A DNA stretch of 35,933 nucleotides from Spirochaetia bacterium (GTDB lineage Bacteria > Spirochaetota > Spirochaetia > CADAEX01), in assembly GCA_024402405.1 (NCBI GenBank), contig JAKSTW010000014.1, forward strand, positions 1 to 35,933. The letters are read 5' to 3'. The notes under the pieces are model-generated. The model was given only the letters and a program-made list of their open reading frames with translations. It was not told where the DNA came from and did not search any database. Below, in pieces: positions 1 through 35,933 of the stretch (positions are counted from its first letter, which is position 1; each line of letters starts with the position of its first letter). The position numbers were made by a program, and so were the translations under genes.

Positions 1-83
1 TAATATTAAGTATGTAATATTAAGTATGTAATATTAAGTATGTAATATTAAGTATGTAATATTAAGTATGTAATATTAAGTAT
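1..83. repeat. 14-bp tandem repeat, six units, open at left edge
   Basis: The unit TAATATTAAGTATG is repeated head to tail: five perfect copies at 1-70 and a sixth that loses its last base at 83-84. Each unit contains the palindrome TAATATTA. The array touches the window edge, so its true length is unknown. It lies downstream of the phosphoesterase gene that ends at 107. It is a minisatellite-like array; the units are too short and have no spacers, so it is not CRISPR. Its function is unknown. Confidence 0.95.
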
Positions 84-106
84 TGGCAATATAACGAATT
101 ACTGCT

Positions 107-754
107 TCAGAAAAGTTTTATATCTTCTATTTTTTTACCATTCATCTGCACAACGGCATATTTTCCCGTACGGTAAGAACCCGGATTCAGCACCACAGAA
201 CTGCCGATCTCCGATATTCCTGAGGATTCATGTATATGTCCGCACAGGCACAATACAGTCTCATTATCTTCTATAAACTTTCTGAGATTTTTACTTCCTG
301 TATGCAGCACTTTCATCACAACATCCGCAGATGTGCCATAAGGAGGCTGGTGGGAGACAATTATATCAGTCATAGGATCAATGCCTCCCAGAAATCCTGC
401 CATATCATCTTCGCTGTAAGTGTTGGGTGTGGCAGCAGGAGTGTGGAGAGAACCGCCTATGCCTGAAATGCGGTATGTATATCCTCCGCAGATGAATTTC
501 ACAGTGCGGCCATGAATAGACAGTACATCATCAGCCAGCATTTTCTCCATCTCAGGTCTGTCACAGTTGCCGGCGACAAAAAAGATATGGGGATTATACG
601 AATGCAGCTTACGGGCTATGGCCATTCCCCTCTCGGCACTCTCAAAATGTGTCAGGTCTCCTGAGCACAGAACCAGGTCGGCTGTCTCCAGCTCTCCCCT
701 CACTGGCTCAAAGTCATCATTGCCATGTATGTCAGAGATAACGAAAATCTTCAT
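107..754 (-). CDS. YfcE/MJ0936-type metallophosphoesterase
   Basis: A 215-residue calcineurin-like phosphoesterase. The two-metal motifs appear in order: DIHGN near residue 9, GDLTH, GNCD, SHQPP and CGHIHESSG near the C-terminus, with no signal peptide, so it should be cytosolic. Family members hydrolyse phosphodiesters or phosphomonoesters with Mn2+ or Ni2+; the natural substrate is usually unknown. The reading frame stays open upstream to 826, but the protein fold clearly begins at MKIFVISDIHGN, and this ATG (754-752) follows the queD stop codon by one base. It is therefore probably translated as the second gene of a queD-yfcE operon. The family is certain; the cellular role is not. Confidence 0.88.
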   Translation of the reverse strand: MKIFVISDIHGNDDFEPVRGELETADLVLCSGDLTHFESAERGMAIARKLHSYNPHIFFVAGNCDRPEMEKMLADDVLSIHGRTVKFICGGYTYRISGIGGSLHTPAATPNTYSEDDMAGFLGGIDPMTDIIVSHQPPYGTSADVVMKVLHTGSKNLRKFIEDNETVLCLCGHIHESSGISEIGSSVVLNPGSYRTGKYAVVQMNGKKIEDIKLF

Positions 755-755
755 A

Positions 756-1127
756 TTAATAATCCTCACTGTACAGGCATGAATTTTTCTCGGTCTCAAA
801 GACCTCCACACCTGAAACTTTTCCATTCGCAGGAATGAACGGCTTCAGTTTCTGAAAGATCAGGCAGCTGATATTCTCAGCACTTGGCTCCAGATCAGTA
901 AAATATGGAAGAGAATTGAGATCCTTGTGGTCAAATTCATCCAGAACACTTTTCAGCGCTTTCTTCAGAAGAGAAAAATCCATGAGCATTCCCCCGTCGG
1001 TAAGCTGTGTCCCCGAAACATAAACTTTCACCTTATAGTTATGCCCGTGGAGGTTCTCGCACTTTCCATTGTAATTCCGCAGGTAATGGGCGGCGGCAAA
1101 CCAATCTTCAACGCTGACAGTGTACAT
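756..1127 (-). CDS. queD: 6-carboxy-tetrahydropterin synthase / 6-pyruvoyl-tetrahydropterin synthase family (QueD)
   Basis: A 123-residue T-fold enzyme. The AAAHYL segment and the HGHNY motif supply the zinc-binding histidines. The Cys in KCENLHGHNY is the usual catalytic residue, and DHKDLN and PSAENI are the other conserved family blocks. QueD makes 6-carboxytetrahydropterin in the queuosine/preQ0 pathway; a folate-related role is the alternative, because no other queuosine gene is in the window. The start at 1127 is preferred over the in-frame ATG at 1139: GGAGA lies about six bases before the 1127 ATG, while nothing like a ribosome site precedes the upstream ATG. The gene is divergent from murE. 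Confidence 0.87.
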   Translation of the reverse strand: MYTVSVEDWFAAAHYLRNYNGKCENLHGHNYKVKVYVSGTQLTDGGMLMDFSLLKKALKSVLDEFDHKDLNSLPYFTDLEPSAENISCLIFQKLKPFIPANGKVSGVEVFETEKNSCLYSEDY

Positions 1128-1144
1128 CTTTCTCTCCATGAAAC

Positions 1145-1173
1145 TTGATGATTTATATAAATACTGATAACAT
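1145..1173 (+). promoter_or_regulatory. Predicted murE promoter, leaderless geometry
   Basis: TTGATG (1145-1150), a 17-base spacer and TAACAT (1168-1173) preceded by TGA as an extended -10. Only seven bases separate the -10 from the ATG at 1181, so transcription should start at or next to the start codon. No Shine-Dalgarno sequence is visible. Confidence 0.45.
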
Positions 1174-1180
1174 ATTATTC

Positions 1181-2701
1181 ATGAAAAGACTATCAGATTT
1201 GCTTGAACATTGTAATTTTTCCCAGATTCATGGAAATACAGATACAGAGATAACAGGAATAACCTACGATTCCAGAAGATGCAGAAAAGGTTGTGCATTC
1301 TTCGCCTTTGACGGAATCCACACTGACGGCTCCAAATTCATAGGCTCTGCCGTGGCAAACGGAGCATCAGCTGTGTTTGTCTCAAAAATGCCTGCTGAGT
1401 TCATTGATGGAATCACCTACATACAGGTGGACAATATAAGGAAAGTAATGTCTGCCCTGTCATCGGCGCTGTATGACGATCCGTCTTCCAGGCTGAAGGT
1501 CATAGGGGTCACAGGCACTGACGGAAAAAGCTCATCAGTATTCTTTCTGTACCAGATGCTGAATATGCTTGGGGAAAAGACAGGATTTCTCTCCACCGTG
1601 GAATACAGCGATGGAAATACGATCCAGAAGAATCCATACAGGCAGTCCACACCGGAATCTTCCGAGATAATGATGATCCTGGATGAAATGGCACGTTCCG
1701 GATGCAGGTATGCCGCACTGGAATCCACATCCCATGGTCTGTCTGAAAGGACCATGAGGCTGGCAGATGTGAAATATCAGGCAGGAATCCTTACCAACAT
1801 CACCCATGAGCATCTTGAGTTCCATGGCACACTGGAGAAATATGCGGATGACAAAGCCAATCTTTTCAGAAAGAGCTCCCAGTTCAATGTGGTGAACTGC
1901 AGTGACAGATTTGCGCCGCACTTTATGGAGGCATCCAAAGTACCGGTCTACGGATATGCACTGTACGGGGACAGAGGAGAACTTCCTGGAGGCAAACCGG
2001 TGCTGTATGCTGACAACATAGCGGCAGACAACAGCGGCACTGCTTTTGATGCAGTATATAATGGAAAGAATTATAAATGCAGAATAAATATACCCGGGCT
2101 TTTCAATGTGGAGAATTTTCTGGGAGTAGCCCTGGCACTCATAAAGATAACAGGATTCCCGCCTGAAAGAATATTCAGTCTGAGCAATGAACTGAAAGCT
2201 GTAAAGGGAAGAATGGAAGTGGTCGATATGGGACAGGATTTTCATCTGATCGTGGATTATGCCCACACACCGGGCGCTTTTCAGAAACTGTTTCCGATGA
2301 TGAAATCCCAGACAGGCAACAGGCTCATAGCCGTGTTCGGATCTGCAGGAGAGAAAGACACGGAGAAAAGAGCCATCCAGGGAGACCTGGCTTCCAGATA
2401 CAGTGATATTCTGATTCTGACAGATGAGGATCCCCGCGGCGAGGACAGCATGAGAATCATAGATGATATCGCATCAGGAATATGCGCTGACTTCGACCGG
2501 AACAACCTGTACAGGATACCGGACAGAACCGAGGCCATACAGAAGGCAATAGAACTGGCAGAACCTGGCGATACTGTGCTGCTGCTGGGCAAAGGACATG
2601 AGTCCACAATAATATATTCACAGGGAAATATTGTCTGGAATGAGAGGGAAACTGCGGAGAAGGCACTGAAAGCCAGACTCAGCTCCGGTCAAAGGAAATA
2701 A
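1181..2701 (+). CDS. murE: UDP-N-acetylmuramyl-tripeptide synthetase (MurE)
   Basis: A 506-residue Mur ligase that adds the third amino acid to UDP-MurNAc-L-Ala-D-Glu in the cytosol. It has the N-terminal UDP-binding domain (GITYDSRR), the ATP loop GVTGTDGKSS, the NITHEHLEFHGT block, the DDKANLF lysine region, DYAHTPGAF and LLGKGHE, giving all three Mur domains at normal length. The third-residue recognition motif reads DEDPR rather than the DNPR typical of meso-diaminopimelate enzymes, so the substrate (diaminopimelate, ornithine or lysine) cannot be assigned from this alone. The frame is open from a TTG at 1145, but that codon is the putative -35 element and the protein family begins near MKRLSDLLEH, so 1181 is chosen. 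The 3' end overlaps the convergent gene by 23 bases. Confidence 0.93.
   Translation: MKRLSDLLEHCNFSQIHGNTDTEITGITYDSRRCRKGCAFFAFDGIHTDGSKFIGSAVANGASAVFVSKMPAEFIDGITYIQVDNIRKVMSALSSALYDDPSSRLKVIGVTGTDGKSSSVFFLYQMLNMLGEKTGFLSTVEYSDGNTIQKNPYRQSTPESSEIMMILDEMARSGCRYAALESTSHGLSERTMRLADVKYQAGILTNITHEHLEFHGTLEKYADDKANLFRKSSQFNVVNCSDRFAPHFMEASKVPVYGYALYGDRGELPGGKPVLYADNIAADNSGTAFDAVYNGKNYKCRINIPGLFNVENFLGVALALIKITGFPPERIFSLSNELKAVKGRMEVVDMGQDFHLIVDYAHTPGAFQKLFPMMKSQTGNRLIAVFGSAGEKDTEKRAIQGDLASRYSDILILTDEDPRGEDSMRIIDDIASGICADFDRNNLYRIPDRTEAIQKAIELAEPGDTVLLLGKGHESTIIYSQGNIVWNERETAEKALKARLSSGQRK
1967..1977 (-). repeat. Dispersed 11-mer CCTCTGTCCCC, inside murE
   Basis: Perfect copy of the RAYT end motif, reading GGGGACAGAGG on the plus strand and encoding Gly-Asp-Arg-Gly in murE. 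It is the only perfect copy outside the RAYT element that lies in this orientation. Confidence 0.9.
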
Positions 2702-2996
2702 CGAACTCCACCTCTTCTATGGATATTTTAAGGCGGTCTGCGATCTCACGGGGAGAAAATCCCTGTCTGTGCAGTTCTGATATTGACTCATCAGATGCGG
2801 ACTCCGAAATTCTGGAACCAGTCTGGGCAGCCAGTTTCTCCATAATTGCCATATTGCGTTCTGCAGTACGGTTCATTTCCAGCATTTTCTCGTCAAGCTG
2901 CTTTCTGGAAGCATCTATATAAGAGAATTTCCACTTTATATACAGGAAAATAAACACAAAGAAAAGGATATTGATGGAGATAAGGACTATCCACAT
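2679..2996 (-). CDS. Small membrane-anchored protein with coiled coil and C-terminal HTH-like tail
   Basis: 105 residues in three parts: one hydrophobic helix at about 2-20 (inner-membrane anchor), a charged coiled-coil stretch at about 30-65 (DEKMLEMNRTAERNMAIMEK), and a C-terminal helix-turn-helix-like segment (GFSPREIADRLKISIEEVEF). No enzyme motif is seen. It is the last gene of the flagellar operon, five bases after fliA. Similar short proteins sit next to the flagellar sigma factor in other bacteria (DUF6115-like), so a role linked to motility gene expression or assembly is possible but unproven. The tail closely resembles the C-terminus of the coiled-coil gene at 35077, suggesting a shared module. 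Confidence 0.75.
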   Translation of the reverse strand: MWIVLISINILFFVFIFLYIKWKFSYIDASRKQLDEKMLEMNRTAERNMAIMEKLAAQTGSRISESASDESISELHRQGFSPREIADRLKISIEEVEFVISFDRS

Positions 2997-3001
2997 AGGG
3001 C

Positions 3002-3796
3002 TTATCTTATTCCGGTCTTGGCATTAGTCAGGCGGGCACGAAGACGGCATATAGCCTTGCTGTGGAGCTGGGATATTCTGGATTCTGTAACTTCCATGAC
3101 TTTTCCGATCTCCTTCAGGGTCAGATCCTCAAAATAATAGAGCACCAGGACTTTCTTCTCTTTTTCCGGCAGCTGGGTTATGGCAGCAGCTATTATCCTT
3201 CTGATCTCCTCACGTTCAGCAACCACATCCGGGCTGAAACATTCAGGAGCCTCGATACCATCAACCATAGCCACCTGATCGTTGTCATCACCTGAATACC
3301 GCAATTCGTTCAAAGAGAGAATGGAAGTGCTGCTGATCTTCTGCATAGTGCGTTGGAACTCATCCACAGTCATTCCAAGACGCTGAGAGATCTCATTATC
3401 TGTGGCAGGCCGTCCCAGTGTGGATTCAAGGAACTGTATAGCAACCTCCACATCCCTGGCTTTCTGGCGCACAGAACGCGGTACCCAGTCCATCTTCCGC
3501 ATCTCGTCAAAAATAGCACCACGGATTCTGGTGACAGCATAAGTCTTGAACTTGACATTCTTCTCAGGATCGTATTTGTCTACGGCATCCAGAAGACCGA
3601 ACACACCATATCCGGCCAGGTCATCAGGATCAACAGAACCATGCATACTGACAGCAAGCTTGCCTACCACATACTTCACCAGAGGTGTATATTTTTTGAT
3701 AAAATACTCTCTGAGTTTGCTGTCATGGCTTCTGCTAAATTCCAGCCACTGTCTGTATTCTTTATCCTCGCTGTCCATCAGGTTATCATGTTCCAT
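3002..3796 (-). CDS. fliA: Flagellar sigma factor FliA/WhiG (sigma-28 family)
   Basis: 264 residues. Region 2 contains DLAGYGVFGLLDAVDKYDP and the block FKTYAVTRIRGAIFDEMR with DWVPRSVRQKAR. Region 3 follows (RPATDNEISQRLGM). Region 4 ends with LTLKEIGKVMEVTESRISQL, a helix-turn-helix that reads the -35 element. This matches the WhiG/FliA subgroup that directs RNA polymerase to late flagellar and chemotaxis promoters. The ATG at 3796 is preceded by AAGGAT at a good distance. The gene follows flhF by 20 bases; in most relatives flhG lies between the two. No anti-sigma factor FlgM is visible in the window. Confidence 0.95.
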   Translation of the reverse strand: MEHDNLMDSEDKEYRQWLEFSRSHDSKLREYFIKKYTPLVKYVVGKLAVSMHGSVDPDDLAGYGVFGLLDAVDKYDPEKNVKFKTYAVTRIRGAIFDEMRKMDWVPRSVRQKARDVEVAIQFLESTLGRPATDNEISQRLGMTVDEFQRTMQKISSTSILSLNELRYSGDDNDQVAMVDGIEAPECFSPDVVAEREEIRRIIAAAITQLPEKEKKVLVLYYFEDLTLKEIGKVMEVTESRISQLHSKAICRLRARLTNAKTGIR

Positions 3797-3816
3797 AAAT
3801 TATCCTTAGTCAAGGA

Positions 3817-4914
3817 CTAAACAGCCCCCATTCCTTCCATATATTCCAGCAGGATATCAGGAGCGGCCTCTGTTATGTTGGCAGGAATCTTCTGTCCTGT
3901 GGTAAGGAAAGCCAGAGACTTGTTTCTGTTGTAAAGAGCACTGACAATATTGCCGGAATGGGAAGTCTCGTCCATTTTTGTACATATCACAGAACAATAT
4001 CCGAAAGGCTCAAACTGTTTGAAGATCTCATACAGATCTGAGATCTTGGTGGTGGCACTGACGGTAAGGTACTTCTCTGTTGATTCACCGCAGCCCAGCA
4101 GCACCTGCCGCATGGCATTGATCTCCTCCGGATTTTTCGGACTGCGGCCGATAGTGTCCACATATATGACATCAGACTCAGGCTTCCACAGTCTGATCTG
4201 CTTGGACATATTCTCAAAATCCCCTACAGAGACCACAGGAACATTCATAATGCCGGCCAGTGCCTCGATCTGCTTATCCGCACCGATCTTGTATTTGTCT
4301 GTAGTGATTATCTTAACTCTGAGCCCTGCCTTCACAGACCTGGCAGCCAGTTTGGCCACTGTGGTGGTCTTGCCCACGCCTGTAGGCCCCAGCAGTATCA
4401 CGATACGGCATATCCCCTCCCTGATCGCAGGAGTGAAGATCTTTATATCATTTTTTATGAATTCTCTGACTCTTTTTACCACATAACCCCAGTTCTGCAG
4501 GTTCTCATAGGAAATCTCCGCCTCCAGCTGGCTGACGATCCTTCTGATATAAGACGGGGCAAAATCATTCTGCTCCAAAATCTGCTCGATACGTTTCAGA
4601 GATTCAGGACGCCGGTCAGAAAGGCTGCTCTGTCCCTCCAGTTTCTTCTCAAGCCGGGCAATGGCACTCATCACATCAGCATCGCTGTGTTTCGGACGCG
4701 ATACAGCAGAATTCTGGACAGGAGGAACAGATGAGCCGAAACTATCAGCAACCACATATCCGAAGACACGCCATCCCTCTTTCCTGCCGATACCGAGAAA
4801 ACCGCCCATCATCTCCCGGCGCCGGTTCATGATCCGGACACTGTCCCCGTATTTATGTTTGATCTTCTGTATCAGTGCCTCATAATCAAGCCCTGATTCC
4901 TCAAAATACTGCAT
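3817..4914 (-). CDS. flhF: Flagellar biosynthesis GTPase FlhF
   Basis: 365-residue SRP-type GTPase. The N-terminal basic region (about 1-60) has the FlhF-family start YFEESGLDYEALIQKIK. A variable linker follows, then the NG domain: P-loop [16 protein letters not shown] near residue 175, TTDKYKIGADKQIEAL, the G3 motif DTIGRSPKNPEE, and TKMDET for guanine recognition. FlhF places the export apparatus at the cell pole and recruits FliF. Its usual partner and GTPase activator FlhG is absent from this operon, so pole selection or flagellar number may be controlled from elsewhere. The AAGGG upstream is about 13 bases from the ATG, so initiation may rely on coupling to flhA. Confidence 0.95.
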   Translation of the reverse strand: MQYFEESGLDYEALIQKIKHKYGDSVRIMNRRREMMGGFLGIGRKEGWRVFGYVVADSFGSSVPPVQNSAVSRPKHSDADVMSAIARLEKKLEGQSSLSDRRPESLKRIEQILEQNDFAPSYIRRIVSQLEAEISYENLQNWGYVVKRVREFIKNDIKIFTPAIREGICRIVILLGPTGVGKTTTVAKLAARSVKAGLRVKIITTDKYKIGADKQIEALAGIMNVPVVSVGDFENMSKQIRLWKPESDVIYVDTIGRSPKNPEEINAMRQVLLGCGESTEKYLTVSATTKISDLYEIFKQFEPFGYCSVICTKMDETSHSGNIVSALYNRNKSLAFLTTGQKIPANITEAAPDILLEYMEGMGAV

Positions 4915-4930
4915 AATGAAATTTTAACCC

Positions 4931-6943
4931 TTAAAAATCAATTTGTCCATCAACAGACAGTCTCACATCGCCGCTGACTTCCAGCAAGGAAATGACAGCG
5001 ATCCTCTGTCCCTCAGCCATGGCAGCCACAGCAGAACGAAGCTCAGGAGAACAAAGAACCACAGTCTTATCATTATTTTTCCCAAGCTCACTGATCCTAT
5101 CACGGAAAAGCGCGGTCAGTTCACCAGACATACCAGAACGCAGTTTCTCCTCTGTCTCCGGAGAAATTCTCATGGCATGAAGCACTCTGTCATCGCCTGC
5201 ACAGCTCATGGAAATCTGCCGTTTCAAACCCTGACGGACTTTTTCTGTCAGAATTCCGGCATCTTTTGTCTCACCGGATGAATCCACCACTATCTGCAGT
5301 ATCTGGACAATATTTATGATAGACACCTGTTCCTTAAGAAGATTTCCCAGAACATGATGCACATCACCCACAGAAAATTTTTTCATAAGCTCATCTACTA
5401 CAGTTGGAGCTTTTTCTCTGGCATTCTCAATGATCTGCCGCACATTCTCACGGCTCAGGATCTCAGCACTGCCAGCCCTAATCACTTTCTCCAGATGCAT
5501 GGAGATAACAGCAGGAATATCTGTCACGGTATATCCTGCATCAAGTACATCATCACGGTCCTCACTGTCTATCCAGTAGGCACGCCTGCCATAAACAGGA
5601 TCCAGACATTCATTGTAAGACAGCCGTTCAACCGGAGAGGCATTTCCGAGCTCATCCACAGCCAGAAAATACTTAGTCCTGACTTTCCACCTGCCGGATT
5701 CCATGCCATTTATTTTTATGGAATATTCATCGGCAGCCAGAACAAGATTGTCCTTTACCCGGATCTCAGGAATCACATATCCCAGATCTCTTGCCACCGC
5801 TGTTCTGATCTTCCGTATACGATCCAGGAGCAGCTGCTCATCCCTGCTGACCAGAGGTGTCAGTCCAAACCCAAGCTCCAGTATAAGAGGCTCAACTGCC
5901 GGAACCTGCTCAGGAACATCGTTCTTTTTCTTATGAGTCTCAGAAGACTTCTCACTGGCAGCAGATCTTATTTCAGATGTCTCATCTTTTCTGTTGAGCC
6001 GGAACCCCACATAGAAATTCAGACCAGCCAGAAGCATGAAAATATACCATACACGGCTGAATCCAGGAAGTATGCCCAGCAGGAAAAGGAAAGCCCCCAC
6101 GATCCAGTAGACCCTGGCATCTTTTGAGAACTGCTCCACAATATCGCCGGTGAAACTTCCTGCCGCATTGGATCTGGTGACTATCAGGGCAGTGGCCGCA
6201 GAGACCATCAGTGCAGGAATCTGAGACACCAGACCATCTCCGATGGTCAGAGCCACATAATTGGCACATGCCGCTCCAAAAGGCTCCTTATTCATCAGCG
6301 TTCCAACACAGAGACCGCCCACCACATCGATCACTGTGATAAAAATTCCTGCCTTGACATTTCCAGACACGAACTTTGAGGCACCATCCATACTGGAATA
6401 GAACTGGATCTCCCTTTCCAGCGCCTCCTTTCTGGCCTTTCCCTCTTCAGCAGTGATGGTTCCTCCGGACACCAGAGAATCAATATACATATTTTTCTGC
6501 ACCATGCCTTCCAGCGTGAATCTGGCAGAAACCTCAGCTATACGTCCGGCACCCTTTGTGATGACAATAACCTGAACAACAATAAGGATTATGAAAACCA
6601 GGAATCCTACAACCAGTCCTCTGGATCCGGAACCGCCTGTGACAAATCCTGAGAAAGCCCGGATGATGCGCCCGTTGAAAGAAGCACCCTGTGTGATGAT
6701 AAGCCTGGTGGAAGAAATATTGAGAGCCAGGGTAAAAAGAGTGCTGAGCAGCAGCAGCGTAGGAAATACAGTGAAATCTGTAGTCTTCTCAGAATAAAAC
6801 ACCACCAGGATGATCCCCAGACCGAACATAAGGTTCAAAGCCATAAAGAAATCCAGCATGGGAGTAGGAAGAGGTATAATCATCATCGCCAGAATCAGCA
6901 CTATTCCGACAGGTATAAATATATCATATTTTGATCTGCTCAT
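4931..6943 (-). CDS. flhA: Flagellar type III export gate protein FlhA
   Basis: 670 residues: an N-terminal membrane part with about eight helices (1-310) and a C-terminal cytoplasmic domain (about 340-670) that docks export chaperones. The conserved gate loop is recognisable (GRIAEVSARFTLEGM, then KNMYIDSL, then FYSSMDGASKFV and IGDGLVSQIPAL). FlhA couples proton motive force to secretion of rod, hook and filament proteins. Compared with the usual loop (LDAMPGKQMAIDADL in Salmonella), the Pro-Gly pair is lost and Asp158 is Glu, while Arg147, Arg154, Lys203 and Asp208 equivalents are kept. The ATG overlaps the flhB stop by four bases (ATGA) and GGAGA precedes it. Confidence 0.94.
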   Translation of the reverse strand: MSRSKYDIFIPVGIVLILAMMIIPLPTPMLDFFMALNLMFGLGIILVVFYSEKTTDFTVFPTLLLLSTLFTLALNISSTRLIITQGASFNGRIIRAFSGFVTGGSGSRGLVVGFLVFIILIVVQVIVITKGAGRIAEVSARFTLEGMVQKNMYIDSLVSGGTITAEEGKARKEALEREIQFYSSMDGASKFVSGNVKAGIFITVIDVVGGLCVGTLMNKEPFGAACANYVALTIGDGLVSQIPALMVSAATALIVTRSNAAGSFTGDIVEQFSKDARVYWIVGAFLFLLGILPGFSRVWYIFMLLAGLNFYVGFRLNRKDETSEIRSAASEKSSETHKKKNDVPEQVPAVEPLILELGFGLTPLVSRDEQLLLDRIRKIRTAVARDLGYVIPEIRVKDNLVLAADEYSIKINGMESGRWKVRTKYFLAVDELGNASPVERLSYNECLDPVYGRRAYWIDSEDRDDVLDAGYTVTDIPAVISMHLEKVIRAGSAEILSRENVRQIIENAREKAPTVVDELMKKFSVGDVHHVLGNLLKEQVSIINIVQILQIVVDSSGETKDAGILTEKVRQGLKRQISMSCAGDDRVLHAMRISPETEEKLRSGMSGELTALFRDRISELGKNNDKTVVLCSPELRSAVAAMAEGQRIAVISLLEVSGDVRLSVDGQIDF

Positions 6944-7959
6944 AATTTCTCCATATCAGCCATAATTCTGCTGACAACCATGAAATACTTACCGGGAAGC
7001 TCTGTCCCCACCTCAACATCATAATAAATGGCTCTGGACAGATAATCATCAGGCACAACTCTGACATGATTCTCATCTGCAAGGGTAATGATCCGCCCGG
7101 CAGTGATTCCCATACCCTTAGCCACAACAACAGGAGCATCAAACTGTCTCTGTCTGTACTGCACTGCCACAGCATATCCATCTTTGCCTGTCAGGACAAA
7201 ATCAGCAGAAGAGACATTAGCAGCCTTGTTGGAACCGATGACTGCGGCCATCCGCTTTTTCAGGTCATTCTTGATCCGGCTGTCTCCTTCCAGCATCTTG
7301 TTCTCTTCTTTTATCTCCTGCCGCGTCATTTTAAGTGAATCATGCAGAAACTTACGCTGCATAAGATAATCAGGAAATGCAAGTACAAGAAATACAATTC
7401 CAATTTCCAGTGTCATCATCAGCACAGCAATAAAAACCAGTCGGAAGGCAGATGCAGGCTCAATGGTCACCAGCGACAGAAATTTATCAAGATCAAACCG
7501 GATATTTATGAAAACAACAGCAGCAACCAGAAGAATTTTTACAATATTTCTGCATACAGTATAAAAAACTACGCCTGAGTCTCTTTTTCCAGCGAGCCGT
7601 CCCACATCAAAAGCCATCCGTTTCGGACTGAAGACAAAACCCTTCTGCACCAGCTGAGAAATCAGCGCAGCAGCAAAAGCAACGGCAGCAGCAGGGATCA
7701 CCAGTCTCATCATATACTGCAGACCGGCAGAAAAAGCGCCTGACAGTCCAAAATCACCGGAAGAGAGATCATAGAAATGAGTGAACATGGCTGAAATGAT
7801 CCCGGCAGAATATCGCCACATAGCAGCAATGATTCCGGAAATGAAAAGCAGCATAAGCCCGGTACCCAATTCAGGCGTGAATGTGGAATGACCTGTCTCA
7901 GCAGCTTTCCTGATGCGATGCGGTGTAGGTCTCTCAGTGCGGAGTTCAGCGTCACTCAT
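6940..7959 (-). CDS. flhB: Flagellar export switch protein FlhB, lacking the NPTH cleavage motif
   Basis: 339 residues: a charged N-terminus (TERPTPHRIRKAAETG), about four membrane helices (residues 30-215), then the cytoplasmic switch domain. FlhB normally cuts itself between Asn and Pro of NPTH, letting export change from rod/hook to filament proteins. Here the aligned segment ADFVLTGKDGYAVAVQY reads GKDG where NPTH should be (7177-7188), so that self-cleavage cannot occur. The rest of the domain is well kept (DAPVVVAKGMG, YYDVEVGTELPGKYF). The start is set at 7959, not at the frame opening at 7986, because AGGAGGT lies just before this ATG and it overlaps the fliR stop as ATGA. Confidence 0.94.
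   Translation of the reverse strand: MSDAELRTERPTPHRIRKAAETGHSTFTPELGTGLMLLFISGIIAAMWRYSAGIISAMFTHFYDLSSGDFGLSGAFSAGLQYMMRLVIPAAAVAFAAALISQLVQKGFVFSPKRMAFDVGRLAGKRDSGVVFYTVCRNIVKILLVAAVVFINIRFDLDKFLSLVTIEPASAFRLVFIAVLMMTLEIGIVFLVLAFPDYLMQRKFLHDSLKMTRQEIKEENKMLEGDSRIKNDLKKRMAAVIGSNKAANVSSADFVLTGKDGYAVAVQYRQRQFDAPVVVAKGMGITAGRIITLADENHVRVVPDDYLSRAIYYDVEVGTELPGKYFMVVSRIMADMEKL
7000..7009 (+). repeat. Dispersed motif CTCTGTCCCC, inside flhB
   Basis: Perfect 10-mer core of the RAYT end motif (the preceding base is G, so it is not the full 11-mer). Read on the coding strand it encodes part of VGTEL. Confidence 0.9.
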
Positions 7960-8741
7960 ACAGGACCTCCTGCAGAATCGATCCATTGTTCCAGCACACA
8001 GAAACCGGAATCCAGCACTTTTCCGAAAGCTTCCATCAGAAATGGCACTGCCATAAAAAGCATAATGAATCCGATCATCAGTGACAGAGGAAATCCGTTC
8101 ACCAGCATATTCATCTCAGGGACACTTCTGGAAAGGATCCCCATGGAAACAGTCACCAGCAGCATTATTCCCAGCACCGGAAGCGCCAGAACAAGGGACT
8201 GACAGAACATATTTCCCAGCCCATGAACCAGCAGAGAAACCAGATGTTCGCGTCCGGACACAATATCGTATGCTGAAAATGCATTGAAAGAACTGCTGAT
8301 ACCTATATAAAAAATACGGTAAAATCCCGACACATACAGAAATACAAATATGGCCATAAGATCGAAAAACTGTCCCATCACGGTAGATTCCTCACCTGAG
8401 ACAGGATCTGCTATTCTGGCACCTGACAGACCTATGGGAATGGAAAGCAGATGTCCTGCACATGTGAAGGCAGCAAAAAGCATTTTCAGGAAGAACCCCA
8501 TCACCAGTCCCAGGAGCGCTTCTCCCAGAAGCAGGCCCCAGAACTCACCTGGGGCCATGGGAAAGTGCCATGCACTTTCCGCTCCTGGAGCCACTGCCAC
8601 GGCTGTGAACAGTGCCGGTCCAAGTTTTGCCACCACCGGAATGCTGCGGCTGGAAAGCAATGGTGCTGAGAAGATGAGAGCCAGGATCCTGGCCAGAACC
8701 AGAAGATAAAGCTGCAGGTTGAAACTGACAAAATCTGACAT
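7956..8741 (-). CDS. fliR: Flagellar export gate protein FliR
   Basis: 261 residues with about six hydrophobic helices, matching FliR in length and pattern: VLARILALIFSAPLLSSRSIP at the N-terminus and the EALLGLVMGFFL block in the middle. FliR forms the core export channel with FliP and FliQ in the inner membrane. It lies between fliQ (10 bases upstream) and flhB (four-base overlap) in the standard order. Confidence 0.94.
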   Translation of the reverse strand: MSDFVSFNLQLYLLVLARILALIFSAPLLSSRSIPVVAKLGPALFTAVAVAPGAESAWHFPMAPGEFWGLLLGEALLGLVMGFFLKMLFAAFTCAGHLLSIPIGLSGARIADPVSGEESTVMGQFFDLMAIFVFLYVSGFYRIFYIGISSSFNAFSAYDIVSGREHLVSLLVHGLGNMFCQSLVLALPVLGIMLLVTVSMGILSRSVPEMNMLVNGFPLSLMIGFIMLFMAVPFLMEAFGKVLDSGFCVLEQWIDSAGGPV

Positions 8742-8751
8742 CCGATCTCCC

Positions 8752-9021
8752 CTATCTGATCATATCCGGTATCATATTCAGCAGGTGCACAGCATATTCA
8801 CTCATGGATGTGAACATCCAGGTACCCAGCAGCATAAGCACCAGCAGCACAGCAATGAGTTTAGGAACAAAAGTCAGAGTCTGTTCCTGCAGCGATGTGG
8901 CAGCCTGAAAGACAGCCACCAGAAGTCCCACCGCCAGGCTGACACCCAGCACAGGAGCCGCAAGAACGAGAATCTGCATGACAGCAGTTTTGAAAATATA
9001 TGCCGCAGAACCTAAATCCAT
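8752..9021 (-). CDS. fliQ: Flagellar export gate protein FliQ
   Basis: 89 residues, two membrane helices (about 15-40 and 52-75) and the family core VGLLVAVFQAATSLQEQTL. FliQ packs around the FliP/FliR channel in the export gate. Length and gene order are normal; it sits seven bases after fliP. Confidence 0.95.
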   Translation of the reverse strand: MDLGSAAYIFKTAVMQILVLAAPVLGVSLAVGLLVAVFQAATSLQEQTLTFVPKLIAVLLVLMLLGTWMFTSMSEYAVHLLNMIPDMIR

Positions 9022-9028
9022 CTTACTC

Positions 9029-9802
9029 TCACATCACAAAACTGTTTATTATCTGTCCGGCAATAAGATTCCATCCATCGACCAGCACAAACAGCATTAT
9101 TTTAAAAGGCAATGATATCATCACAGGAGGAACCATTATCATGCCCATGGACATCAGTACAGATGCCACCACCATATCTATGATAATAAACGGAATAAAA
9201 ATAAGTATTCCTATTTTGAAAGCCACGGTAAGCTCATTCAGGACAAAGGCAGGAATCAGCACATAAGTAGGCACCTCAGAGAGATTGGCAGGCTTAGGCA
9301 GACCGCGGAGACTCATAAACAGCCTTATGTTCTCAGGATGGGACTTCATCTGTTCATACATAAAGATACGCAGCGGCTGTTCAGCCCTGGAAAACATCTC
9401 TGAACCGGAAATCTCTCCGGCTGAATATGGTTTGAACGAATCATTATAAATGTTCTCAAAGACCGGCCACATGATGAACAGAGTCAGAAAAAGGGCAATT
9501 CCCATAAGGACCTGATTGGGCGGGACTGCCTGTAATGAAAGAGAACGCTTTATGAAATCAAAGACCACTGCAATTCTGATAAATGATGTGGTCAGCAGCA
9601 GTATTGACGGTGCCAGGGCAATTATTCCGATAAGCAGCAGAAGCTTCACGGATGATGCCACCTCCTGATTGGAACCGCCGTCCCTGACAGAAATATCAAT
9701 GAATGGAATTCCATGCTCCTCTGTCCCCGATGTCTCTTCGGCAGGAAGCAGATCAACTGAAAATAAAAAGATCAGAAGGAATACAAAGACAAATCTTTTC
9801 AT
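9029..9802 (-). CDS. fliP: Flagellar export gate protein FliP
   Basis: 257 residues with a cleavable signal peptide (FVFVFLLIFLFSVDLLPAEE) and four membrane helices. The family blocks are all present: TTSFIRIAVVFDFIKRSL, PPNQVLMGIALFLT, PAFVLNELTVAFKIGIL and SMGMIMVPPVMISLPFK. FliP forms the pentameric heart of the export channel. It overlaps fliO by four bases (ATGA). Confidence 0.96.
   Translation of the reverse strand: MKRFVFVFLLIFLFSVDLLPAEETSGTEEHGIPFIDISVRDGGSNQEVASSVKLLLLIGIIALAPSILLLTTSFIRIAVVFDFIKRSLSLQAVPPNQVLMGIALFLTLFIMWPVFENIYNDSFKPYSAGEISGSEMFSRAEQPLRIFMYEQMKSHPENIRLFMSLRGLPKPANLSEVPTYVLIPAFVLNELTVAFKIGILIFIPFIIIDMVVASVLMSMGMIMVPPVMISLPFKIMLFVLVDGWNLIAGQIINSFVM
9718..9728 (+). 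repeat. Dispersed 11-mer CCTCTGTCCCC, inside fliP
   Basis: Perfect copy lying just after the predicted signal peptide of FliP, where it encodes part of SGTEE. This is a poorly conserved part of the protein. Confidence 0.9.
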
Positions 9803-10314
9803 TTCTTTTTTCCTTTCGATCTGATGGCAGACATCAGGTATGAGCGGAAAGACTGGTCTGCACTGCCATCTGCACAGGAAGACTCCACTTCCAGCATTTC
9901 TCTGGTCTCATCATCCATGATCTCAGATATAAGAGAGACTGAATGTTCAGAAGTTCCAAGCAGATAAACATGGCTGCCAACCTTAACAGCCACAACTGCC
10001 TTTCCCGGTGATATAGATTTATATGAAAGGATCCTGACCAGATCATCATCCCGATTGATGTTCTGACGGTTTATCTTACGCAGCAGATAAAAAATACCAT
10101 AAATAAGAGCCAGTACAAATCCAAGCACCAGCACCATACGGAAAAAATCGAAGAATGTGAATCCATTACCAGCCACAGCGGAATTACCTGTCCCGTCACC
10201 TATGGGCAGAGACTCTTCTGCCGCCACACCACTGTCATAGGCATACACTTCCACCATCTGACCGGACATAAAAATATTGAGAGATAAAAATATCAGAAAT
10301 AAAAAGTTCTTCAC
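9799..10314 (-). CDS. fliO: Flagellar biosynthesis protein FliO/FliZ
   Basis: 171 residues: an N-terminal signal-like helix (LFLIFLSLNIFMSGQM), a short outside segment, one membrane helix at about 57-80 (MVLVLGFVLALIYGIFYLL) and a cytoplasmic FliO domain (LSYKSISPGKAVVAVKVGSHVYLLGTSEHSVSLI). FliO assists assembly of the FliP ring. The start is GTG at 10314, preceded directly by GGGAGGGGAA. It is the first gene of the fliO-to-fliA operon; fliL, fliM, fliN and motAB, which often precede it in spirochaetes, are not here. Confidence 0.9.
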   Translation of the reverse strand: MKNFLFLIFLSLNIFMSGQMVEVYAYDSGVAAEESLPIGDGTGNSAVAGNGFTFFDFFRMVLVLGFVLALIYGIFYLLRKINRQNINRDDDLVRILSYKSISPGKAVVAVKVGSHVYLLGTSEHSVSLISEIMDDETREMLEVESSCADGSADQSFRSYLMSAIRSKGKKK

Positions 10315-10355
10315 TTCCCCTCCCAGAGATTTTCAAACTATAATTTCTGACTTAC

Positions 10356-10385
10356 ATTTTAACAGAAAAAGTGGCTTTTTAGCAA
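10356..10385 (-). promoter_or_regulatory. Predicted sigma-70-type promoter for the flagellar operon
   Basis: On the minus strand, TTGCTA (10385-10380), an 18-base spacer and TAAAAT (10361-10356), about 42 bases before the fliO GTG. A weak hairpin (AAAAAG/CTTTTT) within the spacer region may end transcription from the penicillin-binding-protein gene. No sigma-28 consensus is seen here, as expected for an early export gene operon. Confidence 0.4.
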
Positions 10386-10396
10386 GGATAAATATA

Positions 10397-12325
10397 TCAC
10401 TTAAGCTCAAAAGAAAGGGTCATGCCTTCCTCCAGCTGCGTTCCTGGAGCAGGAGACTGCCGGACCACCCATCCCTCGCCTTTTATCTTCACATTGAACC
10501 GGCCATCCTCAAACAGCGGCAGCAGATGTTTCTTGGATGCACCGGTAAAATCAGGCATCAGATCATCAGCCGCAAAGGTCTTAGCAGCTATGTTTATCTG
10601 GCCGTCAAAATCCAGATGTGTCTCACCATCCCTGGGAATACCTGCATAAGAAATGATGCTGTTGGCTATTTTTCCCACTGCAGGAACTGACACGCCTGCA
10701 CCTGTAGGGTTTGCAATTATCTCTGTAGGCTTAGGATTGAAAACAACATTATAAATTATATACTTAGGATCCTCAGTCGGGAATATGGCTATGGCTGAGG
10801 CAGTGACATTATCATGAGAATATGCATGCTCCTTGCTGTCGTAAACCTGAGCAGTACCGGTCTTCATGGAAAGACGCACACCTTTGACATTCACATTTCT
10901 GGCAGTTCCTCCGCGCACATTTCCATGGCCATGCTCTGTAGCTGTCTCCATCATAAGCAGCATATCATCAGCCACTTTTGGAGAAACCACCTCACATATC
11001 TCCTCACGCCCCTTCTCCATTATCACAAGTCCTTTGGCATCAGTGACCTTTTTGACCAGATGAGGAGACAGCATCACACCATGATTGGCAATGGCTGTGG
11101 CGGCACGTATGATCTGCATGGCTGTAACTGAAAGCTCCTGACCGATGGCCATATGCGGCTTTGAATATTCGGTCCATGATCTGAGAGATTTGATGCTTCC
11201 GCTCTCTTCCATCGGAACCTCAATTCCAGTAGTCTCGCCGAAACGGAAAAGCTTTATCATATCATAAAAAGCCTCGTCAGATACTGTATCTGATGCATAG
11301 CAGGTAGTGTTGCATGAATATTTTATGATATCAGCAGTTCTTACCCTTCCGTGGTTTCCTGTGCAGTTTATGTGGAAAACTCCCTTATTATCAAGTTTTT
11401 TAGTGTAGCAGTTTCTTCCGCTGCAGAAAAAGGTGCTGTCCGGTGTTATACCTCCAGGAATATGCATAAAAGAGCTGAGACTGAAAACTTTGAATACTGA
11501 ACCAGGCTCATAGGTATACATAGCAGGTTTATTGAATCTTACAGGATCGTCAGGGGCATACTGGCTGGATTTATTAAGATCATACTCAGGCATGGATACA
11601 TAAGCCAGGATCTCACCTGTCCTGGCATCAGCCACAATAGTGATTATACCCTCAGGTCGGTATGTATCGGCGATATCCTGAGAAACCAGCTGGGCAAATC
11701 CCTGTATATTCTTATCAATGGTAAGAAAAACCTGTCCGCCATAAACAGAACCTGAAATTATGTCTCTGGAATCCCGTGGGGAGAGATAACGGTCCATGGT
11801 GCATTCGATACCATCCTTTCCAACCCCGTCAGCACCTACATATCCTATGAGATGGGAGGCCAGTTCCTTGCACGGATAATTTCTTCCGCTGTCCTTGTCT
11901 ACCCTGATCTTCTGGATCTTTTCCTCATCAATAAGGGCGTTTACCCTGTCTGCCTCAACGGAAGAAATCTTACGTTTTATTGAAATAAATCCATCTTTCT
12001 TGAAAAGTTCACGGATCTCATCCTCTTTCATATCCAGAGCCTCAGCCAACCCTGCCACTGTGGAATCATACGCCGGAGTATCCTTTATCTTATTCAGCTC
12101 TTTCTTCATGGCAGATACTTGGTAAAGATTGGTCTGGATAGCCAGCACATTTCCGTTTCTATCCAGTATAGGACCGCGGTTTATCTCTATAGCAGGATCA
12201 ATGTTACCTGAATCATTTTTAAGAACCATGACATAAAAATATTTGCCCAGGATCAGAAGGGCAAAAGCAACCGTCATAAATAATACAAAACATAATGAAA
12301 ATGGAAGCGCAGATTTTTTTTTCAC
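10397..12325 (-). CDS. Penicillin-binding protein (class B transpeptidase, FtsI/PBP2 type) with C-terminal PASTA domain
   Basis: 642 residues: one N-terminal membrane helix (about 8-30), a PBP dimerisation domain (RGPILDRNGNVLA), the transpeptidase domain and a single PASTA domain at about 575-642 (DLMPDFTGASKKHLLP to SPAPGTQLEEGMTLSFELK). The three active-site motifs are intact: SVFK in EPGSVFKVFS (acyl serine), SCN in KYSCNTTCY, and KTGT. It cross-links peptidoglycan in the periplasm, probably at the division site as FtsI/PBP3. The neighbours are not division genes, so ftsI is likely but not certain. The start is GTG at 12325 without a visible ribosome site; see the promoter at 12332-12360. 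Confidence 0.9.
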   Translation of the reverse strand: MKKKSALPFSLCFVLFMTVAFALLILGKYFYVMVLKNDSGNIDPAIEINRGPILDRNGNVLAIQTNLYQVSAMKKELNKIKDTPAYDSTVAGLAEALDMKEDEIRELFKKDGFISIKRKISSVEADRVNALIDEEKIQKIRVDKDSGRNYPCKELASHLIGYVGADGVGKDGIECTMDRYLSPRDSRDIISGSVYGGQVFLTIDKNIQGFAQLVSQDIADTYRPEGIITIVADARTGEILAYVSMPEYDLNKSSQYAPDDPVRFNKPAMYTYEPGSVFKVFSLSSFMHIPGGITPDSTFFCSGRNCYTKKLDNKGVFHINCTGNHGRVRTADIIKYSCNTTCYASDTVSDEAFYDMIKLFRFGETTGIEVPMEESGSIKSLRSWTEYSKPHMAIGQELSVTAMQIIRAATAIANHGVMLSPHLVKKVTDAKGLVIMEKGREEICEVVSPKVADDMLLMMETATEHGHGNVRGGTARNVNVKGVRLSMKTGTAQVYDSKEHAYSHDNVTASAIAIFPTEDPKYIIYNVVFNPKPTEIIANPTGAGVSVPAVGKIANSIISYAGIPRDGETHLDFDGQINIAAKTFAADDLMPDFTGASKKHLLPLFEDGRFNVKIKGEGWVVRQSPAPGTQLEEGMTLSFELK

Positions 12326-12331
12326 ACATTT

Positions 12332-12360
12332 ATATTAATATGAAGGGTAATTCTTGTCGA
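12332..12360 (-). promoter_or_regulatory. Predicted promoter of the penicillin-binding protein gene, leaderless geometry
   Basis: On the minus strand, TCGACA (12360-12355), a 17-base spacer and TAATAT (12337-12332). Six bases separate the -10 from the GTG start at 12325, so the transcript should begin at the start codon itself. No Shine-Dalgarno sequence precedes the GTG. Confidence 0.45.
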
Positions 12361-12375
12361 TAGATAAAGTAAATT

Positions 12376-13026
12376 ATGAGTGAAATATTTAATTACAACG
12401 ATTTTATAAACAAAAGACATTCGGGCAGTTTTATCCCAATGGTAAAAAAAACAGGTTCAGTCATCATTGATGCAGCTCTGATCGCAGGTTCCGCAGCTGC
12501 AGCGGCAGGCAGATTCCTGGCAAAGGGGATCTCAGCTGTATGCAGATGTATCAGGGAACATATTCCTGGATTAAAAAACAGATGCAGAAAGATAGTGTCA
12601 GGCACCATAGCCGGAGGCAGGACAGCCGCCAGATATACCAGAGCCAGATATGCGGATTCCAGACTCAGAGAAATGATAAAAAGATACGGACTGCAGATAT
12701 CAGCAGTTCTGGCAGCAGCTGTGCTGACATTTTTTATCGGAATGCAGATACACACAGGAATGGCCAACAGAAAGATGCCGGCAATCCTTCATGAGGATAC
12801 CAGTATCAGCAGACTGCTGCTCTCCTCAATTTTCCCGGAGGAACAGACTCCTGAGGATATGAAGGATATAGAGACTGTCACTTATACGATCCAGAAAGGA
12901 GACACACTGTCAGGCATTGCCAGAAGAAATCATGTTGACACAGAGCTCATCATGCTGATGAATCAGATCATTGATGAGAAGAAGATCACACCGGGAACAA
13001 CGATCAAGATTCCGACCCAGATCTGA
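12376..13026 (+). CDS. LysM-domain membrane protein
   Basis: 216 residues. A basic, Ala-rich N-terminal region (1-105) is followed by one membrane helix at about 110-130 (ISAVLAAAVLTFFIGMQI), a short linker, and a C-terminal LysM domain at about 167-214 (YTIQKGDTLSGIARRN ... PGTTIKIP), which binds glycan chains of peptidoglycan. The LysM domain is on the periplasmic side if the basic N-terminus stays in the cytosol. There is no M23 peptidase or other catalytic domain, although LysM-M23 proteins are common relatives. It is divergent from the penicillin-binding protein gene, with 50 bases between them, and overlaps clpC tail to tail by 23 bases. A wall-attachment or morphogenesis role is inferred. 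Confidence 0.82.
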   Translation: MSEIFNYNDFINKRHSGSFIPMVKKTGSVIIDAALIAGSAAAAAGRFLAKGISAVCRCIREHIPGLKNRCRKIVSGTIAGGRTAARYTRARYADSRLREMIKRYGLQISAVLAAAVLTFFIGMQIHTGMANRKMPAILHEDTSISRLLLSSIFPEEQTPEDMKDIETVTYTIQKGDTLSGIARRNHVDTELIMLMNQIIDEKKITPGTTIKIPTQI

Positions 13027-15034
13027 TGCCATCTGCTGTACATTCAATGCACAGGTTTCCATTCCGGCATGATACCCGGACTGTCATCCCCTCTGTCAGC
13101 TCACCGCCTATGATTCTGAGAGAAACAGGATCTTCCAGTTCTTTCTGAATCAGACGGCGCAGCGGACGCGCACCATACCGATAATCCATCCCTTTCTGAA
13201 TGAAAAAATCCTCAGCTTTCGGCGTTATTTTCAGTGCCATGCCTTTCTCTGACAGTCTGTCGGACAGCTCCCTGACCATGAGTCTGAAAATTTTCCGCAT
13301 CTGTTCCTGAGAAAGCATATCAAATGTGACGATCTCATCCACACGGTTCAGAAATTCAGGTCTGAAAATATGTTTCAGCTCATTCATGGCTGCTGATTTT
13401 ATGGTATCTGCAGAAATACTGTTCTGCTCACGACGGAATCCAACCATTGTCCCTGCTGAAAATTCCCTGGTTCCTGCATTGGAGGTCATTATAATGATAG
13501 TATTGCGGAATGATACCTTCCTGCCCAGATTATCCTGTATCTCTCCCTCTTCCAGAATCTGCAGCAGCAGATTGAAAACATCAGGATGGGCCTTCTCTAT
13601 CTCATCAAAAAGGATGACGCAGTAAGGTTTTCTCCTGACTTTCTCGGTCAGTACTCCGCCCTCACCATATCCCACATATCCCGGAGGAGCTCCGACCAGT
13701 CTGGAAGCAGTGTGTTTTTCCATATAATCGGACATATCGATTCGCACAAGAGAGCCGGCATCACCGAAAAGGTACTCAGCCAGGATCTTAGCCAGATATG
13801 TCTTGCCCACTCCTGTAGGTCCCAGAAAGATAAAAGAACCCCATGGACGGCCAGGAGCACTTATGCCAGCCCTTGATCTGCGGATGGCAGCGGCTATGGA
13901 TCCTATGGCTTTATCCTGTCCCACCAGATATTTATGAATATAATCTTCTATCTTCAGCAGCTTTCCTGTCTCATTTTTTGAAAGTCTGGATACTGGTATG
14001 CCAGTCATTCCTGCCAGGGTACGGCAGATGTCCTCACCATCTATTATATTCTCTTCAATTTTCAGCTTATTGCGCCATAAAGTCTCTGCTGTCTCTTTTT
14101 TCTCACGCAGAACCTTTATCCTGTCTCTTTTCTCTGCAGCCTTCTCATAATTCTGCGCCGCCACCAGCTCCAGCTTCTCTCTGTTAAGAGCATCAATATC
14201 CCTCTCCAGCTTCAGTATGCGCTCCGGCTTACGGACATAGGCCACACGGCTGTCAGCACCAGCCTCATCCAGCAGGTCAATAGCCTTGTCTGGCTGCACT
14301 CTGCCTGAAATATACCTGGAAGAAAGGGCAATAGCTGTCTCCAGAGCCTCATCGCTGTAAGAAACATTATGAAACGTCTCATAATTGCCTCTTATTCCCT
14401 TCAGGATCTCCAGTGTCATATCCTTATCAGGCTCCTCCACCAAAATAGGCTGGAAACGCCTTTCAAGAGCACCGTCCTTCTCAATGAACTTCCGGTATTC
14501 AGCAGATGTGGTGGAACCTATACACTGCAGTTCTCCTCTGGCCAGAGCAGGCTTCAGCATATTGGCAGCATCCATGGCTCCGTCAGAACTGCCTGCACCG
14601 ACTATAGTATGAAGCTCGTCAATATAGAGAATAATATCGTCAGACTTAGTAACCTCACTGACAAGATGCTTTATCCTCTCCTCAAACTCACCTCTGTATT
14701 TTGTACCTGCCAGCATGGATGCCAGATCCAGCGTCATGACTTTCTTGCCGAGGAAGATCTCCGGGGCAGTACCATCAGCAATTCTGGCAGCAAAACCTTC
14801 CACCACAGCAGTCTTTCCCACACCAGGCTCACCGATGAGGACAGGATTGTTTTTCTTTCTTCTGGCCAGAATATGAATCAGCCTCTTTATCTCCCTGTCC
14901 CGTCCTATGACAGGATCAAGAAGTCCCTGTCTGGCCATCTCAACCAGGTTTTTGGAGAATCTGTCCAGCATAGGTGTGGCAGATTTTTCTTTTTTATCAG
15001 CAGTTGCCCCGGCGGGCTCCATCTCTTTAAACAT
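13004..15034 (-). CDS. clpC: AAA+ unfoldase ClpC lacking the N-terminal domain
   Basis: 676 residues. First ATPase ring domain: Walker [10 protein letters not shown], Walker B ILYIDELH. Middle domain with a UVR-like coiled coil ([16 protein letters not shown]). Second ATPase: [20 protein letters not shown]. The VGF tripeptide in TMVGFRRE is the ClpP-docking loop, so it should feed substrates to ClpP (not in this window). Typical ClpC has about 810 residues; the missing part is the whole Clp-N repeat domain of about 150 residues. The protein starts in the linker just before [15 protein letters not shown]. Upstream sequence is the mcsB gene in another frame, and AAGGA sits just before the ATG, so the short form is genuine. 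It overlaps mcsB by eight bases. Confidence 0.93.
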
Positions 15035-16070
15035 TCTTTTCCTTAAGTCCCAATTTATTTCTTATATATTCAGCCCTGAGTCTGTCAACATCCAGTGTTT
15101 TTTTCTCCCAGACAGTGTCAGCCAGCAGATGATATTTCTGCATCTTTATAAAAAGGCGGTTTATCTCAAACACATCCATCTTTATGATACCAAGATTCAC
15201 ACCGAATTTCATATCAGACAGGATCTGAAGTGCTTCCCAGACATTGAGACGCCGACAGTATCTCAGGATGCCATAGGAGCGCATGACAATATCAACAGCA
15301 TCCAGCCGCTTCCGTTCCAGCACTCTCTGTCTGGCCTCACGCTCTTTGGCAGCAATACCGGAAAAAGTGTCTGTCAGCCGGTGTATCATCTCATCAGGAT
15401 CTTGGTCAGCAGCCAGCCTGTTCTCAATCAGGAACATATTGCCTCTTGGGAGTCCGGTAGGCTTATCCATATATCCTCTTATGCTGATACCGGAAGAAGT
15501 GGCCGATGTGAAAAGATAACTCAGTTTGCCATCTAGAGCCAGGCCAGGAAGGAACATGGTAGCCACAGCATGAACACCGGTACCGCAATAATCCAGAGAA
15601 GCAGTCTTATACCCCAGTTTTTTATCCCGCTGATAGTCAAACACAGATGCCAGCTTCCTGTCGACAGCCTTCGACTCCTCATAGGAATGGAGACAGTCCA
15701 GCCCCGCCCTGAAACATTTTATCTTTATATGATCTTCCTCGTTGAACACCACATAAGGTCTTTTCCACAGTTCATAAGCCAGATAACGTCCAGTTCCGGC
15801 TACAGCACTGCCTGTGATATAATTCTTTTCAGCCAGAAGCTGCCTCTCATGGAAAGATATATCATCCAGTCCGCAGAATGAAAACTCAGGCAGTTTACCC
15901 ATCTGCTTTGTCTGAAAAAGATTCAGAGCCATGACTTCCTTGCCTGTGAGACGCTGGAAATATTTCCATCCCGCAATATTGCGTGACATGCGTATGCTGG
16001 AACACAGCACCACATCTCCATCAGGCGGCACACATTCTGAGTTCTCAAACCAGTCTGTCATCAGATTCAT
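15027..16070 (-). CDS. mcsB: McsB-like protein arginine kinase homologue, probably catalytically altered
   Basis: 347 residues with the phosphagen-kinase fold. Recognisable blocks: DVVLCSSIRMSRN, NEEDHIKI, LGYKTASLDYCGTG, FLPGLALDG, RSYGILRYCRR and FGVNLGIIK. McsB phosphorylates arginines as degradation tags for ClpCP. Against Bacillus McsB (aligned from memory), signature Cys167 is Ser (family CPTN is SLDY), Arg29 is Ser, His92 is Asn, Arg125 is Lys, Arg176 is His and Glu212 is Asp/Lys, while Glu121, Arg31 and Arg207 remain. The allosteric phosphoarginine motif RDxxRA reads VDRLRA. The fold is therefore kept but the kinase site is largely lost. It overlaps mcsA by four bases (ATGA) and clpC by eight. 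Confidence 0.9.
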   Translation of the reverse strand: MNLMTDWFENSECVPPDGDVVLCSSIRMSRNIAGWKYFQRLTGKEVMALNLFQTKQMGKLPEFSFCGLDDISFHERQLLAEKNYITGSAVAGTGRYLAYELWKRPYVVFNEEDHIKIKCFRAGLDCLHSYEESKAVDRKLASVFDYQRDKKLGYKTASLDYCGTGVHAVATMFLPGLALDGKLSYLFTSATSSGISIRGYMDKPTGLPRGNMFLIENRLAADQDPDEMIHRLTDTFSGIAAKEREARQRVLERKRLDAVDIVMRSYGILRYCRRLNVWEALQILSDMKFGVNLGIIKMDVFEINRLFIKMQKYHLLADTVWEKKTLDVDRLRAEYIRNKLGLKEKNV

Positions 16071-16561
16071 TTCGAAATAGCCCTGATCTTATCCCGGAGC
16101 ACAGCAGCATTCTCGTAATCTTCAACTGCAACCGCCTCCTGCATCTGTTTCTCCAGCATATTCCTGTAGGCATCCTCTGACATAGGTTCCCTCATGGGTG
16201 GCTCCTTCTTATCAGATACAGAGTACAGAGCCTTGTCCAAAGTACCTGCAATATATTTCTCTATATGCTCTCTGAACATATCATAACAATGGGAACATCC
16301 CACTGTACCGCTTTTCTTCACTTCTGCAAGAGTTGTGCCACATTTGTCGCACACAACATTCAGATCCTTTCTGGTGATCCCCTGGCTGAACATACTCAGC
16401 TTCTCAAGGATCTTAGCCACATCAGCATCGCCGCCAGGTCCCATCTCCAGGCCATTCTCGTGGGCACATTTCTCGCACAGATTCAGGCTGGTCTCACCAT
16501 TCTCCTGTTTCTGATGAAGATGTATAACAGCATTATTCTCGCCACAAATATCACAAATCAA
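16067..16561 (-). CDS. mcsA: McsA, zinc-finger UVR protein, activator of McsB/ClpC
   Basis: 164 residues. Four CxxC pairs lie in the N-terminal half (CDIC, CEKC, CDKC, CSHC), the normal McsA zinc pattern. The C-terminal UVR motif is AVAVEDYENAAVLRDKIRAI, which in relatives contacts the ClpC middle domain. McsA activates McsB and bridges it to ClpC. All metal ligands appear intact, in contrast to the eroded McsB active site. The start is TTG at 16561, with AGAGG nine bases upstream. It is the first gene of mcsA-mcsB-clpC; no ctsR gene and no CtsR operator are visible. Confidence 0.92.
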   Translation of the reverse strand: MICDICGENNAVIHLHQKQENGETSLNLCEKCAHENGLEMGPGGDADVAKILEKLSMFSQGITRKDLNVVCDKCGTTLAEVKKSGTVGCSHCYDMFREHIEKYIAGTLDKALYSVSDKKEPPMREPMSEDAYRNMLEKQMQEAVAVEDYENAAVLRDKIRAISK

Positions 16562-16636
16562 AATAAAGCCTCTATAATCAATTCATATAAAAAATACAAA
16601 AAATACTATCTGTTGTCTATATTATACCACTGCCAT

Positions 16637-17629
16637 TCATCTGGCAGCAGTGAATCTGTCCTTCAGTCCGGAAGTTATGATGACTCTATTATCCCTGGTG
16701 ATAAAAACTCCCTCTGTCCCCGGCAGACTCTCCAGGAATGCCTTTCCTTCTTCAAGTCCCATGGCAAAAACTGTAGTCGACAGCGCATCTCCGGCTGCGG
16801 AAACATCAGTTATGATGCTGACTCCGGCCAGCTCATTATCCACAGGATAACCGGTCCTGGTATCAAATATATGATGATACTTCATGCCGCCCTGCTCAAA
16901 AAAGCGTTCATAAATACCTGAGGTGACCACTGTCCCCTCTTTCATGGAGACAATTCCAATGTAGTTGCCTCGAGGTTTGAAAGGATTCTGGATCCCGACA
17001 CGGAAATCAGAGCCATCAGGCTTTTTCCCGAAGACCAATATATTTCCTCCAAGATCCAGAATTCCCCCTGACACATGCTCTTTCCTGAGAAAATCACAGA
17101 TAAGGTCACCGATATATCCTTTGGCAATTCCCCCAAGATCTACAGCAGATTCTCTCTCTTCCAGAAATGCGGTCTGTTTCTCTCCATCCAATATCAGCCT
17201 GTGGTAATCCACATGGGAAAGAGTTTTCTGAAGCAATGCACTGTCTGGAACCGCAGCATGGTCAGTGCCAATGCCCCACAGCTCTGTCACCGGTGCAATG
17301 GTTATATCAAAAAGACCACGGGAAATATCACCGTACCGCAATCCCATGTCAAGAAGGGAATATGCAATATCGGACATGGCCACAGGAGCCACACCGGCAT
17401 TTCTGTTCAAATCGGAGATCTCACTGTCAGGAATATTCCGACTGAGGATATTCTCATATTCTCTCATACGGGAAAAAACTTCAGGCAGCAGACTTTCCTT
17501 ATCAGGATCATAAAGGGTAACAGAACATACAGTACCCAAAGCAAAATCAGTCATGCGGACAGGTTCAGCCTTGCCGGCACATCCGGCAAGAAAGATAACA
17601 ACGATAAGAAGTACAGACACTCTTTTCAT
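16637..17629 (-). CDS. apbE: FAD:protein FMN transferase (ApbE), lipoprotein
   Basis: 330 residues with a lipoprotein signal peptide (LIVVIFLAGC, lipobox LAGC at about 13-16), so it is anchored on the periplasmic face. ApbE covalently attaches FMN to Thr/Ser of target proteins such as RnfG/NqrC subunits, using FAD and Mg2+. Conserved blocks: FALGTVCSVTLYD, DLGGIAKGYIGD, DLGGNILVFGKKPDG, YHHIFDTRTGYPV and DVSAAGDALSTTVFAMG, with the metal-binding Asp/Thr. No obvious flavinylation target is encoded in the window. It lies five bases after the DUF4349 gene in the same operon. A small hairpin (CTGCCA/TGGCAG, 16630-16647) covers its stop codon. Confidence 0.94.
   Translation of the reverse strand: MKRVSVLLIVVIFLAGCAGKAEPVRMTDFALGTVCSVTLYDPDKESLLPEVFSRMREYENILSRNIPDSEISDLNRNAGVAPVAMSDIAYSLLDMGLRYGDISRGLFDITIAPVTELWGIGTDHAAVPDSALLQKTLSHVDYHRLILDGEKQTAFLEERESAVDLGGIAKGYIGDLICDFLRKEHVSGGILDLGGNILVFGKKPDGSDFRVGIQNPFKPRGNYIGIVSMKEGTVVTSGIYERFFEQGGMKYHHIFDTRTGYPVDNELAGVSIITDVSAAGDALSTTVFAMGLEEGKAFLESLPGTEGVFITRDNRVIITSGLKDRFTAAR
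16711..16721 (+). repeat. Dispersed 11-mer CCTCTGTCCCC, inside apbE
   Basis: Perfect copy; on the coding strand it encodes PGTEG near the C-terminus of ApbE. Confidence 0.9.
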
Positions 17630-17633
17630 AGGA

Positions 17634-18626
17634 TCAGAGCTCTGAAACCAAAGTCATGATTTCAGGAATATATTCAGCAAAAATATCTTTCTCGCCACCG
17701 GCTGCAATGACAGACAAAATTTTACCATTCACACGGAAAGCAGTCATATATGTATATGCCATATCATATCCAGACACACTCCATTTAAAGCATGACACCT
17801 TTCCGCCGGCAGCATCTATCTCCTGGAAATCCTCCAGGCTGTAGCCAAGCCCAAGGAAATTTTTCTCCAGAATATTTTTCCAGAATTCCGCATCTTTCTC
17901 AGGATAATTCTTAACTTTTTTCTTTATGAATCTGCATCCGTCAGGACTGACACTGGTATAAAAGTTTCCGGATCTTGCCTCCAGAGCAAAGCCAGATGGG
18001 ATAATTTCAATATGCTTAGAAAATTCAGGTCTGGTCTCAGATGCCCTCCAGTTCAGGAATTTATCGAAAGTCATATCATCTATCCAGTCAAATACGATTC
18101 CTCTGTCCCCACCAGACACAACAGCGGATGTCTCAAGAGCCACAGAGAACAATGCCATCCGGCCTTCTTCCTGAAGCATATTTATCTGTCCCTGAAGGGC
18201 CTCAATCTCACGCACCAGTGCAAGCATGGCTTTTTCCACCTCCAGAGCAGATGCATAATCTGCATTCCGGAGAATACCTGAATAGCGGTCCAGCAGCTTT
18301 TTCTTCTCAGCCAGATTATTCTGCAGTTCCATAAGCCTGGAAGAAGTGTCAGAAGTGCTGATATTGGAATAAAGCACTTTGGAACTGTGCTTCTCCACAA
18401 GATCACGGAATGAAGCGACCTGATCCGCAGGAATTCTGAGATTCATAACAGAAGCATTATAATAAACCACATATCCGCCACATTTTTCACACTGTTCAGC
18501 AAGATATCCAGTGCTTCTGCCGGCATCATATACTTTTATGGACATATCCACTCTGACTGATTCAGAGGCAAATGAGACGGCAATACATGACAAAAGCAGA
18601 ATAACTGATAAAACTATTTTTTTCAT
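17634..18626 (-). CDS. Exported DUF4349-family protein with extra C-terminal domain
   Basis: 330 residues with a cleavable signal peptide (IVLSVILLLSCIAVSFASES). Residues 24-180 resemble DUF4349: a strand-rich part (VRVDMSIKVYDAGRSTGYLAEQ, LRIPADQVASFRDLVEKH) and a long coiled coil (SRLMELQNNLAEKKKLLDRY to EALQGQINMLQEEGR). Usual DUF4349 proteins end in a membrane helix; here the last 130 residues form a soluble domain with FWKNILEKNF. The same kind of tail is found in the next gene upstream, so the two are tandem paralogues. Function is unknown; an envelope role is inferred from export. It overlaps the upstream gene by four bases. Confidence 0.78.
   Translation of the reverse strand: MKKIVLSVILLLSCIAVSFASESVRVDMSIKVYDAGRSTGYLAEQCEKCGGYVVYYNASVMNLRIPADQVASFRDLVEKHSSKVLYSNISTSDTSSRLMELQNNLAEKKKLLDRYSGILRNADYASALEVEKAMLALVREIEALQGQINMLQEEGRMALFSVALETSAVVSGGDRGIVFDWIDDMTFDKFLNWRASETRPEFSKHIEIIPSGFALEARSGNFYTSVSPDGCRFIKKKVKNYPEKDAEFWKNILEKNFLGLGYSLEDFQEIDAAGGKVSCFKWSVSGYDMAYTYMTAFRVNGKILSVIAAGGEKDIFAEYIPEIMTLVSEL
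18100..18110 (+). repeat. Dispersed 11-mer CCTCTGTCCCC, inside first DUF4349 gene
   Basis: Perfect copy; on the coding strand it encodes GGDRGI in the segment after the coiled coil. Confidence 0.9.
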
Positions 18627-19729
18627 CTGATCCTGAATCCCTCCAGTGTGGCGATCACAGCATCATGATCCTGTTGGAAGCTGACATCATCAGGGAAATA
18701 AGCCTCCACAACATAGAGAAGATTTCCCCGGTTAACCTCTGTCCCCACAAAATATCTCATGCTGCCGGATGTCACAAGAATCCCACGCAAAGTACCTGCC
18801 TCCAGAGTACAGCAATCCTCATACATGGCTGAGAAATGATATTCCAGAGCTCTCTGCCAGAAAAGGCTGTCCCCTTTAGGAAAATTTCTTACAGATCCGA
18901 CACGCAGCTGAGTACCGCATGAGGATTCCGCATAAAACGAGCGCATTCTGTCCAAGACGCCGAAAGTTTCCGGAGCTTTGAGCAGGATACGGCCATAAAG
19001 CCTGTCAGCAGTTATCTCAGCCGGAACCAGTCTCTCTATCCACTCAAACCTGTAAGGCTCAGCAGATACTGATGATATGCTGATAAAATAAATTGTTATA
19101 TCTGCATATGCAGCCTCTCTCTCCATACGGACCATAAGGGCTGATACAGCTTCGATCTCATCCAGGATCTTATCCAGCTCCTTGAGGATCTTCACTTTAT
19201 CACTGGCAGAGGATGCATTATCAAACAGCTTCTCAAGTCGCGCTTTAGTCTCATTCAGCACCCGGAGTCTGGCTTTTGAGTCATAATACGAATCTGTGAT
19301 ATCCTGGCCTGAAATGCTCTCTGACACCACATGCCCCAGGACAAGCAGTCTGTCCAGTGTCTCACGGAAAAGAGCCTGGGGAACTGACACAGAGATGCTG
19401 CACACATCAGAATGGAGCACCTGACCTCCAGTCTCTCTGACAATAGCTGCTGCAGAATCCACCGCCATCTTGCAGTCACGGACCTCAAGAGTACAGTCAG
19501 CACTGTTATGTAATTTTCTGTCCTGCACAGCACCGTTTACTGCCATCTCACTGACAGGAGCAGCTTTAGCCATCATGACAGTTCCTGTGGGACACGGCAT
19601 CTCAGCACAATCGGCACAGACAACGGCCTCTTCCTGCGAAGATGGAAGCTTTCCAGAACATCCAATACACAGTGAAACAGAAAAAATAAATATTAAGAAT
19701 TTAGAGATCGCTTCCTGACACTGCCACAA
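18623..19729 (-). CDS. DUF4349-family lipoprotein with extra C-terminal domain
   Basis: 368 residues. The N-terminus is a lipoprotein signal (LIFIFSVSLCIGC), followed by a Cys-rich stretch (CADCAEMPCP). The DUF4349-like core has LEVRDCKMAVDSAAAIVRE, SVPQALFRETLDRLLVLG and a coiled coil (KARLRVLNETKARLEKLF to EIEAVSALMVRMEREA). The tail (VRNFPKGDSLFWQRALEYHF) parallels that of the downstream gene (KNYPEKDAEFWKNILEKNF). The start is TTG at 19729 with AAGGA eight bases upstream; this overlaps the ACT gene by 29 bases. The two DUF4349 proteins and ApbE look like one exported set, but no known function connects them. Confidence 0.78.
   Translation of the reverse strand: MWQCQEAISKFLIFIFSVSLCIGCSGKLPSSQEEAVVCADCAEMPCPTGTVMMAKAAPVSEMAVNGAVQDRKLHNSADCTLEVRDCKMAVDSAAAIVRETGGQVLHSDVCSISVSVPQALFRETLDRLLVLGHVVSESISGQDITDSYYDSKARLRVLNETKARLEKLFDNASSASDKVKILKELDKILDEIEAVSALMVRMEREAAYADITIYFISISSVSAEPYRFEWIERLVPAEITADRLYGRILLKAPETFGVLDRMRSFYAESSCGTQLRVGSVRNFPKGDSLFWQRALEYHFSAMYEDCCTLEAGTLRGILVTSGSMRYFVGTEVNRGNLLYVVEAYFPDDVSFQQDHDAVIATLEGFRIR
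18736..18746 (+). repeat. Dispersed 11-mer CCTCTGTCCCC, inside second DUF4349 gene
   Basis: Perfect copy, extended to ACCTCTGTCCCCAC as at the RAYT right end; on the coding strand it encodes VGTEVN. Confidence 0.9.
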
Positions 19730-20123
19730 GAGAATTTTCCTTCACGATCTCAAGACCACGGTTGATGTCATCCACTTTGAAAATGACCACTGCCTTATCG
19801 TTGTTCCGCTTCATGGAAACATAAAGATATTCAATATTCACATTGTTGGTCCGAAACAGTTCCATGATCTTATAAAGTCCGCCAGGCTGGTCTGCCACCT
19901 CGATACCAAGAACCTTTGTATTTTTCACAATAAAATGATTCTTTTCCAGAACCTCGGTAGCCTTCACATTATCTTCAGCCACGATCCGGACTATCCCGAA
20001 ATCAGCAGTATCTGCAATAGTAAGAGCACGAAGATTCACTCCTGATTCAAAAAGGATCTTAGTGAGTTCTGCCAATCTTCCGGATTTATTTTCCAAAAAA
20101 ACTGAAATCTGATTAATAGTCAT
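19701..20123 (-). CDS. Tandem ACT-domain protein
   Basis: 140 residues made of two ACT domains: about 1-65 (ISVFLENKSGRLAELTKIL, RIVAEDNVKATEVLEK) and 70-138 (VLGIEVADQPGGLYKIMEL, NNDKAVVIFKVDDI). ACT domains bind amino acids or similar small molecules. Stand-alone tandem ACT proteins are commonly encoded next to PaaK-type CoA ligases, as here (10 bases after paaK), and probably sense an amino acid or aryl acid to regulate it. There is no catalytic domain. A strong AGGAGG precedes the ATG. Confidence 0.88.
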   Translation of the reverse strand: MTINQISVFLENKSGRLAELTKILFESGVNLRALTIADTADFGIVRIVAEDNVKATEVLEKNHFIVKNTKVLGIEVADQPGGLYKIMELFRTNNVNIEYLYVSMKRNNDKAVVIFKVDDINRGLEIVKENSLVAVSGSDL

Positions 20124-20133
20124 CTGTCCCTCC

Positions 20134-21435
20134 TTAAATCACTCTTTTATCAATAACTCTTTTTGCCTTGCCCTCAGACCGGCTGATGGAACGAGGCTCC
20201 ACAAGCTTTATCTTGGCATAAATTCCTATCTTGGATTTTACAGAATTGAAGATATAATTCTTCAGGGTCTCCAGCTTTCTGGTCTCATCTGAGAAAATAT
20301 CCTCATCCACCTCCACCTGGATCTCCATATCATCAAGATGATTCTCACCTCTGGTAAGTATGATCTGATAGTTAGGAGTGAGTCCCTTTATCTGCATAAG
20401 AAGCTGCTCGATCTGGGCAGGGAAAACATTGACACCCTTGATGATGAGCATATCGTCAACACGGCCGAAAAGGCGGTGCATTTTAACAGTGGTTCTGCCG
20501 CATGAGCATTTCTCCCTGTACAGATAGGTGATATCCCGGGTTCTGTAACGGATCAGCGGAGTACCTTCCTTAGTGAGAGTCGTGAAAACCAGCTCTCCCC
20601 TCTCGCCATAAGGAAGCACCTCGCCAGTCTCTGAATTTATTATCTCAGGATAGAAGAAATCCTCGTTTATATGGAGACCGCTCTGACACTCACACTCGCT
20701 GGCTACACCAGGTCCTGTGATCTCTGTAAGTCCATAGATATCGTATGCTTTTATTTTCAGCTTCTCCTCGATCTCGCGCCTCATATTGTCACTCCATGGC
20801 TCAGCCCCAAGGCAGCCGATACGGAGCTTAAGTGAATCTCTGTCGACATTCATCTTTTTAAGAACTTCTGCTATGTAGAGAGCATATGAAGGTGTGCATG
20901 TAAGGACGGAGGAGCCGAAATCCCGCATGACATTTATCTGTCTCTCGGTATTTCCTGAAGAGATAGGAATGACAGTCATTCCCAGTTTGTTTCCGCCATA
21001 ATGGGCACCGACACCGCCAGTAAACAGTCCATATCCATAGGCATTCTGCAGCACATCTGCTGATGTGGCTCCTGCGGCACAGTAAGTTCTGGCCATACAT
21101 TCAGACCAGGTATCCAGATCTTTTCTGGTGTATGCATCTACTACCGGAATGCCTGTGGTACCAGATGAACAGTGGATCTCAACTATTTCTTCCTTGGGAA
21201 CTGCAGCCAGTCCCAGAGGATAAGTATCCCGGAGATCGCTTTTTGTTGTAAAAGGGAAATATTTTAGATCAGAAAGGGTCTTTAAATCTTCAGGCTTAAC
21301 ACCTGCCTTATCGAATTTTTCTTTATAAAAAGGAACTTTGGAATAAACCTTTTTCAACAGATTCTTGAGGTTCTTAAGCTGCTGCGCCTCTCTTGTATGC
21401 TGATCGGCCTGCTCAGCCTGTGGATTGTAAATCAA
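20134..21435 (-). CDS. paaK: Phenylacetate-CoA ligase family protein (PaaK-like)
   Basis: 433-residue AMP-forming acyl-CoA ligase. Motifs: [12 protein letters not shown] (phosphate loop), [10 protein letters not shown] (adenine pocket), RYRTRDITY and [16 protein letters not shown] (hinge), and the C-terminal lysine region [10 protein letters not shown]. Two Cys clusters (CECQ, CSCG) resemble the zinc-binding region of anaerobic PaaK enzymes. It activates phenylacetate or a related aryl acid to its CoA thioester. In anaerobes this ligase with an ACT partner often goes with indolepyruvate oxidoreductase in aromatic amino-acid metabolism; that enzyme is not in the window. The start is TTG at 21435 with AGGAG six to eight bases upstream. 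Confidence 0.9.
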
Positions 21436-21560
21436 AATATTTCTCCTAATTATAGCATTTACATATATAAATTATAACTTTTCAGAAGAAAAAAAAAGGG
21501 CTTTTCTCAGTTTTTTATTTATATAAAATATGATATACTCCGCAGAAAGAAGGATAAGAC

Positions 21561-22337
21561 ATGCCTGTTTTAAACAAAAGGAACATTGTGATAAGCTGTT
21601 TCAGCCTGCTCTCTATATTCTGTATGCTGGGATTCATAACTTTTCTTCTGTTCCTGTCATCAGATCTCCCTCAGACTTTCATGGAACTGCTGGTACATCC
21701 AAATATCCTGATACCGCTGTCATCAATTCTGTTCTCTTTTTTCTCTGTGTATTTCATAAAAAAATTCTTTATCAGAAATACAAGGGCTGAGGTCTTCTTC
21801 TTTGTCATCTTTCTCCTTTCTCTGAGTTTTGACGGAGTCAGATCCATCATATTCATATTCCAGCTGCTGGTAAAACCTGATATTTATTCAGTATATCTCT
21901 CAAGAATATTGATCTTCGGGAAAATGATGGGTGTATTCTCGCTGCTGTGCTTTTCCATGATGAACATAGAGACAGAGTACAAACCATTTGCAACACTGTG
22001 CAGCTTCGCACTGATAATATCATTCTTCATCGCAGCAATAGTTCCTCTGTCCCCAGTCCGTGCGGCCAGCTCAGTCTACCTTCCAGGCCAGATGATCTTC
22101 AGAAATTCCATCATTCTGCTTATGTTCATAATAATACTGACACTTATATTCAATTATCTGCAGAACAGGAACTGGGAATATCTGAATCTGGCTGTGAGCA
22201 TCCTGCTGATCTTCATAGGCAGCTGGATACTTTTCTTCACAATATCATATCTGTGGGCTTTTCTTGGAATGTGCTTCCTGACCACCGGCACAATATTCGT
22301 GACATACAGAATACACAAGCTCTATCTGTGGTACTGA
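21561..22337 (+). CDS. Multi-pass membrane protein of unknown function
   Basis: 258 residues, mostly hydrophobic, with about seven predicted membrane helices starting at 9-30 (VISCFSLLSIFCMLGFITFL) and ending at 225-245 (LWAFLGMCFLTTGTIFVTY). No enzyme motif or signature is recognised; the seven-helix layout alone resembles sensor membrane modules without the output domain. AAGGAT precedes the ATG, and an AT-rich upstream region contains TATACT (21533-21538) as a possible -10. It stands alone on the plus strand and converges on the polyprenol-kinase-like gene with only two bases between their ends. Phe and Ile are abundant, as expected for a membrane protein. Confidence 0.7.
   Translation: MPVLNKRNIVISCFSLLSIFCMLGFITFLLFLSSDLPQTFMELLVHPNILIPLSSILFSFFSVYFIKKFFIRNTRAEVFFFVIFLLSLSFDGVRSIIFIFQLLVKPDIYSVYLSRILIFGKMMGVFSLLCFSMMNIETEYKPFATLCSFALIISFFIAAIVPLSPVRAASSVYLPGQMIFRNSIILLMFIIILTLIFNYLQNRNWEYLNLAVSILLIFIGSWILFFTISYLWAFLGMCFLTTGTIFVTYRIHKLYLWY
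22044..22054 (+). repeat. Dispersed 11-mer CCTCTGTCCCC, inside the membrane protein gene
   Basis: Perfect copy in a plus-strand gene, so here the motif is read directly and encodes PLSP in a loop between helices. Confidence 0.9.
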
Positions 22338-22339
22338 AT

Positions 22340-22945
22340 TCAGAAAACAGAGTATACGGCACCTGCAATCAATGGTATAAGAAAATTATCAAAATCTCCG
22401 GCAGGGAGCATTTCTGTCAGTGTGACAGCAAGCGCTGTGACAACTGAAGGGAATATACATCCTCCCGATATGTGATACGCTATGAGAAAAGTCGACAGGA
22501 AACAGGCTGCTGAGCCAGCCCATGATTTGTTATGAGAAAACGGCAGCTTGGCATATCCAAAGGTCTTACCCACCAGACAGGCAAAACTGTCAGAAAAAGC
22601 CAGAGAATAGACAGCCACTGTCATAGCATCCTGACTGTAAAACCTAAGAGCAAACATAGCACCACAAGCCAGGGTCACAGGAGCCATGGCAAAATGCTGG
22701 ACCTCCGCTGTCCGGAAAGCACGGTCTTTCACAGCAGAAATCAGAGGGATTCTGATACCCTCAAGACGGAGCATCTCAGACCAAGCATAAACCACAATGC
22801 CAGCACCAAGAAGCACAAAAACAAAACCTCTGTCCCTGCAGGCCAGCATAGGAACAAATGCAATAAGTGCATGTATGATCTTCCGACAGGACTCTCTCAG
22901 GAGCTCCTCGGCTTTATGACTTATAAGAACAATAATTCTCTGCAT
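22340..22945 (-). CDS. Polyprenol/phytol kinase or CTP-dependent lipid kinase-like membrane protein
   Basis: 201 residues with about five or six membrane helices. The block LAFSDSFACLVGKTFG and the C-terminal signature EMLPAGDFDNFLIPL match the SEC59/dolichol-kinase and VTE5/6 phytol-kinase superfamily, which uses CTP to phosphorylate long-chain alcohols or diacylglycerol in the membrane. FSHNKSWAGSAACFLSTF is the usual third block. The precise lipid substrate cannot be told from sequence; undecaprenol or diacylglycerol are plausible. It follows the permease gene by 22 bases and is probably the last gene of its operon. Confidence 0.75.
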   Translation of the reverse strand: MQRIIVLISHKAEELLRESCRKIIHALIAFVPMLACRDRGFVFVLLGAGIVVYAWSEMLRLEGIRIPLISAVKDRAFRTAEVQHFAMAPVTLACGAMFALRFYSQDAMTVAVYSLAFSDSFACLVGKTFGYAKLPFSHNKSWAGSAACFLSTFLIAYHISGGCIFPSVVTALAVTLTEMLPAGDFDNFLIPLIAGAVYSVF

Positions 22946-22967
22946 ATTCTAATTTTCGGTCAATGCC

Positions 22968-24242
22968 TCAAAAGAATAACAGTTTTATATATACAGAAGA
23001 TACGATCAAAGTGAAAATCATTATAAGAAAACTATATTTGGTAAATTCCCAGAATGAAATTTTATATCCACTCTTACCGGCAATGCCCGCAGCAACCACA
23101 TTGGCAGAAGCACCCACAAGAGTTCCGTTTCCTCCGAGACAGGAACCAATGGCCAGAGCCCACCAGACAGGAGCTATTGCCGCACTTCCTACGGCAGCCT
23201 CCATATCAGAAACCATAGGTATCATGGTGGCAACATAAGGAATATTATCCACGACAGAAGAGAAGATACCGGAGGCCCAGATCATTATGAAAGAAGTCTC
23301 CTCCACATTGCCTGTAGTGAATGCGAGCAGTTTCTCAGAAGCCATCTTTATGACACCGGTCTCCACCAGACCACCAACCAGAATAAACAGCCCCATGAAG
23401 AACATGATGGTACCCCATTCAATATCTTTCAGGATGGCATCAACATCTTTTCGCCCTGAAATAATCATGAGAAGAGATGCACCGAAAAGTGAAATGACAG
23501 AAGCCTCCAGATGAAGCAGTCCATGGAACAGAAACCCGACAATGACCAGCACCAGAACTGATATGCACTTGATCAGAAGCTTGCGGTCCTCAATAGCCCG
23601 GCTCTCATCAAATTCAAGGATCCTGGCTTTACGCTCAGTGGAGACTCTCAATTTTTTCCGATAGAAAAACCATAAAATGCAGGAAAAAAGCACCAGCAGA
23701 ACAAGCACCAGAGGTCCCAGCACTATAATGAACTTCAGAAAGTCAAAACCAGCCTTGCTACCTATCATAATATTAGGAGGATCACCGATAAGGGTTGCTG
23801 TACCACCGATATTGGAAGCTATGGCAATATTTATGATAAAAGGCACAGGAGAGATACCAAGCTCGACGGCAATGAGGATCGTCACAGGAGCAATAATCAG
23901 TACAGTCGTCACATTGTCAAGGAAAGATGAGAAGACCGCAGTGATAAGCGAAAGGAGAATCAGTATTTTCAGCGGTTCACCCTTGACCATTTTAGCTGCT
24001 TTTACAGCCACATACTGGAAAATACCAGTATCCTTGGTTATGCTGACAATTATCATCATACTTATCAGAAGGAAAATAACATTCCAGTCGATGACAGCAT
24101 AAGCGGCCTCACTGTCTATTATTCGGAGGATCATGTAGACAGAAGCTCCAAACAGTGCCACAACTGTCTTATTCAGCCATTCCGTTGAGATGAAAATATA
24201 AATAACTGCAAATATTATCAGTGCTGTAAAAATCAGTGCCAT
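22968..24242 (-). CDS. Ion-transporter superfamily permease (ArsB/NhaD/SLC13-like)
   Basis: 424 residues with about 11 to 12 membrane helices. Features of the ion-transporter superfamily: the paired inverted halves FSSFLDNVTTVLIIAPVT and IFSSVVDNIPYVATMIPM, plus NIGGTATLIGDPPNIMIG and CLGGNGTLVGASANVV. These conserved Asp/Asn and Gly-rich loops bind Na+ and substrate in relatives. It could be an NhaD-like Na+/H+ antiporter or an anion exporter (arsenite, tellurite, dicarboxylate). No arsenic genes are nearby. It lies three bases after the EIIA-CBS gene, which suggests the cytosolic protein regulates transport. Confidence 0.87.
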   Translation of the reverse strand: MALIFTALIIFAVIYIFISTEWLNKTVVALFGASVYMILRIIDSEAAYAVIDWNVIFLLISMMIIVSITKDTGIFQYVAVKAAKMVKGEPLKILILLSLITAVFSSFLDNVTTVLIIAPVTILIAVELGISPVPFIINIAIASNIGGTATLIGDPPNIMIGSKAGFDFLKFIIVLGPLVLVLLVLFSCILWFFYRKKLRVSTERKARILEFDESRAIEDRKLLIKCISVLVLVIVGFLFHGLLHLEASVISLFGASLLMIISGRKDVDAILKDIEWGTIMFFMGLFILVGGLVETGVIKMASEKLLAFTTGNVEETSFIMIWASGIFSSVVDNIPYVATMIPMVSDMEAAVGSAAIAPVWWALAIGSCLGGNGTLVGASANVVAAGIAGKSGYKISFWEFTKYSFLIMIFTLIVSSVYIKLLFF

Positions 24243-24245
24243 AAC

Positions 24246-25148
24246 TCAGCTCCTAAGAACTTTCTGAAGGATATCTTTCAGACTGACAATACCTACGATC
24301 CTCTGTCCCTCAACAACCGGGATCTGGCGTCTGTTATTGGTGATAAAATCAAGGGTAGCCTCCAGCAGAGACATATCCCTGGTGAAAGTTATTGTAGGAG
24401 GAACCATGATCTCTGATACTGTAACAGCATCCTCCTCACGGAAAAGCCGCTCCAAAGGCTCAAAACTTTTCATGAATTTCAGATTTGCCATCTGAATCGC
24501 ATAATCAGGAACACTTTTTTTAAGAATATTAATAAGATTCACCTCGCCAATGAATTTTCCATTATCATCGAGAACCGGCATGAATCCAAGATTATGCTTA
24601 TAAAAAATATCTATGACTTCCCGAAGTGATGATTCTTCCTTCACAGAAACCACATCGGTTGACATAATGTCTTCTATTGTCAGCTCTTTCTTAATCTTGA
24701 TATCATTGGAATCGAAGAACTCTATCATGGATTCAGGATCCTCACAGGAAATCCATCTGTTGAAAAGTTCCTTGTTTCTGGACATCTTCATGAAAGTCGA
24801 AAGAGCATTAAGATAGGTGTTGGAAACTGTTTTGGATGTAAGGATAAGAATAAAAATTTTTACATCAATATTATCACATCTGATAGGATTAGCAGGGACA
24901 CAGATAGAAATGATAAGATCGTCAAAGTTATCAAGTCTGGCATGAGGAATTGCAATTCCAGCGGGAAAAACAGTACCTCCCAGCTCTTCTCTTTCCCATA
25001 TGGCAGGCCCAGCATCTCCAACATCAGCAAGTTCAAGCTTATAACGTCTGGACAACAGTGCATACATCTCATCAATAGCCTGTTTCTTTGTGACAGCATT
25101 ACTTTTCAGAATAATATTCTCTGCTCTTACAAGACTGGACAGTTTCAT
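24246..25148 (-). CDS. PTS EIIA (nitrogen/fructose type) domain fused to tandem CBS domains
   Basis: 300 residues. Residues 1-145 form an EIIA domain with the phosphorylatable histidine in GIAIPHARLDN. Residues 165-300 hold two CBS motifs (IMSTDVVSVKEESSLREVI, FIGEVNLINILKK; IMVPPTITFTRDMSLLEAT, GIVSLKDIL), which bind adenine nucleotides. No EIIB or EIIC domain is present, so it is a regulator rather than a sugar importer. It is the first gene of an operon with the permease and the lipid-kinase-like gene, and probably gates the permease in response to PTS phosphate state and energy charge; this is inference. GAGGG precedes the ATG at a normal distance. Confidence 0.9.
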   Translation of the reverse strand: MKLSSLVRAENIILKSNAVTKKQAIDEMYALLSRRYKLELADVGDAGPAIWEREELGGTVFPAGIAIPHARLDNFDDLIISICVPANPIRCDNIDVKIFILILTSKTVSNTYLNALSTFMKMSRNKELFNRWISCEDPESMIEFFDSNDIKIKKELTIEDIMSTDVVSVKEESSLREVIDIFYKHNLGFMPVLDDNGKFIGEVNLINILKKSVPDYAIQMANLKFMKSFEPLERLFREEDAVTVSEIMVPPTITFTRDMSLLEATLDFITNNRRQIPVVEGQRIVGIVSLKDILQKVLRS

Positions 25149-25317
25149 AATCTTACCCTCTTTAACAAAATCAGAATAAAAGACAAGTTGAAGATGTTTT
25201 CAATATATAGTGAGTCATGCACTTTTTGAAGAGCAATTCCTTTTAAAGTAATTAAAAAAAATTTCTGTTTTAATGTTCCATAAAACAACTTGCCAGACTG
25301 AAGCTGGGGACAGAGGA

Positions 25318-25788
25318 TCACAGATCAATAAGCCCTTTCCACCTGGTCATTATCCGCGATATCCCATATCCATAGTCTTCCGCCCTGGCCACCATGCCCG
25401 CCTTGACCGGATTGTTGCCTATATACTCAAATGTTCTCTCGAATGCCATGATCCCTGCTATCACTATGCTTCTGAACCTGTCTGCCCACAGATGTCCGTA
25501 CCGACCGTACTTCCTGTTATACCTGAGCGCAAATACTGAGAATATCCACTGCATCACCTTCGACAGGCTTTCCCCCTCCTCCATCTTCACCATAATATGA
25601 ACATGGTTGTCCATCACCGTTATGTTCTTCACTCTGAACCTGAACTTCTTAACAAATCGGGCTTCCCTCATCACCTCCATGAACATTCTCTTGCTTTCCT
25701 CTGTCCCCAGCAGCATATCTCCTGCAACAACCCTGTTGATTATGTGATACATTCCGCCGTCCACAGTTACTCTGCATCTTCTGCTCAT
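25318..25788 (-). CDS. REP-associated tyrosine transposase (RAYT, Y1/HUH family)
   Basis: 156 residues. The Y1 transposase fold is complete: N-terminal GGMYHIINRVV, the metal-binding HUH motif in MDNHVHIMV, then a C-terminal helix region with YNRKYGRYGHLWADRFRS, EYIGNNPVKAGMV and a Tyr-rich stretch; one of the tyrosines there is the nucleophile. Such enzymes cut and join single-stranded DNA at REP hairpins. The gene has no frameshift and a strong GGAGG before its ATG, so it may be functional. Its base use looks more C/G-rich than that of its neighbours, suggesting acquisition. It is as short as the smallest members of the family. Confidence 0.93.
   Translation of the reverse strand: MSRRCRVTVDGGMYHIINRVVAGDMLLGTEESKRMFMEVMREARFVKKFRFRVKNITVMDNHVHIMVKMEEGESLSKVMQWIFSVFALRYNRKYGRYGHLWADRFRSIVIAGIMAFERTFEYIGNNPVKAGMVARAEDYGYGISRIMTRWKGLIDL
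25698..25708 (+). repeat. Motif CCTCTGTCCCC inside the transposase gene
   Basis: Perfect 11-mer that encodes LGTEE in the transposase itself, in addition to the flanking copies. Confidence 0.9.
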
Positions 25789-25857
25789 ACAACATCCTCC
25801 ATATCTTTAAATCTCTGATGTTATAACGCGCAGAATATCAATTCTGATTCAAATTCC

Positions 25858-25902
25858 AACCTCTGTCCCCACTTATTTTGTTTTTTTATGGGGACAGAGG
25901 TT
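25858..25902. repeat. REP-like palindrome: 13-bp inverted repeat with 19-base loop
   Basis: AACCTCTGTCCCC (25858-25870) and its exact reverse complement GGGGACAGAGGTT (25890-25902), separated by an AT-rich loop. It is the right boundary of the RAYT element and probably the hairpin its transposase recognises. Confidence 0.9.
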
Positions 25903-25920
25903 GCAGAAGGCACAGCAGAC

Positions 25921-25949
25921 AAAAAAAGGCATCCCCAAAGGGATGCCTT
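25921..25949 (-). terminator. Rho-independent terminator of hppA
   Basis: AAGGCATCCC (25926-25935) pairs perfectly with GGGATGCCTT (25940-25949) around a four-base loop. On the minus strand it is followed by a run of seven Ts (25927-25921). It lies 23 bases after the hppA stop. Confidence 0.92.
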
Positions 25950-25972
25950 AATAAAATCATCAACTTCCTAGA

Positions 25973-27994
25973 TTATTTCAGAAGACCACCGATCTGAACG
26001 AAAAGTGGAGCAAATACTACAGCGATGATTGTCATAAGCTTAATAAGAATGTTGATTGAAGGTCCGGATGTATCCTTGAACGGGTCACCGACTGTATCAC
26101 CTACAACAGCAGCCTTATGTGTGTCAGAACCCTTTCCGCCGTAAACACCACTCTCAACATATTTCTTTGCATTGTCCCATGCACCACCGGCATTAGCCAT
26201 CATGATAGCCAGGAGAACACCTGCAGAAAGAGCACCACCCAGCATACCGCCAAGAGCAGCAGGTCCAAGAATGATACCAACAGCAAGAGGAGCAACGATT
26301 GCCATTACACCAGGCATGATCATCTCTTTAAGAGCAGCACCTGTTGAAATTGATACACATCTTGCATAATCAGGCTTTGAAGTTCCCTTCATGATTCCCT
26401 TGTCTTCTCTGAACTGGCGTCTTACTTCCTCGATCATCTGGTTAGCAGCTTTTCCTACTGAGTTCATAGTCATTGCAGAGAACAGGAAAGGAAGCATTGC
26501 ACCGATGAAAAGTCCGACGATTACCAGTGGATCCAGAAGTGAAACAGCATCAAGCTTTGTAACTGCAGCATAAGAAGCGAAAAGAGCAAGAGCTGTAAGA
26601 GCAGCAGAACCGATGGCAAATCCCTTTCCGATAGCTGCTGTTGTGTTACCTACAGAGTCCAGTGTATCTGTGATGTTTCTTACACCTGCAGGAAGCTCTG
26701 ACATTTCAGCGATTCCACCGGCGTTATCAGAAACAGGACCATAAGCGTCAACTGCAACTGTCATACCTGTTGTTGAAAGCATACCTACAGCAGAAAGTGC
26801 GATACCATACATACCACCGAATTTATATGCAACATATACACCGATGGCGATCAGAAGGATAGGAACCAGTGTAGACATCATACCAACTCCGAGACCGGAA
26901 ATGATTGTTGTAGCTGCACCTGTCTGTGACTGCTCAGCAATTTTCTTTACAAACTTATAATCAGCAGATGTGTAGATCTCTGTAACCTTTCCGATAAGAA
27001 TACCTACAACAAGACCAGCAATGATTGACCATGCATAGTTATAAGTTCCAAGCATCTTATTAGAAAGAATTATTGTTGCGATAATGACGATGACACCGCT
27101 GAGATAAGTTCCCATATTCAGTGCGCTTGCAGGGTTCTTGCCCTCTTTTCCGCGAACACAGAAAATACCGATCACAGAAGCAATGATACCGATAGCAGCA
27201 ATAAGCAGAGGGAATGTAGCAGCTGTTGTCTGTGAGAAGTGTCCTCCGAACTTAGGTGCAGAAAGTGATGCAACTGCAGCAAGTGTGACTACAGACACTA
27301 CAGAACCTACATAAGATTCGAAAAGGTCAGATCCCATACCTGCAACGTCACCTACGTTATCACCTACGTTATCTGCGATAACAGCAGGGTTACGAGGGTC
27401 ATCCTCAGGAATTCCGGCTTCAACCTTACCAACCAGGTCAGCACCTACATCGGCTGCCTTTGTATAGATACCGCCGCCGACACGGCCGAAAAGAGCCATG
27501 GAAGAAGCACCGAAACCAAATCCTGTGATACATTCTGTCACTGTAGCCAGATCAAGAACGCATACGATAATTCCAAGTCCAAGAAGTCCCAGGCCTGAAA
27601 CACAGAGTCCCATAACAGCACCTGATCTGAAAGCGATCTTAAGTGCTTTGTTCATACCGGAATCCTTGGCTGCAGCTGCTGTTCTGACGTTACCCCTTGT
27701 AGCAACATTCATTCCAAAGAAACCTGCAAGAACTGAAAGAACAGCACCGAAAAGGTAGAGAACAGCTGTTGTCCAGCTCAGGGCAAATCCAATAAGTAAG
27801 AAAAGAGCGGCAATAACGATAACCATTGTCTTGTACTCTCTCTTCAAGAATGCGAAAGCTCCCTCTCTGATATAACCGGAGATCTCGATCATTCTTTTTG
27901 TGCCGGCATCTGAACTGCATACCCACTTGCCGAGGATAAAAGCCACAGCAAGTCCGATGGCAGCAGCGATGACAGCAATAGTAGCGCTTGTCAT
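25973..27994 (-). CDS. hppA: Membrane-bound ion-pumping pyrophosphatase, K+-dependent type
   Basis: 673 residues, about 16 membrane helices. It hydrolyses pyrophosphate and pumps H+ and/or Na+ across the inner membrane. Substrate and metal sites are present: [38 protein letters not shown], and the C-terminal [14 protein letters not shown]. The segment [19 protein letters not shown] has Ala and Gly at the two positions that are Lys and Thr in K+-independent enzymes, so it belongs to the K+-dependent group, which includes most Na+ pumps. The gene is a single unit with its own strong promoter (28053-28081), GGAGG before the ATG and a clear terminator. Its wobble and codon pattern suggest high expression. 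Confidence 0.96.
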
Positions 27995-28052
27995 TTAATA
28001 CCTCCAACGTATTACAAATAAACATAATGCGTGTATTTAGAATTTCTGACGG

Positions 28053-28081
28053 ATTATAGCATTTCATCATACAAAAATCAA
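28053..28081 (-). promoter_or_regulatory. Strong sigma-70-type promoter of hppA
   Basis: On the minus strand, TTGATT (28081-28076), a 17-base spacer, and TATAAT (28058-28053) preceded by TGC, an extended -10. Transcription would start near 28046, giving a leader of about 50 bases before the hppA ATG at 27994. Confidence 0.7.
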
Positions 28082-28112
28082 TAGAATTGACTTCTGTATA
28101 TAAAAAAAGTGA

Positions 28113-28832
28113 CTATTCAGTATCAGTATAAGGTGCCACCATTTTCTGTATCTGTTCCATTTTGGCATCCAGCTGGGCACCGGTCTCAGCACATTCCAGC
28201 AGCTGTCTGTGCACAGTATGTGACAGTTCCTCCGGAATATTTTTCTTGTACCTGATCTTATGCTCAAGGCTGGCCCACCAGTCCATGGAAATAGTCCGGA
28301 ACTGCACCTCAACTTTCATCATTTTTTTCGTTTCATACAGGAAAATAGGAGTTTCTATGATCAGATGAAGACTGCGGTAGCCATTAGATTTCGGATTGGC
28401 AATATAATCTTTCTTCTCGAACAATGTGACATCATCCTGCTTCAGCAGTGATTCTGACAGAGCATATATATCAGATGTGTGAGAACAGATGACCCTGACA
28501 CCGGCTATATCAAAAATATTTTTCTCAATGCTTTCTGTGGTAAATGGAAGCCTGCGTCTGTTCATCTTCTCCCACAGGCTCTCCGGTGATTTCAGACGTG
28601 ATCTGATGGACTCAATGGGATTTCTGTCATATTTCAGGGACAGCTCCTCATTTATGACCCGGAATTTGGTCTCTATGGCCATCATGGCGCATTTATAATA
28701 GGCCATAAGTTCCTTATAAGGCTGGGCATTCTTTCCCATCCACTGAGCAATCTTGGTCTTTGGCATGACAGCCAGAAGCAACCTTCTGAGAGGATCATTA
28801 CCACTGTCAAACAAACTGCCAAAAAAAGCCAT
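28113..28832 (-). CDS. Small alarmone synthetase, (p)ppGpp synthetase RelQ/YjbM type
   Basis: 239 residues with only the RelA/SpoT synthetase domain. Motifs: SRLKSPESLWEKMNRR, FDIAGVRVICSHTSDIYALSE, KDYIANPKSNGYRSLHLIIE, MKVEVQFRTISMDWWASLEHKIRYKK. It transfers pyrophosphate from ATP to GDP or GTP. There is no hydrolase domain, TGS or ACT domain, so it cannot degrade ppGpp; a Rel/SpoT hydrolase should be elsewhere in the genome. The N-terminal 60 residues are more extended than in Bacillus RelQ. It is 15 bases after the DUF456 gene, and GGAGG precedes the ATG. Confidence 0.92.
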   Translation of the reverse strand: MAFFGSLFDSGNDPLRRLLLAVMPKTKIAQWMGKNAQPYKELMAYYKCAMMAIETKFRVINEELSLKYDRNPIESIRSRLKSPESLWEKMNRRRLPFTTESIEKNIFDIAGVRVICSHTSDIYALSESLLKQDDVTLFEKKDYIANPKSNGYRSLHLIIETPIFLYETKKMMKVEVQFRTISMDWWASLEHKIRYKKNIPEELSHTVHRQLLECAETGAQLDAKMEQIQKMVAPYTDTE

Positions 28833-28847
28833 ATATGCCTCCCTGAA

Positions 28848-29330
28848 CTAAAAAAGTGATTTTACAAAACTCCAGACGATCAGACCTGACACCATCAGTT
28901 TCAGTCCTGTTCCAAGAAGAAATCCTTTCAGAGATCCCACAGCAGAATGCAATGCCTTGCGCACATCATCATTGACAAGCATCTCGCCTGCAAATGCCCC
29001 CAGAAAAGGACCGATAATAATACCAAGGGGACCGGCCAGAAAAAGTCCGGCTATCAGACCGATCACAGATCCCCAGGTCCCACCCCTGGTACCTCCGGAT
29101 TTCTTGGTGAACCATACAGAAGCCACAGAATCAAATACTGTCACAGCAAGAGTGACAAGTCCCCATACGATAACACCACGGCCCGTCATTGAGCTGAAAG
29201 AGGTGAATTTTCCCAGAAGCAGTCCGAGCCAGACCAAAGGAACGCCAGGCAGCACAGGAAGCACACATCCGGCGACCCCGGCTAAAAATGAAAGTGATGC
29301 AAGAATTATAAGAGCAATATCAAGAATCAT
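28848..29330 (-). CDS. DUF456 family membrane protein
   Basis: 160 residues, three or four membrane helices and Gly-rich loops. The DUF456 pattern is clear: LAGVAGCVLPVLPGVPLVWLG, then GTWGSVIGLIAGLFLAGPLG and IIGPFLGAFAGEML. The function of the family is unknown. The start is set at ATG 29330 (GAGGGG about seven bases upstream) rather than at the frame opening at 29351. It is upstream of and probably cotranscribed with the alarmone synthetase, and divergent from the DUF192 gene. Confidence 0.85.
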   Translation of the reverse strand: MILDIALIILASLSFLAGVAGCVLPVLPGVPLVWLGLLLGKFTSFSSMTGRGVIVWGLVTLAVTVFDSVASVWFTKKSGGTRGGTWGSVIGLIAGLFLAGPLGIIIGPFLGAFAGEMLVNDDVRKALHSAVGSLKGFLLGTGLKLMVSGLIVWSFVKSLF

Positions 29331-29344
29331 TCTATTCCCCTCTA

Positions 29345-29372
29345 TTGACAATATAACACAATAAATTAAAAT
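29345..29372 (+). promoter_or_regulatory. Predicted promoter of the DUF192 gene, leaderless geometry
   Basis: TTGACA (29345-29350, perfect -35), a 16-base spacer and TAAAAT (29367-29372). Six bases follow before the ATG at 29379, so the mRNA should begin at the start codon. No ribosome site is visible. Confidence 0.55.
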
Positions 29373-29378
29373 TTTGAT

Positions 29379-29819
29379 ATGAAATCACGAATATTTTTTA
29401 TTATTTGTGTGTGTTCGATCATCCTGACCGCATGTCAGCCACAGAAAGGATCTCCAGAAATCACATTGAAAATAAATGATGTAGAGTTTACCGCAGAGAT
29501 AGCAGACACTCCTGAACTTCAGGAAAAAGGTCTGATGGACAGAAAAGCTCTGTCCCCGCTGCATGGCATGCTTTTTACCTATAAGTACGATGCAAAAAAA
29601 TCCTTCTGGATGAAAAACACATATATACCTCTGTCCATCGCATTCATCGCATCTGACGGTACCATAAAAGAAATATATGACATGAAACCACTGTCCACAT
29701 CGATCATCAGCTCAAAATTTTCAGTACGCTATGCCCTGGAAGTGAACCAGGGTGAGTTTGAGAAGAACGGGATCTCAGCCGGAGACAGAGTAATATTTCC
29801 GATCAATTTTCCTCGGTAG
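29379..29819 (+). CDS. DUF192-family lipoprotein
   Basis: 146 residues. The N-terminal lipoprotein signal IFFIICVCSIILTAC has lipobox LTAC, then the DUF192 domain (about 28-145): FTAEIADTPELQEKGLMDRK, GMLFTYKYDAKKSFWMKNT, PLSIAFIASDGTIKEIYDM, and the C-terminal YALEVNQGEFEKNGISAGDRV. DUF192 proteins are small exported or membrane-anchored beta proteins of unknown function. All usual motifs are present and the length is typical. It converges on xseB and overlaps it by 17 bases. Confidence 0.9.
   Translation: MKSRIFFIICVCSIILTACQPQKGSPEITLKINDVEFTAEIADTPELQEKGLMDRKALSPLHGMLFTYKYDAKKSFWMKNTYIPLSIAFIASDGTIKEIYDMKPLSTSIISSKFSVRYALEVNQGEFEKNGISAGDRVIFPINFPR
29548..29557 (+). repeat. Dispersed motif CTCTGTCCCC, inside the DUF192 gene
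   Basis: Perfect 10-mer in a plus-strand gene (the preceding base is G); it is read directly and encodes ALSPL. Confidence 0.9.
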
Positions 29820-30048
29820 ATGACAGCTCAGGAAACAAACCGAAATCAGGCTTTTCATCAGGAGCATCTGGCTTATTCAAAAGGATCTCAACTTTCCGTT
29901 CCATCTTGGAAATCTCTTTTTCAAGTGATGCAGCCAGTTTTGTTCCCTCTGAAAAATACTTCATGGCATCTTCAATAGAAATACCGCTCTCTTTCATCTT
30001 TGCGTTCAGTTCTTCCAGTCTTGCAATCTTATTTTCAAAGCTCTCCAT
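29803..30048 (-). CDS. xseB: Exodeoxyribonuclease VII small subunit XseB
   Basis: 81 residues, fully helical. The XseB signature is clear: FENKIARLEELNAKMKESG, SIEDAMKYFSEGTKLAASLEKEI. It binds the large subunit to form exonuclease VII, which degrades single-stranded DNA from both ends. It follows xseA by three bases, and its 3' end overlaps the convergent DUF192 gene. Confidence 0.93.
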   Translation of the reverse strand: MESFENKIARLEELNAKMKESGISIEDAMKYFSEGTKLAASLEKEISKMERKVEILLNKPDAPDEKPDFGLFPELSSTEEN

Positions 30049-30051
30049 ATC

Positions 30052-31260
30052 TCATCTCCGAATCTTTATAGCTCTGGCATCTGCACAGCCATCAAAAAAT
30101 CTTATCTCCAGCTCGTCATCAGCATGTATATTCTCAGCACTTCCCGCATGTTTTCCGCTGCTGACATTGAAAACAGAGGCATATCCCTTTCTGAGGATAG
30201 CTTCAGGCGAGGAAGCATTCAGTTCCATGACAAGAAGCTCCAGACGGTGTTTCTTTTCTTTAATGATATCAGAAATAATCCTGCGGCAATCATCCTCAGC
30301 CATGGAGAGACGCTGCCGTCTGTCATCCAGCACTCCCACAATATTCCGCTGGAAAGTCTCATAAGAGAAGGCACTGAGCATCAGCTTTGCCCGTTCAATA
30401 CGGCTCTCCATACTGCCGATCATTGATTCCTTACAGCCATTGATACGCTCCAGCAGATTGCCAGCTTCTTTGGAGACGATCTCAGCCGCAGCAGAAGGTG
30501 TAGGTGCTCTCATATCAGCGGCAAAATCAGTCAGTACCACATCTATCTCATGCCCGACAGCCGAAATGACAGGAATATCAGAAGCAGCCACAGCCCTGAC
30601 CACCTCCTCATCAGAAAACGGGAGAAGATCCTCAGGGGCGCCTCCGCCTCTGGATACCAGCAGCACATCACACATTCTGAACATATTGGCCCTGCGTATC
30701 TGGGCAGCTATGACAGGAGCAGCCTCGTCACCCTGTACAGGAGCCGGCAAGATGACCAGATTTATATTATTATTCCTCCGCTTAAGGACTTTCAGGATAT
30801 CGCGGATCGCAGCTCCGGTCGGAGAAGTCACAACACCGACACGCTTAGGATACAAAGGTATGGCTTTTTTTCTGCTGACATCAAAAAGCCCTTCTGCCGC
30901 CAGTTTCTGCTTGCGTTTCTCAAGCTGGGTAAAAATATCTCCCAGACCGGCTTTGTCTATATATGAGCATATGATCTGATAACTGCCTGATTTGGCATAA
31001 ACAGAGATATTCCCGGTGACGACCACCAGATCTCCGTTGGCAGGTATATATCCGGCACTTCTGGCCGAACGCTGAAACAGCACACCGGAAATGGCTGCCT
31101 CATTATCCTTCAGTGTAAAATAATAGTGCCCGGAACTGGAAACCTTGAATCCGGAGACTTCTCCCTCTATCTGGACAGAGTAGAACTCTCCCTCAAGATA
31201 ATCCTTGATAAGTCCTGTGATCTCAGAGACTTTATAACACCGGGCACGTCTGACAGTCAT
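30052..31260 (-). CDS. xseA: Exodeoxyribonuclease VII large subunit XseA
   Basis: 402 residues. N-terminal OB fold (about 1-100; YSVQIEGEVSGFKVSSSGHYYFTLKD), then the catalytic domain (PKRVGVVTSPTGAAIRDIL, LVSRGGGAPEDLLPFSDEEVVRA, SAVGHEIDVVLTDFAADMRAPTPSAAAE) and a coiled-coil C-terminal part that carries XseB subunits. With XseB it makes exonuclease VII, active on single-stranded DNA in repair. The gene lies 12 bases after dnaJ, so heat-shock transcription may run into xseAB. Confidence 0.95.
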   Translation of the reverse strand: MTVRRARCYKVSEITGLIKDYLEGEFYSVQIEGEVSGFKVSSSGHYYFTLKDNEAAISGVLFQRSARSAGYIPANGDLVVVTGNISVYAKSGSYQIICSYIDKAGLGDIFTQLEKRKQKLAAEGLFDVSRKKAIPLYPKRVGVVTSPTGAAIRDILKVLKRRNNNINLVILPAPVQGDEAAPVIAAQIRRANMFRMCDVLLVSRGGGAPEDLLPFSDEEVVRAVAASDIPVISAVGHEIDVVLTDFAADMRAPTPSAAAEIVSKEAGNLLERINGCKESMIGSMESRIERAKLMLSAFSYETFQRNIVGVLDDRRQRLSMAEDDCRRIISDIIKEKKHRLELLVMELNASSPEAILRKGYASVFNVSSGKHAGSAENIHADDELEIRFFDGCADARAIKIRR

Positions 31261-31272
31261 ATCCTATGATGA

Positions 31273-32409
31273 TCAAAGAGAAGAAAGCTTCACAGGCTTA
31301 GGATTCTCATTGGAACCGAGAATCGAACCCAGTTCCTCCATAATAGCCTTTCCACGGGAATTAAGCTTCTCAGGTATCTGCACCTGAAGTTTTATATAAA
31401 GGTCTCCCTTCTTGCTCTCATTATGTATGAAAGGAACGCCCTCACCCTTCAGCCGCAGCATCTTGCCGTTCTGAACTCCGGCAGGAATCTTCACATTCAC
31501 TTTCTTCTCATCCAGAGTGTCTATACTGATAGTAGCACCAAGTGAAGCCTGCACTATGGAAATAGGGATCATACAGTAAAGGTCATTGCCATTTCTTTCG
31601 AAATACTCATGATCACGCACATTTATGAAAACATACAGATCACCCGGCATACCACCGGCAGGAGCCGCATCACCCTGACCAGGTATGTTCATCCGCTTGC
31701 CAGGCTCAATTCCCGCAGGAATAGTGACTTTGATCTTCTGCACCTTTCTGGTGACACCTGAGCCGCCGCAATGCTTGCACGGATGCTCAATGATAGAACC
31801 CTCACCATGACATGTAGAACATGTGGTGGCAATGGAGAAGAAACCAGAATTTCTCCTTACCTGACCGGCGCCTCCGCAGGTAGGACACATCTTGCGTCCT
31901 GAACCTGCGGCAGCACCGCTTCCCTTACATTCAGAACAGGTATTGTTCTTGTTATATGAGATCTCTACTTTTGTACCGTAGACAGCATCCTTAAAAGAGA
32001 TATCAAGATCATAACGCAGGTCAGCTCCCCTGTAGGAGCCGGCACTGCTGCCGCCACGTCTGCCTCTTCCTCCGCCGCCTCCGCCAAACAGAGAATCAAA
32101 AATGTCGAAATCACTGCCAAAAATATCACTGAAATCATGGAACACGGTGGAGTAGTCATGACCTGCCCCACCGGCTCCTCCATCCACACCGGCAAAACCG
32201 AACTGGTCATATGCCTGGCGTTTGGAATCATCCCCCAGAACCTCGTAGGCTTCGGTAGCTTCCTTGAACTTTTCCTCCGCCTCCGGGTTTCCCTGGTTCC
32301 TGTCAGGATGATATTTTATGGCAAGCTTTCTGTAAGCTTTTTTTATTTCATCTTTGGAAGCACCTTTCTCGACTCCCAAAACCTCATAATAATCACGTTT
32401 GTTAGCCAA
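31273..32409 (-). CDS. dnaJ: Chaperone DnaJ (Hsp40)
   Basis: 378 residues with all four parts: J domain with HPD (KYHPDRNQG, about residue 33), Gly/Phe-rich linker ([15 protein letters not shown]), a zinc domain with four CxxCxGxG repeats ([32 protein letters not shown]), and the C-terminal substrate domain ([15 protein letters not shown]). DnaJ brings substrates to DnaK and stimulates its ATPase. It follows dnaK by 16 bases. Confidence 0.97.
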
Positions 32410-32425
32410 TTTAAAAGTCCGTCAA

Positions 32426-34378
32426 TTATTTCTTTTCGTCATCAACAACTTCAAAATCTGCATCATCTACAGAACCATCCTTAGGTCCCTGTGACTTTGC
32501 ACCGGCACCAGGATTCTGTCCTCCGAAGCCAGCACCAGGATTAGGACCTGCCTGCTGTCCTGCTCCCTGAGCAGCCTTTGAAGCGGCATACATCTGTTCT
32601 GCCAGTTTGTATGCAGCCTGTTTCAATGCCTCGATCTTTGCCTTGATATCATCAATGTTGTCTGTCTTCACAGCATCCTTCAGAGCCTTCAGAGCAGTCT
32701 CGATCTTTCCCTTGTCATCACCGGAGATCTTGTCACCATATTCTTTCAGAGATTTCTCTGTCTGGTAGATCATGCTGTCAGCCTCATTTCTGACCTCGAT
32801 CTTTGCCCTTTCCTTCTTATCCTCTTCGGAATGTGCCTCAGCCTCTTTGACCATTCTGTCGATCTCGCCCTCGGAAAGTCCGGATGAAGATTCGATCTTG
32901 ATTGTCTGTTCCTTGCCTGTAGCCATATCCTTTGCAGATACATGCACGATTCCGTTGGCATCGATATCGAATGTGACCTCGATCTGAGGAACTCCTCTTG
33001 GTGCTGCAGGAATACCCTCAAGGTTGAACATTCCCAGGGTCTTGTTATTGCATGCCATCTCTCTCTCTCCCTGGAGAACATGAATGGAAACAGCTGTCTG
33101 TCCGTCTGCGGCAGTTGAGAAGATCTGGCTCTTTCTTGTAGGAATTGTTGTATTCCTGTCGATGAGTTTTGTGAACACACCGCCAAGAGTCTCGATTCCC
33201 AGTGAAAGCGGAGTTACATCCAGCAGCAGGATATCCTTGACATCTCCGCCAAGAATACCACCCTGGATTGCAGCACCCATTGCAACGACCTCGTCAGGGT
33301 TCACGCTCTTGTTAGGCTCCTTGCCGAAAATCTGCTTTACCATTGTCTGCACAGCAGGAATTCTTGAAGAACCGCCGACTAGAATGACTTCGTTGATCTC
33401 GGAAGCTGCAAGACCTGCATCTTTCAGTGCCTTGATACATGGCTCCTTTGTCTTCTCGATAAGATCTGCCACCATACCTTCAAATTTTGCTCTTGTAAGA
33501 GATGTCTGAAGGTGCTTAGGACCTGTGGCATCTGCTGTGATGAACGGAAGATTGATCTCTGTGGACTGAGCGCTGGAAAGCTCGATCTTTGCCTTCTCCG
33601 CAGCCTCCTTCAGTCTCTGGAGTGCCATTCTGTCCTTTGACAGGTCGATTCCTGTGTCACCTTTGAATGTGTCAATAAGCCAGCGGATGATCTCCTGGTC
33701 AAAGTTATCACCGCCAAGGTGTGTGTCTCCGTTGGTTGACTTTACCTCGAAAACACCATCGCCAAGTTCCAGGATGGAGATATCGAAAGTACCACCGCCA
33801 AGGTCATATACTGCGATCTTCTCTTCAACTTTATCCTTGCCGAAACCGTAAGCCAGTGAAGCTGCTGTAGGCTCGTTGACAATTCTCTTGACTTCCAGAC
33901 CTGCGATCTTTCCGGCATCCTTTGTAGCCTGTCTCTGGGCATCGTTGAAGTATGCAGGAACTGTGATGACTGCCTCTGTTACAGGCTCGCCAAGGTAATC
34001 CTCTGCTGTCTTCTTCATCTTCTGGAGAACGGCAGCTGAGATCTCAGGAGCAGAATACTGTTTGCCTCTGATGTTGACACGGATATCCTGGGCAGGACCG
34101 CCTTCCATTCTGTATGGCATAAGGGCTGCATCTGCCTGCATCTCACCGAACTTGCATCCGATGAATCTCTTGATCGAATAAATTGTATTTTCAGGGTTTG
34201 TGACCATCTGGTTCTTTGCAGGCTGGCCAACAAGTCTTTCCCCTTTTTCTGTAAATGCTACGATAGACGGAGTTGTTCTCTGTCCCTCAGAATTGGCGAT
34301 CACAACTGGTTCGCCACCTTCCATAACTGATACACATGAGTTTGTGGTTCCAAGGTCAATTCCTATTACTCTTCCCAT
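32426..34378 (-). CDS. dnaK: Chaperone DnaK (Hsp70)
   Basis: 650 residues, typical length. ATPase domain: [39 protein letters not shown]. Interdomain linker [18 protein letters not shown], then the substrate domain with [19 protein letters not shown] and a helical lid. The tail is Gly/Asn/Gln-rich and ends [13 protein letters not shown]. It refolds proteins together with DnaJ and GrpE. AAGGAAGG precedes the ATG, 33 bases after grpE. Codon choice is more uniform than in neighbouring genes, consistent with high expression. Confidence 0.98.
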
Positions 34379-34411
34379 TTTACACCTTCCTTATATATAA
34401 ATCTTTTATTT

Positions 34412-35017
34412 TCAGTTTGTCTCTTTCTCAGCTTTGCCAGGCATACAAACCTGCACTTTGGCATGTCTGAGAATTCTGTCATTCAGAATATATCCGTTCT
34501 GAAAGACCTGGGCAACAATGGCCTCTTTAACATCAGGGGATTCTGTCATCATGAGAGCCTCATGTTTTTCCGGATCAAAAGGCTCATTCAGCGGTGAGAA
34601 TTTCTTCAGTCCCCACTTTTTCTCCAGCATACCGGAGAACTGTTTCTCGATCATCTGGACACCATTGAGAAATGTGTCAAAATCCCTGTTCTGACCAGAA
34701 GAAGAAACAGCACGCTCAAAATTATCCAGAACCTCGATCAGATCCTCAAGCAGAGAGGAATTGGCATATTTCACTGCCTCTTCCTTATCCCGGATAAGTC
34801 TCTTCCTGAAATTCTCAAAATCAGCATATTTGCGCACATACTGATCCTTCATCTCATTCTTTTCATCTTCAAGCTTTTTTATCTGCTCTTTCAGAACAGC
34901 AGTCTCATCAACTTCGGCAGCAACAGCCTCTTCGTTCTGTTCTGCTTCCTGTGGTGTCGCCTGACTATCCACCTGCTCCTTGATCTCATCCCTGCTGTCT
35001 TCAGTATCTTTTTTCAT
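34412..35017 (-). CDS. grpE: Nucleotide exchange factor GrpE
   Basis: 201 residues: an acidic, disordered N-terminus (about 1-40), a long dimerising coiled coil (LKEQIKKLEDEKNEMKDQYV, ADFENFRKRLIRDKEEAVKY), and the beta domain with VQMIEKQFSGMLEKKWGLK and AQVFQNGYILNDRILRHAKV. It releases ADP from DnaK. It begins the grpE-dnaK-dnaJ operon. No hrcA gene precedes it and no CIRCE operator was found upstream. Confidence 0.95.
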   Translation of the reverse strand: MKKDTEDSRDEIKEQVDSQATPQEAEQNEEAVAAEVDETAVLKEQIKKLEDEKNEMKDQYVRKYADFENFRKRLIRDKEEAVKYANSSLLEDLIEVLDNFERAVSSSGQNRDFDTFLNGVQMIEKQFSGMLEKKWGLKKFSPLNEPFDPEKHEALMMTESPDVKEAIVAQVFQNGYILNDRILRHAKVQVCMPGKAEKETN

Positions 35018-35050
35018 TTAAATCAATCCTTCAAAATTATAAATATATAA

Positions 35051-35080
35051 AAAATAATAATTTGCTGATAAGAGTGTCAA
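35051..35080 (-). promoter_or_regulatory. Predicted promoter of grpE-dnaK-dnaJ
   Basis: On the minus strand, TTGACA (35080-35075) overlaps the stop codon of the coiled-coil gene. An 18-base spacer and TATTTT (35056-35051) follow, then GAAGG just before the grpE ATG at 35017. The -35 is perfect; the -10 is weak (four of six), so an alternative sigma factor is possible. Confidence 0.45.
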
Positions 35081-35933
35081 GTTCCACAGTTAAAATCTCT
35101 GATAAGTTCCACCTCTCCCTCACTTATTCCCAGGGTCTCAGAGATCTTTCTGTTATTCCAGCCCCGCTGCACCAGCTGTTTCACCATCTCAGTCCGGTTC
35201 TGCACATTTCCGCTGACAGGCATATCTGACGGTTCAGGAGGTTCAGTCACTGCCGTATCAGCAGCAACATCCTGAACATGCTCCGGAGCCGCGCTCCTCA
35301 CACCAAGCCCTCCCAGGAGCGACACTGTCTCCTCACCTTTCCGGACTGCCTCATTCAGTCTTGTCTCAGTTCTGGCCAACCAGTCCATGCTGCGATCCAG
35401 GCGATCCAGTTTCTCCTGAACATCTGACAGAAGCTGCTCTTTCTCCCTGAACCCGTCAGTCAGTCCGGTGAGAATATCCATTTTTTCCTTAAAACTGCGC
35501 ACAGCATCAGCCTCATAAGCCTTCATGCAGTCCTCAAGACGACCAGTTCCCTGCTCTTTCAGTGCCTGAACCTTGCCTTCAAGTGCCCATATCTCAGTCT
35601 TCAGCTTGTCCAGCCCCTCGATCCTGACATTTATATCCTGCTGGCAGGCATCAACACAGTTTCTGATTCCCTGGACCTTCACATCCATCTCATGGCTGAG
35701 AGATGCTATGATGTTCTCCTCCATGGAACTGTTGCGCTCACGCACCAGACCAAGCTCCTGGAAATATTCATCAGCAGCCTGTCCCACCTTCTCCTTCATA
35801 TCCGCAAGACGCTCTGACAGCACGGATTCAAGCTTCCGGCAGGCATTATCAGTGACCACATTCTGCCGTCCGGTCAGTTCCTCCATCTTGCCGTTAAAAA
35901 GGGCAACCCGCTCTCCGGCCTGCTGCACCTCAT
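35077..35933 (-). CDS. Coiled-coil protein with C-terminal HTH tail (SpiroCoCo-like), partial at right edge
   Basis: At least 283 residues; the frame is open to the window edge, so the N-terminus is missing. Almost all of it is charged coiled coil (ADMKEKVGQAADEYFQEL, RIEGLDKLKTEIWALEGKVQ, FREKEQLLSDVQEKLDRLDR). A short Pro-rich linker is followed by a helix-turn-helix-like end (VQRGWNNRKISETLGISEGE). Proteins of this shape are common in spirochaetes and thought to be cytoskeletal or filament-like; function here is unknown. The C-terminal module matches that of the small protein at 2679-2996. Confidence 0.75.
   Translation of the reverse strand, partial: EVQQAGERVALFNGKMEELTGRQNVVTDNACRKLESVLSERLADMKEKVGQAADEYFQELGLVRERNSSMEENIIASLSHEMDVKVQGIRNCVDACQQDINVRIEGLDKLKTEIWALEGKVQALKEQGTGRLEDCMKAYEADAVRSFKEKMDILTGLTDGFREKEQLLSDVQEKLDRLDRSMDWLARTETRLNEAVRKGEETVSLLGGLGVRSAAPEHVQDVAADTAVTEPPEPSDMPVSGNVQNRTEMVKQLVQRGWNNRKISETLGISEGEVELIRDFNCGT

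Follow-up and report, generated by a model that had tools for sequence, protein, structure and literature searches.

In the usual account, the protein arginine kinase McsB is the bacterial equivalent of an enzyme that tags proteins for degradation, and its adaptor role is tied to its kinase activity. In Bacillus subtilis McsB, the substitutions R29K, R31K, R34K, R125K, R176K, R207K and R337K each abolish phosphorylation, and the C167S mutant is the standard kinase-inactive form (PMC7235348). The double substitution R337A/D338A destabilises McsB oligomers (PMC8370763). In Staphylococcus aureus, the second zinc finger of McsA binds the McsB loop located just before the catalytic cysteine (PMC12467219). 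The N-terminal Clp_N domain of ClpC contains two phosphoarginine pockets, binds McsA and McsB, and stabilises the ClpC resting state; an engineered S. aureus ClpC lacking this domain assembles into planar hexamers that bind ClpP, but it has no resting state and is proteolytically inactive unless the M-domain contacts are broken (PMC12583610).

Here we describe an mcsA-mcsB-clpC locus in which both the McsB active site and the N-terminal domain of ClpC deviate from these systems. The locus lies in a window of 35,933 nucleotides (contig JAKSTW010000014.1, assembly GCA_024402405.1), the whole stretch of DNA analysed, from a rumen-type spirochaete of the class Spirochaetia. The named congeneric genomes are likewise Spirochaetia metagenome-assembled genomes, from sheep rumen and goat reticulum.

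A full-length McsB homologue within an mcsA-mcsB-clpC locus

The mcsB homologue is an open reading frame of 347 amino acids at positions 15027-16070 on the minus strand, with an ATG start and no internal stops. It is preceded by mcsA (16067-16561, minus strand), whose 164-residue product matches the UVR family (E 8.9e-10), NF053706 (E 1.3e-21) and the McsA chain 8wtb_B (E 7.5e-14), and is followed by clpC (13004-15034, minus strand), encoding 676 amino acids. The three genes are contiguous on one strand, an arrangement also found in the congeners. The start of mcsB overlaps mcsA by 4 bases and its end overlaps clpC by 8 bases; overlapping genes are also seen in the intact operon of the congeners. 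The first-pass annotation, made from the window sequence, had described the gene as intact and embedded in this operon, and both points hold. Scans for an operon promoter and terminator gave background levels only.

A gene for a LysM-domain protein (12376-13026, plus strand) is convergent with clpC, and the coding ends of the two overlap by 23 bases. Immediately upstream of an ApbE flavin transferase gene and of mcsA lie two adjacent, overlapping genes for DUF4349 proteins (17634-18626 and 18623-19729, minus strand). The minus-strand genes at 19701-20123 and 20134-21435 comprise a PaaK-type phenylacetate-CoA ligase gene followed by a paired ACT-domain protein gene.

The McsB homologue matched PF00217, the ATP:guanido phosphotransferase catalytic domain, with an E-value of 1.4e-22 (80.5 bits against a cut-off of 22.4), but fell short of the equivalog cut-offs of the NCBIfam models NF002194 and NF053707 (193 versus 385 bits and 168 versus 500 bits, respectively). 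A phmmer search against PDB sequences returned McsB 6fh1 (E 3.9e-37). Structure prediction with AlphaFold (AF2) gave a confident McsB fold (pLDDT 89.5, pTM 0.87), with the phosphotransferase domain at approximately residues 1-249 and the dimerisation domain at approximately residues 250-347. The top Foldseek matches of this model in the PDB were McsB 6tv6 and 6fh1, which align along its entire length with the dimerisation domain included (TM approximately 0.85; E 6e-27 to 6tv6). The protein thus resembles the McsBs of Bacillus, Geobacillus and Staphylococcus (6fh1-6fh3, 6tv6, 8gqd, 8wtb) in its orthologous full-length fold and its mcsA-mcsB-clpC operon, while scoring far under the equivalog cut-offs. 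As judged from the sequence matches and the model, it is a genuine homologue of McsB whose active site has eroded, and neither a misaligned protein nor a broken gene. It is encoded by the sole PF00217 gene in the genome (1.52 Mb, 96% complete), and no second, intact McsB was found elsewhere in that assembly.

Multiple catalytic residues are substituted in the window McsB

Residues were mapped by aligning the protein with Geobacillus McsB 6fh1 as the anchor; codon positions are given in parentheses and all are on the minus strand. The position of the catalytic Cys167 is occupied by Ser158 (15597-15599). Among the ATP-site arginines, Arg29 is replaced by Ser25 (15996-15998), Arg125 by Lys116 (15723-15725), and Arg176 by His167 (15570-15572), a His that the seven genomes of the genus share. 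The substitutions of the cysteine and of the three arginines had been read from the sequence in the first-pass annotation and were confirmed by the anchored alignment. Substrate-site Glu212, which that annotation had given as Asp or Lys, is indeed lost; the aligned residue is Lys203 (15462-15464), and the Asp is only its neighbour. The phosphoarginine receptor motif RDxxRA reads VDRLRA, as had been proposed, with Arg337 replaced by Val328 (15087-15089) and with D338 (D329) and R341 (the Arg of xDxxRA) retained. The change of His92 to Asn83 (15822-15824) is also real. Because His92 varies in active families and is His in only 65 of 75 outgroup McsBs, this change was dropped as evidence of inactivation.

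Other features common to the Bacillus, Geobacillus and Staphylococcus enzymes remain, in agreement with the earlier reading that the fold, Glu121, Arg31 and Arg207 are kept. These are the GTG loop, R31 (R27), R34 (R30), R207 (R198), and Glu121, which is Glu112 here (15735-15737), is Glu or Asp within the genus, and is lost in most of the class. Three of the six essential arginines R29, R31, R34, R125, R176 and R207 are therefore kept (R31, R34 and R207). The six congeners contain Y, N, A, H, T and V at R29, H92, C167, R176, E212 and R337, respectively, the R337 position being uncovered in one fragmentary copy. Contamination, a frameshift or an assembly error was ruled out as the source of the pattern, since the losses of C167, R29, R176, E212 and R337, as well as the truncation of ClpC described below, are common to the six congeners.

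Five of the eight positions at which substitution inactivates B. subtilis McsB are altered together in the window protein (C167, R29, R125, R176 and R337). All nine catalytic and substrate residues are kept in 75 of 75 McsBs from other phyla and in none of the 51 from Spirochaetia; the pattern by which the outgroups were fetched fixes only the residues of the NExDH[IL][RK] motif, leaving C167, R29, R176, R207 and E212 free to vary. Because five inactivating positions have changed at once and the outgroups are invariant, we infer from the sequence that arginine phosphorylation by the window McsB has very probably been lost. Many Spirochaetota outside the class Spirochaetia have Lys at R207 yet retain C167, and the lethality of Arg-to-Lys changes in B. 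subtilis may not hold in a diverged background.

Loss of the catalytic cysteine extends throughout the class

The first-pass annotation had treated the erosion as a feature of one gene, which the comparison with relatives did not bear out. Cys167 is kept in 0 of 51 Spirochaetia McsBs. It is present in 75 of 75 McsBs sampled from other phyla and, among other spirochaete classes, in 21 of 41, the latter being a sample biased towards strong matches to Geobacillus McsB. Both Cys167 and the receptor arginine R337 are missing from all Spirochaetia McsBs. Position 167 within the class is E, D, N, R, K, S, A, Y, L, G, V or H, with no new consensus. Most Spirochaetia McsBs outside the window's family share with the window protein the loss of Cys167 and R337 but keep more ATP-site arginines: four or five of the six essential arginines are retained in most of these, whereas members of the window's family retain one to three.

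On a McsB tree built by a quick method with the site columns masked, which contains several long branches, at least six changes of the C167 state are needed. Several families outside Spirochaetia (f45, f40, f50, f60 and f65, for example, among copies L185-L196) have also lost Cys167, and more than one loss within the phylum is probable. In Spirochaetota copies that keep Cys167 (L156, L160, L162, L167), R337 is often replaced by Cys, Gly or Ser, and R207 by Lys. In the sister genus (four copies), the ATP-site arginines lost are R31, R125 and R176, while Glu212 and a full-length ClpC are kept; the window's genus has lost R29 and R176. The sister-genus pattern suggests independent decay following a common loss of Cys167. 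The likely course, as reconstructed from these alignments, is that the catalytic cysteine and R337 were lost early and that the nucleotide-site arginines were then lost separately.

A test of whether Spirochaetia conserve the former catalytic sites less well than the remaining sites that are invariant in the outgroups gave only p 0.06, because R34, and in part R29 and R31, remain conserved. The sites that became free in the class are the substrate sites E121, C167 and E212.

These distributions bear on the possibility that the kinase is still active with a remodelled site, other residues having replaced Cys167 and the lost arginines, perhaps to act on another guanidino or protein substrate. 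Candidate replacements are the Cys directly before GTG, present in the window protein and its congeners, and the acidic residue (Asp or Glu) that most of the class has at position 167. Many Spirochaetia McsBs combine such an acidic residue with R29, R31, R34 and R125, so that nucleotide binding is possible in principle, and the window protein itself retains E121, R31, R34 and R207. The genus, however, has lost the nucleotide site (R29, R176) along with the substrate site (C167, E212), and its ClpC is missing the phosphoarginine reader. The class, moreover, has no alternative fixed catalytic set, with position 167 varied and position 121 near-random. We consider an active, remodelled kinase quite unlikely.

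McsB is maintained by purifying selection

For congener pairs with dS of 0.5-1.3, dN/dS was mostly 0.03-0.12 for mcsB, 0.04-0.07 for clpC, and 0.04-0.10 for mcsA. Purifying selection on mcsB is about as strong as on clpC. Together with the five inactivating changes, these values give good support to the earlier proposal of a pseudokinase that selection maintains for a function other than arginine phosphorylation.

The low rates also address the possibility that mcsB is a relict on its way out, its frame kept only through translational coupling to clpC by overlapping stop and start codons. The overlaps with mcsA and clpC would fit such coupling, as would the AGGAGG that, in six congeners, lies within the 3' end of mcsB and directly precedes the probable TTG start of clpC; McsB is also wholly absent from many Spirochaetia genomes. 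Coupling alone cannot explain the low dN/dS, because it requires only an open frame and not a conserved protein. A relict gene is further opposed by the confident full-length fold predicted by AF2 and by the retention of McsB through a class-wide radiation, and we regard it as very improbable.

Of 59 relatives with ClpC, 51 also have McsB; of 20 lacking ClpC, none does (Fisher p 1.2e-12, with shared descent ignored). Some co-occurrence is to be expected, given operon linkage and the shared descent of the genomes. McsA is intact in the window and the genus, with both zinc-finger cysteine sets (four CxxC) and the C-terminal UVR motif. In McsB, the Gly-Tyr pair that ends the McsA-binding loop is among the most conserved spots of the Spirochaetia proteins, which fits the view that selection acts on the complex with McsA.

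ClpC lacks its N-terminal domain throughout the genus

ClpC is without the N-terminal Clp_N double domain in seven of seven genomes of the genus, as determined by Pfam scan for the window ClpC and two congeners and by alignment and length for the other four. The genus ClpC starts just before D1, whereas approximately 190 residues precede the same junction in the outgroups and in all other Spirochaetia, the sister genus included; in those full-length ClpCs that were scanned, this stretch contains two Clp_N repeats. Only MFK is left before the linker in the window ClpC. The remainder of the protein resembles both the Firmicutes ClpC and the engineered S. aureus form without the N-domain (PMC12583610), with D1, the UVR-containing M-domain, D2, the Walker motifs and the ClpP-binding loop (VGF) all kept. 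The aromatic residue of the M-domain at the position of S. aureus F436 is also present (QNYEKAA). Relative to Firmicutes ClpC, the window protein has thus lost the whole N-domain naturally. The genome encodes two ClpPs. No second ClpC with an N-domain was found in it, and its only Clp_N domain is in ClpB.

Other components of the phosphoarginine circuit were sought in the same genomes. No low-molecular-weight phosphatase of the YwlE type was found in the window's genome. Four of the seven genus genomes have a low-molecular-weight phosphatase with the loop CHGNICRS. In YwlE arginine phosphatases this loop has Thr where the congeners' enzymes have Ile, and we take the loop of the congeners' enzymes to be of the tyrosine-phosphatase type. 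A missing YwlE is weakened as genus-wide evidence by the presence of these four enzymes, albeit with a tyrosine-type loop. CtsR was not found in 79 relatives; in searches for these families the B. subtilis control genome gave no match to PF00217, Clp_N or CtsR although the species has them, and its control sequence may be missing that operon, while other controls or relatives matched. The role of antirepressor of CtsR, which is kinase-independent in B. subtilis, was rejected since CtsR is absent from the 79 relatives. MecA was not found in the window's genome. With neither CtsR in the relatives nor MecA in this genome, McsA-McsB is the only ClpC adaptor of known type that was found.

A search of the open-access literature, which leaves most subscription journals outside its coverage, returned no description of a McsB pseudokinase or study of a spirochaete McsB. 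The two striking features, absence of the catalytic cysteine across the class and the parallel loss of the reader domain of ClpC in one genus, were not found described there.

Proposed role of the McsA-McsB complex

Our preferred reading, to which we assign a probability of about 0.6, is that McsB is a class-wide pseudokinase kept as a phosphorylation-independent, McsA-bound partner of ClpC, and that it acts through the M-domain in the window's genus. The McsB-fold protein would not phosphorylate arginine and, bound to McsA, would still partner the ClpC-ClpP protease in a non-catalytic way. Since the genus ClpC has no N-domain, we infer that McsA-McsB acts on the coiled-coil M-domain, the part of ClpC that would remain above the ring. 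There the complex may keep the M-domains apart, as MecA does, and present substrates, and it would partly stand in for the missing ClpC N-domain.

An adaptor role for ClpC had been suggested in the first-pass annotation. That suggestion remains plausible, but the neighbouring ClpC, which the annotation had not seen to be truncated, makes the known contact unusable: the N-domain that docks McsA/McsB and reads phosphoarginine has been lost. That the described McsA/McsB contact is made with this absent domain (PMC12583610) counts against the adaptor reading, as does the view expressed in a review that the adaptor role of McsB towards ClpCP needs kinase activity (PMC5506225). A precedent for kinase-independent action comes from B. 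subtilis, where C167S McsB keeps part of its effect on MgsR degradation, which the authors read as the activity of a kinase-independent adaptor (PMC7235348); the MgsR precedent is a ClpX case and not a ClpC case, which also weighs against the adaptor reading. The window protein resembles this laboratory mutant in having the catalytic cysteine substituted in the same way, here naturally, but it has at least four additional inactivating changes, and the ClpC at its side has no N-domain.

The ClpX precedent also bears on the alternative that McsB is non-catalytic but has a function unrelated to ClpC, for example as a ClpX adaptor or as a nucleotide or metabolite sensor together with McsA. The ClpX adaptor role proposed for B. 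subtilis McsB (PMC7235348) and the absence of the ClpC N-domain, the known McsB contact, are in its favour. Against this, McsB never occurs without ClpC in 79 genomes, and mcsA, mcsB and clpC are contiguous in the congeners. We judge a function unrelated to ClpC to be unlikely.

Implications

Stated in its broadest form, the proposal would be that Spirochaetia gave up arginine phosphorylation by McsB and kept McsA-McsB as a phosphorylation-independent regulator of ClpC, and that in one gut genus the complex replaces the ClpC N-domain in trans. We put this full account forward tentatively, as a possibility that is somewhat more apt to fail than to hold in all its parts. The annotation "protein arginine kinase" in spirochaetes is no evidence of arginine phosphorylation. 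If the proposal is true, a natural lineage would have separated the adaptor role of McsB from its kinase role, and the contact between McsA-McsB and ClpC would be made testable.

Follow-up and report, generated by a model that had tools for sequence, protein, structure and literature searches.

The window analysed here is a whole contig of 35,933 nucleotides (C6) of a spirochaete genome (G000; 1.52 Mb in 53 contigs, 96% complete, contamination value given for the assembly 0.06). It holds a small transposase gene bordered by short repeats, and the same short word occurs inside ordinary genes nearby. The locus thus raises the question of what kind of element this is, and how its end word comes to stand in the coding DNA around it.

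A mobile TIRYT-like element

The transposase gene (25318..25788, minus strand) is an intact ORF of 156 aa with GGAGG upstream of its ATG. This agrees with the sequence-only reading, in which a whole transposase with an HUH motif and a ribosome site had been noticed. The protein matches Pfam Y1_Tnp (PF01797) over residues 11–126 with 51.8 bits (cut-off 23) and belongs to that superfamily. The HUH-type histidines H62 and H64, as well as Tyr122, are invariant in five out of five aligned family members; judging from a separate alignment and from Y115F of PMC8266576, Tyr122 is the putative catalytic residue. The TnpA-REP structure 4er8 was matched at E 4.9e-7 with a five-sequence profile, and only at E 0.02 with the single sequence alone. 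The IS200/IS605 profile NF033573 gave 31.1 bits against a cut-off of 55, which places the protein outside that group, and at E 0.001 only Y1_Tnp was found in the 156 residues, with no C-terminal HTH domain. The label RAYT, given to the locus earlier, is right in part: the transposase is intact and of the RAYT type, but the ends are GGGG-type TIRs, as in TIRYTs, and not GTAG-tagged REPs, and the score for the NCBIfam family REP_Tyr_transpos (NF047646) is 76.6 bits, just below the curated cut-off of 80.

Genes with a Y1_Tnp match occur five times in G000 (contigs C2, C4, C6, C12 and C50), and the C4 copy of the element allowed us to set the boundaries of ours by identity. The block common to both extends from about 25297 to 25920 and continues in a T-run to 25927 (element 25297..25927, minus strand; the T-run at the high end is shared with a terminator). 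The element therefore reaches past 25306–25902, the interval originally proposed, which proved too short at both sides. Over roughly 624 bp the aligned C6 and C4 copies show about two changes, both in a hairpin loop, and their flanks are dissimilar. Two near-identical copies with defined ends, the mark of an IS-like element, mean that the element is mobile.

The terminator in question is the intrinsic terminator of the H+-pyrophosphatase gene (25920..25949, minus strand), and the element begins directly 3′ of its T-run. The sequence-only reading had counted an additional hairpin (25926–25949) among the parts of the element. However, a terminator-like hairpin stands at the same place after the H+-pyrophosphatase gene, without any element, in all five congener contigs read, so we assign it to the neighbouring gene and leave it out of the element. 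On C4 as on C6, an intrinsic terminator comes first and the element starts right behind its T-run. With a terminator detector, such a structure was found 5′ of the transposase element in 5/5 G000 cases, all five genes lying 3′ of it, against a background of 10/157 gene starts in the stretches examined, which possibly include the transposases themselves. Among other RAYT loci with enough sequence, only 3/74 had a terminator upstream, compared with 14/925 control gene starts. On these counts, the idea that such elements generally insert downstream of terminators was rejected, and terminator targeting is thus a property of the set in G000.

End motifs and hairpin

The ends of the C6 element carry GGGGACAG, which fits the published TIR motif GGGGWSAS. 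In both C4 and C6 this word is present at the two ends in inverted orientation, as in a TIRYT. The downstream-end copy, GGGGACAGAGG, was located by a motif scan at 25306..25316 (plus strand). At the upstream end, copies at 25860 and 25890 fall within a hairpin (25857..25903) whose arms CAACCTCTGTCCCCA (25857–25871) and TGGGGACAGAGGTTG (25889–25903) are 100% complementary over 15 bp and enclose a 17-nt spacer; the perfect palindrome of 13 bp noticed before is real and in fact longer. As single-stranded DNA, this hairpin folds with −17.1 kcal/mol (z −8.5) on one strand and −16.7 kcal/mol (z −7.1) on the other. Folding gave no notable single-stranded hairpin at the single downstream-end copy or at the copy inside the gene (25698..25708, minus strand). 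The latter codes for LGTEE, and the C12 paralogue reads LADSE there with no gap. All four motif positions of the sequence-only reading (both ends, an inverted third copy and a fourth inside the gene) were therefore recovered.

The expectation that related transposases would also be bordered by the palindrome held for four of the five G000 elements, in which upstream inverted pairs are present (C4, C6, C50 and C12, the last with arms about 100 bp apart), but not for C2, where a single motif copy stands at either side and both point the same way. At the motifs of the five G000 elements, inspection by eye showed no conserved GT[AG]G foot of the kind that flanks REP palindromes. One C6 arm does have a GTGG string, which is missing in C4.

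A cloud of end words in neighbouring genes

Allowing two mismatches at most, AACCTCTGTCCCC has 18 matches in the window where 0.63 were expected, and none of 100 shuffles reached 18. The core GGGGACAGAG occurs 92 times in G000, while its reversed control occurs once. The stretches examined hold 71 of these 92 copies. Of these, 16 are no farther than 400 bp from one of the five transposase ORFs; among the other 55, the non-element copies, 50 fall in ORFs with a length of 100 aa or more and 5 do not. Genic copies are mostly in sense orientation (44 sense to 10 antisense, with the transposase-internal copies of C4 and C6 included as two sense ones), although some of the ORFs counted are short and may be spurious (e.g. 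C5:28574-28876). Sense copies read GTE (24), GDR (11) and GQS/GQR (9).

According to Pfam, the genes with copies include those for a Mur ligase, FlhB, FliP, ApbE, D-Ala-D-Ala ligase, chorismate synthase, EPSP synthase, 3-dehydroquinate synthase, ketoacyl synthase, SpoU methylase and phosphoglycerate mutase. Within the window, sense copies are found in the Mur ligase gene (1967..1977, plus strand) and, on the minus strand, in flhB (7000..7009, GAGC type), fliP (9718..9728), apbE (16711..16721, in place in 6/6 congener alignments), a 330-aa gene (18100..18110) and a 368-aa gene (18736..18746). Two further minus-strand copies are antisense to their genes and in place: one in a 258-aa gene (22044..22054) and one of GAGC type in a 146-aa gene (29548..29557), where 7–8 of 10 bases differ from relatives. 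The presence of an internal copy together with dispersed genic copies had been called unusual. Both are there, and the genic copies are our main result, but neither alone is new, since intragenic REPs and REPs in tnpA genes are already described in PMC3733652 and PMC6006769.

Across 87 cloud copies from G000, the informative positions of the word run from about −1 to +10 and no farther (R-GGGACAGA-G-S-W). The sets at other loci, of 11 to 31 copies each, have one or two more informative positions and are noisier. What is repeated is therefore one word, about 13 nt long, and not a hairpin or an element end. As a separate observation, a TaqI/Eco57I-like N6 methyltransferase gene that adjoins the C2 transposase (C2:36737-38671, L047) contains three motif copies.

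Clouds are local and match the nearby element

No Y1_Tnp match was found in six congeners and four further family members, and these genomes also lack the excess of words: GGGGACAGAG occurs 4–10 times in the congeners (reversed controls 2–7) and 0–3 times in the further family members (controls 2–6). Where a transposase is present, copies gather around it. Counting only copies more than 400 bp from a transposase ORF, 27/76 occurrences of GGGGACAGAG in G000 and 18/65 in G011, a member of another family, lie within 10 kb of a transposase; for GGGACAGAGC the respective values are 30/45, 17/66 and 19/41 in the genomes of L142, L185 and L160. Such territories make up about 0.6–6% of each genome, as estimated from genome size (for G060–G062 one known transposase per genome was counted), and the binomial tails are 6e-14 or lower in the five genomes. 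Twelve arbitrary stretches (L221-L232) from the genomes of L142, L185 and L160 have only 0 to 2 copies of GGGACAGA each (0–0.22 per kb), against 32 in L142, which is 19 kb long. Three stretches picked because they hold motif copies (L233-L235) gave 0.30, 1.75 and 0.38 per kb.

The clouds also follow the type of the local ends. In the clouds around the C4 and C6 elements (GAGG ends), GGGGACAGAG is followed by G nine times and by C once, whereas around the C2 element (GAGC ends) the counts are 0 and 5 (Fisher p = 0.002). The C12 element, whose ends are of both types, has a mixed cloud.

The association is not complete. The C50 element has no cloud, the third G011 transposase has no copy of the word on its contig, and inside 10 kb of a transposase the density is nearly flat with distance, with no clear decay. 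Moreover, there is no recognised transposase within 10 kb of 49 of the 76 non-element copies in G000, and some of these copies form tight clusters: C36:1.8-5.0k (L046), which spans the 3-dehydroquinate, EPSP and chorismate synthase genes, C5:28.6-28.9k (L051), C51:8.3-10.2k (L050), C40 (L049), C2:51.8-52.5k and C52:33k. Six RAYT queries gave no match in L046, L049, L050 and L051. In another genome, G061, contig C89 (L234) has 11 copies of GGGACAGA in 6.3 kb, again with no match to six RAYT queries.

Two other accounts were considered and rejected. The region is not a foreign island, as the neighbouring genes examined are ordinary and are matched in the same order in congeners. Nor is the word a genome-wide uptake or Chi-like word, as its copies concentrate around transposases and lack the spread of an uptake system.

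Similar clouds at other spirochaete loci

Of the 99 RAYT loci confirmed in our collection of named genomes, 80 were retained, all from records titled as spirochaetes. De novo counts of 8-mers put variants of one word on top in many of them (GGGACAGAGC, GGGACAGACC, GGGACGGAGG, GTGTCAGAC and GTGCCAGAC). A cloud test (z of at least 6 and at least six copies for one of six dialect words) was passed by 32/80 loci, and in 23 of these at least five copies are farther than 400 bp from the gene. It was passed by 0/21 congener stretches of at least 4 kb and by 1/7 transposase-less G000 stretches (L046 on C36); choosing the best of six words favours detection, and the 21 control stretches (4–15.5 kb) are shorter than many loci. 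The other 48 loci fail, some of them on short contigs. A stricter test, based on words found twice beside the gene, discriminates weakly: z exceeded 5 in 11/74 loci against 61/1145 control windows, and 8 in 8 loci against 41 windows.

Both in G000 and in the pooled RAYT loci, copies are sense and antisense and fall in several frames. The pooled frame counts are inflated by L165:14409-15125, and perhaps also by L195 and L217. The stretch in L165, with 13 copies, consists of densely packed GTGTCAGAC, GTGCCAGAC and GGGTCAGAC units; taken for one ORF, it resembles a repeat array more than a gene and should not count as genic. A different repeat was seen in the congener contigs L098 (13.5 kb) and L100 (11 kb), where the palindrome CCTTAAGG gives 14 and 10 counts, respectively; as both strands were counted, the number of places is half of that.

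In-place change and insertion

In comparison with congener orthologues, 13 of 20 sites (11 genes) align without gaps, and 7 lie in gaps or unaligned parts. These alignments have about 45–90% protein identity, so an insertion compensated by a deletion could pass as an in-place change. The in-place set is limited to genes with suitable relatives: murE, flhB, fliP and two other genes of the window have no congener orthologue in the stretches examined, and the ketoacyl-synthase sites were left out because only one distant homologue was available. Examples of in-place sites are VPKSEEEK to VPGTEEEK in a radical-SAM protein, SGVEAVFIT to PGTEGVFIT in ApbE and MGTD to MGTE in the SpoU methylase, as well as the copy inside the transposase itself (LADSE in C12, LGTEE in C6). 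At in-place sites, 63 of 130 bases differ from relatives (sum of site means), somewhat more than the 49 expected from the flanks. The Ddl and IorA sites differ by only 1–4 bases and may be chance matches. By eye, the identity table gives no clear sign of faster evolution of motif-bearing genes.

A second source of evidence is the pair of loci L154 and L183 (86% identical). Of 11 sites at some distance from the gene, 7 are conserved where 3.3 are expected (p 0.02). Of the four non-conserved sites, one falls within an indel and three differ by substitution, among them a switch from ACGGAG to ACAGAG. L183 has tandem AGCTTTGGGGACAG units opposite L154:2935, which the other species lacks.

Other observations point to insertion. 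In another alignment, 6/19 sites overlap G000-specific insertions, compared with 225/10164 residues overall. Doublets spaced by less than 80 nt favour multiples of three (35/69). The PrmC gene of L160 (L160:1797-2876, minus strand) contains seven copies of GGGACAGAG, most of them in a motif-rich in-frame insertion of the methyltransferase domain, which by eye is roughly 75 aa long.

What makes the word accumulate

We consider it probable, if far from settled, that a mobile TIRYT-like element is at work here whose transposase, acting mainly in cis, makes its 10–13 nt end word accumulate, in coding DNA too, over the tens of kilobases around it. The match of dialects, the locality of the clouds and the background level in congeners point to the transposase as the cause. 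The recurrence of clouds around related spirochaete transposases suggests that the enzyme spreads the word locally without destroying genes. As for the chemistry, TnpA-REP enzymes cleave at C|T beside REPs, join strands again and might also prime synthesis (PMC8266576), and it is from this cleavage and strand transfer that we infer nicking and rejoining. The transposase would nick single-stranded DNA at the end word, and motif-bearing single strands or short oligomers might then be copied or pasted locally. Genic copies would persist only where the protein tolerates Gly-Thr-Glu, Gly-Asp-Arg or Gly-Gln-Ser, or a short in-frame insertion.

A bolder proposal, which we put forward tentatively and hold to be rather doubtful, is word homing: a cis-acting HUH transposase would convert partly matching 10–13 nt sites in neighbouring core genes into its own word, in place and with no insertion, so that selfish DNA would act as a local rewriter of host coding sequence. 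The opposite course, in which only short REP- or MITE-like motif units are inserted locally, those in frame survive and decay leaves the single word, is favoured by the overlap with G000-specific insertions (6/19 against 225/10164), the PrmC insertion at L160, the doublet spacing (35/69 multiples of three) and the single L154/L183 site within an indel. Nevertheless, 13 of 20 sites are gap-free against congeners, nothing is conserved beyond about 13 nt in the 87 G000 copies, and three of the four non-conserved L154/L183 sites differ by substitution alone, which makes insertion as the sole process unlikely. Causality might also run in reverse, the word being locally enriched for another reason and the element inserting or being retained in motif-rich neighbourhoods. 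This would account for the transposase-less clusters in G000 (among which L046 passes the cloud test) and on G061 C89. It would also suit the near-identity of the C4 and C6 elements, both of which have clouds, as at least one of these insertions may be too young for a cloud to have formed by slow substitution. On the other hand, the RAYT-free congener stretches that were compared hold the syntenic genes and no cloud, the dialect of a cloud tracks the local element, and the G000 insertion points are terminator T-runs and not motif copies; we regard this order of events as improbable, though a little less so than insertion on its own.

Two further accounts remain. The word might be a signal selected by the host (a DNA uptake word, a Chi-like site, transposase decoys or a regulatory site) that lies near the gene by chance. 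Single words of 10–13 nt in permissive codons do resemble uptake words, and the conservation of 7 of 11 L154/L183 sites would fit such selection, but the copies are uneven, concentrated round transposases in five genomes and at background level in congeners, and we deem a host signal very unlikely. Chance, codon bias or an assembly or contamination artefact seems hardly credible. It is true that the word codes for unremarkable residues (GTE, GDR, GQS) with a sense bias of 44:10, and that the Ddl and IorA sites are close to their relatives. However, 92 copies face a single one of the reversed control, congeners are at background, several frames and both strands are used, the contamination value is low, and the gene neighbourhoods are common to congeners.

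If our preferred reading of a transposase acting in cis is correct, clouds matched to the local enzyme in housekeeping genes would be a countable footprint of RAYT-type repeat multiplication, with orthologues in transposase-free congeners as the "before" state. Should its in-place part also be true, the sequences of host proteins across tens of kilobases would be shaped by a mobile element that does not itself insert there. Surveys of codon usage, uptake words and regulatory motifs should watch for such clouds.

Comparison with known systems

Gene-embedded clouds of half-TIR words that largely lack insertion and match the local element were not found reported among the open-access papers listed in our searches. 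What is known is local accumulation of REPs near rayt genes and the occurrence of intragenic REPs (PMC2817692, PMC3733652, PMC6006769).

The closest relative of the element is the TIRYT or TIRtron (Di Nocera et al. 2013, PMC3733652), a RAYT-related Y1 transposase with inverted repeats sharing GGGGWSAS, whose TIR repeats can form moderately abundant families of singles, dimers and clusters. A Y1 transposase and GGGGWSAS-type ends, here GGGGACAG, are common to both. Half-TIR words inside neighbouring genes, an in-place origin and a match between cloud and element are not reported for TIRYTs in the sections of that paper bearing on these repeats. TnpA subclass 2.1, with its C-terminal HTH, has been suggested as the home of TIRYTs (PMC6006769), but this extension is absent in the 156-aa transposase described here.

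Intragenic REPs and RPEs, also in tnpA genes, are tolerated in frame and in loops (PMC3733652, PMC6006769). They are similar in that repeats stand in genes, including the transposase gene itself, and differ in being inserted palindromic units, whereas most copies checked here are single words without insertion. REPINs are likewise short repeats attributed to RAYTs; they are extragenic doublets, with only 14 16-mers overlapping genes in SBW25 (Bertels and Rainey 2011, PMC3116915), as opposed to the genic single words in our case.

The over-representation of a short word is shared with DNA uptake sequences, which are short over-represented words spread genome-wide, while the present ones are local to a transposase. 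Uptake sequences are also mentioned in PMC3686654. It is this locality that links our observations to the RAYT/REP systems of Nunvar et al. (2010, PMC2817692). There, REPs gather near rayt, in regions of up to two hundred kb, in Thauera and three marine gammaproteobacteria, and preferential local production of REPs was proposed. These repeats are palindromic REPs, in contrast to the 10–13 nt half-site found here, which is mostly coding and not GTAG-tagged, but in both systems the repeats are concentrated near the transposase gene.
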